Shown here: one piece after another, positions 1 to 51,971 of the stretch
Numbering within the stretch: the stretch's first letter is position 1
Layout: the number at the start of each line of letters is the position of its first letter
NCBI GenBank assembly: GCA_023663945.1
Contig: JAMPGL010000027.1
Location: 1-51,971, forward strand
Length of the DNA: 51,971 nucleotides
DNA from: Lachnospiraceae bacterium
Lineage (GTDB): Bacteria > Bacillota > Clostridia > Lachnospirales > Lachnospiraceae
Reading direction: 5' to 3'
The notes under the pieces: model-generated
The model's database searches: none
Seen by the model: only the letters and a program-made list of their open reading frames with translations
Told to the model about the DNA's origin: nothing
Translations under genes and position numbers: made by a program

Positions 1-452
1 CCGCCGGCTTAACTTAATGACATTGACCTAGTACTGCTACGCCTTTTAGAGAGCGGGAGCGCGGTGACGTAGAAATAAATCTCCATACAAGCGTCCGTTC
101 TTCAACCACCTTTTACCACATTAAACCGAAACCTAGTTTCATAGCGAAAATCCGCCTGCCCCAAATTCATCATAAAAGGATAAAACTTTATCAAAATTCT
201 ACAAAGTCATTATTGACTCAAACTGATTGTTTTGATACAATATGAAAAAGCACAGAAATTCTAATATAAATAGTCCAATTATCTATTGCTCTAGTGGAAC
301 ATTCTGGTTCGGTGCAGAATGTGTCCATCTGTTTAGAATCCTTGCTTTTATCATCAATCTTAAATTTAATAAGGCAGGGAGCAGAAACAGAGCATTGTAA
401 GGCATTCTTTTTGCATATGTTACATTTCGGGAACCCTGCGGAAGGAGGATGC
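1..452. other. Leader region without a gene; only a promoter seen
   Basis: I see no convincing coding sequence here. Short open frames on both strands lack ribosome sites and known motifs. The only recognisable signal is the promoter at 213-241. Frame-open sequence upstream of the Rpn gene (from 294) is in phase with it but has no ribosome site, so I treat 294-452 as 5' untranslated. Confidence 0.6.
213..241 (+). promoter_or_regulatory. Predicted sigma-A promoter for the Rpn nuclease gene
   Basis: TTGACT (213-218), a 17-base spacer and TACAAT (236-241) fit the vegetative consensus at 10 of 12 positions. Transcription would start near 248, giving an unusually long leader of about 200 bases before the ATG at 453. 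Confidence 0.6.
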
Positions 453-1529
453 ATGGGGAGACCCGAAGCGAAGAAATTAAAAGAGAGTACAAAGAAGGGC
501 GCAAAAAGGGAGACCAAAAAGAACGCAGGGCATGTGCAAAAATCACTCAGCAGAGACAAGGCGCAGGAAACGCAGGACATTGTGGAAAAGGAATTTCTGG
601 CATTTCCGGATGTCACGGCGGATGTGCTCAATGCCCTTTTGTATCAAGGGGAAGAGGTGGTGCAGGCGGATGCATTGTTAGCAGGACCTACCGAAAGCAT
701 TTATCAAGGGGAGGGAAAGCTCCGCACCCAATACGAGGATTTGTGCAAATACCAGATGTCCGGAGACAGGATTAATGTAATGTACCTGATTGCCAACCAG
801 AGCCGGACTGACGGAAAGATGCTTCTCCGCAAGGCTGGTTACGTGGGAGGCGCTTACCGGGAGCAGTATGAGGGGAAGGCAAAGGGAATCTTTCCGGTGA
901 TTGAGCTGGTGCTGTATTGGGGCAGTCCCCGCTGGAAAAGCAGCCGTAATCTCCGGCAGTTATTTAAAAGGTATGAATTAACAAAAGAAGATTGGAAGTA
1001 TATTGATGAGTTAAACCTTCATATTTTTGAGATGAGGCATCTGAGCAGGGAAGAACGGGAACAGTTCCAGAGCGACATGCGGATTGTACTGGACTATCTT
1101 GCGGAGGGAAATACTTACCGTTCTGACCGGAAGATTAAGCATAAGTCAGCTCTAATTAAAATGATTAAGGTGCTTTCCGGTGATATGGATATCGAAAATA
1201 TCGAACAATGGGTAGAGGAACAGGGAATGAAAGAGGAGGATGAGGTTATGGTATGCGAATTATTTGACCAGTATGAAAGAAAAGGACGCATTGCTGGACT
1301 TGCAGAGGGCGAAGCGCAGGGACGCATTGCCGGACTGGCAGAGGGCGAAGCACGCGGACGCATCGCTGGAATTGCGGAAGGAGAGGCAAAAGGACGAATT
1401 GCTGGCGAAAACCGCTTTGCCAAGCTGGTGCAGATTCTTATGGATGCCGGAAGAAATGATGATTTGAGGAGAGCAGTCTCAGATCAGAAATACAGGGAAT
1501 GGCTGTACAGAGAAGTTGATATGGCGTAG
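453..1529 (+). CDS. Rpn family PD-(D/E)XK nuclease / putative transposase
   Basis: This 358-residue protein belongs to the Rpn/YhgA-like family of recombination-promoting nucleases, known for RecA-independent DNA cleavage and transfer. The stretch from FPDVTADVLNALL through the LRTQYEDLCKYQ region to FPVIELVLYWG follows the pattern usual in clostridial members, including the D and Y-E-D positions of the nuclease core. I chose ATG 453 because GGAGG lies six bases upstream; the frame stays open back to 294 without a ribosome site. Residues 278-313 form three 12-residue GRIAG(L/I)AEGEA repeats plus a partial fourth, a charged helical tail common and variable in this family. The gene stands alone directly before ispG, where many Firmicutes carry rseP. 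It may be a mobile or selfish gene; its biological role is inferred from family only. Confidence 0.8.
   Translation: MGRPEAKKLKESTKKGAKRETKKNAGHVQKSLSRDKAQETQDIVEKEFLAFPDVTADVLNALLYQGEEVVQADALLAGPTESIYQGEGKLRTQYEDLCKYQMSGDRINVMYLIANQSRTDGKMLLRKAGYVGGAYREQYEGKAKGIFPVIELVLYWGSPRWKSSRNLRQLFKRYELTKEDWKYIDELNLHIFEMRHLSREEREQFQSDMRIVLDYLAEGNTYRSDRKIKHKSALIKMIKVLSGDMDIENIEQWVEEQGMKEEDEVMVCELFDQYERKGRIAGLAEGEAQGRIAGLAEGEARGRIAGIAEGEAKGRIAGENRFAKLVQILMDAGRNDDLRRAVSDQKYREWLYREVDMA
1284..1406 (+). repeat. 36-bp in-frame tandem repeat in the Rpn gene
   Basis: Units start at 1284, 1320 and 1356, with a partial unit at 1392. Each encodes GRIAG(L/I)AEGEAx. The copies differ mostly at third codon positions, so they have been kept at protein level. 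Confidence 0.9.
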
Positions 1530-1657
1530 GATGAGAATCCGCTGACAGATTTTTTTCGCCCGTTGCAAGAAGTATATCAAATGTGATAAAGTGAATGGTA
1601 AGTATATTTACTTTTTGATATTGCAGTCAGAGGAAGGCTTAGGGGGAGGGAGCAGTT

Positions 1658-2719
1658 ATGACTAGAGAGGATACAAGAGTCGTTTCCATAGGGAACCGGG
1701 TGATTGGAGGGGGAAATCCCATCTTGATTCAGTCTATGACGAATACAAGAACAGAGGATGTGAAGGCTACGGTAGAGCAGATTCACAGACTGGAAGCCGC
1801 AGGCTGCGAAATTATCCGATGTACGGTTCCAACGATGGAAGCCGCGCAGGCAGTTAAGGAGATTAAAAGGCAGATTTCCATTCCTTTGGTGGCGGATATT
1901 CATTTTGATTATAAGATGGCGGTTGCCGCAATAGAAAATGGTGCAGATAAGATTCGGATTAATCCCGGAAATATCGGTGGTGCGGATAAGGTGGCGGCGG
2001 TGGTCGCGGCGGCAAAGGAGAGAAACATTCCTATCCGCGTGGGGGTAAACAGTGGTTCTTTGGAGAAAGAACTTGTAGAAAAATATCACGGCGTCACGGC
2101 GGAAGGGATTGTGGAGAGCGCCCTTGATAAGGTACATATGATTGAGAAATTGGGATATGAAAATATGGTCATCAGCATTAAGTCTTCCGATGTGCTGATG
2201 TGTGTACGCGCACATGAGATTCTGGCGGATAAGACGGATTATCCGCTTCATGTGGGGATAACCGAGTCAGGAACGATTATCAGCGGGAATATTAAGTCTT
2301 CCATCGGTCTTGCGCTGATTCTGCATCAGGGAATCGGTGATACCATCCGGGTTTCCCTGACCGGCGACCCGGAGGAGGAGATTAAATCGGCAAAGCTGAT
2401 TTTGAGGACGTTGGGGCTTAGAAAGGGCGGAATTGAAGTGGTGTCCTGTCCTACCTGTGGGAGAACAAAGATTGATCTGATTGATCTTGCAAATCAGGTG
2501 GAAACCATGGCGGCGCAGTTTCCGCTGGATATTAAGGTTGCAGTGATGGGGTGCGCGGTGAACGGTCCCGGGGAGGCAAAGGAAGCGGATATTGGAATTG
2601 CCGGAGGAATCGGAGAAGGGCTTTTGATCAAAAAGGGTGAGATTATCCGGAAGGTTCCGGAGGATCAGCTTTTAAGTGTGCTGAGAGAAGAGCTGGAGCA
2701 TTGGAATGATCAGAAGTAA
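1658..2719 (+). CDS. ispG: 4-hydroxy-3-methylbut-2-en-1-yl diphosphate synthase
   Basis: IspG (GcpE) is the iron-sulphur enzyme that converts 2-C-methyl-D-erythritol 2,4-cyclodiphosphate to HMBPP in the MEP isoprenoid pathway. The 353-residue protein begins with the family start, IGNRVIGGGNPILIQSMTNT, and has a TIM barrel. The C-terminal domain carries cluster ligands in CPTCGRT (about residues 265-271) and CAVNGPGEA (about 304-312), with the conserved Glu after the last Cys. The start is ATG 1658 behind a GGGGGAGGGAGC ribosome site. polC follows after 13 bases, the usual Firmicutes arrangement, so the two are probably co-transcribed. The dxr and rseP genes that often precede ispG are not present here. 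Confidence 0.97.
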   Translation: MTREDTRVVSIGNRVIGGGNPILIQSMTNTRTEDVKATVEQIHRLEAAGCEIIRCTVPTMEAAQAVKEIKRQISIPLVADIHFDYKMAVAAIENGADKIRINPGNIGGADKVAAVVAAAKERNIPIRVGVNSGSLEKELVEKYHGVTAEGIVESALDKVHMIEKLGYENMVISIKSSDVLMCVRAHEILADKTDYPLHVGITESGTIISGNIKSSIGLALILHQGIGDTIRVSLTGDPEEEIKSAKLILRTLGLRKGGIEVVSCPTCGRTKIDLIDLANQVETMAAQFPLDIKVAVMGCAVNGPGEAKEADIGIAGGIGEGLLIKKGEIIRKVPEDQLLSVLREELEHWNDQK

Positions 2720-2732
2720 AGGATGAGTAGTA

Positions 2733-5700
2733 ATGGCAAAAAGTTTTTTTGATGTGTTTCCAACGCTTAAGCTGGATGCAAAAATAAAGGATTTATTTGA
2801 GCAGGTTATGGTGGAAAAGGTTTCTGCGACAAAGCGCAGAGACCTTATCCGCGTTACCATTGTCTGTGATTATTTGATTCCGAAGGAAACTGTTTTTAAG
2901 GTGGAAAAGGAGATTAAGAAGCAGTTTTTTTCGGCTTATCATGTGACGGTAAAGCTATATGAAAAGTTTCATCTTTCGGAGCAGTACACTCCTCAAAAGC
3001 TGATGGATGCCTACCGGGACAGTATTCTTATGGAGCTTAAGGAATACAGCCCTATCGAATACAATCTGTTTAAAGGGGCGGAAATTAGGTTTGACGGTGA
3101 CAAAGAGATGGAACTTTCCATTGAGGACAGCGTACCTGCGCGAAGCCGTGGGGATGAGACGGTGCGGATTTTAGAGAAGATACTGAACGAGCGGTGCGGA
3201 TTTTCCATAGCCTGCCATATTGTCTATCAGGAAAAGAAGCAGGATGTGCGCAGGGAAGAGGATGAGCGGAAGATTGCCCGTCAGATTGCGGAGATTACGG
3301 AGAGGGCATTTGGAGAATCGAAAGGCGCCGGCGTATCCGAAAATACGGAGGAGGCTGACAGAGCTCTGGCGGATGCGGCGCTTATGGACAGTCTCCCGGC
3401 GGAGGAGGCAAAGCCGGAACAGACGGAGGGCGTTACGAAGCTCAAAAAGGGAAATGCCGCGGCATTTTCCGGCACGGAGAAAAAGAGTTCTTGGAAAAAG
3501 GAATTTTCCAAGGGAGGAAGAGGGGACTTTAAACGTGCGGTTAAGTCTTCGGACAATCCGGATGTGATTTATGGGAAGGATTTTGAGGAGGAAGCCATAC
3601 CTATTGAGGATATTATCGGTGAGATGGGCGAGGTGGTTATCAAGGGTAAAATCATCAATTATGATTCCAGGGAGATTAAAAATGAGAGAACCATTTTAAT
3701 CTTTGACGTGACGGATTTTACGGATACCATGACTATTAAGCTGTTTGCCCGCAACGATCAGGTGGAGGAACTGACGCAGGGGATTAAAAAGGGGGCGTTT
3801 GTCAAGCTTAAGGGGCTTACGACTATCGATAAATTTGATAATGAATTGACCATCGGATCGCTGGCAGGGGTGAAGAAGATACCGGATTTTACCAGCGCGA
3901 GAAGCGATACTTCAGCGCGAAAGCGTGTGGAGCTTCATTGTCATACCAAGATGAGCGACATGGACGGCGTTTCCGAGGCAAAGGATATTGTAAAGCGTGC
4001 TTATAAATGGGGACATCCGGCGATTGCCATTACGGATCACGGAGTCGTGCAGGCGTTTCCGGATGCCAATCATGTGTGGGAGGATCTCTGGAAGGAAGAA
4101 AAGGCAAAGAGGAAGGAAGCGGGGGACAAGAACCCCGATAAGCAGGACTTTTTTAAGATTATTTACGGTATGGAAGCTTATCTGGTGGATGACCTCCACG
4201 GGATTGTGACCGGTGAAAAGGGGCAGGATTTTCATGGAGATTTTGTGGTATTTGATATTGAGACTACAGGGTTTTCTCCGGTCAAAAACCGGATTATTGA
4301 GATCGGTGCGGTGAAAGTATCTGAGGGAAAGATCACGGAGAGGTTTTCTTCTTTTGTCAATCCCGATGTGCCGATTCCTTTTGAGATTGAAAAGCTGACC
4401 GGAATCAATGACAATATGGTAATGTCCGCGCCTTTTATTGACACGGCGCTTCCTGAATTTTTGGAATTTTGCGGTGATGCGGTGCTGGTGGCACACAACG
4501 CCAATTTTGATATGAGCTTTATTATTGAGAATACGCACCGGTTAAATCTGGAACGGGAGTTTACCTATGTGGATACGGTGGGAATTGCCAGAATCCTTTT
4601 GCCCCATCAGGCAAAGCACACGTTAGACGCGGTGGCAAAGACTATGAATGTATCCTTGGAGAATCACCACCGGGCAGTGGATGACGCGGAGGCTACAGCA
4701 GAAATTTTTGTGAAATTTATTCCAAGGCTTTTAGAGGAGGGAGCGGATACTCTTGCAAAGGTAAATGCCATGGGAGACGCCAGTCCTGATATTATCAAGA
4801 GACTGCCGTCTTATCATGCCATCATTCTGGCGGAAAATAATATTGGCAGGGAAAACCTGTATACGCTGGTATCGCAGTCTCATTTGACTTATTACAGCAA
4901 ACGCCCTAGGGTGCCGAAGAGCCTGCTTTTAAAGCATCGGGAGGGGTTGATTCTGGGAAGCGCCTGCGAAGCGGGGGAGCTTTACCGCGCGCTTTTGGAG
5001 GATAAGCCGGAGTCGGAGATTGCCCGTATTGTGAATTTTTATGATTATCTGGAAATACAGCCTCTTGGAAACAATAAATTCATGATTGAATCGGAGCGGG
5101 TGCCTTCCGTTAACAGTATGGAAGACATTATGAACCTGAACCGAAGGATTGTGTCCCTTGGGGAGGAGTTTAATAAGCTGGTTGCAGCTACCTGTGATGT
5201 CCACTTTTTGGATCCGGAGGACGAGGTTTACCGGCGGATCATTATGGCTGGAAAGGGATTTACCGATGCGGAGGAACAGGCGCCCCTTTATTTTCGGACT
5301 ACGGAGGAAATGCTGGAGGAGTTTGCTTATCTGGGAAGCGACAAGGCGGAAGAGGTGGTGATCACCAACACCAATAAGATTGCGGACCGGATTGACGTGA
5401 TGGCGCCGGTGCGTCCGGACAAGTGCCCTCCGGTGATTCCGGACAGCGATAAGACTTTGACGGAAATCTGCTACAGCAAAGCCCATGAACTATATGGAGA
5501 CGAACTGCCGCCGATTGTGAAAGAACGGCTGGAAAAGGAGCTCAATTCCATTATCAGCAACGGATTTGCGGTGATGTACATTATTGCCCAAAAACTAGTA
5601 TGGAAATCGGTGGAGGACGGCTATCTGGTAGGGTCAAGAGGTTCCGTGGGCTCTTCGCTGGTGGCATTTATGGCGGGAATTACGGAGGTAAATTCCCTGA

Positions 5701-7325
5701 GTGCCCATTACCGCTGTCCCAAGTGCCGTTATTATGACTTTGACTCTCCGGAGGTAAAGGCTTTTTCGGGAAACGCGGGATGCGATATGCCGGATAAAAA
5801 CTGTCCGGTGTGCGGCACACCGTTAATTAAAGACGGCTTTGACATTCCTTTTGAAACCTTCTTAGGATTTAAGGGAGACAAAGAGCCGGATATTGACCTC
5901 AACTTTTCCGGGGAATATCAAAGTAAAGCGCATAAATACACGGAGGTTATTTTTGGCGCAGGGCAGACTTACCGGGCGGGAACCATTGCAACTCTGGCGG
6001 ACAAGACAGCCTTTGGATATGTTAAAAGATATTACGAGGAGCGGGAGAAGCACAAGCGTACCTGCGAAATTAACCGGATTGTGGGCGGGTGTACCGGAAT
6101 CCGGCGGAGCACCGGACAGCATCCGGGAGGAATTATTGTTCTCCCTGTGGGGGAGGATATTAATTCTTTTACCCCGGTTCAGCATCCGGCAAACGATATG
6201 AGCACGGATATTGTGACCACCCATTTTGACTATCACTCTATCGATCACAATCTGTTAAAGCTTGACATACTAGGGCATGATGATCCCACCATGATTCGTA
6301 TGCTGCAGGATTTGACAGGCATAGACCCAACCAAAATCCCTCTGGATGATAAAGGGGTCATGTCGCTGTTTCAAAATACTTCGGCGCTTGGAATCACGCC
6401 GGAGCAGATTGACGGCTGTCCGTTAGGGTCTTTGGGAGTGCCGGAATTTGGCACGGAGTTTGTCATTCAGATGCTTTTGGATACCAAGCCTCAGAGTCTC
6501 TCCGACCTGATCCGGATTTCAGGGCTGGGGCACGGCACGGATGTGTGGCTGGGAAATGCCCAGACGCTGATTGCGGAAGGAAAGGCAAATATCTCCGGAT
6601 GTATCTGCTGTCGTGACGATATTATGATTTATCTGATCAATCAGGGCGTGGACAGTGCGCTTTCTTTTACCATCATGGAGAGTGTCCGGAAGGGAAAAGG
6701 CTTAAAACCGGAGTGGGAAGAGGAGATGACGGCGCACGGCGTGCCGGACTGGTATATCTGGTCCTGCAAAAAAATCAAATATATGTTCCCCAAGGCTCAT
6801 GCGGCGGCATATGTGATGATGGCGTGGCGGATTGCTTACTGCAAGATTAATTATCCGCTTGCTTATTATGCCTCTTATTTTTCCATCCGTGCCTCAGCGT
6901 TTTCTTACGAACTGATGTGTCAGGGGCAGCAGCATTTGGAAAACGCGATGGCGGACTATAAGCGGAGGGCGGATTCCCTTTCCAAAAAGGAGCAGGATAC
7001 CATGAAGGATATGAAGATTGTGCAGGAGATGTATGCAAGGGGATTTGGCTTTGTACCGATTGATATTTTTTCCGCGCATTCGAGAAATTTCCAGATTGTG
7101 GATGACAAGAGACTGATGCCGTCCTTAAACAGCATTGACGGCTTGGGGGAGAAGGCTGCGGATGCCATTGTGGAGGCGGCAAAGGATGGACCTTTTCTTT
7201 CCAAGGACGATTTCAGAGACCGTACCAAGGTTTCTAAGACGATTATTGATATGATGGATAATCTGGGGCTTTTGGGAGATCTGCCGGAGTCTAACCAGAT
7301 CAGCCTGTTTGATTTTGTGTCATAA
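2733..7325 (+). CDS. polC: DNA polymerase III alpha subunit, PolC type
   Basis: PolC is the replicative polymerase of low-GC Gram-positive bacteria and carries its own 3'-5' proofreading exonuclease. The 1530-residue chain shows the expected order: an N-terminal domain, a Glu/Lys/Ala-rich linker at roughly 175-290, an OB-fold at about 295-390, the first PHP segment with HCHTKMSDMDGV near 402, and a DEDD exonuclease starting with FDIETTGF near 505. The second PHP half and the palm/finger domain with Cys-rich zinc sites (CPKC and CPVC near 1000-1030) follow. It is slightly longer than Bacillus PolC, mostly because of the linker. ATG 2733 sits 13 bases after ispG. The end runs into the LytTR gene after 28 bases without an obvious terminator, so some read-through is likely. 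Confidence 0.97.
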   Translation: MAKSFFDVFPTLKLDAKIKDLFEQVMVEKVSATKRRDLIRVTIVCDYLIPKETVFKVEKEIKKQFFSAYHVTVKLYEKFHLSEQYTPQKLMDAYRDSILMELKEYSPIEYNLFKGAEIRFDGDKEMELSIEDSVPARSRGDETVRILEKILNERCGFSIACHIVYQEKKQDVRREEDERKIARQIAEITERAFGESKGAGVSENTEEADRALADAALMDSLPAEEAKPEQTEGVTKLKKGNAAAFSGTEKKSSWKKEFSKGGRGDFKRAVKSSDNPDVIYGKDFEEEAIPIEDIIGEMGEVVIKGKIINYDSREIKNERTILIFDVTDFTDTMTIKLFARNDQVEELTQGIKKGAFVKLKGLTTIDKFDNELTIGSLAGVKKIPDFTSARSDTSARKRVELHCHTKMSDMDGVSEAKDIVKRAYKWGHPAIAITDHGVVQAFPDANHVWEDLWKEEKAKRKEAGDKNPDKQDFFKIIYGMEAYLVDDLHGIVTGEKGQDFHGDFVVFDIETTGFSPVKNRIIEIGAVKVSEGKITERFSSFVNPDVPIPFEIEKLTGINDNMVMSAPFIDTALPEFLEFCGDAVLVAHNANFDMSFIIENTHRLNLEREFTYVDTVGIARILLPHQAKHTLDAVAKTMNVSLENHHRAVDDAEATAEIFVKFIPRLLEEGADTLAKVNAMGDASPDIIKRLPSYHAIILAENNIGRENLYTLVSQSHLTYYSKRPRVPKSLLLKHREGLILGSACEAGELYRALLEDKPESEIARIVNFYDYLEIQPLGNNKFMIESERVPSVNSMEDIMNLNRRIVSLGEEFNKLVAATCDVHFLDPEDEVYRRIIMAGKGFTDAEEQAPLYFRTTEEMLEEFAYLGSDKAEEVVITNTNKIADRIDVMAPVRPDKCPPVIPDSDKTLTEICYSKAHELYGDELPPIVKERLEKELNSIISNGFAVMYIIAQKLVWKSVEDGYLVGSRGSVGSSLVAFMAGITEVNSLSAHYRCPKCRYYDFDSPEVKAFSGNAGCDMPDKNCPVCGTPLIKDGFDIPFETFLGFKGDKEPDIDLNFSGEYQSKAHKYTEVIFGAGQTYRAGTIATLADKTAFGYVKRYYEEREKHKRTCEINRIVGGCTGIRRSTGQHPGGIIVLPVGEDINSFTPVQHPANDMSTDIVTTHFDYHSIDHNLLKLDILGHDDPTMIRMLQDLTGIDPTKIPLDDKGVMSLFQNTSALGITPEQIDGCPLGSLGVPEFGTEFVIQMLLDTKPQSLSDLIRISGLGHGTDVWLGNAQTLIAEGKANISGCICCRDDIMIYLINQGVDSALSFTIMESVRKGKGLKPEWEEEMTAHGVPDWYIWSCKKIKYMFPKAHAAAYVMMAWRIAYCKINYPLAYYASYFSIRASAFSYELMCQGQQHLENAMADYKRRADSLSKKEQDTMKDMKIVQEMYARGFGFVPIDIFSAHSRNFQIVDDKRLMPSLNSIDGLGEKAADAIVEAAKDGPFLSKDDFRDRTKVSKTIIDMMDNLGLLGDLPESNQISLFDFVS

Positions 7326-7353
7326 AATGCCTTTTGCAGGAAGGAGCACCGGC

Positions 7354-8049
7354 ATGTACCAGTTTGCGTTATGTGATGACGAGCCCGCTGATCTTGCTTA
7401 TGTGAGGGACAGGATTTGGCGGTGGGCAAAAAGGCAGTGCGTGGAAGTGAATATCAGGGAATTTCCATCTGCGGAAAGCTTTCTTTTTGCATATGAGGAA
7501 GAAAAGAATTTTGACGTACTGTTTCTGGATATTGAAATGGGAAAAATAAACGGCGTGGAATTGGCGAAAAAGATCAGAGAGAGGGATAAATGCATTCAGA
7601 TTGTATTCGTCACAGGATACATGGAATATATTTCGGAAGGTTATGATGTGGAAGCCCTGCATTATCTGCTAAAGCCTTTAGAGGAAGAAAAGCTGGAATT
7701 GGTATTACAGCGCGCCGTAGAGCGCATCGGAATCCAGGAAAGGGCTCTGTTTCTGCAAAATGCAGGGGAAACCGTGCGGATACCCTTTCATGAAATCCGC
7801 TGGGTGGAGGTACGGAAGAATTATGTCACGCTTCATGGGCAGGAAGAATACAGCCGGAAGTGTCCCCTTCATGAAATACAAAAGGAACTGGATCAGCGTT
7901 TTTTTCAAACTCACCGCTCCTACGTGGCTAATTTAAGTTATGTGAATAAAATAACCAAAAGTAACGTGATTTTAAAAGATGGAACGGTTCTGCCTTTAGC
8001 GCGGGGGCTTTATGAAAAAATGAATCAAGCCTTTATTCATTATTTTTAG
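7354..8049 (+). CDS. LytTR-type response regulator
   Basis: This 231-residue AgrA-like regulator has a receiver domain (residues about 1-120) and a LytTR DNA-binding domain (about 135-230). The receiver shows the acidic pair in LCDDE, the phosphoacceptor Asp in FLDIEMG near residue 59, and the KPL motif near residue 107. The LytTR half shows RTHRSYVANL-type residues (FQTHRSYVANLSYVN). I place the start at ATG 7354, where AGGAAGGAG lies nine bases upstream, rather than at an earlier in-frame ATG. Eight bases separate it from a GHKL kinase gene, its probable partner. Such pairs usually control peptide signalling or export genes, and two ABC exporter genes lie just downstream. Confidence 0.92.
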   Translation: MYQFALCDDEPADLAYVRDRIWRWAKRQCVEVNIREFPSAESFLFAYEEEKNFDVLFLDIEMGKINGVELAKKIRERDKCIQIVFVTGYMEYISEGYDVEALHYLLKPLEEEKLELVLQRAVERIGIQERALFLQNAGETVRIPFHEIRWVEVRKNYVTLHGQEEYSRKCPLHEIQKELDQRFFQTHRSYVANLSYVNKITKSNVILKDGTVLPLARGLYEKMNQAFIHYF

Positions 8050-8057
8050 GAGCGGTT

Positions 8058-8717
8058 ATGTTGGGACTTAGTAAACTGATTGATAAACGGATTGCAGGGT
8101 ATCAGGGGAATCTGCTGGAAACGCACTATGCCGAGGTGGAAAACATGTACCGGCAGATCAGAGGGTGGCGTCATGATTACCGCAATCATATCCAAGTGCT
8201 GAAGAGCTTTGCGTCAATGGGGGATTTGGATGCACTGCAGAAATATCTGGAAGAACTGGACGAGGACTTAAATACCGTGGACACGGTGATTAAGACCGGA
8301 AATCAAATGACTGACGTGATTTTAAACAGCAAGATTTCTTTAGCAAGGTCTAAGAAGATTCAGGTGATTGCGGATGCCAGTGTGCCGGTGGCGCTGACCA
8401 CGGCGGAAATCGACCTTTGCATTATTATTGGAAATCTTTTTGACAATGCGATTGAGGCAAGCATGGAGCTTCCAGAAGAGGAGCGGATGATCCGGGTTTA
8501 TATGGACATGAAAAACACTCAGCTTTATATGTCCTTCACCAACCGGACGGCTGGGGAAAAGCTGAAAAAGGAGCGGGGGAGGTTTGCCTCCTCGAAAGGA
8601 ATGGGGCATGGATACGGGTTAGTCCGCATTGATACCATTGTGGAGCGGTATCAGGGATATTTGAGCCGGAACAGTGAGGAGGGGGCATTCACCACGGAAA
8701 TTCTCCTGCCCCAATGA
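8058..8717 (+). CDS. GHKL sensor histidine kinase lacking a membrane domain
   Basis: The 219-residue protein is the cytoplasmic part of an AgrC/SpoB-like histidine kinase. The H-box RGWRHDYRNHIQ (about residues 34-45) supplies the phosphorylated His. The N-box NLFDNAIEA lies near 133-141, and the glycine-rich GMGHGYGL near 190 forms the ATP lid. Family members normally carry five to seven N-terminal membrane helices (around 200 residues). Here the start codon, with TAGGAG eight bases upstream overlapping the previous stop, comes only about 35 residues before the H-box and no hydrophobic segment exists. It may be a naturally soluble kinase, a truncated one, or a partner of another membrane sensor. 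It is presumably the phosphodonor of the adjacent LytTR regulator. Confidence 0.9.
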   Translation: MLGLSKLIDKRIAGYQGNLLETHYAEVENMYRQIRGWRHDYRNHIQVLKSFASMGDLDALQKYLEELDEDLNTVDTVIKTGNQMTDVILNSKISLARSKKIQVIADASVPVALTTAEIDLCIIIGNLFDNAIEASMELPEEERMIRVYMDMKNTQLYMSFTNRTAGEKLKKERGRFASSKGMGHGYGLVRIDTIVERYQGYLSRNSEEGAFTTEILLPQ

Positions 8718-8748
8718 AATATAGTTATGTCGTTTCCTATTCGTCACC

Positions 8749-8790
8749 AAGGATATGCATTTCGTCCCCGAAATTGCATATCCTTGTTTT
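8749..8790 (+). terminator. Stem-loop between the two-component system and ABC genes
   Basis: A 16-base arm at 8749-8764 pairs with 8769-8785 (one bulged T) around a TCCC loop and is followed by GTTTTGTTGTG. This fits an intrinsic terminator that insulates or attenuates the ABC operon. A regulator site is the alternative. Confidence 0.65.
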
Positions 8791-8827
8791 GTTGTGTTAA
8801 AGTGGAATGGAAAGGAGCTGGGAAGGG

Positions 8828-10666
8828 ATGCAGAGGGAACACAAAGAGAAGTACAGCATGGGAAGCAATGTAATGTTTATGATAAACAGGGCGGCAGGGA
8901 GCGTGCCCTCTGTTCTTTGGCTTTTGGCATTTCAGGCGGTTGTGGCAATCGGGATTTCTCTGCTGGAATTATTTGTGACGCCGGTATTGCTTTCAAGGAT
9001 CCAGTATCACAGCCCGCTCTCAGAGCTGCTTCTCCTGATTGGCGTATTTGCGGCAGGGATGCTGATTCTCCGGGCGCTGGAAGCCTATCTTGAAATGAAT
9101 GTGCACACGGGAAGGATTAAGGTTCGTTTGGGGCTTGTGGTTATGCTGATTGAAAAGAGCGCATGCTGTTCTTATCCTCTCATGGAAAATCCTAAATTTC
9201 AGGACAAACAGGCAAAAGCATGGGAGCCTGTAGACGGAAATAACAGGGCAGGAGAAGAAATATGGGCAACTTTGTGCGAGATTCTCAAAAGCATTATCGG
9301 GTTTTGCATTTACTTGTGTCTGCTAAAAGGTGTCAGCTTGTTTTTGATCTTGGTAACTCTTTTAACTACCATCTGTGGGTATCTGGTCACCAATTACATT
9401 GGGGGCTGGGAATACCGGCACAGAGAGGAAAAGGCGGCGCTTTTGAAGAAGCTGTATTACGCCATCGGGAAGGGAAAAGACCGTTTGTTTGCGAAGGATG
9501 TCAGAATTTTTGGGATGGAGGCATGGATTTCGGAATTGATGGAAAAATATCAGCATCTTTTGCTGGAATTTTCTTGGAGAGGAGAGAAAAAATACCTTTT
9601 GGCAGATGGAGTTGAGCTTGTACTGGCTTTTTTGAGAAATGCCGTTGCTTACGGGTATTTATTGTCTATGGCAATGCAGGGAAAGCTGGATGTTTCGCAG
9701 TTTTTACTTTTATTTACTGCGGTGGGAGGTTTTACGGAGTGGATTAGCCGGATTATGACTCACTTTACGGTACTGCACCGGCAGAGTTTGGAATTGTCTA
9801 CGTTTCGGGAATTTATTGATCAGGAGGAACCATTTCAGATGGAGGGCGGTATTGTGCCGGATCTTCAGGAGAAAGCGGGGTATACCATTGAACTTAAAGA
9901 TGTGACATTCCGTTATCCGGGTGCGGAGAGACCGGTTTTTGAGCATTTAAATTTGACCATCCCGGCAGGAGAAAAGTTAGCAGTGGTAGGTTTAAACGGC
10001 GTGGGAAAGACCACGCTGGTAAAGTTAATCTGTGGGTTTTATGACCCGGATGAGGGGGAAGTGCTGTTAAACGGCATCAATGTGAAGAAATTTAATAGAA
10101 GGGAATATTACCGATTGTTCGCAGGAGTGTTTCAGAATTTTTCTATCCTGCCCGGGAGCGTGCTGTTAAATGTGGTTCAGGATGCGCAGGTGGACAGGGA
10201 GCGGGCACTCTCCTGCATTGAGAAGGCGGGGCTGAAGGAAAAGATAGACAGCCTTCCCAAGAAGCTTGACAGCCTGATGGATAAGACTGTGTATAATGAT
10301 GCCGTGGAGCTGTCCGGCGGGGAATTGCAGCGGCTCATGCTGGCAAGGCTTTTGTACCGGGACAGCCCTGTGATTGTATTAGACGAACCCACTGCGGCAT
10401 TGGACGCTATTGCGGAGAGTGACATTTATAACCGCTATCAGGAGCTGACCGATGGGCATACATCCATTTACATTTCTCATAGACTTGCCTCTACCCGATT
10501 CTGTGACCGGATTATTCTGCTGGAAGCAGGGCAGATTGCGGAGGAGGGAAGCCATCGGGCGCTCATGCAAAAAGGCGGACGCTATGCAGAGCTTTTTGAG
10601 ATACAGAGCAAATATTACAGGGAAGGGGTGAAAGCGGATGCAGAAAGAAAAGAAGCTTTCGGGTAA
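8828..10666 (+). CDS. ABC exporter, fused permease and ATPase (first of pair)
   Basis: This 612-residue type IV ABC half-transporter has an N-terminal six-helix membrane domain (about 1-310) and a nucleotide-binding domain (about 340-600). Walker A is GLNGVGKTT, the signature is LSGGELQ, Walker B is VIVLDEPTAALDA and the H-loop is ISHRL, so the ATPase looks competent. I prefer ATG 8828, ten bases after AAAGGAG, over an in-frame ATG at 8807 that precedes this ribosome site. The next ABC gene overlaps its end by 29 bases, so the two proteins probably form a heterodimer. Families of this kind export peptides, lipids or drugs. The adjacent LytTR/GHKL pair suggests a signalling or bacteriocin-like peptide, but no precursor peptide gene was found. 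The substrate is unknown. Confidence 0.9.
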   Translation: MQREHKEKYSMGSNVMFMINRAAGSVPSVLWLLAFQAVVAIGISLLELFVTPVLLSRIQYHSPLSELLLLIGVFAAGMLILRALEAYLEMNVHTGRIKVRLGLVVMLIEKSACCSYPLMENPKFQDKQAKAWEPVDGNNRAGEEIWATLCEILKSIIGFCIYLCLLKGVSLFLILVTLLTTICGYLVTNYIGGWEYRHREEKAALLKKLYYAIGKGKDRLFAKDVRIFGMEAWISELMEKYQHLLLEFSWRGEKKYLLADGVELVLAFLRNAVAYGYLLSMAMQGKLDVSQFLLLFTAVGGFTEWISRIMTHFTVLHRQSLELSTFREFIDQEEPFQMEGGIVPDLQEKAGYTIELKDVTFRYPGAERPVFEHLNLTIPAGEKLAVVGLNGVGKTTLVKLICGFYDPDEGEVLLNGINVKKFNRREYYRLFAGVFQNFSILPGSVLLNVVQDAQVDRERALSCIEKAGLKEKIDSLPKKLDSLMDKTVYNDAVELSGGELQRLMLARLLYRDSPVIVLDEPTAALDAIAESDIYNRYQELTDGHTSIYISHRLASTRFCDRIILLEAGQIAEEGSHRALMQKGGRYAELFEIQSKYYREGVKADAERKEAFG

Positions 10667-12536
10667 AAAATCCGACAGCAACGTTTGTTCTTTTACAGAG
10701 ACCGTCAGACTTTATAAAAGGGCGGCACTGATTTGGCGTCAGGAATATCCAAGACAGTTTCTCTGCACAGGGCTTCATGCGCTGGTGAAGGCAGTCATGC
10801 CCTATTTTACGCTCTATTTTACGGCAAAATTATTAAATGAGCTTGCAGGAGCAGGACGCAGGGAAGAGCTGATAAAATGGACAGGAATGATTTTAGCTGC
10901 CGCTGCACTGCTTACACTGCTGAAAGCCCTGCTGTTCCGGATAAAAGAAACTTATTCCTCTGCACAGTGGGAGCGCACCAGCATTCTTTATACCCAAAAA
11001 ATATTGTCCATGGATTTTAGCACGGCGGATGATGCGCGTACTTACGAAAAGTTTTCCTGGGTGGAACAGTCTGAAATCTGGGGCGGATATGGTCTGCACA
11101 GGGTATTTTGGCATTATGAGAAGTTTCTGGAGGAACTCTTCAAAATGCTCGGAGGAATTGCACTGTCGGTAACGTTATTTTCTATTAAGGTTCCCGAAAC
11201 GGCAGGCGGACTGACCTTCTTAAACCATCCGGTCTGCCCGCTGGTTCTGACAGGATGCATGATAGGCGCGGCAATCATCAATTCCTCTGTGGAAAAAGTG
11301 GTTCAGGGGCACGTAAATCAAAATTCGGAGACGGCAAAGTTTGGAAACCGCATTTTCTTTTTTTCACAGGATTTTGTATTTAACAGGAAGCGGGATTTGG
11401 ATGTGCGGTTGTATCGGCAGGAGAAAAAAAGCATTGAGCTTCTTTTTTCGCGCATGGCGTTTGAAATAAACGCCGTCTATGCAAAAGCGGCAAAGGGAGT
11501 CGATGGGATACTGACGGCATTTCAGACAGTGATGCCCGGTCTTTTTATGGGGATTGTCTATTTGTTTGTGTGCCTGAAAGCGTGGGCGGGAGCCTTCGAT
11601 GTGGGAATGATTACTCAGTATGTGGGTGCAGTGACGGCATTGTCCGGCGCAGTGACCGGAATATTTATGGTGTCGGCGGAAGCAAGAGGAAACGCTTATT
11701 ATTTGAGAGCGGCTTTCCGCTTTTTGGATATTCCCAACGAAATGTACCAAGGTTCCCTGACGGTGGAAAAGCGGTCTGACAAAAAGTATGAAGTTGAGTT
11801 CCGGGATGTCAGTTTTCTTTATCCGGGGGCGGAAACTTATGCACTGCGCCATGTGTCCCTGAAATTTCAGGTGGGCAGGCGCATGGCGGTGGTAGGACAG
11901 AACGGGTCAGGAAAGACCACGTTTATCAAGCTGTTATGCCGGCTGTATGATCCCACGGAAGGAGTGATTCTGTTAAACGGAATTGATATTCGCAAGTATA
12001 ATTACAGAGAATACATGTCAATATTTTCCGTGGTGTTTCAGGATTTTCAGCTGTTATCTCTGGCTCTTGGACAGAATGTGGCGGCAGGGGAGTACTATGA
12101 CAAGGGAAAGGTGCGGGATTGTCTGCAAAAAGCCGGACTTATGGAAATGCTGCCGAGACTGCCGAAAGGGCTGGATACAAACATTGGAAAAGATTTTGAG
12201 GAGGAAGGAATCCTGATTTCCGGCGGGGAAGGACAAAAGATTGCCATTGCCAGAAGTCTGTACCGGGATGCGCCGTTTATCATTTTGGATGAGCCTACGG
12301 CAGCCCTTGACCCGGTGGCGGAGTATGAGATTTATTCTAAATTCAATGAGATCGTGGGGGATCGGACGGCGGTTTACATCAGCCACAGGCTTTCTTCCTG
12401 CCGGTTCTGCGATGAAATTCTGGTTTTTCATGAGGGGAAGGTGATACAGCAGGGCGGGCATCAGGAGCTTCTTGCCAAGAAGGAAGGGAAGTATGCACAG
12501 CTTTGGAATGCGCAGGCGAAGTATTATGTTGAGTAA
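10638..12536 (+). CDS. ABC exporter, fused permease and ATPase (second of pair)
   Basis: The 632-residue partner has the same architecture: membrane domain about 1-330, ATPase about 365-625. Walker A is GQNGSGKTT, the signature is the variant ISGGEGQK, Walker B is FIILDEPTAALDP and the H-loop is ISHRL. The start ATG 10638 lies inside the 3' end of the first ABC gene, a 29-base overlap typical of translational coupling and fixed subunit stoichiometry. The insertion of roughly 20 residues near CLKAWAGAFDVGM is within normal range. It faces the convergent XRE gene 21 bases downstream, with only a weak hairpin between them. Function as in the first subunit: ATP-driven export of an unidentified substrate. 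Confidence 0.9.
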   Translation: MQKEKKLSGKKSDSNVCSFTETVRLYKRAALIWRQEYPRQFLCTGLHALVKAVMPYFTLYFTAKLLNELAGAGRREELIKWTGMILAAAALLTLLKALLFRIKETYSSAQWERTSILYTQKILSMDFSTADDARTYEKFSWVEQSEIWGGYGLHRVFWHYEKFLEELFKMLGGIALSVTLFSIKVPETAGGLTFLNHPVCPLVLTGCMIGAAIINSSVEKVVQGHVNQNSETAKFGNRIFFFSQDFVFNRKRDLDVRLYRQEKKSIELLFSRMAFEINAVYAKAAKGVDGILTAFQTVMPGLFMGIVYLFVCLKAWAGAFDVGMITQYVGAVTALSGAVTGIFMVSAEARGNAYYLRAAFRFLDIPNEMYQGSLTVEKRSDKKYEVEFRDVSFLYPGAETYALRHVSLKFQVGRRMAVVGQNGSGKTTFIKLLCRLYDPTEGVILLNGIDIRKYNYREYMSIFSVVFQDFQLLSLALGQNVAAGEYYDKGKVRDCLQKAGLMEMLPRLPKGLDTNIGKDFEEEGILISGGEGQKIAIARSLYRDAPFIILDEPTAALDPVAEYEIYSKFNEIVGDRTAVYISHRLSSCRFCDEILVFHEGKVIQQGGHQELLAKKEGKYAQLWNAQAKYYVE

Positions 12537-12557
12537 CTATCCTGCCAATTAAGGCTT

Positions 12558-12800
12558 TTAATTATCCAGTCCCTCAAAAAAGTCATCGTAGGTGCAGTCA
12601 TAAATTTTGCGTAATTCTATGAGAACACTTGCTTTGATGTTTAATTCGCCGTTTTCATATTTGGCATAGGTAGACCGACCAATATCACAGCCACGGCTTT
12701 GTAATAGTGCACAAAGCTTTTCTTGTGAAATATTGTGTTGTTCTCTGAGAACTTTAAGATTACTGCCGATATTTCTATCTCTCCGGATTTTTTGTTCCAT
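12558..12800 (-). CDS. Small XRE-family HTH regulator
   Basis: An 80-residue protein consisting almost entirely of a Cro/C1-type helix-turn-helix (LKVLREQHNISQEKLCALL followed by GRSTYAKYENGE, residues about 14-50). I start it at 12800 on the minus strand, where AAAGGA precedes the ATG; the open frame further upstream has no ribosome site. It is divergent from the MBL-fold hydrolase gene with a 126-base intergenic region, so it probably represses itself and perhaps the hydrolase. Its codons are more AT-rich than those of the flanking ABC genes, which suggests later acquisition. Confidence 0.85.
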   Translation of the reverse strand: MEQKIRRDRNIGSNLKVLREQHNISQEKLCALLQSRGCDIGRSTYAKYENGELNIKASVLIELRKIYDCTYDDFFEGLDN

Positions 12801-12926
12801 TTCTGTTCCTTTCACAGAATAATATATCAATAGCATTATTGTATGGAATTTTAATGAAGAATATTGTCCGCGATACTGGTCAAGAAGAGATAAAAATGAT
12901 AGAATACTGTTTGGAGGGAAGTAAAA

Positions 12927-13565
12927 ATGACTGAAATTCATAGAATAAAGTGTGGAAATGGTAATTGCTACATTATTGAAAATGGAAGTGTTGGAATATT
13001 AGTAGATACAGGAAAAAGAGAATTTGTAAATCGAGTTATTGAGGCTTGTAAAGCTTATCATGTAAAGTTGATCATTTTGACACATGCACATTTTGACCAC
13101 GCAGAAAATGCCACTCAAATTTCTAATACTTTAGGAGTTCCGATTGGCATGAGTGAAAAGGATTTTAATTTGATTAAATCAAATAATAATCAAAAACTTA
13201 CCGCTGAAACTTTGTTGGGAAAAATTGTTTTGTCGGTTTCGCTTAAAGATTTTTCAAAGCGCATTTTGCAGGAATTTGTACCAAATATATTGTTGAATGA
13301 CGGGGATAGTTTAGCTGATTATGGAATTAATGCGAATATTGCAGCATTGCCTGGACATACGGACGGTTCGATTGGAATTGATGTAGATAATAAATATTTG
13401 ATAGTAGGTGATGCGTTGATGAATATATTTTATCCAACAGTATCAATGTTGTTTCATAACAAAAAGGATATGTTGGAAAGCGCAAGGAAAATTAGCAGAA
13501 TTGGCGATAGAACAATATATTTTGGTCATGGTAAACCGGTGCGTAACAGGCAATGGGTGAAGTGA
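12927..13565 (+). CDS. MBL-fold metallo-hydrolase
   Basis: This 212-residue protein is a metallo-beta-lactamase-fold hydrolase. The signature THAHFDHAE (about residues 52-60) gives the HxHxDH metal site, with further ligands in PGHTDGS (about 144), GDAL (about 163) and YFGHGKPV near the C terminus. That pattern matches the glyoxalase II-like branch, whose substrates range from thioesters to lactones; the actual substrate cannot be read from sequence. GGAGGGAAG lies five bases upstream of ATG 12927. A TAGAAT box with a weak -35 precedes it. The gene is AT-rich like its divergent XRE neighbour. A quorum-signal lactonase role is possible but not shown. Confidence 0.88.
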   Translation: MTEIHRIKCGNGNCYIIENGSVGILVDTGKREFVNRVIEACKAYHVKLIILTHAHFDHAENATQISNTLGVPIGMSEKDFNLIKSNNNQKLTAETLLGKIVLSVSLKDFSKRILQEFVPNILLNDGDSLADYGINANIAALPGHTDGSIGIDVDNKYLIVGDALMNIFYPTVSMLFHNKKDMLESARKISRIGDRTIYFGHGKPVRNRQWVK

Positions 13566-13631
13566 ACAGTATAAATTTTGTCCTGACCAGAGCCTCAGAC
13601 ATTTCCTGGTGTATGTAAAAATGAGCTTGTC

Positions 13632-14081
13632 ATGGTGAGTACGAAGACTTATAATAAGTTTAAACAAAAGGAAAACACCAAAGCAACAAAAGAGGAAGTA
13701 AAAGTGCATCTGGTTGGAAGAATAAACAGGGAAATTTACAAGTGCATAACAGATGACATTTTGACAGACGAGGTGATTATCACTGATGAGAGGATTCGGC
13801 ATATAAAAGAAAGACGGGGAAAGGAATTTTACAATATATATGCAGACAAGTTTATTGAGATCCTTCAATCTCCAGACTATATTTTTTCAGATAAGAGCAA
13901 TACAGCGTTAGCTTGCAAAGAATTTGTAGAAGATGGTAAATTTGTAAATGTTGTTTTACGAATAGCCGTTTCAAGTGATAATCCGGAATACAAAAATTCA
14001 ATTATAACTGCTATTGGCGAGAATAGAAAAAGATTTCAGCAGAGGATGCGTAATAATAATCCGCTTTACAAAAAGGGATAG
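13632..14081 (+). CDS. PBECR2-like nuclease (BECR-fold toxin domain)
   Basis: The 149-residue protein ends in a domain that I recognise as PBECR2, a barnase-EndoU-ColicinE5/D-RelE-like nuclease. Its hallmarks are the ITDERIRHIKERRG start, the EILQSPDYIF block, and the DNPEYKNSIITA block followed by a basic C terminus ending NNNPLYKKG. Such domains occur on phage proteins and polymorphic toxins and are predicted RNases. The first 45 residues are Lys-rich with no known fold. No good ribosome site precedes ATG 13632, so the 5' part may be lost or translation weak. The promoter of the tandem RNA lies inside its last codons. Whether the RNA restrains this nuclease is an open question. Confidence 0.65.
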   Translation: MVSTKTYNKFKQKENTKATKEEVKVHLVGRINREIYKCITDDILTDEVIITDERIRHIKERRGKEFYNIYADKFIEILQSPDYIFSDKSNTALACKEFVEDGKFVNVVLRIAVSSDNPEYKNSIITAIGENRKRFQQRMRNNNPLYKKG

Positions 14082-14093
14082 TAAATGTATAAT
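14065..14093 (+). promoter_or_regulatory. Promoter of the tandem structured RNA
   Basis: TTTACA (14065-14070), a 17-base spacer and TATAAT (14088-14093) match the sigma-A consensus at 11 of 12 positions. The -35 box lies within the last codons of the upstream nuclease gene. The predicted start is near 14100. Confidence 0.8.
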
Positions 14094-14118
14094 GAGCGTA
14101 TATTAAATAAAGCTTTAC

Positions 14119-14228
14119 CCAAATAGCTATTTGAGGTGGTAAATTTCGTAGCGACCACACGCCGCTGGTATGACAGGGGAGACCCGAGAGATGCAGGAGG
14201 ATGCTACGCCTGCCAAATAGTTATTTGG
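14119..14228 (+). repeat. Tandem RNA, copy 1
   Basis: P1 is 14119-14133 with 14214-14228. P2 is 14136-14139 with 14155-14158. The GNRA hairpin is 14176-14185. P4 is 14193-14197 with 14209-14213. The loop-loop pair is 14147-14152 with 14203-14208. Confidence 0.8.
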
Positions 14229-14257
14229 TTTAGCTAAATAGACCAATAAAGAAAAGT

Positions 14258-14355
14258 GATTGTTTGAGGTGGAAGATTTTGTCCCCGTCCACGCGCGCTG
14301 GCTTGACAGGAGAAATCCGAGAGATGCAGGAGAATGGGATGCCTGCCAAACAATC
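14258..14355 (+). repeat. Tandem RNA, copy 2; P1 doubles as terminator stem
   Basis: P1 is 14258-14266 with 14347-14355. P2 is 14269-14272 with 14289-14292. The GNRA hairpin is 14309-14318. P4 is 14326-14330 with 14342-14346. The loop-loop pair is 14280-14285 with 14336-14341. CTTTTTTT follows P1 directly, so closing P1 would also end transcription. Confidence 0.8.
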
Positions 14356-14469
14356 CTTTTTTTATTAGTGAATTAGCAAGAGCACCGGTAAGACTGAGCA
14401 GAGGAGCTTCTTTCCAGTATGGAGATGAGGAAAATAAATTTTGCATCACTAAAAATATTATGAAAACGG

Positions 14470-14498
14470 TTGACAGGAGAAGAAAAAAAAGATAAAAT
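14470..14498 (+). promoter_or_regulatory. Promoter of tRNA-Leu
   Basis: TTGACA (14470-14475), 17 bases, then TAAAAT (14493-14498). The match is 11 of 12 and it ends 11 bases before the mature tRNA 5' end. Confidence 0.8.
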
Positions 14499-14509
14499 AA
14501 CATTTGTTC

Positions 14510-14593
14510 GCAGGAATGGCGGAATTGGCAGACGCGCACGGTTCAGGTCCGTGTGGTAGCAATACCATGAGAGTTCAAGTCTCTTTTCCTGCA
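14510..14593 (+). tRNA. tRNA-Leu (anticodon CAG)
   Basis: A complete cloverleaf with acceptor GCAGGAA/TTCCTGC, anticodon stem CACGG/CCGTG around loop TTCAGGT (anticodon CAG), a long class II variable arm TGGTA-GCAA-TACCA, and T-loop TTCAAGT. The discriminator base is A at 14593; CCA is not encoded. It reads CUG. Confidence 0.96.
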
Positions 14594-14596
14594 TAG

Positions 14597-14628
14597 AAAG
14601 AAGTCTCAAAAAGGGGGCTTCTTTTTTT
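14597..14628 (+). terminator. Terminator of tRNA-Leu
   Basis: AAGAAGTCTC pairs with GGGGGCTTCTT (with G-U pairs) around an A-rich loop, followed by a T run. It immediately follows the tRNA and faces the convergent minus-strand gene. Confidence 0.85.
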
Positions 14629-14643
14629 ATTAAAGCTAAGATT

Positions 14644-15120
14644 TTAGTAATCATCTAATCGAAATCTGTCCTGCGGAATCTGTTTTATAAGGTTATCGAT
14701 TCCATATTTGCTCTTTATGTTGTCGGGAAGATTGGGATAAAAGGTCACAGAAGCATATTCAAACACTTCATTGCCCCAGATATTTTCTAATGACAAGATA
14801 TATCCATAATAATCTTTATCATAGTGAATGTGCTGTGATAAATCTTTAATGACTCTTAAGCATAGAGCCGTATTTACATCTATTTTCTCATTTTGAAAAA
14901 TGCAATCATATTCTGCGGATAAGATTAATTCTGAAGTTTCAGGGGGCTGTCCGTCTATCATTAAGCCCATAGCCAAATCCAGATATGATTTTAAGGGCTC
15001 TTTGAAAAGATTGGGTAAAGGCAGTTTTTCAATTCCGCTTTTCTGTAAATTCAAGATTACACGCATAAAATAACATATTATTTTGTCCAGGTTTTCATTA
15101 GCATATCTTATCCGCACCAT
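14644..15120 (-). CDS. Hypothetical soluble protein, 158 residues
   Basis: I do not recognise this protein. It starts at 15120 on the minus strand, where GAGGTAA lies six bases before the ATG; a slightly longer frame has no better site. There is no signal peptide or membrane segment. The middle, YLDLAMGLMIDGQPPETSELIL, faintly resembles the cytoplasmic L-x2-G-L-x-I-DG-x2-PE-x-IL pattern of MotA-type stator proteins, but without the membrane helices; this is weak. The last 30 residues are rich in Asp, Lys and Tyr. A long structured leader (15149-15264) lies upstream. Base composition is AT-rich like the genes before it. Confidence 0.7.
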   Translation of the reverse strand: MVRIRYANENLDKIICYFMRVILNLQKSGIEKLPLPNLFKEPLKSYLDLAMGLMIDGQPPETSELILSAEYDCIFQNEKIDVNTALCLRVIKDLSQHIHYDKDYYGYILSLENIWGNEVFEYASVTFYPNLPDNIKSKYGIDNLIKQIPQDRFRLDDY

Positions 15121-15148
15121 TTTATTACCTCGTGTCACTGCAAATTCG

Positions 15149-15264
15149 GGGCAGAGACCCGAAAAATCAAAGATTTTTCGGGTTCGCTTCGCTCGTCAAA
15201 TGACCAAAAAAACATCTGCTCGAGCAAGCTCGGCATCTGTTTCTTTAGTCGCTTGACTCTGCCC
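15149..15264 (-). promoter_or_regulatory. Nested inverted-repeat element in the leader of the 158-residue gene
   Basis: Outer arms GGGCAGAG (15149-15156) and CTCTGCCC (15257-15264) enclose a 12-bp perfect hairpin, ACCCGAAAAATC/GATTTTTCGGGT (15157-15183), and a smaller CGAGC-AA-GCTCG hairpin. On the minus strand it ends about 30 bases before the start codon at 15120. It could be a structured leader, or a dispersed repeat element. Confidence 0.5.
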
Positions 15265-15387
15265 TTTTCGGATATCTTATCACATATCAGCAATAAAAGA
15301 CAGAGAAACCCGTAACATTGTCACTTTTTATATATGATTATGTAGTATAAAGATGTTATAATCAAAAAAAGGAAGGAAGGGAAAGGG

Positions 15388-16509
15388 ATGAGCAAAAAAG
15401 TGATTGCGGCGGGGCATATCTGTCTGGACATTACCCCGGTGTTTCCGGAGCAGAAAGCAGAAAACATCACGGATGTGTTACAGCCGGGCAAGCTGATTGA
15501 GATGGGGATTGCGGATGTACATACCGGCGGCGCGGTGGCGAACACGGGGCTTGGCATGAAAATTCTGGGCGCGGACGTGTCCTTGATGGGAAAGATCGGC
15601 AAAGACGCTTTCGGGGATATGGTACTAAGCATCCTGCAAAAATACGGGGCGGCGGAGGGCATGATCCGTTCCGAAAAGGAGGCTACATCCTATACGGTGG
15701 CGCTTGCCATACCCGGAATTGACCGTATTTTTTTACATAATCCGGGTGCGAATCATAGTTTTTGCGCGGAGGATATTCCCATGGAGGCATTACAGCAGGC
15801 GGCGCTCTTTCATTTCGGTTATCCGCCGCTGATGCGTTCCATGTATGAAAATGAGGGAGCGGAGCTGCTTGCGGTGTTAAAAAAGGCGAAGCAGGCGGGT
15901 TGTGCCACATCCCTTGACCTGGCGGCGGTCGATGCCGGATCGGAAGCAGGGAAGGCAGACTGGAAGCGGATATTGCAGAAGGTCATCCCTTACGTGGATT
16001 TTTTCGTCCCCAGTGCAGAAGAATTATGTTTTATGCTGGACAGACCAAGGTTTGTGAAGTGGCAGGAGAGGGCAAAGGGAAAAGATGTTACGAAAGTCAT
16101 TGATATGGAAAAAGATATAAAGCCGCTTGCCCGGATGTGCATGGCGTATGGTGCGAAAGTTCTTTTATTAAAATGCGGGGTTTCCGGCATGTATTACTGT
16201 ACGGCGGGGGAAGAGAAAATAAAGGAGCTTGCGGAAACGCCGGGGCTTTGTGTGGAAGCTTGGGCGGATCAGGAAGGATTTGAAAAATCTTATGTCCCGG
16301 AAAAAGTCCTGTCGGGAACCGGGGCAGGCGATACCAGTATCGCGGCATTTTTAACTGCTATGCTGGAAGGAAATTCTTTGGAAGAATGTATGCACCTTGC
16401 GGCGGCACAGGGCGCTTCCTGCGTGGCGGCTTACGATGCGCTGAGCGGTTTGAAACCGCTTGATGAACTGCGGAAGAAGATTGCGGCGGGATGGGAAAAG
16501 AATCAATAA
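15388..16509 (+). CDS. PfkB-family carbohydrate kinase
   Basis: This 373-residue sugar kinase of the ribokinase/PfkB family phosphorylates a sugar or sugar acid. Family landmarks are the N-terminal GHICLDITPVF, the substrate-site Gly pair in HTGGAVANTGLGMKILG (about residues 46-62), and the catalytic signature GTGAGDTSIAAFLTAML near 311-327, where the Asp is the general base. It is longer than ribokinase (about 310) because of insertions around 210-240. GGAAGGGAAAGGG precedes ATG 15388. A class II aldolase reading frame begins directly after its stop codon, which suggests a kinase-aldolase route for a ketose phosphate or an inositol-type intermediate. The exact sugar is not determinable. Confidence 0.9.
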   Translation: MSKKVIAAGHICLDITPVFPEQKAENITDVLQPGKLIEMGIADVHTGGAVANTGLGMKILGADVSLMGKIGKDAFGDMVLSILQKYGAAEGMIRSEKEATSYTVALAIPGIDRIFLHNPGANHSFCAEDIPMEALQQAALFHFGYPPLMRSMYENEGAELLAVLKKAKQAGCATSLDLAAVDAGSEAGKADWKRILQKVIPYVDFFVPSAEELCFMLDRPRFVKWQERAKGKDVTKVIDMEKDIKPLARMCMAYGAKVLLLKCGVSGMYYCTAGEEKIKELAETPGLCVEAWADQEGFEKSYVPEKVLSGTGAGDTSIAAFLTAMLEGNSLEECMHLAAAQGASCVAAYDALSGLKPLDELRKKIAAGWEKNQ

Positions 16510-17244
16510 TTGCGGGCACCGGTTATTGTGGGGACAGCGGAGATTCTGCTTCCCGGCATGGAACTGGAACGGGTGGCGGAGTACTTGATTCCGATGGCAA
16601 GGAAAGCTTCCGTGCCGGTCTGCGTGCATTATGACCATGGTTTGACATTTGAACGGTGTATGCAGGCGCTTAGGCTTGGTTTTACTTCCATTATGTATGA
16701 CTGTTCTACGGCATCTTATGAAGAGAATGTCCGGAAAGTGGCTGAGATGGTGAAAATATGCCGCGCTATGGACGTTACTGTTGAGGGAGAATTGGGGCAT
16801 GTAGGGGATAACGCTGGGGACGGAAAATTGGAAAATCCGGAAGACTATTTCACAGATCCGGATACGGCAGTTGATTTTGTAGAAAGGACAGGAGTTGATG
16901 CTCTGGCGGTAGCGGTGGGAAATGCCCACGGCGATTATGCGTTTCCACCGAAGTTAGATTTTAAGCGGATTGAAACAATTTCTCAGAAAACAGGGCTTCC
17001 ATTGGTACTTCATGGCGGCAGCGGTCTGGCGGATGATGATTTCAGGCGGGCTGTCAGGCTGGGAATTTCTAAGGTAAATATTTTTACGGATATTGACAAG
17101 GCAGGAAAGAACGGGATTGAGAAGGGCATAGCGGCAGGAGCAAAATCCATGTTTGAACTTATACCTTATGAAATCAAAGCCATGAAAGAAGTGGTTTCCG
17201 AGAAGGTGAAGCTATTTGGAACGGCAGGAAAAGCAGCTGAATAA
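16510..17244 (+). CDS. Class II aldolase, N-terminally truncated
   Basis: The 244-residue frame matches class II fructose/tagatose-bisphosphate aldolases from their second beta strand onward. Metal and catalytic residues are present: Asp and His in CVHYDHG (about residue 38), Glu in VEGELGHVG (about 95), His in GNAHGDY (about 138), and His in LHGGSG (about 168). The family usually has 280-290 residues; about 40 N-terminal residues (strand 1 and the following helix) are absent. The frame abuts the PfkB stop codon. It would start at TTG 16510 with no clear ribosome site, or further in at ATG 16558. A deletion has probably fused the two genes closely; activity is uncertain. It may be a pseudogene or depend on translational coupling. 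Confidence 0.75.
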   Translation: MRAPVIVGTAEILLPGMELERVAEYLIPMARKASVPVCVHYDHGLTFERCMQALRLGFTSIMYDCSTASYEENVRKVAEMVKICRAMDVTVEGELGHVGDNAGDGKLENPEDYFTDPDTAVDFVERTGVDALAVAVGNAHGDYAFPPKLDFKRIETISQKTGLPLVLHGGSGLADDDFRRAVRLGISKVNIFTDIDKAGKNGIEKGIAAGAKSMFELIPYEIKAMKEVVSEKVKLFGTAGKAAE

Positions 17245-17258
17245 TTGGATATAGCAGT

Positions 17259-17299
17259 AAGCCTCTCCGGGCAGAAATTTTTTTGTCCGGCAGAGGCTT
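17259..17299 (+). terminator. Stem-loop after the aldolase gene
   Basis: AAGCCTCT (17259-17266) pairs with AGAGGCTT (17292-17299), extended by CGG/CCG. The tail is AAAAAATTTT, so termination strength is uncertain. The right-arm word CAGAGGCTTA recurs at 17318-17327, just upstream of the next promoter. Confidence 0.55.
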
Positions 17300-17329
17300 A
17301 AAAAATTTTCTGTTTGTCAGAGGCTTATG

Positions 17330-17358
17330 TTGACAAGAGCAGTAAACAATGCTAATAT
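17330..17358 (+). promoter_or_regulatory. Promoter of the solute-binding protein gene
   Basis: TTGACA (17330-17335), 17 bases, TAATAT (17353-17358). The start would be near 17365, directly ahead of the phased repeats. Confidence 0.8.
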
Positions 17359-17367
17359 TAAAAAAGA

Positions 17368-17447
17368 TTTGAAATAGTTATAAGATATTTGAAATAATTA
17401 TGGTTCGTTTTAAATAATTATAAAATATTTTAAATCTATCAATTACT
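17368..17447. repeat. Four 20-bp phased AT-rich repeats in the leader
   Basis: Units begin at 17368, 17388, 17408 and 17428. Each opens with TTT(G/T)AAAT; the first three continue A(G/A)TTAT. The exact 20-base period (about two helical turns) places each copy on the same DNA face, as expected for cooperative regulator binding just downstream of the promoter. Confidence 0.7.
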
Positions 17448-17473
17448 TTAAATTTGTCTAAGGAGGAAAAGAA

Positions 17474-18949
17474 ATGAAAGCAAAAAAGGTATTGGCGTTA
17501 GCTCTTGCTGCAACAATGACTTTGTCTCTGGCAGCCTGCGGAGGCGGTGCAGACAATAACGCTGAAGCAGAGCAGCCGGCAGCGGCGGCCGATTCATCAA
17601 GTGAGGCGGATGCGGCGCCTGCTGAGACAGAAGCAGAACCGGAAGCAGAAACAGAACCGGCTGGGGACACGGCAGTGGAAGGCGTGCCGAGTTATTCTCA
17701 AATTAATGTAGGAACCGACTATCTTGATTATACAGCAAGCATTAAGTGGACGACCCACAGAACAGACCGCGGCGAGGACGGAACGCTGGCTGCACTGGTA
17801 GCAGAATTTAATAAGGTATATCCCAATATTTCCGTAGAAGTAGAAGTGAGCACGGACTTTGCAGAAGAAGCCCTGCTGCGTCTCTCTTCCGGTGATTACG
17901 CAGACATTATGGCAATTCCGGCAATTGACAAGGCGGAGTATGCTACTTATTTTTATCCGCTGGACACTTTTGAAAATATGGACAAAGAGATAAACTTTGC
18001 AAGCCAGACAGAATACGATGGACTGACCTATGGCGTGCCTTATATGGCAAATGCGCAGGGAATCGTTTACAACAAGGCTGTCTTTGAAAAGGCTGGAATC
18101 ACCAAACTGCCTGCTACACCGGATGAGTTCATTGCGGCTCTTCAGGCAATCAAGGACAACACGGATGCAATTCCGCTGTACACTAACTATGCGGCAGGCT
18201 GGACCATGGGCGCGTGGGATGCATATCTTGGCTGTGTATCAAACGGTGACGACACTTATATAAACCAGAAATTTGTACACACGGCAAATCCTTTTGCAGA
18301 TAACGGAGACGGCACAGGCGCTTATGCCCTTTACAAGATTTTGTACGATGCAGTAGCAAACGGCTTGATTGAAGACGACTACAGCACCACAGACTGGGAA
18401 GGCTGCAAGGGCATGATCAACAGAGGCGAAATTGGAACGATGGTTCTTGGTTCATGGGCGTTTGCACAGATGGTGGAAGCAGATGAACATGGTGATGACA
18501 TTGGATATATGGCGTTCCCTATCACTGTCAACGGCACGCAGTATGCACTGGCAGGCGGTGATTATGCAAGTGCAATCAACGTTAATTCTTCTGATGAGAA
18601 TAAGACAGCGGCAATGATCTTTATTAAGTGGCTGACTGAGGATTCAGGCTGGTGCTACAACGAAGGCGGATACACCGTTGATAAAGAGGGAAAGAATCCC
18701 GATATGTATGCGGCATTTGACGGCTGTACCGTATTGAGCGACAAGCCTGCATTAGAGGGCGAAGCGGATTACTTAAATCAGATGAACGCTGAGTCCGAGT
18801 TATCCTTCAATGCAGAAGGAAACCGCAAGATTCAGGCAATCGTGGAAGCGGCGGCAACCGGCTCAAAGACCTATGACGAAATCATGGAAGAGTGGACGGC
18901 AAGCTGGAATGATGCTCAGGAAACTCTTGGAATTGAAGTGCTTTATTAA
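17474..18949 (+). CDS. Extracellular solute-binding lipoprotein (ABC sugar type)
   Basis: A 491-residue family 1 extracellular solute-binding protein. The signal peptide ends in the lipobox SLAAC (Cys about 22) and is followed by a low-complexity Ala/Glu linker to about residue 70, then the mature bilobed fold (IKWTTHRTDRGEDGTLAALVAEFNKVYPNISVEVEVSTDF onward, here described rather than quoted). AAGGAGG lies seven bases before ATG 17474. It would capture an oligosaccharide or sugar for a membrane transporter, but no permease or ATPase genes adjoin it, so it must share one encoded elsewhere. A strong promoter and a four-fold 20-bp repeat precede it, and a terminator follows, so it is a monocistronic, regulated unit. 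The ArsR-type gene downstream is a candidate regulator. Confidence 0.9.
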   Translation: MKAKKVLALALAATMTLSLAACGGGADNNAEAEQPAAAADSSSEADAAPAETEAEPEAETEPAGDTAVEGVPSYSQINVGTDYLDYTASIKWTTHRTDRGEDGTLAALVAEFNKVYPNISVEVEVSTDFAEEALLRLSSGDYADIMAIPAIDKAEYATYFYPLDTFENMDKEINFASQTEYDGLTYGVPYMANAQGIVYNKAVFEKAGITKLPATPDEFIAALQAIKDNTDAIPLYTNYAAGWTMGAWDAYLGCVSNGDDTYINQKFVHTANPFADNGDGTGAYALYKILYDAVANGLIEDDYSTTDWEGCKGMINRGEIGTMVLGSWAFAQMVEADEHGDDIGYMAFPITVNGTQYALAGGDYASAINVNSSDENKTAAMIFIKWLTEDSGWCYNEGGYTVDKEGKNPDMYAAFDGCTVLSDKPALEGEADYLNQMNAESELSFNAEGNRKIQAIVEAAATGSKTYDEIMEEWTASWNDAQETLGIEVLY

Positions 18950-18994
18950 TCATTAGCAATAACATATCCTAATTGGTAATAACATATCCCGAAG

Positions 18995-19029
18995 AACAGA
19001 CTGGGGCAATAAGCTTCAGTCTGTTTTTC
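18995..19029 (+). terminator. Terminator of the solute-binding protein gene
   Basis: AACAGACTG (18995-19003) pairs with CAGTCTGTT (19017-19025), followed by TTTTC. Just before it, the word AATAACATATCC occurs twice, 19 bases apart. Confidence 0.9.
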
Positions 19030-19041
19030 ATTAAGCTAAAA

Positions 19042-19071
19042 TTGACAAGCCGAAAATGAATAGACTATAAT
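19042..19071 (+). promoter_or_regulatory. Promoter of the ArsR-type regulator gene
   Basis: TTGACA (19042-19047), 18 bases, TATAAT (19066-19071). The predicted start near 19078 lies after the upstream in-frame ATG at 19074, which supports ATG 19113 as the real start. Confidence 0.8.
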
Positions 19072-19112
19072 GTATGAGATGCAAGGAAGATTTAGAATTG
19101 GAGGAAAAGGAC

Positions 19113-20081
19113 ATGCTGCATATTCCCTCTTTGGCGGAAGGGCTGAATGTATTTAAGGCGCTGGATTCAGAGGTTCGGATTGAGATTATCAGTCTTCTTT
19201 TGGAAAACAACACAATGAGCATGAATGATCTTGCGGGACGCCTGCAGATTGCAAACAGTGCGCTGACCTACCACATGAAACTGCTGGAGGAGAGCGGGCT
19301 GGTCACAATCTCCAATGTGCCGGAGGGGCATGGAAACCAGAAGAAGTGCTCTGTCTGTGTGGAAAAGATTTTAATTGACATACATACCAAGAAGGAAAAG
19401 AAAGATGTTTACCATACAAGCATCAAGGTAGGGCATTATACGGATTATGAGGTATACCCGACCTGCGGGCTTGCTACCGGGACGGCGCTTTTGGGAGAAG
19501 TGGATGATGCACGCTATTTTGCTCATTCGGGAAGATTCTCCGCAGATATTTTGTGGTTTACTTATGGCTATGTGGAGTATGTGATTCCGGCTTTTATCCC
19601 GGAAAAGCAGAAGATTACTCAGATTACCTTTTCCATGGAGTTAAGCTCCGAGGCGCCGGGCTACAACAACGACTGGCCCTCAGACATTTCTTTTATCATA
19701 AATGACAAAAAGTGCGCGCAATGGACAAGCCCGGGAGATTTGGGCGGCGTGCACGGGATTTTTACTCCGGAATGGTGGTATAACAATTGGGGACAGTACG
19801 GACTGCTCAAGGTGCTTGTGGTCAATGGGGAAGGAACGTTTCTGGATGGAAATCAGGTTTCGGATGTGACGATTCATGATTTTCATCTGGACCGGATGAG
19901 CATGATCAAGCTGAGGCTGGAGGTTCCGAAGGATGCGGAGCATGTGGGGGGACTGACTATTTTTGGCAGGGGATTTGGCAATTACAATCAGGATATAGAG
20001 GTGAGCATTGATTATAAGCCGGTTTCTGATTTGGATGATATGTCCTCACAGAATCCTAACCTGCATGAGGAACAAATGTAG
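19113..20081 (+). CDS. ArsR-type winged-helix regulator with a large C-terminal domain
   Basis: A 322-residue protein. Residues about 10-75 form an ArsR-like winged helix (FKALDSEVRIEIISLL, then GRLQIANSALTYHMKLLEE). The remaining 240 residues are rich in aromatic and beta-type sequence, with FSMELSSEAPGYNNDWPSDI in the middle and several Trp/Tyr clusters, and look like a beta-sandwich or jelly-roll sensor. I do not know the ligand; the neighbouring sugar-binding lipoprotein and sugar kinase suggest a carbohydrate. GGAGG lies nine bases before ATG 19113. Classical ArsR repressors are about 100 residues with metal-binding Cys; those ligands are not evident here. This is a transcriptional regulator by fold, with ligand and targets inferred. 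Confidence 0.82.
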   Translation: MLHIPSLAEGLNVFKALDSEVRIEIISLLLENNTMSMNDLAGRLQIANSALTYHMKLLEESGLVTISNVPEGHGNQKKCSVCVEKILIDIHTKKEKKDVYHTSIKVGHYTDYEVYPTCGLATGTALLGEVDDARYFAHSGRFSADILWFTYGYVEYVIPAFIPEKQKITQITFSMELSSEAPGYNNDWPSDISFIINDKKCAQWTSPGDLGGVHGIFTPEWWYNNWGQYGLLKVLVVNGEGTFLDGNQVSDVTIHDFHLDRMSMIKLRLEVPKDAEHVGGLTIFGRGFGNYNQDIEVSIDYKPVSDLDDMSSQNPNLHEEQM

Positions 20082-20122
20082 AAAGCCCAAATAGGCAGAA
20101 GAGCGGGAAGGACATAAAAAAT

Positions 20123-20195
20123 GGAAGCAATGGGGCTCGAACCCATGACCTCTCGCGTGTGAGGCGAACGCTCATCCCGGCTGAGCTATGCTTCC
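20123..20195 (-). tRNA. tRNA-Val (anticodon CAC)
   Basis: The reverse strand folds with acceptor GGAAGCA/TGCTTCC, D-arm with AGCTCAGCCGGGATGAGC, anticodon stem TTCGC/GCGAG around CTCACAC (anticodon CAC), and T-loop TTCGAGC. CCA is not encoded. It reads GUG. Confidence 0.95.
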
Positions 20196-20469
20196 ATTAA
20201 GATTATTATAGCACTATAATTGAAAAATACAATAAGTTTCGGAATGAAAACAAATCATTTCATACTTTCTCATAGTTATCCTCATTTTTCCGTTGCTTTC
20301 TGTGTATTTCAAGCCGAAAATTTAAAAACTTTCACGTTCGCGGAATTGTGCTATAATTGCCTTATTGGCAATGGAAATGCCCACAGAAAGGGGCAAAGAA
20401 TTATGAGACATGGAATAATATAGGATTACGAAGGATATGGCAGAAGGAAATGATTGAGGAGGACTATTC

Positions 20470-21699
20470 GTGGTAGAAAATCAAAACATTGAGTGGAAAG
20501 AATCATGGCGCGATGAATATTTGAAATGGATATGTGGATTTGCTAATGCCAGGGGGAGGAAAAATTTATATCGGCATAGATGACACGGGTAAAGTTATTG
20601 GTATACAGAATAGTAAAAGGCTCTTGGAAGAAATACCCAATAAGATTCAAACAAATTTGGGATTTTTTGCAGATGTGAATTTGTTATCAAAAAATGGTTT
20701 GGAATATATTGAAATTATTGTAAGCCCAAGCAGTTATCCGGTAAGTTATAAAGGTGAATATCACTTTCGAAGCGGCAGTACAAAACAAGTATTGCGGGGT
20801 ACGGCATTAACGGAATTTATATCTTCAAAAACAGGGATACGTTGGGAAGATTCTGTGATTGAAGGGGTAACTGTGGAGGACTTAGACAAGGAAAGCTTTG
20901 ATATTTTCCGTCGGGAAGCAGCCCGAAGCAAACGCATGACAAAAGATGATTTGAATATGAGCAATGCAGAACTCTTAGATAGTTTGGGGAAGGCTCTAAT
21001 TTGCTGTATCAGGACGAAGTGACAGGATCGTTGTTTATGCAGGCTGAACGTATAATAGAATTGATATATTTAAAATATTTGAAAGCACCTATCACTTATG
21101 ACAACTTAACCAGAGTAGAAACTTATCCCTTTCCCAAAGATGCCGTGCGGGAGGCTCTTTATAATGCACTTGTACATTCTCGCTGGAGTGCTGGAATACC
21201 TATACAAGTCCGCATTGAAGACGATGCAATGTATATTAGTAATGAATGCGTATTTCCATCCGATTGGACAAAGGAGTCTCTGTTACAAAGGCATCAATCA
21301 CGACCATATAACCCTAAAATTGCAAAAGCATTTTTCAGAGCGGGCTACATTGAAAGCTGGGGAAGGGGTATTCAAAAAATCTTTGAAGTGTGCAGCGAAT
21401 ACGGAACGTTACAACCAGAATATTTAGTACACTCAGAAGATATTATGATAAAGTTAGCTGCTGTTCCGACATCTGATAAACAATTTTCAAAGCCGGATTC
21501 TAAAGCTGAGCTTATAGATTTGAAAATAAAAGTAATGGAATATTTGCAAAAGAAACCCACTTCAACTCAAAAGGAACTACAGGAAGTCTTTAATGAAACA
21601 AGAACGCATATACAGGGAATCATTAAAGAATTGGTAAATGAGGGTATGATAGAGCGCAAGGACGGAAAACGATTTGGATATTGGGAAATAAAAAAATAG
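20470..21699 (+). pseudogene. AlbA_2/AAA_4 ATP-binding regulator, frameshifted and internally deleted
   Basis: The gene starts at GTG 20470 behind GAGGAGGA and encodes the AlbA_2 opening NIEWKESWRDEYLKWICGFANA. A frame change in the AGGGGGAGGAAAAA run (about 20550-20563) moves the reading to the frame carrying GGKIYIGIDDTGKVIG. A second break near 20990-21005 joins LLDSLGK to LLYQDEVTGSLF in another frame. Intact relatives have roughly 70 more residues at that point. The last part (GHKL-like AAA_4 block REALYNALVHSRW, then GRGIQKI) and a C-terminal winged helix from about 21520 are intact. With two frame changes and a deletion, a working protein is unlikely. A second, intact AlbA_2 gene lies at 50163. 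Confidence 0.85.
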
Positions 21700-21707
21700 A
21701 ATTTTTT

Positions 21708-21748
21708 AAAGCTGTTCCAAAGCTTTATTTCAGCTTTGGAACAGCTTT
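21708..21748. terminator. 17-bp perfect stem-loop after the broken AlbA_2 gene
   Basis: AAAGCTGTTCCAAAGCT (21708-21724) and its exact complement (21732-21748) flank a seven-base loop. No T run follows on the plus strand; TTTAAAAAATT follows on the minus strand. It may serve either strand. Confidence 0.7.
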
Positions 21749-21808
21749 GGATTTCTGCCCAGTTTCCAGTTAAACAGGTTGCCTAACAGTCTCACAGCAT
21801 TAATGATA

Positions 21809-21875
21809 CCCCGATGCTCTGCATCGTATCTTGATTGATGTCCACATCGAAGATGAGCTATGCTTTGCATCGGGG
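21809..21875. repeat. Inverted repeat downstream of tRNA-Ala
   Basis: CCCCGATGC (21809-21817) and GCATCGGGG (21867-21875) frame a 67-base segment that also contains CGATGC-TCT-GCATCG. It lies 3' of the minus-strand tRNA-Ala but has no T run, so I do not call it a terminator. Confidence 0.5.
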
Positions 21876-21888
21876 CTGTTGGCTTAAA

Positions 21889-21961
21889 TGGAGATAGCGA
21901 GACTCGAACTCGTGACCTATACGTTGCGAACGTATCGCTCTCCCAACTGAGCTATATCCCC
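21889..21961 (-). tRNA. tRNA-Ala (anticodon CGC)
   Basis: The reverse strand gives acceptor GGGGATA/TATCTCC with the G3-U70 pair that marks alanine tRNAs, anticodon stem ATACG/CGTAT around TTCGCAA (anticodon CGC), T-loop TTCGAGT and discriminator A. CCA is not encoded. It reads GCG. Confidence 0.96.
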
Positions 21962-22005
21962 GTTAAGTAAGTTCTATTATAACACAGATTAGAAAGAATG
22001 CAAGA

Positions 22006-22719
22006 TTAAAACAGCTGATAAATAATTGGAACCAGCAGGGCGGGGAGAAGATTCCCCACGTTAATCTTTTTGCCGAAGGCAATATTGATGCCCACGCAGA
22101 AGATCAGCGCCGACCCGATAAAGGAGATATTACTAATCAGGGAGGGACTCATAAAATCTCCGATAACGGAGGCAAGAACCGTGATAACTCCTTGGTAGAG
22201 AAAGAGCGGAACCGCGGAAAAGATAACGCCTTTTCCAAGGGTGGAAGCAAAGACAATGACAATGACAAAGTCTAAAATAGCCTTGGCGGTGAGGGTGGAA
22301 AAGTTTCCGGTCAGTCCGTCCTCGATGGAGCCCACAATTGCCATTGCGCCGATGCAGATTACCAAGGTGGAAGTGACAAAGCCCTCCACAAATTGGGCGT
22401 CTTTTTCGGAGTGAAGTTTTCTTTTTAGTAATTCGCCTAAGCGTTCCAGACGGTCTTCAATGGATAAAAGAGAGCCGGCAAGCCCGCCGAGAACCAGTGA
22501 CAGAATTAGCAAAAAGGTTCCCTGAGTCTCTATGGAACTGCCGTTTATGACCAGCATTTCCTTTAAGACGCCGGAAACGCCGATAAAAATCGTGGCAACG
22601 CCGCATGCCTGCATCAGCACTTTTTGACAGTTTTCGGGGATTCCCTTTTTCAGAACCATACCCAAAATGCCTCCGGCAACGACGGCGCCGGTGTTGATGA
22701 TTGTGCCTAAACCAAACAT
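22006..22719 (-). CDS. DUF554 family membrane protein
   Basis: A 237-residue integral membrane protein of the DUF554 (YdfK-like) family, whose function is not established; transport has been suggested. The N terminus LGTIINTGAVVAGGILGMVLKKGIP and the following CGVATIFIGVSG helix are typical. Around seven hydrophobic helices can be seen, with a charged cytoplasmic loop at about 90-110 (IEDRLERLGELLKRKLHSEK). I start it at 22719, where GAGGAGG lies six bases before the ATG; the six upstream codons have no ribosome site of their own. It is divergent from the ZIP transporter gene, with a 190-base intergenic region between start codons. Confidence 0.9.
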   Translation of the reverse strand: MFGLGTIINTGAVVAGGILGMVLKKGIPENCQKVLMQACGVATIFIGVSGVLKEMLVINGSSIETQGTFLLILSLVLGGLAGSLLSIEDRLERLGELLKRKLHSEKDAQFVEGFVTSTLVICIGAMAIVGSIEDGLTGNFSTLTAKAILDFVIVIVFASTLGKGVIFSAVPLFLYQGVITVLASVIGDFMSPSLISNISFIGSALIFCVGINIAFGKKINVGNLLPALLVPIIYQLF

Positions 22720-22910
22720 AAAGATCCTCCTCTTCAAATCCGCATATCAGTATAGCAAATCCGCCCCCAAATGTAAATTATTTCCCCAAGTGATTCTGGC
22801 TGGAAACTTAAATTTAAGTAATTTGAGAAAAACAGGCACAAAATGTCAAAAATTGGGTATAATAGGCATAGATGCAGGCGTTCGCATTTGAAACGCGGAA
22901 AGAGGAGAAT

Positions 22911-23705
22911 ATGAAACAGGCAATTATATGGGCAGCGATGGGAACAGGTTTTACATTTTTTATGACAGCGTTCGGTGCCAGTGTAGTATTCATTTTTAAA
23001 AAGAATATGGGAATGAACATTCAAAGAGCATTCTTAGGGTTTGCGGCAGGCGTGATGATGGCGGCATCAGTCTGGTCTTTGTTGATACCTGCAATCGATG
23101 AGGCGGAGGGCAGGGGAGGCGTTCCATGGATTCCGGCGGCAGGCGGTTTTGTGCTGGGAGGAGTTTTTTTGTATCTTTTGGATCTTTTGATGCCTCATTT
23201 GCATTTGGGAGTGGGAAAGCCGGAGGGCATGAAAAGCTCTTTTCGGCGGACTACGCTGTTGGTTTTGGCGGTGACGCTTCACAATATACCGGAAGGAATG
23301 GCGGTGGGGCTTGCTTTTGCTATGGCGGCTCAGCACCCGGAAGATCCGGCGTTATACGCGGCGGCGTTTGCCTTAGCGCTTGGCATCGGCATTCAGAATT
23401 TCCCGGAAGGAGCGGCGATTTCCCTGCCCCTCAGGCAGGAAGGGATGAGCAGGATGCGCGCCTTTGTGATGGGGAGCCTTTCGGGGATTGTGGAGCTTAT
23501 TTTTGGAGTGGGAATCACGCTGATTGCAGTGCAGATTACCCCTTATATGCCATGGTTTCTGGCTTTCGCGGCAGGCGCGATGATTTATGTGGTGGTGGAG
23601 GAGCTGATTCCGGAGGCAAATGAGGGAGAGCACTCCAATATAGGAACAATCGGCGTGATGGCTGGGTTTTTGATTATGATGATTTTGGATGTAGCCTTGG
23701 GATAG
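22911..23705 (+). CDS. ZIP-family metal transporter
   Basis: A 264-residue ZIP transporter for zinc or related divalent metal uptake. About eight membrane helices are visible. The metal pathway residues lie in HNIPEGMAVG (about residue 124, helix 4) and NFPEGAAIS (about 161, helix 5), with a further acidic site in VVEELIPEA (about 225). A His-containing loop, MPHLHLGVG, lies near 95-105. AGAGGAG precedes ATG 22911 by five bases; an earlier in-frame ATG (22872) lies only 15 bases after a TATAAT box at 22858 and is unlikely. The lipoprotein gene follows after 25 bases and may be co-transcribed. Substrate specificity among Zn, Fe and Mn is not readable. Confidence 0.93.
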   Translation: MKQAIIWAAMGTGFTFFMTAFGASVVFIFKKNMGMNIQRAFLGFAAGVMMAASVWSLLIPAIDEAEGRGGVPWIPAAGGFVLGGVFLYLLDLLMPHLHLGVGKPEGMKSSFRRTTLLVLAVTLHNIPEGMAVGLAFAMAAQHPEDPALYAAAFALALGIGIQNFPEGAAISLPLRQEGMSRMRAFVMGSLSGIVELIFGVGITLIAVQITPYMPWFLAFAAGAMIYVVVEELIPEANEGEHSNIGTIGVMAGFLIMMILDVALG

Positions 23706-23730
23706 CAAAAGCAGTCAGGGAGGAAGCATT

Positions 23731-24558
23731 ATGCGGAAAAAGCTTGTATTATTGGCAGTGGCGGCAGCAGTGATGATTACCGCATGTGCCGTAAGAACCG
23801 GGACAGAGAAGAAACCGGGTGAGCCGGGGATGACGCAGGAGGAATCTGCAATAGAGGAAGAGGGGCAGTCTTCGGGTACGGAGAATCAGGAGCTTTCGGA
23901 GTCTTTTCAGGCGGAGAATCAGGAGTCTCCGGAGGTTTCGCAGGCGGAAATTCCGAAGCAGGAGGCGGAGGAGCCTGCAGGGCAGGAAGAGAATGTCCCA
24001 GAATTTTCCAAGGGGACGCTCAGCGAAAGCGGATGGGAAAGTGAATGGATTGGAATGCGCTTTACGGCTCCGGAGGGTTCAAGAATGTCCACGGAAGAGG
24101 AACTGGATCAATTAATGGGAATCAGTGAGGAGCTTTTGGCGGAGGACTTAAGCAAAGCGCAGTTAAAGTATGCGGAATTGATTTCCGTGAGGGAAATGAT
24201 GTGCTACGATGAGCTGACAAAGTCAAACGTGATCGTGAATGTTGACCGGATGCCTTTTGAAATGTCGGAGGAGGACTATTCCGCACAGCTGGAACTGTCG
24301 TTAACCTCAGTCTCAGCAATGAAATATGAAAAGCAGGGAGAGGACGAAATGGCGGAGATTGCCGGGATTCCTTATCTGAAATGCGTGTACCGTGTGGAAG
24401 GGATGGGGCAGATTATGCACACGGACTATTATGTGCGGATGATTAACGACAGGGCAGTTTCGCTGGCAGTGACCTATGGAAAGGGAAACGAAGAGCAGGC
24501 GGCTTCTTTGTTAGGGGGCTTTTCGGCATCCGGAACTGCAAGGCTGAATAGTTATTGA
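23731..24558 (+). CDS. Hypothetical lipoprotein
   Basis: A 275-residue exported lipoprotein. The signal peptide KKLVLLAVAAAVMI ends in lipobox ITAC (Cys 19). Residues 25-95 are a Glu/Gln/Ser-rich spacer with imperfect repeats of ENQE(L/S)(S/P)E. The folded part (about 105-270) starts WESEWIGMRFTAPEG and resembles the small PsbP-like or DUF-type domains found on clostridial surface lipoproteins, but I cannot name it with confidence. CAGGGAGGAAG precedes the ATG. It follows the ZIP gene by 25 bases and precedes the secretion locus, from which it is separated by a strong promoter. Confidence 0.8.
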   Translation: MRKKLVLLAVAAAVMITACAVRTGTEKKPGEPGMTQEESAIEEEGQSSGTENQELSESFQAENQESPEVSQAEIPKQEAEEPAGQEENVPEFSKGTLSESGWESEWIGMRFTAPEGSRMSTEEELDQLMGISEELLAEDLSKAQLKYAELISVREMMCYDELTKSNVIVNVDRMPFEMSEEDYSAQLELSLTSVSAMKYEKQGEDEMAEIAGIPYLKCVYRVEGMGQIMHTDYYVRMINDRAVSLAVTYGKGNEEQAASLLGGFSASGTARLNSY

Positions 24559-24584
24559 AATTTTATATTTTTTTCAAAATAGTA

Positions 24585-24613
24585 TTGACAGGGCGTTATA
24601 AACCTGCTATTGT
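24585..24613 (+). promoter_or_regulatory. Promoter of the type VII secretion operon
   Basis: TTGACA (24585-24590), 17 bases, TATTGT (24608-24613). A dyad GTTATAA (24596-24602) and TTATAAC (24614-24620) overlaps the -10 box, a plausible operator. Confidence 0.7.
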
Positions 24614-24680
24614 TATAACACTTTCAAATTTTCTATATCATCTTAATTCTTAAGATTCGGTATAATTCAGGAGGGTTCCA

Positions 24681-27600
24681 TTGACGGAAATTATAGAGAA
24701 AAGAGTGTGCGGTGACAGGCTTCTTTTGGTCTTTGGTCAAAAAGCCTGTGCAAGAAGGCGGCTCGTTACCTGTTCGGAAGGGGAATGTTGTTTTTATTTT
24801 TCGGCGGACGAGCTTATGCTGAAGGAGGCGGTAAGGCTTCCAATTATTCAAAGGGAAGGAATGTATTTCCTTGGAGAAGAAAAATTTTATGAAGAACAGC
24901 CCTTTTATTATGATACTCCGGGCAGGGAAAAGCTGATGCTGATTCTGACCAAAAGGCTGGCGCAGGCAGAGCGTGCAGGCAGATTGTGGATTTCAAGGAG
25001 TGAAGTCTGCCGGATTGGAAATGCTTACAAGAATCGTGTTTTTTATGATTGCCGCAGTCTGGTTGGAGCAGAGACAGCAGAGCTTCGTTTTGCAGATGGG
25101 TGTTATCAGATTTGTCCACGGGCAGAAGAGGGAATTTATCTTAATGGAAAGAAGCTGAACGGGGAAAAGGTGCTTTCGGATGGGGATCAGATTGATATTT
25201 ATGGTCTTCATTTACAGCTGTGCGGTGAACTGTTTTTGTGCGTGTGCTTTGCAGGAGCGGTGCGGGTCGCGGGCGAGGGCGCGGGATTTAAAGAGGCGTA
25301 CCGCCGGGGCGTCATGCTCGGTCTTGTGCCGGTCTCAGGGGAAAGAGTCATAGAGCGGAAGTGGGAGGAGGAGCAGAAACTTTATACCAAAGAAAAGGAA
25401 ATCCTGACGCCCAGACAGAGATCCGGCAGAGAGGGAACGCCCTTTCTGTTAAGCATCGGACCGTCTGTAACCATGGTGCTTCCTATGTTTTTTATGGCAA
25501 TGGCAGGAAGCCGGATTATGAATCAGGGAAGCAGTTTTTATCTCTTATCCTTGGTAATGGGCGTGTGCAGCGCAGCATTAGCGTTGTTCTGGGGAATAGT
25601 CAATTATGGTTACAAAAAGTATACGGAACACCGGATGGAAAAGCAGCGAATCATGCAGTACAGGGAGTATCTGATGCGTATGAGGGAGGAGCTTACAGGG
25701 CTTATGGAGCACAACCGAAAGGTGCTGGAAGCCCGCTATCCGCCTGCATCAAGCTTTTTGCAAACCGAAAGACCGGGAGTTTATTGGAACCGGTATTACA
25801 GGCAGAAGGACTTTTTGTTCCTGCGTTTAGGGACGGGAAGCACCGATTCCCATATTCCGGTAAAGCTTGCCCGGCAGTCGGGGGATATTGTTCCGGACAG
25901 GCTCTATCAGGAGGGAGGCAGTCTTGCCGAGGAGTTTCAAAAGGAGGACGCGGTTCCCTTAGGCATTGACTTTTTTGATACCAGACAGTTAGGGGTAGAG
26001 GCGGATACAGACCAAAAAGAGGATTTTGAGATTTTATACGGGCTGTTGGTACAGCTTGCGGCGTGTCACTGCTATACGGAAGTAAAGGCAGTCTGCTTTT
26101 ATGACAAAGCCAAGATTTGGCAGATGCGGTTTGCACAGTGCATCCGGTGGATGCCCCACCTCTGGTCGGCAGACCGGAGAACCAGATTCCTAGCAGGCGA
26201 TGAAAAGGAAAGCGGAGAGATTATTCCGGCGTTACTGACAGAGCTGGAAAAGGAGCAGGCGGACGGGGACAGAAGGATTCCATGGTATTTGGTGCTTGTG
26301 CTGAACCCGGAGCTGGTGCAGGGGGAAACGCTTTACAGTTATCTGACGGAAAAGGGAGGGAAGTATCCCGTCAGCACTGTTTTTGTGGGAAAGGAAAAGG
26401 AAGCTCTTCCCAAGAGCTGTCTTAAGTATCTGACCCGCAAAGGCGGAGAGGCAGTCATCAGCAAGGAGGATGGAGAAATCAGCATTCAGCCCATAGTCTT
26501 AGAAAAAGCATCGGAGGCGCAGGCAGAGGATTATTTCAGAGGAATCGCAGGGCTTAAGGTCAGGGAAACCGGGATGGAGGAGCGGATTCCCGAACAGGCG
26601 GACTTTTTGGGGTTATATGGGTGCAGTAATGTGAGACAGCTTGAAATTCTCCGCAGGTGGGAGGCGAATAATCCGGAAAAACGGCTGAAAGTCCCGGTGG
26701 GACGCGGGGCAGGGGGAAAGCTGGTGAGTCTGGACATTCACGAAAAGTTTCACGGACCCCACGGACTGATTGCCGGGACAACGGGGTTTGGCAAAAGTGA
26801 GTTAATCTTGACGTTTCTGCTTTCTATAGCGGTGAATTTTGCACCGGAGGATGTTAACTTTTTTATGATCGATTACAAGGGAGGCGGCACCGGAAACGTG
26901 CTCCTTGGTCTTCCCCATTGTGCGGGAGTCATATCCAATCTTTCTGGGAAACAGATCAAACGTGCCATGTCGGCAATTACAAGTGAAAATAAGCGCAGGC
27001 AGAAGCTTTTAGGTCAGTATGGCGTAAACCATATTGATGCCTATACCAGACTCTACAGGGAGGGCAGGGCAGCAGAGCCCATGCCCCATCTGATTCTGGT
27101 GGTGGATGAATTTGCCCAGCTCAGAAAGGAGGAGCCGGAGTTTATGCAGGAGATTATTTCCCTGTCACAGGTGGGACGGAGTCTGGGAATCCATTTGATT
27201 CTGGCGACTCAAAAACCGGCGGGAACGGTGGATGACCGTATTTGGAGCAACGCGCGTTTTCATCTCTGCCTAAAGGTGCAGGATCGGCAGGACAGCATGG
27301 ATATGCTTCACAACGGCGATGCGGCGCTTTTGACCGCACCCGGACAATGTTATCTGCAAATCGGAAGTCATGAATATTATGAATTATTTCAAACCGGGTA
27401 CTGTGGGGAAGTCTATCGGGAGGAAACGGAAACGCAAAAGAGTACGGAGCTGGTGGAACAGACGGGCAGGCGGATTTGCCTGAAGGGAGAAGAGGAGGAG
27501 CGGAAGGAAAGCCAGCTGGAAGCAGTGATTAGTTATGTAAACCAAATAGCAGAGCGTCAGGAGCGGGCACAGGCAAAGCCGCTCTGGATGCCGGAACTGC

Positions 27601-29210
27601 CCGAAAGGATTTCTTTTGCGGAGCTTGCAGGGCTTCGGCAAAAAGAAAAGGAGGCGGAGAAAGCAGGAGGAGTGGAGATTCTTCTAGGAGTGTGCGACGA
27701 CCCGGAAAATCAAAGGCAGTTTCCCTTTTCTTATTTTCCGGAGCAGATGGGGCATTTGATTCTGTGCGGAGGTCCGCAGTCAGGAAAATCAGGATTCATG
27801 CAGATGATTTTTTGGCAGCTTTTATTGAGGGGAGCGGAAGAGGAAATTTGTGTGCTGGGAGCGGACATGAGCCAAAGAAGCATGAAGAAGTTTGCCGGTA
27901 TGCTGAATGTGCTGGGAGTGCTTTTGGAAAAAGAAGATAAAGATATCTTTTTTTATCACTTGGAACGATTATTCCAGCAGAAAAAAGAGGCGTCCGCCGG
28001 AGAGGGTGCAGGATTACCGGCAGTGTTTTTGCTGATTGATAATTTTGCCGCATTGTACGGAGTTTTGGATGAGGGACAGCAGGAGTTACTCTTAAAGCTT
28101 GCAAGAGAGGGGATGGGATATGGGATTTACTTAATTATGTCCGCATCCTCCCCGGCGGAAATTCCGGGACGGATTTATGAAAAGGTCAAAACCACTTTGG
28201 CGCTGGCAATGAGCGACCGCTTTGCCTATGGGGATATATTGCGCAAGTACCATATGGACGTGCTCCCGAAGGACAACACGCCGGGAAGAGGGCTTTGCAG
28301 GCAGGGGGAGCGGATTTTGGAGTTTCAGGGAGCGTATTGGGAGGAAACTGCGCAGGATTTTGAACGGCTTAGGACGGCGGAGAAGCTTAGGGAAGCAGAA
28401 CAGACCGGAACAGCAGAACAGACCGGAACAGCAGAGCAGACCAGAACAGCAGAGCAGACCGGAACAGCAGAGCAGACCGAAACAGCAGAGCAGACCAGAA
28501 CAGCAGAGCAGACCGGAACAGCAAAGCAGACCGGAACAAGGAAATTCACGCTGGCTCCTTTCCCGCATTTGCCGAAACCAGCAGATTATGAACAGATGCG
28601 GAAGGATTACTGCTGGAAAAAAGACAGGATTCCTCTTGGATATTCCCTTACCGATGGCAGAATCAGGGAGTTAGAGCTGGATCAGACTCATGTGTTTCTT
28701 TTGTCCTGCGGTCAGAAGCTTCATGGACAGAGGTTCCTTGCAAACATGGAGCAAAGCCTTCTAACTCTTGGAAAGGAGGTAGTGTGGGTAAATAAGGATG
28801 AGTGCCTCTTCATTCACAGGCAGGCAAAGGCGGGAACATGCTTTTTGACTGCGGATCTTGCTGAGGTGATAGAACAGATTAACAGGGCGGATGAGGAACG
28901 CAGTGAGAGAATGCTCTTTTGGCAGGCTCTTGCGGAGGGCAGAGCACAGGGATGTTTTCTGGCAGGAGCATACAATTTTATGCAGGATTCCCGCCTGATG
29001 GCGGAACCGATTTTCCGGGAGATTTCCGCCCATCAAGAGGGAATCCATTTAGGCGGCAATGGCGGGGCGCAGAGGGTCTTTTCTTTTGAAGACCTTGGAT
29101 ACGCCCGGCTGAACAGACGGGAGGCGGAAAATACGGGGTATTGGAAGCAGGGACCCTATTCTCAGACGGAGAGGCTTTTGATTCCCGGCATTTTGGAGGA
29201 AGAGAGATGA
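24681..29210 (+). CDS. essC: EssC-type type VIIb secretion ATPase
   Basis: The 1509-residue protein is the FtsK/SpoIIIE-family motor of Gram-positive type VII secretion. In order it has an N-terminal region with an FHA-like fold (about 95-180), two membrane helices near 255-310, and a first ATPase domain with Walker A GTTGFGKSE (about 698). A second has Walker A GGPQSGKSG (about 1028). A third lacks a Walker A (LLSCGQKLHGQRF, about 1335), as is common for the distal domain. Between the second and third lie eight AEQT-x-T hexapeptide repeats. The start is TTG 24681, six bases after CAGGAGGG; no ATG fits as well. Its stop overlaps the EsaB-like start as ATGA. It powers export of the WXG100 and lipase-like proteins encoded downstream. 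Confidence 0.93.
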   Translation: MTEIIEKRVCGDRLLLVFGQKACARRRLVTCSEGECCFYFSADELMLKEAVRLPIIQREGMYFLGEEKFYEEQPFYYDTPGREKLMLILTKRLAQAERAGRLWISRSEVCRIGNAYKNRVFYDCRSLVGAETAELRFADGCYQICPRAEEGIYLNGKKLNGEKVLSDGDQIDIYGLHLQLCGELFLCVCFAGAVRVAGEGAGFKEAYRRGVMLGLVPVSGERVIERKWEEEQKLYTKEKEILTPRQRSGREGTPFLLSIGPSVTMVLPMFFMAMAGSRIMNQGSSFYLLSLVMGVCSAALALFWGIVNYGYKKYTEHRMEKQRIMQYREYLMRMREELTGLMEHNRKVLEARYPPASSFLQTERPGVYWNRYYRQKDFLFLRLGTGSTDSHIPVKLARQSGDIVPDRLYQEGGSLAEEFQKEDAVPLGIDFFDTRQLGVEADTDQKEDFEILYGLLVQLAACHCYTEVKAVCFYDKAKIWQMRFAQCIRWMPHLWSADRRTRFLAGDEKESGEIIPALLTELEKEQADGDRRIPWYLVLVLNPELVQGETLYSYLTEKGGKYPVSTVFVGKEKEALPKSCLKYLTRKGGEAVISKEDGEISIQPIVLEKASEAQAEDYFRGIAGLKVRETGMEERIPEQADFLGLYGCSNVRQLEILRRWEANNPEKRLKVPVGRGAGGKLVSLDIHEKFHGPHGLIAGTTGFGKSELILTFLLSIAVNFAPEDVNFFMIDYKGGGTGNVLLGLPHCAGVISNLSGKQIKRAMSAITSENKRRQKLLGQYGVNHIDAYTRLYREGRAAEPMPHLILVVDEFAQLRKEEPEFMQEIISLSQVGRSLGIHLILATQKPAGTVDDRIWSNARFHLCLKVQDRQDSMDMLHNGDAALLTAPGQCYLQIGSHEYYELFQTGYCGEVYREETETQKSTELVEQTGRRICLKGEEEERKESQLEAVISYVNQIAERQERAQAKPLWMPELPERISFAELAGLRQKEKEAEKAGGVEILLGVCDDPENQRQFPFSYFPEQMGHLILCGGPQSGKSGFMQMIFWQLLLRGAEEEICVLGADMSQRSMKKFAGMLNVLGVLLEKEDKDIFFYHLERLFQQKKEASAGEGAGLPAVFLLIDNFAALYGVLDEGQQELLLKLAREGMGYGIYLIMSASSPAEIPGRIYEKVKTTLALAMSDRFAYGDILRKYHMDVLPKDNTPGRGLCRQGERILEFQGAYWEETAQDFERLRTAEKLREAEQTGTAEQTGTAEQTRTAEQTGTAEQTETAEQTRTAEQTGTAKQTGTRKFTLAPFPHLPKPADYEQMRKDYCWKKDRIPLGYSLTDGRIRELELDQTHVFLLSCGQKLHGQRFLANMEQSLLTLGKEVVWVNKDECLFIHRQAKAGTCFLTADLAEVIEQINRADEERSERMLFWQALAEGRAQGCFLAGAYNFMQDSRLMAEPIFREISAHQEGIHLGGNGGAQRVFSFEDLGYARLNRREAENTGYWKQGPYSQTERLLIPGILEEER
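28395..28538 (+). repeat. 18-bp minisatellite inside essC (8 units)
   Basis: Eight in-frame 18-base units encode AEQTGT with R or E at the fifth residue in some copies (residues 1239-1286 of EssC). Near-identical DNA copies indicate recent expansion and probable length variation between strains. No spacers are present, so it is not CRISPR. Confidence 0.95.
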
Positions 29211-29452
29211 TTTTGATTGAGGTGTGCGTACCAGCGTTAGATGAGAGCTATGATTTTGAGTGCGATGAAAAGACGGCGGTAGAAACGCTGGTTGAGGAGA
29301 TAATTTCGCTGATAGAGGAAAAGGAAAAAATCCCGTGCAGGGAACGGGAGGGACGCTGCCTGTATGTGTCGGGCCAGGGACGATTTTTGAAAGGAGAGGA
29401 GGGGATGGAAAAACAGGGGATTAACAGCGGCGACAAATTAATCTTAGTATAG
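29207..29452 (+). CDS. esaB: EsaB/YukD-like ubiquitin-fold protein
   Basis: An 81-residue acidic protein with the beta-grasp layout of YukD/EsaB, the small ubiquitin-like component of type VIIb secretion. It has a first strand MILIEVCVP, a helix TAVETLVEEIISLIEE, and the terminal strand ending GDKLILV. The ATG overlaps the essC stop (ATGA), so translation is coupled. In other systems this protein is cytoplasmic and needed for secretion or its regulation. Its position directly after essC, and the WXG100 genes that follow, support the assignment more than sequence identity does. Confidence 0.8.
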   Translation: MILIEVCVPALDESYDFECDEKTAVETLVEEIISLIEEKEKIPCREREGRCLYVSGQGRFLKGEEGMEKQGINSGDKLILV

Positions 29453-29505
29453 GAAGGTTATGAGATTTAGGCAAAGGTACGGACAAAAGCGAAAGGAGGG
29501 AACCG

Positions 29506-29808
29506 ATGGCGGAGCTTCAAATAAGGCTTTATTCCGCAGGATTATCGGGAGCGGTGGAGGGGCTGGAACAGAGCCTTACCGGCGTAAGGGATAAGTTAGA
29601 TATTCTGGAAGAGCAGGGGGAGGCGCTTATGGCTTATTGGGAGGGACCCGCAGGCAGACAGTGGAATGAGGAGCTTAAAGTTCTGCTGAACCGGATGTGG
29701 GAGTATCTGGAGGGATTGGTTCAATTGACCGAAGCGGTTAATCAAATAGCCGTGTTGCTGGCAGAAACGGAGAAAAATAACGAGTCTCTGGTCAATCAAT
29801 TATATTGA
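29506..29808 (+). CDS. WXG100-like secreted protein (WEG)
   Basis: A 100-residue helical-hairpin protein of the WXG100 (ESAT-6) superfamily. The central turn carries AYWEGPAGRQW (W near residue 45), flanked by two long amphipathic helices rich in Leu, Glu and Gln. The length and lack of a signal peptide fit type VII substrates. AAAGGAGGG precedes ATG 29506. The C terminus ends ESLVNQLY without a clear YxxxD/E export motif. It is the first of five small genes between esaB and the lipase-like gene and is probably a secreted partner or chaperone for the locus. Confidence 0.8.
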   Translation: MAELQIRLYSAGLSGAVEGLEQSLTGVRDKLDILEEQGEALMAYWEGPAGRQWNEELKVLLNRMWEYLEGLVQLTEAVNQIAVLLAETEKNNESLVNQLY

Positions 29809-29837
29809 GCAAATCAGTCGATGGATAAGGAGAGGGA

Positions 29838-30134
29838 ATGAAGGAGCAGATAAAAGTCAATACCGGAACGCTGAAAGAAAAGTGTGAAGAATGGCTGGAA
29901 ACGGCGGAGACGGCAAAAAAGAATCTGGCAGATGCCGAGACCATCATGGAAGGGCTGCAGGCAAGCTTCTGCTCGGAAGCGGCATCCAGGATTCAAAAGG
30001 CATTTGAACAACTGACAGACAGAGGATTACGGCAGATAGAATCCATCTGCGGTCATTTATGCAAGCTTATAGAGATAGCGGAAGGTTATGAGGAGGCGGA
30101 AAAAGAAAATGAATTGGTCAGCACAGACAATTGA
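29838..30134 (+). CDS. WXG100-like helical protein without the WxG turn
   Basis: A 98-residue, entirely helical protein of WXG100 size. Two long helices are joined at QASFCSEAASRI, where Phe-Cys-Ser replaces the usual Trp-x-Gly. The C-terminal IEIAEGYEEAEKEN resembles the YxxxE export tail of this family. AGAGGG precedes the ATG. The 3' end overlaps the next gene by 26 bases in another frame. It is probably a partner subunit for a WxG protein or for the lipase-like effector, as such divergent members are in other type VII loci; direct evidence is lacking. Confidence 0.7.
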   Translation: MKEQIKVNTGTLKEKCEEWLETAETAKKNLADAETIMEGLQASFCSEAASRIQKAFEQLTDRGLRQIESICGHLCKLIEIAEGYEEAEKENELVSTDN

Positions 30135-30423
30135 GATGCATTTTCAGGAAATCCAATCTTTGACGGACAAAATGAAATCTTTATCGGAAGCCTTAAGCGG
30201 AATTGGGAAGGAGACCATTCCGGATGCGGTGTGTGCGGTAAAAAGGGGGTGGAACAGTGAAAGTGGTAAAAGGCTTATGGAGAGGGAGTTAAAATTAGGA
30301 ATGCAGATCAGGGAGGAGGCGGAAAGGCTTTCCCGTCTGTCCAAGGAGACTCAAAAGCAGGCGGAAGAAATGTACCGGGCAGAGCAGGCAAATTCCCGGC
30401 TTGCATCGGTACGGAGTTATTAA
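30109..30423 (+). CDS. WXG100-like helical protein (WNS)
   Basis: A 104-residue helical-hairpin protein. The turn contains KRGWNSESGKRL (W near residue 44), so the third motif position is Ser rather than Gly. I start it at ATG 30109, nine bases after GAGGAGG inside the previous gene, giving a 26-base overlap that suggests coupled translation and a heterodimer with the protein before it. The tail EEMYRAEQANSRLASVRSY carries a Y-x3-E/Q-like export signal. No signal peptide or membrane segment. Confidence 0.72.
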   Translation: MNWSAQTIEMHFQEIQSLTDKMKSLSEALSGIGKETIPDAVCAVKRGWNSESGKRLMERELKLGMQIREEAERLSRLSKETQKQAEEMYRAEQANSRLASVRSY

Positions 30424-30541
30424 AATATAGAAATTTGAAGGTGATGAAAAGAAGTTTGAAAGAGATGAAAGAAAATTTGAAAGTGATTCATACCGTAAAC
30501 GACATAACAAATTGTGCTTTATATTAAGGAAGGAGAAAAAT

Positions 30542-30841
30542 ATGGCATTTTTTCAGGTTACATCAGCGGAACTTAGAAACAAGGCATCACGCCTGCAGGA
30601 TTTGAATGTCCAGTTCAAGGCAAAAGCGTCGGAATTGGGGGAAAAGGAAAACTCTCTCTGCAGCATGTGGGAGGGGGAAGCAAAAACTGCGTTCCACCAG
30701 GCTTTTATGAGAGACAGCCAGCAGATGGACGCTTTTTACCAATTGATCGGGCAGTATGTGCAGGCACTTTTGGAAATCGCAGCCAGATATGAAGAGGCGG
30801 AGGCAAGAAACAGGGAAATCGCCTCGGCAAGAAAATATTAA
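30542..30841 (+). CDS. WXG100 family protein (WEG)
   Basis: A 99-residue WXG100 protein close to EsxA-type sequences. CSMWEGEAKTAFHQAFMRD forms the turn and start of helix 2 (W near residue 42), and the tail IAARYEEAEARNREIA carries the YxxxE-type export motif. AAGGAAGGAG precedes ATG 30542 by seven bases; the in-frame codons upstream are excluded for lack of a site. It is a probable secreted structural substrate of the EssC system. The 118-base gap before it has no gene; it contains GA-rich sequence with no clear promoter. Confidence 0.88.
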   Translation: MAFFQVTSAELRNKASRLQDLNVQFKAKASELGEKENSLCSMWEGEAKTAFHQAFMRDSQQMDAFYQLIGQYVQALLEIAARYEEAEARNREIASARKY

Positions 30842-30865
30842 TTTGTGCAGAGAAAGGAGAAGACT

Positions 30866-31180
30866 ATGGAAGGTATTTTAAAGGTTACGCCCGAAAAGCT
30901 CATTCAGACATCAGGAGAATTTGCAGATGCGGGAGGACAGATGAAAAATCTTACGGGAGAAATGATGTCCTTAGTGCAGGGCATGAAAGGAGTATGGCAG
31001 GGGGAGGCGGCATCCGCTTACAGCGGAAAGTTCAATTCCTTACAGACGGATATGGACAAGCTCTGCCGGATGGTTCAGGAGCATGTGAATGACCTTCAGG
31101 AGATGGCGTCACATTATCAAAAGGCGGAGCTCGGCAATTCGGATCAGAGCAATGCATTAAACAGCGGCGTGATCGCGTAG
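30866..31180 (+). CDS. WXG100 family protein (WQG)
   Basis: A 104-residue WXG100 protein. The turn is MKGVWQGEAASAYSGKF (W near residue 46) and the tail MASHYQKAELGN gives Y-x3-E. AGAAAGGAG precedes ATG 30866. The order of two canonical WXG genes just before a large effector-like gene is the arrangement seen in other type VIIb substrate modules, where small helical partners bind the effector's targeting domain. It lies 82 bases before the lipase-like start; that gap holds a 40-base tandem duplication. Confidence 0.88.
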   Translation: MEGILKVTPEKLIQTSGEFADAGGQMKNLTGEMMSLVQGMKGVWQGEAASAYSGKFNSLQTDMDKLCRMVQEHVNDLQEMASHYQKAELGNSDQSNALNSGVIA

Positions 31181-31183
31181 CAG

Positions 31184-31273
31184 GTAAGTATTTTACGGAG
31201 GCGGAAAGGGGCAGATTTGCAGATGGAACAGATTTCAGAGGCGGAAAGGGGCGGATTTGCAGATGGAACAGAT
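31184..31273 (+). repeat. 40-bp tandem duplication over the lipase gene start
   Basis: The segment beginning GAGGCGGAAAGGGGC occurs twice, 40 bases apart, differing at one base. It includes the ribosome-site region and the ATG with four following codons. The upstream ATG (31223) is therefore a copy of the real start (31263) and opens a different frame of about 32 codons. Confidence 0.9.
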
Positions 31274-32684
31274 TTCAGAGGCAGAAATCAGCATGATACT
31301 GGATACTTATATGTATCTTGACTATCAGCAGGCGGCGGAAGGAAGCAGCATCAGGGAGATTTTGACGGAATTGGAGAAATACCCGGAATATCAGGAGGGC
31401 GGCAGTCATTTTGGGGAATATACCGTGCTTAAACAGGCGGCACTGAATGACGCGGTGGGCGAATTGACCATCGGATGCCAGAGCACCGGCATGGGATATG
31501 ACCGGGGAACCGCAGCCTGCACCTTTTCCGCGCCGGATAAAAGCACGGTTTATGTGGTATACCGGGGGACGGGGGACGGAGAATGGCAGGACAACGGAAT
31601 CGGCATGACGCAGGAGATGACGACTCAGCAGGAGCGCGCCCTTCAATATTTTGAAGAGGCGGTTGAGGCCATGGGCGTAGGGGAGGAGCAGAGGCTTGTG
31701 GTCACCGGGCATTCCAAGGGAGGAAATAAGGCGCAGTTTGTGACCATGGAGACCCAGTATGCGGACAAGGTGGATGCCTGTTATTCGGTGGACGGGCAGG
31801 GCTTTTCGCAAAAAGCAATCCGAAGGTGGCAGAATAAATACGGCAAAGAGGAATTTGAGGAGCGGAGGCAGAAAATTCAGGGAATACACGGGGAAAATGA
31901 TTATGTCAGTGCGCTGGGAATCTGCATTATCGCGGCGGAAAATATCCGGTATGTGCGCTCTCCGGTGGACAAGAGCAATTTTGCAGGCTATCACGACATT
32001 AAATATTTGTTTGCAGAGCAGAAGAGCGATCCGGCAGGCGGAGAGACCATAACGTCGTTTAAGGGAAGAAAAAACCCGGATGCCCCGGGGAGGGGAACTT
32101 TAGGAGAATATGCGGCGGCGCTGTCTTCCTGGGTGATGAGGCTTCCGGAGAAGGCGCGGGACGGGTGTGCGGCTGTGATCATGCAGGTTATGGAATCCAT
32201 GGAGGGAACCAAAGACGGGATCAACGGGGAAAAGCTGACCTTTTTTGATCTGCTGGATTTTACCTTTTTGGGGATACCGCTTCTCGGAAACAGTCTGTTC
32301 ACCGGGGAAAAGGGGAGAAATCTGTTAGGCGGCATCCTGAAAAAGGAAAGCTTTACCGGGCAATTACAGGGAAATGTGAATTTAGAAATATCCCGTGAGG
32401 CGCTAATCAGCGGAGGAGGCGAGTTAGAGCAGGCGTCATGCCGCCTCTTGGATTTGACTGGTCAGGTCAAAGAAACGGCAGGAGAAATCCCTTCTTATAT
32501 GAAGGGAGGCGTGGAGCTGTACTGCCAGATGCGGGTATCGGCGGAAACCTTGGAAAACCTTGAAAAAAAGCTGAGACAGGCAGTGCAGGTACAACAGGAA
32601 ATAGAGCGCAATTACCGCAGATGGGAGGAGCAGGCGATGGAAATTGCCATGGAGGCAATTGACGTTTCCCGGCAGATTCAGTAA
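31263..32684 (+). CDS. Lipase-like candidate type VII effector
   Basis: A 473-residue protein with an N-terminal alpha/beta-hydrolase domain of the lipase class 3/Mbeg1-like kind (about 1-265) and a helical C-terminal part (about 375-473). The nucleophile elbow is VVTGHSKGGNKAQF (Ser near residue 146); VYRGTGDGEW supplies the oxyanion region; HGENDYVSALG and a later His (GYHD) may complete the triad. The C-terminal 100 residues form long helices with a WEEQA turn and resemble WXG100-type targeting domains. This order, enzyme first and targeting region last, is that of the staphylococcal type VII lipase TslA, whose partners are small helical proteins. No signal peptide. It could act on lipids of competing cells; this is inference. 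ATG 31263 is preferred over TTG 31257. Confidence 0.75.
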   Translation: MEQISEAEISMILDTYMYLDYQQAAEGSSIREILTELEKYPEYQEGGSHFGEYTVLKQAALNDAVGELTIGCQSTGMGYDRGTAACTFSAPDKSTVYVVYRGTGDGEWQDNGIGMTQEMTTQQERALQYFEEAVEAMGVGEEQRLVVTGHSKGGNKAQFVTMETQYADKVDACYSVDGQGFSQKAIRRWQNKYGKEEFEERRQKIQGIHGENDYVSALGICIIAAENIRYVRSPVDKSNFAGYHDIKYLFAEQKSDPAGGETITSFKGRKNPDAPGRGTLGEYAAALSSWVMRLPEKARDGCAAVIMQVMESMEGTKDGINGEKLTFFDLLDFTFLGIPLLGNSLFTGEKGRNLLGGILKKESFTGQLQGNVNLEISREALISGGGELEQASCRLLDLTGQVKETAGEIPSYMKGGVELYCQMRVSAETLENLEKKLRQAVQVQQEIERNYRRWEEQAMEIAMEAIDVSRQIQ

Positions 32685-32717
32685 GATTAAGAAAAACAGA
32701 TTGGGAGGAAGCGGAGT

Positions 32718-33605
32718 ATGGAAGAAAAGAGACCGGGAAATTCAGACCAGATTACCAGAGATTATTTGGACTCCCTGCTTGTGGAGATGCGCCACTTGGA
32801 TGGGGAAGTACCGGATACAACGCTGGAGCTGTACGGGGAAAAATTTAACACGCCTGTTATGATGGCGGCGTTATCCCATTTAAACAGCACGTATCCGGAC
32901 GGCATGGTGGAGATGGCAAGGGGAGCGGCGCTTGCAGGCGCGGTCAACTGGGCAGGGATGGGCGATAAGGAAGAGCTGGAGAGAATCACGGGAACCGGAG
33001 CAAGAACCATTAAGATTATCAAGCCCTATGCGGACAATGACCTGATTTTGGACAAAATTGCGCATGCCGAAGGGTGCGGTGCGCTGGCGGTGGGCATGGA
33101 CATTGACCATGCGTTTAACGGAAAAGGAGAGTATGATAATGTTCTAGGATACCGGATGGCGCCCAAAAGCCATGAGGAAATCAAGAGGTTTGCGGAATCC
33201 ACGCGGCTTCCCTTTGTGGTGAAAGGCGTACTCAGCACCAGGGATGCATATAAATGTTTACAGGCAGGGGCAAAGGGAATTGTGGTCTCCCATCACCATG
33301 GGATTATGGATTATGCGGTTCCGCCTCTTCGGATACTGCCGGAAATCGTGAAGGCAGTAAACGGCGAAATTCCCGTATTTGTGGACTGTGGAATCGTAAG
33401 CGGCATGGATGTGTTTAAGGCACTGGCGTTAGGAGCCTCCGCCGTATCGGCAGGGCGCGTGATCATGCCGGAGCTTCACGCCCACGGAGCAATGGGAGTG
33501 AAGGCGCAGGTGGAGCGGATGACGGAGGAATTAAAGGGCGTCATGGCAAGAACCGGAATCAGGGATTTAAAGCATATGGACGCCTCGGTAATCTGGAACA
33601 GGTAA
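32718..33605 (+). CDS. FMN-dependent alpha-hydroxy-acid dehydrogenase family protein
   Basis: A 295-residue TIM-barrel protein related to lactate/glycolate oxidases. It includes the substrate-strand Lys in PFVVKGVLS (about residue 172), KGIVVSHHHG (about 192-201), and the phosphate-binding IPVFVDCGIVSGMDVFKALALGASAVSAGR block (about 220-250, described in part). Clostridial relatives usually have about 335 residues with a Cys-rich N terminus (CxxC...C) that is missing here. The canonical NHGGRQ motif is changed to HHHGIMDY, so the substrate-binding Arg of that motif is absent and the substrate may not be a simple 2-hydroxy acid. GGGAGGAAG precedes ATG 32718. It follows the lipase gene by 33 bases but is probably unrelated to secretion. 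Confidence 0.82.
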   Translation: MEEKRPGNSDQITRDYLDSLLVEMRHLDGEVPDTTLELYGEKFNTPVMMAALSHLNSTYPDGMVEMARGAALAGAVNWAGMGDKEELERITGTGARTIKIIKPYADNDLILDKIAHAEGCGALAVGMDIDHAFNGKGEYDNVLGYRMAPKSHEEIKRFAESTRLPFVVKGVLSTRDAYKCLQAGAKGIVVSHHHGIMDYAVPPLRILPEIVKAVNGEIPVFVDCGIVSGMDVFKALALGASAVSAGRVIMPELHAHGAMGVKAQVERMTEELKGVMARTGIRDLKHMDASVIWNR

Positions 33606-33662
33606 CAGGGATGTAAATTTCCGATGTTAGATGCCCTCTATCAGCAAAGGAGGGTGATGCCC

Positions 33663-33749
33663 ATGAGTACAATAGAAGTCTTGACTTTACTATTGGTTAT
33701 CTTTGCGGCTATGTCTTACATAGACCATCATAATAACAAAAAGAAATAA
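33663..33749 (+). CDS. Putative holin-like type I toxin, 28 residues
   Basis: A very short gene with an excellent ribosome site (AAAGGAGGGTGAT, nine bases upstream). The peptide has a hydrophobic helix VLTLLLVIFAAMSYI after a four-residue polar start and ends in a basic tail of Lys after HHNN. This is the layout of the 'putative holin-like toxin' and TxpA/BsrG-like families, membrane-damaging peptides of type I toxin-antitoxin modules. A predicted antisense RNA converges on its 3' end. Standard gene callers miss it because of its length. Toxicity is inferred. Confidence 0.75.
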   Translation: MSTIEVLTLLLVIFAAMSYIDHHNNKKK

Positions 33750-33842
33750 GCATCCCAACCGTCCAAAGTGAAGATGCTTAAATTCTTTTAATTTTGCATT
33801 TAACTGAGGGCAATCGGATAAAACACATCCGATAAACTTTCT
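33735..33842 (-). ncRNA. Predicted antisense RNA antitoxin
   Basis: A minus-strand promoter (33849-33877) would start an RNA near 33842. It would contain the ATCGGAT/ATCCGAT hairpin and end at the AAGCATC/GATGCTT hairpin (33748-33779), which on this strand is followed by ATTTCTTTTTG. It overlaps the toxin's last codons and its 3' untranslated region, as in the convergent TxpA/RatA arrangement. Confidence 0.6.
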
Positions 33843-33848
33843 AAGTAG

Positions 33849-33877
33849 ATTATAATGGGAGAGACTTGAAAAATCAA
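33849..33877 (-). promoter_or_regulatory. Promoter of the antisense RNA
   Basis: On the minus strand: TTGATT (33877-33872), 17 bases, TATAAT (33854-33849). The match is 10 of 12. It is embedded in the toxin-strand terminator stem. Confidence 0.6.
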
Positions 33878-33890
33878 GTCTCTCTTTGTT
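33859..33890 (+). terminator. Terminator of the toxin transcript
   Basis: GAGAGACTTGA (33859-33869) pairs with TCAAGTCTCTC (33874-33884), followed by TTTGTTTCT. This leaves a toxin 3' untranslated region of about 130 bases that is fully complementary to the antisense RNA. Confidence 0.8.
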
Positions 33891-33942
33891 TCTCCATAAA
33901 TTATTCAAAATTGAAAATTAGCAGACTGCAAAATTATCCTGA

Positions 33943-34899
33943 CTATATAGAAATCGATTGAAAAGGATTGCTGACAGGATCATTTTGAACGCTCCTTTTG
34001 TATTCGCTGGGCGTGCAATTCATAAACTGCCGGAAAACCTTGTTAAAGTAGCTGGCATTGTTAAACCCCACGGAAAACGCAAGCTCTGAGATTGAGCGGG
34101 AACGGAGGTCTTCCTTTTGGATCATATTGGCAGCCTTGAAGATCCGGTATTTCATCAGATACTCGATAGGAGTAATCTGCAAGGTTCTCTTAAAGCAGCG
34201 GCAGCATTCACTTTTGCTGATATGGATGGAGGCGGACAAATCATCTAAGGTGATGCGCTCCGCATAGTGATCCTCGATATACAGGATTGCCTCCTTGACG
34301 CGGGATTCGTCCATAGACAGATTGGCGCTTCTGTGCTTTTGGACGTTCTGCGGGATTACATGCTCCAGCAAAATAACCCAAAGCTGGCACAGGTAGGATT
34401 TGGTAACCAGCTCATAGCCGTACTTTTTGGTCATGTTTACGGCGATGACAGAGTTAACCAAGTCCATAAGCTGGGAGGAAATATGATCCTGTTCGTCCAA
34501 AAACATGGTGCGGAAAACAGGAGAACTTAAGATGGGGGCAAGGTATTTGCCGGACATCTGAGTATTCCCGTATCCAAATAAAAACGAGGGATGGAAAGTG
34601 GTGGAGTACAGGGAACAGTTATAATCGGAGTCAACAGGCATAATCGAATGCATAATATTCTGGTTGACCAAAATTCCCTGTCCTGCTTTCAGACGAATTT
34701 TATCATCATCAGTCATAAAATCTACCGCTCCATGATTGACGATGATGACTTCAATTTCCGTATGCCAGTGCCATTGGACGCGCTGCATATACATATTTGC
34801 CAATTCAACGAAAGACACGTGAATTGGATAGCCGATTTCGGTATCATTATCGGTACTGTCAGAAGAAAAGCTTTGATTAGAGTTCTCCAATGTAAGCAT
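33943..34899 (-). CDS. AraC-family transcriptional regulator
   Basis: A 318-residue AraC/XylS regulator. Residues about 25-110 form a cupin-like sensor domain (WHWHTEIEVIIVNHGAVDF, with the Gly-rich LKAGQGILVNQNIMHSI turn). Residues about 210-310 carry two helix-turn-helix units, ITLDDLSASIHISKSECCRCFKR and ISELAFSVGFNNASYFNKVFR, followed by the PSEYKRS end. AAAGGAGAG precedes its ATG at 34899. Such proteins usually activate nearby sugar or stress genes. It is divergent from the chemosensory cluster with a 220-base intergenic region, so it may control that operon; a TTGACG/TAAGAT-type promoter for the HPt gene lies in that gap. Confidence 0.92.
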   Translation of the reverse strand: MLTLENSNQSFSSDSTDNDTEIGYPIHVSFVELANMYMQRVQWHWHTEIEVIIVNHGAVDFMTDDDKIRLKAGQGILVNQNIMHSIMPVDSDYNCSLYSTTFHPSFLFGYGNTQMSGKYLAPILSSPVFRTMFLDEQDHISSQLMDLVNSVIAVNMTKKYGYELVTKSYLCQLWVILLEHVIPQNVQKHRSANLSMDESRVKEAILYIEDHYAERITLDDLSASIHISKSECCRCFKRTLQITPIEYLMKYRIFKAANMIQKEDLRSRSISELAFSVGFNNASYFNKVFRQFMNCTPSEYKRSVQNDPVSNPFQSISI

Positions 34900-35119
34900 G
34901 ACACTCTCCTTTTGCTAGTATGATGATTTTTCGATACTTTATTTCAGATACTTTAATTTTAAGACATTTTGGCAGGATATTCAACCATATATTTTTATTT
35001 TTTTCAGCAGGAAATAGGGTGCGTGGCATTGACGATAAGTTTTGTGTTATGATAAGATAGGTAAGGGGAATTTGTCTGCGGAATGAACAAAATGCAGAGA
35101 AAAGAAAAGGAGTGTAAAC

Positions 35120-35494
35120 ATGGACGAGGGATTTAAAAAACAGCTTGAAGAAAGCGGAGCGGATGTGGACGTTACATTAAAGCGCTTTATGGGAAATGAA
35201 GCGATATACATGAAGTTCATTTTGAAATTTCTGGATGACAAGAATTATGACGTCATCATGGACAGCCTTGACAATAAGGATTATGCAGGAGCATTTGCAG
35301 GCGCTCATTCCCTAAAAGGCGTTTCAGGAAATCTGGGGCTTAACCCTGTTTATGAGGCGTCATCACAGATTACGGAGCTTTTGCGGGACAAATCTGCGGA
35401 TGAGATTGATACCGTGAAGCTGGCGGAGGTTCAGGAGCAGTTGCGGAAATCTTATTGCCGTTTTCAGGAAATTATTAAGAGCCAGACCCCATAA
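35120..35494 (+). CDS. Stand-alone HPt phosphotransfer protein
   Basis: A 124-residue histidine phosphotransfer protein. The phosphorylated His lies in AGAHSLKGVSGNLGL (about residue 64), within a four-helix bundle of standard HPt length. It has no other domain. It starts at ATG 35120 after AAAAGGAG. It is the first gene of the cluster and would shuttle phosphate between the kinases and the receiver domains encoded downstream, since the PAS kinase at 36777 has no receiver of its own. A separate promoter precedes the next gene, so HPt can be expressed independently. Confidence 0.92.
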   Translation: MDEGFKKQLEESGADVDVTLKRFMGNEAIYMKFILKFLDDKNYDVIMDSLDNKDYAGAFAGAHSLKGVSGNLGLNPVYEASSQITELLRDKSADEIDTVKLAEVQEQLRKSYCRFQEIIKSQTP

Positions 35495-35520
35495 ACTGTT
35501 TAACTTGGAATGAATCTGAA

Positions 35521-35549
35521 TTGACATTTACATTGAAAAATGCTAATTT
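35521..35549 (+). promoter_or_regulatory. Promoter of the first HD-GYP regulator gene
   Basis: TTGACA (35521-35526), 17 bases, TAATTT (35544-35549), about 38 bases before the start codon. Confidence 0.7.
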
Positions 35550-35587
35550 ATATAGGAGCAGGAAATTATATCGAGTGAGGAGACGTA

Positions 35588-36670
35588 ATGGATAAGGAGC
35601 AGATTTTAATTGTTGATGATGAAGAGGTAAACCGCGCGATACTGAGCGGGGTTTTTGCAGATGAATATGACATTCTGGAAGCTGGAAACGGAAATGAGGC
35701 TACATCTCAGCTTGAGAACAATAAAAACATTGTGCTGATTCTGCTGGATGTTGTAATGCCGGAGATGAACGGGTTCGGGGTGCTTGAATACATGAAGGAG
35801 CACGGTCTTATAGATAAGATTCCTGTCATACTCATTACCAGTGAGACAATAATCGACAGCGACGATCAGGCATATGCTTTCGGGGTTGCAGATGTTATGC
35901 ACAAGCCGTTTTACCCCCACATTGTCCGCAGAAGGGGCAAAAACATTATTGAGCTGTACCAGAACAAACAGCATATGCAGAAACGCCTCGCGGAGCAGGA
36001 AAGAGAAATCAGGGAGCAGGAGAGGCAGATTCGTGAGAACAATGAATTTATGATCGATGCGCTCAGCTCCGTAGTAGAGTTCCGAAGCTTAGAGACGGGA
36101 GAACATATCAAACGAATTAAATATTTTACGAGAATCATGTTAAAGTACCTGATGAAGTATTTTCCCAAGTACGGAATCACACAGACGCAGGTTGACGAGA
36201 TTGCAAGGGCATCGGCGCTGCATGATATAGGCAAGATTGGCATTCCGGATGCAATCCTCCTAAAACCCGGCAGGCTGACTACAGAAGAATTTGAGGTAAT
36301 GAAAACGCATACCACCATCGGCTGTGAGATTCTTGACAAGTTCAAGGAAAGGCAGTCGGGAGACTTTTACCAGTATTGCTACGAGATTTGCCGTTATCAT
36401 CATGAGAGATGGGATGGCAACGGCTATCCGGATCACCTGAAGGGGGAAGAAATCCCCATCAGCGCCCATATTGTGGCGATTGCAGATGTTTATGACGCGC
36501 TGGTTAGTCCAAGAGTCTATAAGAGCCCATATGCAAACAAGATTGCGTATGACATGATCATGAACGGTGAATGCGGTCAGTTTTCCCCCGATGTTCTTGA
36601 ATGTTTTGCGCTTGCCAAGGAGGACTTCTTCAATATTGTAGAAGTAATCAAGATGTTTACCTTTTCCTAA
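35588..36670 (+). CDS. Receiver-HD-GYP protein (intact catalytic motifs)
   Basis: A 360-residue response regulator. The receiver domain (1-125) has the acidic VDDEE, phosphoacceptor LLDVVMPEMNG (about residue 54) and HKPF. A Glu/Arg-rich coiled coil (about 128-155) leads to an HD-GYP domain (about 160-350) with TGEHIKR, the HD pair in ALHDIGKIGIPD, THTTIG, YHHERWDGNGYPDHLKG and the distal ADVYDAL Asp. All usual metal ligands are present, so it should hydrolyse cyclic-di-GMP when switched by phosphorylation. GTGAGGAG precedes the ATG. A strong terminator (36688-36725) separates it from the next gene, so it forms its own transcription unit. Confidence 0.93.
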   Translation: MDKEQILIVDDEEVNRAILSGVFADEYDILEAGNGNEATSQLENNKNIVLILLDVVMPEMNGFGVLEYMKEHGLIDKIPVILITSETIIDSDDQAYAFGVADVMHKPFYPHIVRRRGKNIIELYQNKQHMQKRLAEQEREIREQERQIRENNEFMIDALSSVVEFRSLETGEHIKRIKYFTRIMLKYLMKYFPKYGITQTQVDEIARASALHDIGKIGIPDAILLKPGRLTTEEFEVMKTHTTIGCEILDKFKERQSGDFYQYCYEICRYHHERWDGNGYPDHLKGEEIPISAHIVAIADVYDALVSPRVYKSPYANKIAYDMIMNGECGQFSPDVLECFALAKEDFFNIVEVIKMFTFS

Positions 36671-36687
36671 GAAACATACAAACAGCA

Positions 36688-36725
36688 GGCAGCAAAAATA
36701 AACTTTTTTGCTGCCCCGTTTTTGG
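36688..36725 (+). terminator. Terminator after the first HD-GYP gene
   Basis: GGCAGCAAAAA (36688-36698) pairs with TTTTTGCTGCC (ending 36715), followed by CCGTTTTTGG. Confidence 0.88.
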
Positions 36726-36776
36726 TTTAAAAGATTCTACATGTAAAAGATAGGGTAATCTTTAAGAGGGCTATAG

Positions 36777-38192
36777 ATGAAACAGGTTGAAGACAACATT
36801 TTTCCAATGGAAGACGCTCTGGAAATGATTATCATGTTTGACCGGAGCGGTGAAATTTCTTATGCCAATGCATTGGCAAGACAAAAGCTGGAATATGACG
36901 ACGCGCTGTGCGGACGGCACATCAGCGAGGTTTTCCCAAATACTTTCCCGGCGGGGAAGGATGTGGAGGAGGCGGAAGCTTTACCCGCAGATGAAACATG
37001 TTCTCTTGTGGCGTACCGCCAGAACCATACCTGTTTTCCGGTAGAAGCCAAGATTTTAAAGGAAACGAAAGCTCCGGAAGGCTACATATGTATGGCTAAC
37101 GATGTTCTGGAAAAGGAATTCTTGAGCAGGGAGGTTGAGCGCATCCGGGAGGAGGCAGATCAGGCGGCAAAGGTCAAATCCGAATTTGTCGCAAATGTAA
37201 CCCACGAGCTTCGGACTCCGGTAAACGGCATTTTAGGGAATGTGAGGGAGCTTCTTGACCGTCCTCATGACGAGGAAACCGTTAAGTCCCTGCACTTGGT
37301 AGAGCGGTGCTGCGGCGACATGAATAAGATCATAAACAGCATTTTGGACTTTTCCAAGCTGGAAGCCGGCAAATTTACCTTGGAACCGCGCAAGTTTCAT
37401 TTTCGCAATATGATGGATTATGTGAAGTCCAATCATATCAACAAAATTACAGAAAAGGGATTAAACTTTTTTATGACGGTATCGCCGCAGATCCCTGAGT
37501 ACATCATAGGGGACGAACTGCGCATCGTTCAGATTTTGAACAATCTGCTCTCAAATGCGCAAAAATTCACTTCTATCGGCAAGATTTCGGTGGAGGCGGT
37601 AAAGACCGCGCAGGTGAACGACAGAATTGAGCTGTATTTTATCGTGTCCGATACAGGAATCGGAATTGATAAGGCAGATACCGATAAATTGTTCCAGAGC
37701 TTTTCACAGGTGGATGCATCCATTTCCCGCAAATACGGAGGAACCGGGCTGGGGCTGAACATCAGCAAGCAGCTTGCGGAGCTTATGGGCGGAAGCATTG
37801 AGGTGGAAAGCGAAAAGAACAGGGGCAGTACATTTTCTTTTTCCATATGGGTGGAAGCCTGTGCGGAAGAGGGAGAGCAGCTTTTGGGAATCTCGGAGCC
37901 TCAGCTGACGGCGGCATCTTTTCAGGAGGAAGAGGATCTTTTGGAGGATGTCCGGGTATACGGCTCGGAGGAGAATCTTAAGAATCTTAAGCGGAATCTT
38001 TCCAAGCTGATTTTGTGCGTGGAGATGGAAAACTGGGAGAAAGCGGAGATGTTCATGGAGATTGTCCGGGAATTGACGGCGGAGGCACCTCCCGAAATCA
38101 AGCGGACCGCGTTAAGATTAAAGATGTCCATCCAAAAGGAAGATTACGACAAGACGGCGAAAGCTTTTGAAGAACTAAACAGTTTCCTGTAA
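36777..38192 (+). CDS. Cytoplasmic PAS histidine kinase
   Basis: A 471-residue histidine kinase without membrane segments. A PAS domain (about 10-115) is followed by a coiled linker, HisKA with FVANVTHELRTPVNGILGNV (His about residue 143), and HATPase with NNLLSNAQKF, DTGIGI and GGTGLGLNIS (about 255-360). A helical C-terminal tail of about 100 residues looks like a degenerate phosphotransfer bundle without the HxxKG motif. Most BarA-like kinases of this build carry receiver and HPt domains in the same chain; here these occur as separate proteins next door. The start is ATG 36777 after TTTAAGAGGG. It probably feeds the receiver of the HD-GYP protein that follows 19 bases downstream. Confidence 0.9.
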   Translation: MKQVEDNIFPMEDALEMIIMFDRSGEISYANALARQKLEYDDALCGRHISEVFPNTFPAGKDVEEAEALPADETCSLVAYRQNHTCFPVEAKILKETKAPEGYICMANDVLEKEFLSREVERIREEADQAAKVKSEFVANVTHELRTPVNGILGNVRELLDRPHDEETVKSLHLVERCCGDMNKIINSILDFSKLEAGKFTLEPRKFHFRNMMDYVKSNHINKITEKGLNFFMTVSPQIPEYIIGDELRIVQILNNLLSNAQKFTSIGKISVEAVKTAQVNDRIELYFIVSDTGIGIDKADTDKLFQSFSQVDASISRKYGGTGLGLNISKQLAELMGGSIEVESEKNRGSTFSFSIWVEACAEEGEQLLGISEPQLTAASFQEEEDLLEDVRVYGSEENLKNLKRNLSKLILCVEMENWEKAEMFMEIVRELTAEAPPEIKRTALRLKMSIQKEDYDKTAKAFEELNSFL

Positions 38193-38211
38193 GCGGAAAG
38201 GGGATACCTGC

Positions 38212-39270
38212 ATGGCGGAGAAGAGGGATATCGGCAAAGCCAGAATCCTTATAGTAGATGACTTGGAAATGAATAGAGTGCTCTTAGAGGAGATGATCAG
38301 GGACATCGGCGGAGACCCTGTTCTGGCGGAAAGCGGCGAACAGGCATTAGAGATGGTGAATGAGCAGTGTCCGGAGCTTATTTTGACGGATATTTCCATG
38401 CCCGGCATGGACGGGTATGAGTTATGCAGGATTTTGAAACGCAAAAAAGAGACGAGAAATGTGCCGGTGATATTTATTTCGGCGTACGATGAGCCTGAGG
38501 ACATCATAGAAGGCTTGTCTATGGGGGGAGAGGATTACATCACCAAACCCTTTATTCCGGAGGTGGTGCAGGCTCGTGTGGGAGTCCATTTAAGGTTGTA
38601 TGAGACCAAGCGGGAACTGCTTGAAACCAACAGACGGCTTCAAATTTCCGTGAAGGAGCAGCTGCGGCAGATTGAGCAGGAAAAGAAAAATATCCTGTAT
38701 GCCATGGCAAATATTGCGGCGCAGAATGCAGACTGCGAGAAGGAGCATACAGACCGGGTGGGCAGAAACTGCAGGATCCTGGCGCAGGGAATGCAGCTCT
38801 CTCCGCTTTTTGAGAATCAGATTTCTGATTCATTTATTGATACCATTGAATTGGCAGCGCCTCTGTGCGACATCGGCAACATTGGAATATCCATGGATAT
38901 TCTCCGCAAAAAGGAGAATCTGACCGAGGAGGAGCGTGCGGCAATTCAGAACCATACAAATATTGGTGCAAAGCTTTTAAAAGATTTGCATGTAGGCAGC
39001 GATTATAACGATTTTATCAGCACGGCTGTTGATATAGCGAAATATCATCATGAGAACTGGGATGGAAGCGGATATCCAGACAAGCTGACAGGGAAAGATA
39101 TTCCCATCGCGGCACAGATTGTCGCTGTTGCGGAAAAGTATTGTACCCTGACCGGAGAGGAGGCTCTCTCCAGAGAAGAAGCCCTGGAAGTGATGGGAAG
39201 GGAGGCAGGAATCAAATTCAATCCGAATATTTATGAGATATGTCGTAAAATATCACGTCAATTATGCTGA
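38212..39270 (+). CDS. Receiver-HD-GYP protein with degenerate HD site
   Basis: A 352-residue paralogue of the 35588 protein. The receiver is complete (VDDLE, LTDISMPGMDG near residue 62, TKPF). In the HD-GYP domain the HD pair reads APLCDIGNIGI, so the metal-binding His is Cys and the following Lys is Asn. The distal ADVYDAL motif reads AEKYCTL, losing its Asp. The YHHENWDGSGYPDKLTG block survives. With three conserved positions lost it is probably not a phosphodiesterase; it may bind cyclic-di-GMP or regulate its intact paralogue. GGAAAGGGG precedes the ATG. cheR follows after 35 bases. Confidence 0.9.
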   Translation: MAEKRDIGKARILIVDDLEMNRVLLEEMIRDIGGDPVLAESGEQALEMVNEQCPELILTDISMPGMDGYELCRILKRKKETRNVPVIFISAYDEPEDIIEGLSMGGEDYITKPFIPEVVQARVGVHLRLYETKRELLETNRRLQISVKEQLRQIEQEKKNILYAMANIAAQNADCEKEHTDRVGRNCRILAQGMQLSPLFENQISDSFIDTIELAAPLCDIGNIGISMDILRKKENLTEEERAAIQNHTNIGAKLLKDLHVGSDYNDFISTAVDIAKYHHENWDGSGYPDKLTGKDIPIAAQIVAVAEKYCTLTGEEALSREEALEVMGREAGIKFNPNIYEICRKISRQLC

Positions 39271-39305
39271 TGAATATAGTATTTTTTTGACGGGAGGAAT
39301 GAAGA

Positions 39306-40118
39306 TTGATTACAGATGAGGAATTTAAACGAATTTCAGACCACATGAAGCAGCGCTACGGCATTGATTTAAGTCAAAAAAAGGTCATAGTGAATGGACG
39401 TCTGGAGAATTACATCAAAAGGAAAGGCTGGAATAATTTTCATGATTTCATGAATGCCGTAGAAAATGATAAGAGCGGCAATGAAGAAAAAATGCTGGTT
39501 AACTTTTTAACCACCAATCACACTTATTTTATGAGGGAATTTGAACATTTCGATTTCTTCAAGGGAACGGTGCTTCCCTGGCTGAGAGTGAAAGAAGCGC
39601 GAAACAAGGATCTGCGTATCTGGTGCGGAGCCTCATCCACCGGAGAAGAGCCTTACATGATCGCAATGGTTTTATCGGATTTCTTTGGCCTCGAAAGAGA
39701 GCAGTGGGACACCAAGGTGCTGGCAACCGATATTTCCACTAAGGCATTGCAGCAGGCAATGTCAGGAATTTACACTGCGGATCAGGTAAATAAGATGCCT
39801 GAGCAGTGGAGAAGACACTTTTTTAAATCTGTTCCGGGCGGACAGTTTCAAGTCAAGGATGAATTGAAAAAGGAAGTGATTTTCAGACAGTTTAATTTAA
39901 TGGATCCATTTCCATTCAAGAAAAAAATGCACGTTGTCTTTTTACGAAACGTTATGATATATTTTGATGATCCGACTAAGCAGGAGCTGGTTCAGAAGGT
40001 GTATGACTTTATGGAACCGGGAGGTTATCTGTTTATAGGGACGACGGAAACAATTGACAGGAGCACAACACCCTTCCAAATCGTCAAGCCGTCGATTTTC
40101 CGTAAGAGAGAGAGGTAA
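39306..40118 (+). CDS. cheR: CheR chemoreceptor methyltransferase
   Basis: A 270-residue SAM-dependent glutamate methyltransferase that modifies chemoreceptors. The N-terminal all-helical domain is followed by the SAM domain with RIWCGASSTGEEPYMIAM (about residues 102-119), NHTYFMREFEHFDFF before it, and VVFLRNVMIYFD (about 210-222). The start is TTG 39306, eight bases after GGGAGG; the nearby ATG 39300 is out of frame and closed at once. It is part of a run cheR-cheB-cheY-cheA-cheW-mcp with short gaps, indicating a single operon. The one receptor in the operon lacks a C-terminal pentapeptide tether for CheR. Confidence 0.95.
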   Translation: MITDEEFKRISDHMKQRYGIDLSQKKVIVNGRLENYIKRKGWNNFHDFMNAVENDKSGNEEKMLVNFLTTNHTYFMREFEHFDFFKGTVLPWLRVKEARNKDLRIWCGASSTGEEPYMIAMVLSDFFGLEREQWDTKVLATDISTKALQQAMSGIYTADQVNKMPEQWRRHFFKSVPGGQFQVKDELKKEVIFRQFNLMDPFPFKKKMHVVFLRNVMIYFDDPTKQELVQKVYDFMEPGGYLFIGTTETIDRSTTPFQIVKPSIFRKRER

Positions 40119-40127
40119 AAACAGGGT

Positions 40128-41162
40128 ATGGTACCGATTAAAGTTTTGGTAGTAGAGGATTCCATTGTATTCCGTGAGCTGCTTGTCCAGAATCTGGCAA
40201 AAGACCCGGCAATACAGGTAGTGGCAACAGCAAAGGATCCATTTGAAGCACGGGATCTTATTTTGAAACACCATCCGGATGTGATGACATTGGATGTGGA
40301 GCTTCCGAGAATGAGCGGGATTGATTTCTTACGGAAGCTGATTCCTCAATATCCGCTTCCGGTAGTGGTAATCAGTTCCTTAAGCGATAAGGTGTTTGAT
40401 GCGATGAATGCGGGAGCTGTGGATTTTGTTGCAAAGCCGGCGGTGTCCAGCAGGACGCAGCTTGAGGATTTTATCCGGAACGAGCTTTTGGTCAAAGTAA
40501 AGATTGCTTCCACGGCAAAGATCAGCAACATCAAGAAGACGGTGGTCAAGCAGCAGCAGGAGGAGCAGCATCTGGCAAACGCCAGAAGCAATCTTATCGT
40601 GGCAATCGGCGCCTCCACAGGCGGCACGGAAGCGATTTTTTCCGTAGTAAAGGATTTTGGGACAGATATACCGGGAATTGTCTGCGTACAGCATATGCCT
40701 CCCAAATTTACGGAGATGTATGCAAAGAGGCTGAATGATCAGTGCCGTATTCAGGTTAAGGAAGCAGAGACAGGAGACCGGGTGCGTCCCGGGCATATGC
40801 TGATTGCGCCGGGCGGCGACCGGCATATGAGACTGGTTAAAGTAAATGGAGCCTATCAGGTAGAGGTTAAGGCGGGATCGCGGGTAAACGGTCATTGTCC
40901 TTCCGTGGATGTGCTGTTTGATTCCGTTGCGCAGGTTGCAAAGTCTGACGCGCTGGGAATCATCTTGACAGGCATGGGCGGTGACGGCGCTAAGGGGCTG
41001 TTAAACATGAGGAAAGCGGGAGCAAGGACCATTGGACAGGATGAATCCACCTGTGTGGTATACGGAATGCCCAAGGTTGCTTATGATCTGGGAGCAGTGG
41101 AGTACCAGGATAAATTGGGAGATATTGCAAAGAGAACATATGCATTGCTTAATAAAATGTAA
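40128..41162 (+). CDS. cheB: CheB chemoreceptor methylesterase
   Basis: A 344-residue protein with an N-terminal receiver (VVEDSIVFRELL, phosphoacceptor in TLDVELPRMSG near residue 55, AKPA) and a C-terminal methylesterase domain. The catalytic triad is Ser in GASTGGTEAI (about 163), His in CVQHMPPKFTEM (about 190) and Asp in GMGGDGAKGL (about 286). It removes methyl groups and can deamidate receptor Gln, working against CheR. A 20-residue Gln/Lys linker (about 135-155) joins the domains. The start ATG 40128 lies nine bases after the cheR stop. Confidence 0.95.
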   Translation: MVPIKVLVVEDSIVFRELLVQNLAKDPAIQVVATAKDPFEARDLILKHHPDVMTLDVELPRMSGIDFLRKLIPQYPLPVVVISSLSDKVFDAMNAGAVDFVAKPAVSSRTQLEDFIRNELLVKVKIASTAKISNIKKTVVKQQQEEQHLANARSNLIVAIGASTGGTEAIFSVVKDFGTDIPGIVCVQHMPPKFTEMYAKRLNDQCRIQVKEAETGDRVRPGHMLIAPGGDRHMRLVKVNGAYQVEVKAGSRVNGHCPSVDVLFDSVAQVAKSDALGIILTGMGGDGAKGLLNMRKAGARTIGQDESTCVVYGMPKVAYDLGAVEYQDKLGDIAKRTYALLNKM

Positions 41163-41174
41163 AGGAGAAAAGGT

Positions 41175-41567
41175 ATGAAAATTCTTTTGGCAGAAGACGA
41201 TTTCGCAACAAGAAAGTTTATGATGAACTTTCTGTCAAAGTATGGTGAATGCGACGTGACTGTTGACGGCATGGAAGCAGTGGACGCATTTATGATGGCT
41301 TTGGAAGACGGGGAACCTTATGATTTGGTATGTCTTGATATCATGATGCCGGTCATGGACGGATACCAGTCACTGGTAGGTATCCGCAATCTGGAAAAGG
41401 AAAGAAATATTCCGGAGGATCAGGCGGTAAAAGTGATTATGACCACTGCCTTAAATGAGGAAAGAAACGTTAAAATGGCTTTTGAATTGGGCTGCACGAT
41501 TTATTCCGGTAAGCCCATTGATCAGGAAAGGTTTGAGCAGGCGCTTAAAAAGCTGAATCTGATCTAA
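41175..41567 (+). CDS. cheY: CheY-like single-domain response regulator
   Basis: A 130-residue single receiver domain with the acidic pair AEDDF, phosphoacceptor VCLDIMMPVMDGY (about residue 56), switch Thr in MTTALNEE (about 90) and Lys in YSGKPID (about 112). It is the diffusible output of CheA. In motile bacteria it binds the flagellar switch; no flagellar genes are in this window, so its target may differ. AAAGGAGAAAAGG precedes the ATG. Confidence 0.93.
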   Translation: MKILLAEDDFATRKFMMNFLSKYGECDVTVDGMEAVDAFMMALEDGEPYDLVCLDIMMPVMDGYQSLVGIRNLEKERNIPEDQAVKVIMTTALNEERNVKMAFELGCTIYSGKPIDQERFEQALKKLNLI

Positions 41568-41601
41568 AAAGAAAATTAAGAATACAGGAAAGGAGAAGAA
41601 T

Positions 41602-43782
41602 ATGGCTGAAGAATTTAGCACAGACGGCATGCTTGATATGTATTTGTTCGAGAATGAACAGCTCTTAGAGCAGCTTCAAGAAAGAGTTCTTGAGCAAAAA
41701 GATGCAGAATGTTTTGATGAAGACAGCATCAACGAAATATTCAGAACGATGCATACGATCAAAGGCTCTTCCGGTATTATGATGTTTGATAATATAACGG
41801 CGGTGTCACATAAGCTTGAAGATGTGTTCTACTATCTCAGGGAATCACATCCGGGGAATGTGCCGCATCTGGAACTGGTTGAGCATGTGCTGTCAGTGGA
41901 GGATTTCATTTCAAGCGAATTAGAAAAAATTCGAAATGGAGATCCGGCAGATGGTGATTCCAGTGAAATCATCAAAGACCTCGATAAATTTCTTGAGGCG
42001 ATTAAAAGCGGCGGAGCCGGGAAGGGGGCTGAGGAGCCTCCTGAGAACGTGCATGTGGAGCCGAAGCATTTTTATATTGCACCGGTAGCTACAAGCGCCA
42101 GCCGTTTTTATAAGATTTACCTTACCTTTTTTCCGGAAACGGAAATGGCAAATGTCCACGCTTACAAAACCGTATATGCTCTTAAGGAGGTAGCGGAAGA
42201 TATTCTCTATTCTCCCGAGGACATCATTTCAGATCCAAGTATTGCAGATACGATTGTGGAAGAGGGCTTCCGGATTCTCCTTCAAGCCCAGTGCTCCGAG
42301 GAAGAAATACGCAATATCATCGGCGTAGGCTACGACATCAAAACAGTAGATATTTTTGAATGTAAAGCCGAGGAATTTCTGCAGGGGTTTGACTTTGGCG
42401 ACCAGGAGGAGCACGAGGTCATCGACTTAGACTCCAGCGTGGAGGAAATCGATTTAAAAGCTCAGGAAAAGACTGCCGACAAGGAAGAGGAAGGCGAGAA
42501 GCCGAAGGCAGAGGAAAAGAAGCCTGAGCGTAAGATTGCACCTGGTGATTTCGTAATCAAATCCAGAGAGCCGGGTAAGCAGAAGAAGCTTGCCAAGGAC
42601 AAGAGTAAGGGTGAGAAAAACGCTTTCATCAGTGTAAATGTCAAGAAGATGGATCAGCTTATGGATCTGATCGGCGAGCTGGTTATTGCAGAATCAGTAG
42701 TGCTGCAAAATCCTGATTTGAAGGTTCCGGGGCTTAATCTTGACCGCTTCAACAAGTCGGCGGGACAGCTGTCCAAGATTTCCACGGACTTACAGGATGT
42801 AATCATGTCCATGCGGATGGTATCGCTGTCAAATACCTTCCAGAAGATGAACCGTATCGTATTCGATGTATCCAGAAAACTTGGAAAAGACATTGAATTT
42901 GAGATGATTGGTGAGCAGACGGAGGTTGATAAGAACATTATCGAAAAGATCTCTGACCCGCTGATGCATATCGTAAGAAATGCAGTTGACCATGGAATCG
43001 AAGAGAAGGCGGAACGGTTAGAAAGCGGCAAAAGCGAGAAAGGAAAGGTTACTCTTTCCGCAAAGACGGAAGCCGGAAAGGTATGGATCAGCGTCACCGA
43101 CGACGGAGCGGGTCTTGACAGAACAAAAATTCTTGCAAAAGCAAGAAAACAGGGGATACTGGATGATAATAAACCGGATGCAGCCTATACGGATAAAGAG
43201 GTATTTCAGTTAATTACTTTACCGGGCTTTTCAACGAACGAGCAGGTTACGGAATATTCAGGGCGCGGGGTCGGCATGGATGTGGTAGTTCAGAACATTC
43301 AGTCCATCGGCGGTACACTGGATATCGACAGTAAGGCAGGAATGGGCAGTACCATGAGCCTTAAGATTCCTCTTACGCTTGCAATCATTGACGGTATTGT
43401 CATGGAGACAGGAAATTCTTCCTTTGTACTGGAAACAGGTGCTATTAAAGAGTTTGTCCGCGTGAAAGAAGACATGATGATCTACGAGCCTAACGGCGAT
43501 GAATACATCATGATCCGCGGCGAATGCTATCCTGTTCTCAGACTGGGAAAATGGTACAAACTGGAGCAATATTGCGAGTCGGTTGAAGACGGAGTTATGC
43601 TGATTCTTGAAGTGGAGAATCAGAGAGTATGTCTTTTAGTCGATAAACTGATCGGAGAACAGGAAATTGTTGTGAAGCCGATTCCTTCCTATATTAAAAA
43701 GGTAAAAGGTTTGTCTGGCTGTACACAGCTTGGAGATGGAAGTATTGCTTTGATCCTTGATGCAGCGGGATTAATGGAATAA
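41602..43782 (+). CDS. cheA: CheA chemotaxis histidine kinase
   Basis: A 726-residue CheA with the standard domains: P1 HPt with FRTMHTIKGSSGIM (His about residue 51), a P2-type region (about 155-270), and an acidic Lys/Glu linker (about 275-335). P3 dimerisation follows (about 345-415), then P4 ATPase with HIVRNAVDHGIE, DDGAGLD and GRGVGMDVV (about 415-590), and a P5 CheW-like domain to the end. It phosphorylates CheY and CheB in response to receptor state. AAAGGAGAAG precedes the ATG. Its length and complete motifs indicate an active kinase. Confidence 0.95.
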   Translation: MAEEFSTDGMLDMYLFENEQLLEQLQERVLEQKDAECFDEDSINEIFRTMHTIKGSSGIMMFDNITAVSHKLEDVFYYLRESHPGNVPHLELVEHVLSVEDFISSELEKIRNGDPADGDSSEIIKDLDKFLEAIKSGGAGKGAEEPPENVHVEPKHFYIAPVATSASRFYKIYLTFFPETEMANVHAYKTVYALKEVAEDILYSPEDIISDPSIADTIVEEGFRILLQAQCSEEEIRNIIGVGYDIKTVDIFECKAEEFLQGFDFGDQEEHEVIDLDSSVEEIDLKAQEKTADKEEEGEKPKAEEKKPERKIAPGDFVIKSREPGKQKKLAKDKSKGEKNAFISVNVKKMDQLMDLIGELVIAESVVLQNPDLKVPGLNLDRFNKSAGQLSKISTDLQDVIMSMRMVSLSNTFQKMNRIVFDVSRKLGKDIEFEMIGEQTEVDKNIIEKISDPLMHIVRNAVDHGIEEKAERLESGKSEKGKVTLSAKTEAGKVWISVTDDGAGLDRTKILAKARKQGILDDNKPDAAYTDKEVFQLITLPGFSTNEQVTEYSGRGVGMDVVVQNIQSIGGTLDIDSKAGMGSTMSLKIPLTLAIIDGIVMETGNSSFVLETGAIKEFVRVKEDMMIYEPNGDEYIMIRGECYPVLRLGKWYKLEQYCESVEDGVMLILEVENQRVCLLVDKLIGEQEIVVKPIPSYIKKVKGLSGCTQLGDGSIALILDAAGLME

Positions 43783-43807
43783 AATTATAGAAAGGAACGG
43801 TAACTAT

Positions 43808-44356
43808 ATGGATGGGATAAACGAATTGAACAGACTGGCGTCAGACCCCTATTCGGAAGATGAAAGCAACGAAAAGGGTAAATACATGACCTTCAAGTCA
43901 GGCAATGAGTATTTTGGGTTAGCTATTCAATATGTAAATGAAATCATTCAGATGCAGGAAATCACAGCAATACCTGAAACAGAAGATTACATCAAAGGTC
44001 TTATTAATCTGCGCGGAAAGGTCGTCCCCGTTATTGATGTGAGGCTGCGCTTCAAGCAGGAACCGCAGGAGTATAATGATCGAACCTGTATCATTGTCAT
44101 CAATGTAAAATCAGCGGTAGTAGGGTTGATCATTGAGAAAATTGCAGAGGTGGTTGAAATCAATGAAGACAATATACTTCCGCCTCCCAAAATCGGTCAT
44201 GCAGAACGGGCACAGAACAAATATGTCTACGGCATTGGCAAGGTAGGAAATTCCGTAAAATTACTGCTTGACCCTGATAAGCTTCTTAATGATGAGGACT
44301 TATCTGTGGCAGAGCAGGCAAATGATATTAATATGGATGAAGAAGGAGAGGAATAG
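43808..44356 (+). CDS. cheW: CheW coupling protein
   Basis: A 182-residue CheW-domain protein linking receptors to CheA. The domain (about 25-155) shows [14 protein letters not shown], the [21 protein letters not shown] core and [15 protein letters not shown]. The roughly 20-residue acidic tails at both ends extend it a little beyond the usual 150-165 residues. AGAAAGGAACGG precedes ATG 43808. The receptor gene begins two bases after its stop codon. Confidence 0.94.
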
Positions 44357-44358
44357 TT

Positions 44359-45822
44359 ATGAAAGACATGAAGATTAAAACAAAGATGATTATAGGGTTC
44401 GCAGTCCCTATTATCCTCACAATCATTAACGTAGCAGTGGGGATGACGTCCGTGCGCACAATCACAAATGCTACAAAGACGATGCAGTCAGACATGTTTG
44501 CTGGAGCTCAGGATACATTGACGCAGCTCGGCGCAGATCAGGAGAAGGCAAATGCCTTTATCGACAGCATTAATGCTGTAGTAGCAGATGATATGGAAAC
44601 GATTGAGAGAACAGCTGCCGTATCCAATTATGTGAGCTTCGCAATGATCATTTTCTCTGTTATTGTTTCTGTGATTATTGCTTTATCATTGATTAAGATT
44701 ATCAACAAGTCTGTCAACCAGTTGTCCAAAGCCGCCAAGGATATTGCCATGGGGCGTGTGGATATTGAGCTGGTGAAGTTCCATGACGATGAGTTCGGCG
44801 AACTGGTAGACAGCTTCACGGAAGTAATCAACAACACCAAGTATCAGGCAAACGTTGCGGATGAGGTAGCCAGCGGTAATCTTACCGTTCAGGTTGAGCC
44901 TAAGTCCAGCGAGGATACATTGGGCAACGCATTAAAGAAACTGGTTGAAGACAATCTTCACGCTTTATCCAATATCAGCGATGCAGGTTCTCAGGTAACA
45001 GTAAGCTCCTCACAGGTTGCAAGTGCAAGCCAGGCATTGGCACAAGGTTCCACCGAGCAGGCAAGCGCAATCCAAGAGATTACGGCATCTATCGATGAAA
45101 TCGCAGAGAAGACCAAAGGCAATGCAGAGGAAGCTAACTCCGCGGCAAGCTTAGTAGCACGTGCAATTGCAGATGTAAAGCAGGGCAACAAGCAGATGCA
45201 GGATATGATGACTGCTATGCAGGATATTAACAAATCCTCAGAGAGCATTTCCAAGATTATTAAGACGATCGATGACATTGCATTCCAGACCAATATTCTT
45301 GCACTGAATGCGGCAGTTGAGGCTGCAAGAGCAGGCGAGGCAGGAAAGGGATTCGCAGTTGTTGCAGAAGAGGTTAGAAGCCTTGCGGCTAAGAGTGCGG
45401 CTGCATCCGGTGAGACAGCAGAATTGATCGAAGAGTCTATTGAGAATGTAAATACAGGTTCCAAGATTGCCGATGATACGGCAAGGGCTATGGAAGAAAT
45501 CGCAAGAGTTGTACAGGAGAGCGAGACAATCATCAACAGTATTGCAGAATCTTCCAATTATCAGGCAACCGCAGTAGCACAGATCGAGCAGGCAATCACA
45601 CAGGTATCACAGGTTGTACAGACAAACTCTGCAACCAGCCAGCAGTGTGCGGCAGCCAGCGAAGAGCTGTCCAACCAGGCATCCAGAATGAGAGAGATGC
45701 TCTCCATTTACAACCTTGGATCAGGCAGTTCAGGTTCATTTAAAAGTTCCTCCTACCAGGGTTCTTCTGCAAATGCAAACGAGCAGGTTATTTCTCTGGG
45801 AGACGGGTTTGATAAGTATTGA
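44359..45822 (+). CDS. Methyl-accepting chemotaxis protein with minimal outside domain
   Basis: A 487-residue chemoreceptor. TM1 spans about 11-33 and TM2 about 91-113, leaving only about 57 residues outside the membrane, too few for a Cache or four-helix sensor. A HAMP domain (about 113-165) leads to the signalling helices, with the highly conserved hairpin tip [22 protein letters not shown] (near 305-327, partly quoted) and flanking Gln/Glu/Ala heptads for methylation. The C terminus ends in a Ser/Gly-rich tail without a CheR pentapeptide. It starts two bases after cheW with GAAGGAGAGG upstream. It may sense membrane state or rely on a partner protein for input. Confidence 0.93.
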
Positions 45823-45875
45823 TCAGGAAATGTCAATTGAAACAGAGAATGACAGTTTGACAAATTGCCAATAAG

Positions 45876-45907
45876 AAAGGCGCAGGAATCAGTTTCCTGC
45901 GCCTTTT
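45876..45907. terminator. Bidirectional terminator between mcp and hybrid kinase
   Basis: AAAGGCGCAGGAA (45876-45888) pairs with TTCCTGCGCCTTT (45894-45906), with T runs on both strands. The stop codon of the minus-strand kinase lies in its loop. Confidence 0.92.
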
Positions 45908-48123
45908 AAAATATGAGAAATTGTATTCAGTAACAGAGGAAGGTCAATGGGCTTGGTCAAATGGTCATTCATTCCGCAGTCTAAGGACATCCGTTTATCG
46001 CTCTCAAATGCATTGGCAGATAAGGCAATAATGGGAATCTGTGAAAGAGCAGGATCGTCCAGCTTTCGGATTGTCCTTGCCGCCTCGTATCCGTTCATCA
46101 CAGGCATTTGAATATCCATCAGAACCAAGGAAAAATAGCCCGGTACGGAGTGAGCCAGTTTGTCAACGGCAATGCTCCCGTCAGAAGCAGTCTCAATCAG
46201 AAAACCGACGCCCTGAAGAATTTCCGACTCGATTTCCAGATTAATCTCATTATCCTCCACCAGCAGAATCCGTTTACCCGGCAGATCCGCGTAGGAAATA
46301 TCGGAAGAAACACTGTCTGCACGAGAGCTCGAAGCGGTATGTATGCGGAGCCGGAGCGTGACCGTAAACAGACTTCCCTGATTGACCGTGCTGGTGACTT
46401 CAATGTCCCCGCCCATCCGGTTGGCAATGTTCTTGGCAATGGTAAGCCCTAAACCGGCTCCCATCACATGACTGTGAGTGGTATCCTTTTCCCGTTCAAA
46501 GGGTTCAAAAATATGCTCGATAAACTCTTTGCTGATTCCAATGCCGTTATCCTGAATCAAAAACTGATAGACAGAATATTCCTCCGTGGGTTCCTCCACT
46601 TCTTTAACGCTGAGACTGACCTTTCCATCGTTTTTGGTGTACTTGATGGCATTGTTTGTCAGGTATTTGAGAAGCTGATGGAGCTTGTCCGGGTCGCTGT
46701 AAACCTCCGGATGCTTTAATTCCGTACAGCCAAGGGTAAATTCGATATTCTTATCAACCGTCTTGGAGTAAAGGGAATCGTAAATGTCCTGAGCAATATC
46801 TGCCAGATTGCACTTAATCTCCATCAGCTGGTTGTCGTTGGATTCTGCCCATGCAATTTCCAGAACCTTTTCAATCAGATCCAAAAGCTGATGGCTGGAC
46901 TCGTCAATCCGGTTAAGATAATATTTGATAAGCTTCTCATCGCCGATATTTTTTTGAGCAAGAGCAGTGAAACCGAAAATCGCATTTAAGGGCGTCCGCA
47001 TGTCATGAGACATATTAGATAAAAATGTGTTCTTGGCAACAATCGCCACATTCGCGCGGTTTAATGCATCCTCCAAAATCTGTTTCTGCTCCATCTCCTG
47101 AAGCACTTCCTCATCAATCCGGCGGCTTCCCATGACAATCTGGGAAATATGATCCCCATTGCCCACATTGACAATTCGGAGCTGCAGCAGCTGCATGCCG
47201 TTTCCGTCGGAAATTCGGTAGTTTACATAATATGTCTTGTGGGATAACAGCTTCTCACGGATGTACGCCGGTGCAGTGGTATTTAAGACACGCTGGCGGT
47301 CATCAGAATGCACCCATGTGTTGACATAGTTGGAAAGAAACCATAAAAAGTCGCACGCCTTGTATTCATAGTTAAATTGAGGCTTAATCCGCGGGCTGAG
47401 GCGGTAGGGAAGGATCTTATTCTCATCCAAATCAACATAAAGGATGGATTCGTAGTTTATGCTGAGCCCCTCGATCACCTCAAGACGGCGGAGATACTCC
47501 TGATTGATCAGCTGTTTTTCTTTGTCATATTCGATGATGATATTTTGAAGCTTTTGGGTTTCCTGCTGTTGGGCGCTTAACAGGGCTTTGCGCTCTACCT
47601 GCTGGCGGCGGCGTTTCTCGGTGGCGTCTCCGATAAAAACATAAAAGATGCCGCCGGTGGTATTCCCCTGAATAAAATGACCGTAGTCTTCCACCCATCC
47701 GATGGAACCGTCCTTGCGGATAATCCGATACTCCACATAATCAAAATCATACTGGCTGGCAGAGATTTGTTCCCAGATGCTCTCTTCCACCCGGTCAAGG
47801 TCATCCGGATGCACAATTCCACGAAAAGAATTTTGAGTCAGCTCCTGAAATTCCTCAAAAGTATCGCAGTTAAATATCCGAAACAGCGCTTTATTGGCGT
47901 AGACAATCTTTTCGCCCCGGTCCGCATGGTAAATCAAAAATCCGCCCGGCATCTCGTCCATAAATTTGACAATCTCAAAGGCTGTTTCCATGCTGTGGGA
48001 ATAAGGCTCTTCCTGACGCTTTTTTTCAATCAGGCTGACAAGGTCTAACCCATCGTTCTCCGGAAGTTCTAACAAAGTCAGAATATCTTCAAATAAATTG
48101 TGTCTGGTATATTGGTCGTCCAT
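45889..48123 (-). CDS. PAS hybrid histidine kinase with C-terminal receiver
   Basis: A 744-residue soluble hybrid kinase. It has a helical N terminus, a PAS domain (about 55-175, with YRIIRKDGSIGWVEDYG), a second PAS-like region (about 225-345) and a coiled linker. HisKA follows with FLSNMSHDMRTPLNAIFGF (His about 373), then HATPase with NNAIKYTK, DNGIGI and GAGLGLTIAKNIA, and a receiver with LLVEDNEINLEI and LVLMDIQMPVMNGYEAA (about 660). I start it at 48123, where AGGGGAAG precedes the ATG; the longer frame upstream overlaps the divergent S8 gene's promoter. It faces the chemosensory operon across a shared terminator. It could pass phosphate through the separate HPt protein to the HD-GYP receivers; this is inference. 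Confidence 0.92.
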   Translation of the reverse strand: MDDQYTRHNLFEDILTLLELPENDGLDLVSLIEKKRQEEPYSHSMETAFEIVKFMDEMPGGFLIYHADRGEKIVYANKALFRIFNCDTFEEFQELTQNSFRGIVHPDDLDRVEESIWEQISASQYDFDYVEYRIIRKDGSIGWVEDYGHFIQGNTTGGIFYVFIGDATEKRRRQQVERKALLSAQQQETQKLQNIIIEYDKEKQLINQEYLRRLEVIEGLSINYESILYVDLDENKILPYRLSPRIKPQFNYEYKACDFLWFLSNYVNTWVHSDDRQRVLNTTAPAYIREKLLSHKTYYVNYRISDGNGMQLLQLRIVNVGNGDHISQIVMGSRRIDEEVLQEMEQKQILEDALNRANVAIVAKNTFLSNMSHDMRTPLNAIFGFTALAQKNIGDEKLIKYYLNRIDESSHQLLDLIEKVLEIAWAESNDNQLMEIKCNLADIAQDIYDSLYSKTVDKNIEFTLGCTELKHPEVYSDPDKLHQLLKYLTNNAIKYTKNDGKVSLSVKEVEEPTEEYSVYQFLIQDNGIGISKEFIEHIFEPFEREKDTTHSHVMGAGLGLTIAKNIANRMGGDIEVTSTVNQGSLFTVTLRLRIHTASSSRADSVSSDISYADLPGKRILLVEDNEINLEIESEILQGVGFLIETASDGSIAVDKLAHSVPGYFSLVLMDIQMPVMNGYEAARTIRKLDDPALSQIPIIALSANAFESDKRMSLDCGMNDHLTKPIDLPLLLNTISHILKGAGN

Positions 48124-48224
48124 AAAGATACTTCCCCTGCTTTTTTCTAAAATTTTATCACAAAACATGCTAATCATAAAGAAAAAATTTTTCCGTATAA
48201 TGTAAAAAAATGAAGAAGAGAAAA

Positions 48225-50039
48225 ATGGAAAATCAAAAACTGGAAAATTTATTAAATCTTGCATTAGAAATATCGGAAAATGAAAGAGAACGCTCCGGAC
48301 AGCTCGGGGTGGGATTCGATGAAAGAAACCGGAGCTGGGAGCTGATTGTGAAATATCACGGTGATATTTCCAGACTTCAAAGCGGAGTGATTTCGGTGGA
48401 AGAGCTGATTGCCGGATATGCAATTGTGACAATCCCCGAAAGCCTCATTGAGACCTTTACCCTGCTTGATGAAGTGGAGTACGTGGAGAAGCCCAAACGC
48501 CTGTATGCCTCCACCCTTTTTGGGAAGCAGGCTTCCTGTATCCTGCCTGTGACCATCCGGGAACCTTTTCTTACAGGGAGCGGAACTTTGATTGCCGTAA
48601 TCGACTCTGGCATTGACTTTCAAAGCGTGGAATTTCGGAACAGAACAGGCAGCACCCGTATCAGGTATCTCTGGGATCAGACGCTCGCGCCGGAGCGGGT
48701 AAACGCGCAGCTCCCTGAAGGATATGAGGAGTTTGCCGGGCAGGCGGCTCCGCCGGAAGGCTTTCAAACAGGGGTGGAATTTGCTGAGGACAGGATTAAC
48801 GCCGCCATAAACAGCCCGGTGCCGGAGCGCATTGTTCCCAGCGTTGACACCTCCGGGCACGGCACGGCGGTTGCATCGATTGCCGCCGGAAGCGGGTTCC
48901 TATCTGAGGGGCAGTATCAGGGCGTCGCACCGGAGAGTGAACTTTTGATTGTGAAAATGGGAACTCCCGCGCCGGATTCTTTTCCCAAAACTACAGAGTT
49001 AATGCGGGCAGTCACCTATGCGGTGAAAAAGGCTGTGGAGCTGGAACGGCCGCTTGCGGTTAACTTAAGCTTCGGAAATACGTATGGTTCCCACGATGGC
49101 ACGTCTCTGGTGGAGCGGTTTTTGGATAATGCGGCGGAAATCGGCAGAACCGTAATCTGTGTGGGGAGCGGAAACGAGGGGGCGGCAGGAGGGCACAGTG
49201 CGGGAAGCTTTGGCAGAGTTGAAAGCCCCTCCACAGCGCAGAGAATTGAACTGAGCGTGGACAGATACCAGCTTGCCTTTGGAGTGCAGCTTTGGAAGGA
49301 CTATTCAGACCAGTTTGATATTGAGGTGATTTCGCCCGGGGGAGAAAGCCTCAGATTCAGTGACCGCCAGACCGGAGGCGCTAGCTATCGGATTGAGGAT
49401 ACGCAGATTTTGCTGTATGTGGGGGAGCCCTCCCCCTATTCGGTGAAGCAGGAAATTTATTTTGATTTACTCCCTGCGGTGAATTATGTAAACCAAGGCA
49501 TCTGGACATTCCTGTTAACGCCAATCCGGACGGTAACAGGCGGATATGACTTTTATCTGCCGTCGAGTAATGTGCTGAATGCCGGGACACGGTTTATCAC
49601 GCCCACGCCGGAAAAGACCCTTACAATCCCTTCCACCGCCTCCAAGGTAATCACGGTGGGGGCGTACAATGCGCAGCTGGAGGCGTATGCGGATTTTTCG
49701 GGGAGGGGTTATCCGGTACAGGGCGCCTTTACGGAGAGGATTTTGACAAGGGAGATAAAGCCGGACTTGGCAGCGCCGGGAACGGGGATTTATGCCGTGG
49801 GTCCGAACAACAGCTTTGTGCAGGTGTCCGGAACTTCCTTTGCAACTCCGTTTGTCACCGGAAGCGCGGCGCTTATGATGGAGTGGGGGATCGTGCGGGG
49901 AAATGACATTTTTTTGTATGGGGCAAAAGTGAAGGCCTATCTGCGGAGCGGAGCGAAGACGCTGAGAGGGGAGAGGGAGGTGCCTAACGATAAAACAGGG
50001 TATGGGGCGCTTTGTGTCGAAAATAGTATTCCTTTGTAA
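48225..50039 (+). CDS. S8 family (subtilisin-like, Csp-type) peptidase
   Basis: A 604-residue subtilase resembling the clostridial Csp/“S8 family peptidase” group, which have a jelly-roll domain inserted in the protease fold. The triad is complete: Asp in IAVIDSGIDF (about 123), His in DTSGHGTAVASIAAG (about 210) and Ser in VSGTSFATPFVTG (about 548). The N-terminal 95 residues look like a prodomain. No signal peptide is present, as in Csp proteins. ATG 48225 is preferred; the in-frame ATG 48210 lies only nine bases after a TATAAT box (48196-48201) and would be leaderless. In Clostridia such proteins process germination enzymes or act as extracellular proteases; the role here is uncertain. A fragment of its 3' end recurs at 51521. 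Confidence 0.9.
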   Translation: MENQKLENLLNLALEISENERERSGQLGVGFDERNRSWELIVKYHGDISRLQSGVISVEELIAGYAIVTIPESLIETFTLLDEVEYVEKPKRLYASTLFGKQASCILPVTIREPFLTGSGTLIAVIDSGIDFQSVEFRNRTGSTRIRYLWDQTLAPERVNAQLPEGYEEFAGQAAPPEGFQTGVEFAEDRINAAINSPVPERIVPSVDTSGHGTAVASIAAGSGFLSEGQYQGVAPESELLIVKMGTPAPDSFPKTTELMRAVTYAVKKAVELERPLAVNLSFGNTYGSHDGTSLVERFLDNAAEIGRTVICVGSGNEGAAGGHSAGSFGRVESPSTAQRIELSVDRYQLAFGVQLWKDYSDQFDIEVISPGGESLRFSDRQTGGASYRIEDTQILLYVGEPSPYSVKQEIYFDLLPAVNYVNQGIWTFLLTPIRTVTGGYDFYLPSSNVLNAGTRFITPTPEKTLTIPSTASKVITVGAYNAQLEAYADFSGRGYPVQGAFTERILTREIKPDLAAPGTGIYAVGPNNSFVQVSGTSFATPFVTGSAALMMEWGIVRGNDIFLYGAKVKAYLRSGAKTLRGEREVPNDKTGYGALCVENSIPL

Positions 50040-50060
50040 AAGTGAGCAGATTTATGCTTT

Positions 50061-50106
50061 AATAATCACTTTATTCGTCATGAAAGTGATGAATAAAGTG
50101 ATTATT
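50061..50106. terminator. 16-bp perfect stem-loop between S8 and AlbA_2 genes
   Basis: AATAATCACTTTATTC (50061-50076) and its exact complement (50091-50106) flank a 14-base loop. It may terminate the S8 transcript or act as an operator for the AlbA_2 regulator whose start lies 56 bases downstream. No T run follows. Confidence 0.6.
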
Positions 50107-50162
50107 ATATGTTGATTAAAATAATATAAAAGTATATACTGTATATGGAAAGAGGTGCTGGT

Positions 50163-51464
50163 ATGAATCTGGGAATGGAAACAGAGCTGGTTGAATTTAA
50201 AAAAACGACCGGTGAATTGAAAGAAGGCATTGTTTCATTAGCGTCTATGCTGAATAAAAACGGAAAAGGCACATTGTATTTTGGAGTAAGGAATGATGGT
50301 GAAATCTTAGGGCAGCAGATAGGAGATCGTACATTGCGTGAAATATCTCAAGGGATTGCCAATGCAATTAAACCTCAGATTATCCCGACGATTATTATGG
50401 AACTGTGTGATGATAAAAATGTAATAAAAGTCACCGCGGAAGGAGAAGAAAAACCTTATTCGGCATATGGAAAATACTACATGAGATCAGCAGACGAGGA
50501 TAGGGAAATATCACCGGGGCAATTGCGGAATCTAATGTTGAGTGTTTCGGATTCTATTGTAAATATTGAGGCGAATAATCAGGAGCTGAGTTTTGACCAA
50601 TTAAAAATGTTATATGCAGGGAATAATCTTACACTTCGGGAGAATACCTTTGAGCAGAATCTAAATCTTCTGACGCGTGACGGAACTTACAATTTAATGG
50701 CGGCTGTTCTGGCAGATGTTAATAGTTATTCTATTAAAGTTGCGGTATTTCGCGGCGTAGACAAGACGGATTTAATCAAGCGGAACGAATATGGTTATAA
50801 GTGTATGCTTGTAGCTGTAAAGCAGGTGCTGGACTACATGGAAGCGTTGAACGATACTGTAGTGGATGTAGGCGGCAGCCTTAGAAAAGAAAGTAAACTG
50901 TTTGATTTTCCATGCTTCAGGGAAGCATGGTTGAACGCCTGCCTGCATAATCGTTGGTCAAGGCAGACACCGCCTGCAGTGTATATGTATGAAGACCGCA
51001 TTGAGGTTATATCAGTAGGGGGATTACCGGCCGGGCTTACCTTGGACGAATTTTATGAAGGAAAAAGCAAACCTGTAAATCTTGAGCTTCAGCAGATTAT
51101 GGTTCAGCTGGATTATATAGAGCAGACTGGGCATGGAGTACCATTGATTGTATCCCGCTATGGAAAAGAAGTATTTGATATAACAGAAAATTTTATTACG
51201 GTGACCATACCGTTAAATAAAGATAAAGCAATGGAAAAGAATACACAAAAGATGAATGTGTATGTACCAGATAAATATGATAACAATATATTAAGTTTAA
51301 TGAAAGAGAATGGAAATATTACGGTGCATGAGATTAGCGTACAAATTGGGCTTGGAATGACAACGGTTACAAAACATATCCGACTTTTAAGAGAGAAAGG
51401 CATTATAGAAAGAAGAGGTTCTAAAAAAAGTGGACAATGGATAGTGAAAAAGGAAAGTTTATAG
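50163..51464 (+). CDS. AlbA_2 (Schlafen-like) ATP-binding transcriptional regulator
   Basis: A 433-residue protein with an N-terminal AlbA_2 domain (ETELVEFKKTTGELKEGIVSLAS, then GKGTLYFGVRNDGEILG, about 1-125). A middle GHKL-like AAA_4 region follows (CFREAWLNACLHNRWSRQTPP, then YIEQTGHGVPLIVSRYG, about 245-350), and a C-terminal winged helix (ILSLMKENGNITVHEISVQIG, about 380-430). I start it at ATG 50163, where AAAGAGGTG precedes it; an in-frame ATG 50145 lies before that site. These proteins are predicted DNA- or RNA-binding regulators, sometimes linked to defence or mobile DNA. AT-rich base use and a flanking S8 gene relic suggest insertion. Confidence 0.87.
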   Translation: MNLGMETELVEFKKTTGELKEGIVSLASMLNKNGKGTLYFGVRNDGEILGQQIGDRTLREISQGIANAIKPQIIPTIIMELCDDKNVIKVTAEGEEKPYSAYGKYYMRSADEDREISPGQLRNLMLSVSDSIVNIEANNQELSFDQLKMLYAGNNLTLRENTFEQNLNLLTRDGTYNLMAAVLADVNSYSIKVAVFRGVDKTDLIKRNEYGYKCMLVAVKQVLDYMEALNDTVVDVGGSLRKESKLFDFPCFREAWLNACLHNRWSRQTPPAVYMYEDRIEVISVGGLPAGLTLDEFYEGKSKPVNLELQQIMVQLDYIEQTGHGVPLIVSRYGKEVFDITENFITVTIPLNKDKAMEKNTQKMNVYVPDKYDNNILSLMKENGNITVHEISVQIGLGMTTVTKHIRLLREKGIIERRGSKKSGQWIVKKESL

Positions 51465-51520
51465 CTTTTGGATTTTTATATACGGTAAATTGTGTTAGTC
51501 CTTACTTGACAGCAGGGTAC

Positions 51521-51592
51521 GGTCAAAAAGCGAAAGCATATCTGCGGAGCAAAGACGCTGAGAGGGGAGAGGGAGGTGCCTAATGATAAAAT
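51521..51592 (+). pseudogene. Relic of an S8 peptidase gene 3' end
   Basis: This segment repeats 49921-49996 of the S8 gene with few changes: both contain ATCTGCGGAGC, AAGACGCTGAGAGGGGAGAG and GAGGTGCCTAA. The copy lacks one GGAGC unit and has in-frame damage. It lies just after the AlbA_2 gene with no other S8 coding sequence around it, so it is a leftover of a second, mostly lost S8 copy. Confidence 0.8.
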
Positions 51593-51678
51593 AGTAGTGC
51601 CTGTTGAATGGAAAATCATTTAGTGATATAATCACATTACCTAAAAATGTGTCATACACAAAAATAAGGAGCGGAGGC

Positions 51679-51971
51679 ATGGAGATTAAAAGAGACTACT
51701 ACCTTGAACAGTTAAAGATAAGAAAAGATAATGGAATGATCAAAATCATTACAGGAATCAGAAGATGCGGAAAATCTTTCCTGTTATTTGTGCTATATAA
51801 GAAATACTTATTGGAAAATGGCGTAGATAGTAGTCACATCATTGAGATAGCATTAGATGGAATTGAAAATGAGGAACTGAGAGATCCAAAAAGATGTTAT
51901 CAGTATATCAAGAATGTAATGAAGGACGAAGGAAAATACTATTTGCTTTTGGATGAAGTGCAGTTTATGCC
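51679..51971 (+). CDS. ATP-binding protein, AAA_14/DUF4143 type (partial)
   Basis: The first 97 residues of a gene cut by the window end. It opens MEIKRDYYLEQLKIRKDNG and has Walker A TGIRRCGKSFLL (about residues 26-37) and a Walker B, YYLLLDEVQF (about 86-95). This is the start of the AAA_14 plus DUF4143 ATPases, usually 390-440 residues and often linked to mobile or toxin-antitoxin-like loci; function is poorly defined. AGGAGCGGAGG precedes ATG 51679. The 3' part lies outside the window. Confidence 0.88.
   Translation, partial: MEIKRDYYLEQLKIRKDNGMIKIITGIRRCGKSFLLFVLYKKYLLENGVDSSHIIEIALDGIENEELRDPKRCYQYIKNVMKDEGKYYLLLDEVQFM

Follow-up and report, generated by a model that had tools for sequence, protein, structure and literature searches.

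In the AbiF/RCd22 system of Clostridioides difficile, a phage-encoded toxin is neutralised by an RNA that interacts with it directly (PMC12373285). The polymorphic toxins of the MuF type, as characterised in PMC5576092, consist of a phage head protein with a C-terminal toxin domain, and PBECR2 is described as a predicted RNase that occurs in polyvalent and MuF proteins of phages (PMC5512222). Skipping-rope motifs are listed among phage non-coding RNAs in a phage-host paper (PMC8501573), and the skipping-rope pseudoknot (pk_1) serves as a figure example in the Rfam 14 paper (PMC7779021). Here we describe a locus in which a gene for a PBECR2-family nuclease is followed directly by two skipping-rope RNAs. 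The window, by which we mean the whole 51,971-nucleotide stretch analysed, comprises positions 1-51,971 of JAMPGL010000027.1 from a Lachnospiraceae bacterium (assembly GCA_023663945.1). We consider it likely that the locus is a toxin-antidote cassette in which the RNA counters a BECR nuclease, either as an immunity element or as a type III-like antitoxin.

Both RNAs lie on the forward strand and score above the 36.7-bit gathering score of RF02924: copy 1 at 14126..14221 (50.9 bits) is of the toxin's own (cognate) type, and copy 2 at 14259..14354 (46.2 bits) is of another type and a candidate orphan immunity RNA. A sequence-only reading of the window had proposed two structured copies in a tandem design, which the Rfam placements uphold, and had held that the RNA fits no known consensus. 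The match to a named Rfam family, an outcome that this reading had itself listed as refuting, removes the claim of a new RNA family; with the pseudoknot already in Rfam 14, the kissing loop is not new either. Inspection of the sequence confirms that the P1 stems differ between the copies yet pair, and that the GNRA hairpins GGG-GAGA-CCC and GGA-GAAA-TCC are present, both as that reading had it. Its six-base loop-loop pairs were likewise found, in agreement with the pairing of homologues, as CGTAGC (14147..14152) with GCTACG (14203..14208) in copy 1 and TGTCCC (14280..14285) with GGGATG (14336..14341) in copy 2. It had all six loop pairs changing between the copies, but two pairs differ at both bases, two more at a single base (giving G-U), and the remaining two are identical.

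The proposal of selection for RNA structure holds: across 25 long-form homologues, from which the structure tested was itself derived, 96.0% of cells pair when the pseudoknot is included, as against 32-44% when partners are slid by 1-3 columns in the same sequences. The loop-loop helix pairs in 91.3% of cells, and four of its six pairs show changes on both sides. These 25 sequences constitute our RNA model, R1, which was built from long forms because a MAFFT alignment mixing long and short forms was out of register. The fold of copy 1 with its flanks beats 200 of 200 shuffles (z -3.6); that of copy 2 is weakly better than its shuffles (z -1.7), 10 of 200 equalling it.

By sequence and fold, copy 1 extends to 14119..14228, with P1 lengthened to 15 bp (14119-14133 pairing with 14214-14228) and a weak T-run (TTTAG) directly after it. 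The terminator proposed by the sequence-only reading stands in part: a run of seven T is present at 14357..14363, and copy 2 could plausibly form a non-canonical terminator by prolonging its P1 with pairs into this run, whereas a canonical terminator scan of the window's RNA stretch found none. Among 113 toxin-proximal RNAs, counted without a shuffled control, P1 can be extended by at least 3 bp in 83, a T-rich tail follows in 78 and both are seen in 67.

The partner gene is an open reading frame of 149 aa at 13632..14081 on the forward strand, ending just upstream of copy 1. Its assignment as a PBECR2-family nuclease, and hence a predicted toxin, draws on Pfam (PF18810, E 2e-8; 34.9 bits against a cut-off of 27.1 bits) and on alignments of its relatives. 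The likelier start, judged from the sequence, is GTG 13704 (125 aa), behind AGAGGAAG at 13691-13698; a protein begun there agrees at its N-terminus with stand-alone relatives, and a promoter-like TTGTCA-N17-TATAAT (11/12) lies before this start, at 13627-13655. One His (alignment column 38) is invariant in 48 toxin sequences, the window's included, and in the 24 rows listed of the toxin alignment Asn-Ser-x-x is followed by Thr or Ser; at a second position, His in nearly all sequences, the window protein has Arg. Foldseek against BFVD gave six matches at E <=0.001, the best to a phage minor capsid protein (E 1.7e-10). NCBIfam and PADLOC returned no family for the nuclease at E 0.01, a PDB sequence search gave nothing convincing, and nucleotide comparison of the locus with phages and plasmids gave no useful match; viral scans with single proteins found no relative, or one (L162), in which the RNA is present.

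Skipping-rope RNAs show a patchy distribution, as for mobile genes: at E <=0.001, 15 of 37 genus-level genomes have a match, as do 63 of 344 at order level and 28 of 398 at phylum level. The source genome has a third RNA copy at G000:C52, where a second, divergent toxin-RNA cassette is seen (G000:C52:85812-85891; L060:7134-7568). In the window itself, a tRNA match of 48.4 bits, absent at the gathering threshold, lies right downstream of the RNA array at 14510-14593 and is a possible integration site, and a short ORF at 20534-21022 has an SLFN_AlbA_2 domain.

The 344 order-level genomes yielded 105 RNA matches, six of them below the RF02924 cut-off. A profile grown from the window nuclease found 59 ORFs in the flanks of these matches; 58 of them, the exception being L118, end 18-86 nt upstream of the RNA on the same strand, and 58 match Pfam PBECR2. 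Starting instead from Pfam PBECR2, an RNA lies downstream on the same strand in 40 of 47 cases in the order sample, the remainder being two contig ends and five genes without the RNA, and in 12 of 14 cases among the 398 phylum genomes, including a truncated toxin (G647). G650 has its RNA past the 3' end of the toxin but on the other strand, and G746, whose PBECR2 match scores below the Pfam cut-off, has it at a distance of about 1.9 kb. Context was examined for 26 of 34 phylum rows (five were already counted and three had no locus), two of which have less than 500 nt of upstream sequence.

A protein-only scan with A2, an alignment of RNA-linked toxins, gave 36 viral contigs and 152 genome loci, of which the best 80 were analysed; since A2 stems from RNA-linked toxins and 10 of the genome loci were already in the order set, its result, a same-strand R1 match within 200 nt downstream at 79 of these best 80 loci and 34 of the 36 contigs, speaks to constancy within the clade, and the Pfam PBECR2 counts are the less biased. 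The median gap is 34 nt in the same 80 genome loci and 34.5 nt in the viral contigs. The misses are one contig end in the genomes and, in the viruses, one contig end and one insertion. That insertion (L275:5380-7650), with a 623-aa transposase-like ORF, splits the toxin from its RNA; the flank is duplicated, so that the RNA retains a promoter copy. In all 113 pairs counted the RNA is downstream of the toxin. The sequence-only reading had named type III antitoxin RNAs as one likeness, and this near-obligate pairing with a PBECR2 nuclease supports it; given such consistency, the RNA is most likely the nuclease's antidote.

Five PBECR2 genes with different C-termini have no RNA, four of them from one genus (L157-L160, in G086, G244, G207 and G233) and one in G306:C36 (L156); these are perhaps domesticated branches. 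At four further loci (L081, L125, L152, L169) other toxin-like genes stand right upstream of the RNA: RelB/ParE (gap 36), a RelB-like ORF with YafQ (gap 18), PIN, touching an RNA of 36.3 bits, just below the cut-off, and HEPN with a nucleotidyltransferase (gap 22).

The promoter TTTACA-N17-TATAAT noted in the sequence-only reading was recovered by our scan at 14065..14093 (forward strand, 11/12 matches) and is likely the RNA's own, although the stretch scanned held 5 promoter-like sites against 2.4 (sd 1.9) in shuffles. What that reading had not mentioned is that the -35 box falls within the last codons of the toxin (CTT TAC A, Leu-Tyr-Lys). Its relatives repeat this arrangement: the best -35 box is TTTACA in 107 of 113 toxin-proximal RNAs, an exact TATAAT follows in 76, and the boxes TTTACA/TTGACA plus TATAAT are matched without mismatch in 74 and with one in 30. 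In the order set, a promoter of at most one mismatch precedes 52 of 66 toxin-linked RNAs, as against 2 of 105 control stretches taken 330-400 nt upstream. The -35 box sits at the same place in the toxin's last codons in 91 of 113; the Tyr codon there is TAC in 104 of 111 cases, compared with 148 of 646 Tyr codons elsewhere, and CTT precedes it in 101 of 111. The promoter's position and this codon bias indicate that conservation of the Leu-Tyr-Lys tail reflects, at least in part, a DNA signal for RNA synthesis.

The RNAs are matched to toxin type. Of 172 toxin-RNA pairs, 136 passed the helix threshold for loop comparison (36 were dropped). Eight toxins with an RRG motif (the window's, L083, L136 and L297-L301), 54-98% identical, all have the loop CGUAG, which occurs in one of the 128 other pairs; the initial RRG pattern caught nine, the ninth (L103, with QRA and a different loop) being placed among the 128. 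In the 106 pairs left after dereplication at 85%, correlation with toxin distance is highest for the kissing loop (r 0.743), followed by loop 1 (0.720), P2 (0.700), P4 (0.607) and P1 (0.394), the highest permuted r being 0.32. As P1 is equally linked to the toxin gene, linkage alone fails to explain the gap between kissing loop and P1, although P1 may show a lower r from saturating sooner. Copy 1 is 0.85-0.94 identical to the RNAs of the five nearest toxins, copy 2 0.74-0.77.

A six-frame scan places a toxin match within 400 nt upstream of 66 of the 105 order-set RNAs, with tandem copies and split genes included, and leaves 39 orphans; in two of these a toxin fragment runs into the RNA (G362:C29) or the toxin is 832 nt off (G108:C60). 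In L080, L137, L118 and L317 the toxin is split or truncated and the RNA whole. RNAs lacking a toxin are common and toxins of the RNA-linked type seldom lack the RNA, the pattern that an antidote should produce. Since the RNA follows the toxin gene immediately and in the same orientation, a read-through mRNA could carry it, and it might control the toxin at the mRNA level, as a type I-like or 3' UTR element, rather than by binding the protein. We regard this as unlikely: the RNA has its own conserved promoter-like sequence, is not antisense to the toxin gene, conserves its tertiary pairing and is matched to toxin type, and the orphans retain 7.3 of 8 P1 pairs (7.6 in the rest), with a promoter of at most one mismatch in 15 of 39.

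The RNA might also be something that the nuclease requires or processes, a cofactor or preferred substrate in the role of activator, guide or decoy. ToxN cleaves its own antitoxin precursor (PMC5086642), and here too a compact structured RNA adjoins a nuclease, with variable loop bases matched to nuclease type; such a role nevertheless seems to us quite improbable, the variable loop segments pairing with each other, so that no free guide is seen, and RNAs with no recognised nuclease nearby being common.

The nuclease gene of the window is a stand-alone PBECR2 ORF without a MuF fusion, whereas relatives are fused. That the RNA serves phage packaging or assembly, tied to the portal/MuF region by analogy with the packaging RNA of phage phi29 (pRNA), would suit its kissing loop and the many partner ORFs that are phage-head MuF or minor capsid fusions, but is very improbable given that 64 of 116 partner ORFs, the window's among them, are shorter than 180 aa, so that the link needs no capsid domain, and that 42 of 43 long partners carry Pfam PBECR2.

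Tandem RNAs are found in other genomes also, more than one RNA being present at 11 of the best 80 of 152 genome loci and 1 of 36 viral contigs. The sequence-only reading had been reminded of cooperative ligand-binding RNAs; a riboswitch or ligand-sensing tandem is rejected because tandems are a minority and the copies differ in type, copy 2 resembling the RNAs of another toxin type. We used 12 tandems in which a toxin was recognised and another RNA followed downstream, leaving out G138:C70 (toxin split over frames), G258:C44 and G019:C3 (no toxin match) and L244/L245 (extra RNA upstream). In 11 of the 12, the window included and L230 excepted, the RNA of the nearest toxin is closer to the proximal copy. 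When the distal copies of the tandems are compared with cognate RNAs, the best match goes with a toxin that shares 28-74% identity with the local toxin; this match is weak in L243 and L101. Copy 2 of the window comes closest to the cognate RNAs at L202 and L195 (identity 0.93), where the toxin shares 50-52% identity with the window nuclease. The second skipping-rope RNA upstream of the toxin in the two upstream cases (L244:2783-2881, L245:2738-2827) suggests neighbouring cassettes.

In the toxin-antidote cassette that we favour, the upstream gene would encode a toxic BECR-type RNase (PBECR2), and the RNA would be transcribed from the promoter embedded in the 3' end of the toxin gene and closed by its own P1 stem. 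Folded into a compact kissing-loop structure, it would bind the nuclease and keep it inactive, as in type III systems, and toxin types would go with RNA types that differ in the kissing loop and the neighbouring helix. In phages, the nuclease often makes up the C-terminus of a MuF or minor capsid protein and may enter along with the injected DNA; the RNA would then serve the prophage as its means of immunity. Additional RNAs, whether downstream copies such as copy 2 or orphans, could cross-protect against other toxin types. We also lean, with less assurance, towards a general reading of skipping-rope RNAs as immunity factors of phage polymorphic toxins, in which each type of PBECR2 nuclease would have an RNA of its own with specificity set by the kissing loop, promoters would lie in toxin codons, and tandem and orphan arrays would act against the toxins of other phages.

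What is new here is the RNA's nuclease partner, not the RNA family. The window copies share helices and pseudoknot with RF02924, whose Rfam entry types the family only as an sRNA gene and gives no nuclease partner. In the available text of the literature naming skipping-rope RNA or PBECR, no link between the two was found, nor were an embedded promoter, type matching or mixed tandems; the discovery paper of the RNA, reportedly from 2017, is outside that scope. The pairing gives the Rfam family a testable function and supplies a widespread predicted phage nuclease with a partner.

Like the type III systems ToxIN, CptIN and TenpIN, the locus sets a pseudoknotted RNA beside the gene of an RNase toxin, here a predicted one, and in both the RNA is proposed to inhibit the protein. 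Canonical type III loci have the RNA upstream in one operon with a terminator between (PMC5086642), whereas here it is downstream in 113 of 113 pairs and preceded in 104 of 113 by a promoter of at most one mismatch; its domain of about 95 nt, mostly single-copy in relatives, is also unlike type III. The toxin differs too: that of type III has the MazF/Kid-like ToxN fold (PMC5086642), while the partners here are PBECR2 by Pfam (58 of 59 and 42 of 43). If our reading is right, RNA antitoxins extend to another toxin fold and gene order. AbiF/RCd22 resembles the window tandem in having an Rfam motif (RF03085) in two copies (PMC12373285), but its protein is unrelated (Abi_2 family), its RNA lies upstream of the gene, and both motifs serve one toxin, unlike the window copies of two types. 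For MuF polymorphic toxins, an immunity gene is expected right downstream, which matches the position of the RNA, and small immunity proteins have been proposed (PMC5576092), whereas the downstream partner here is an RNA. If this is true, an RNA fills a role otherwise ascribed to immunity proteins, and RNA enters polymorphic-toxin immunity, where mixed arrays may record the toxins that a lineage meets.
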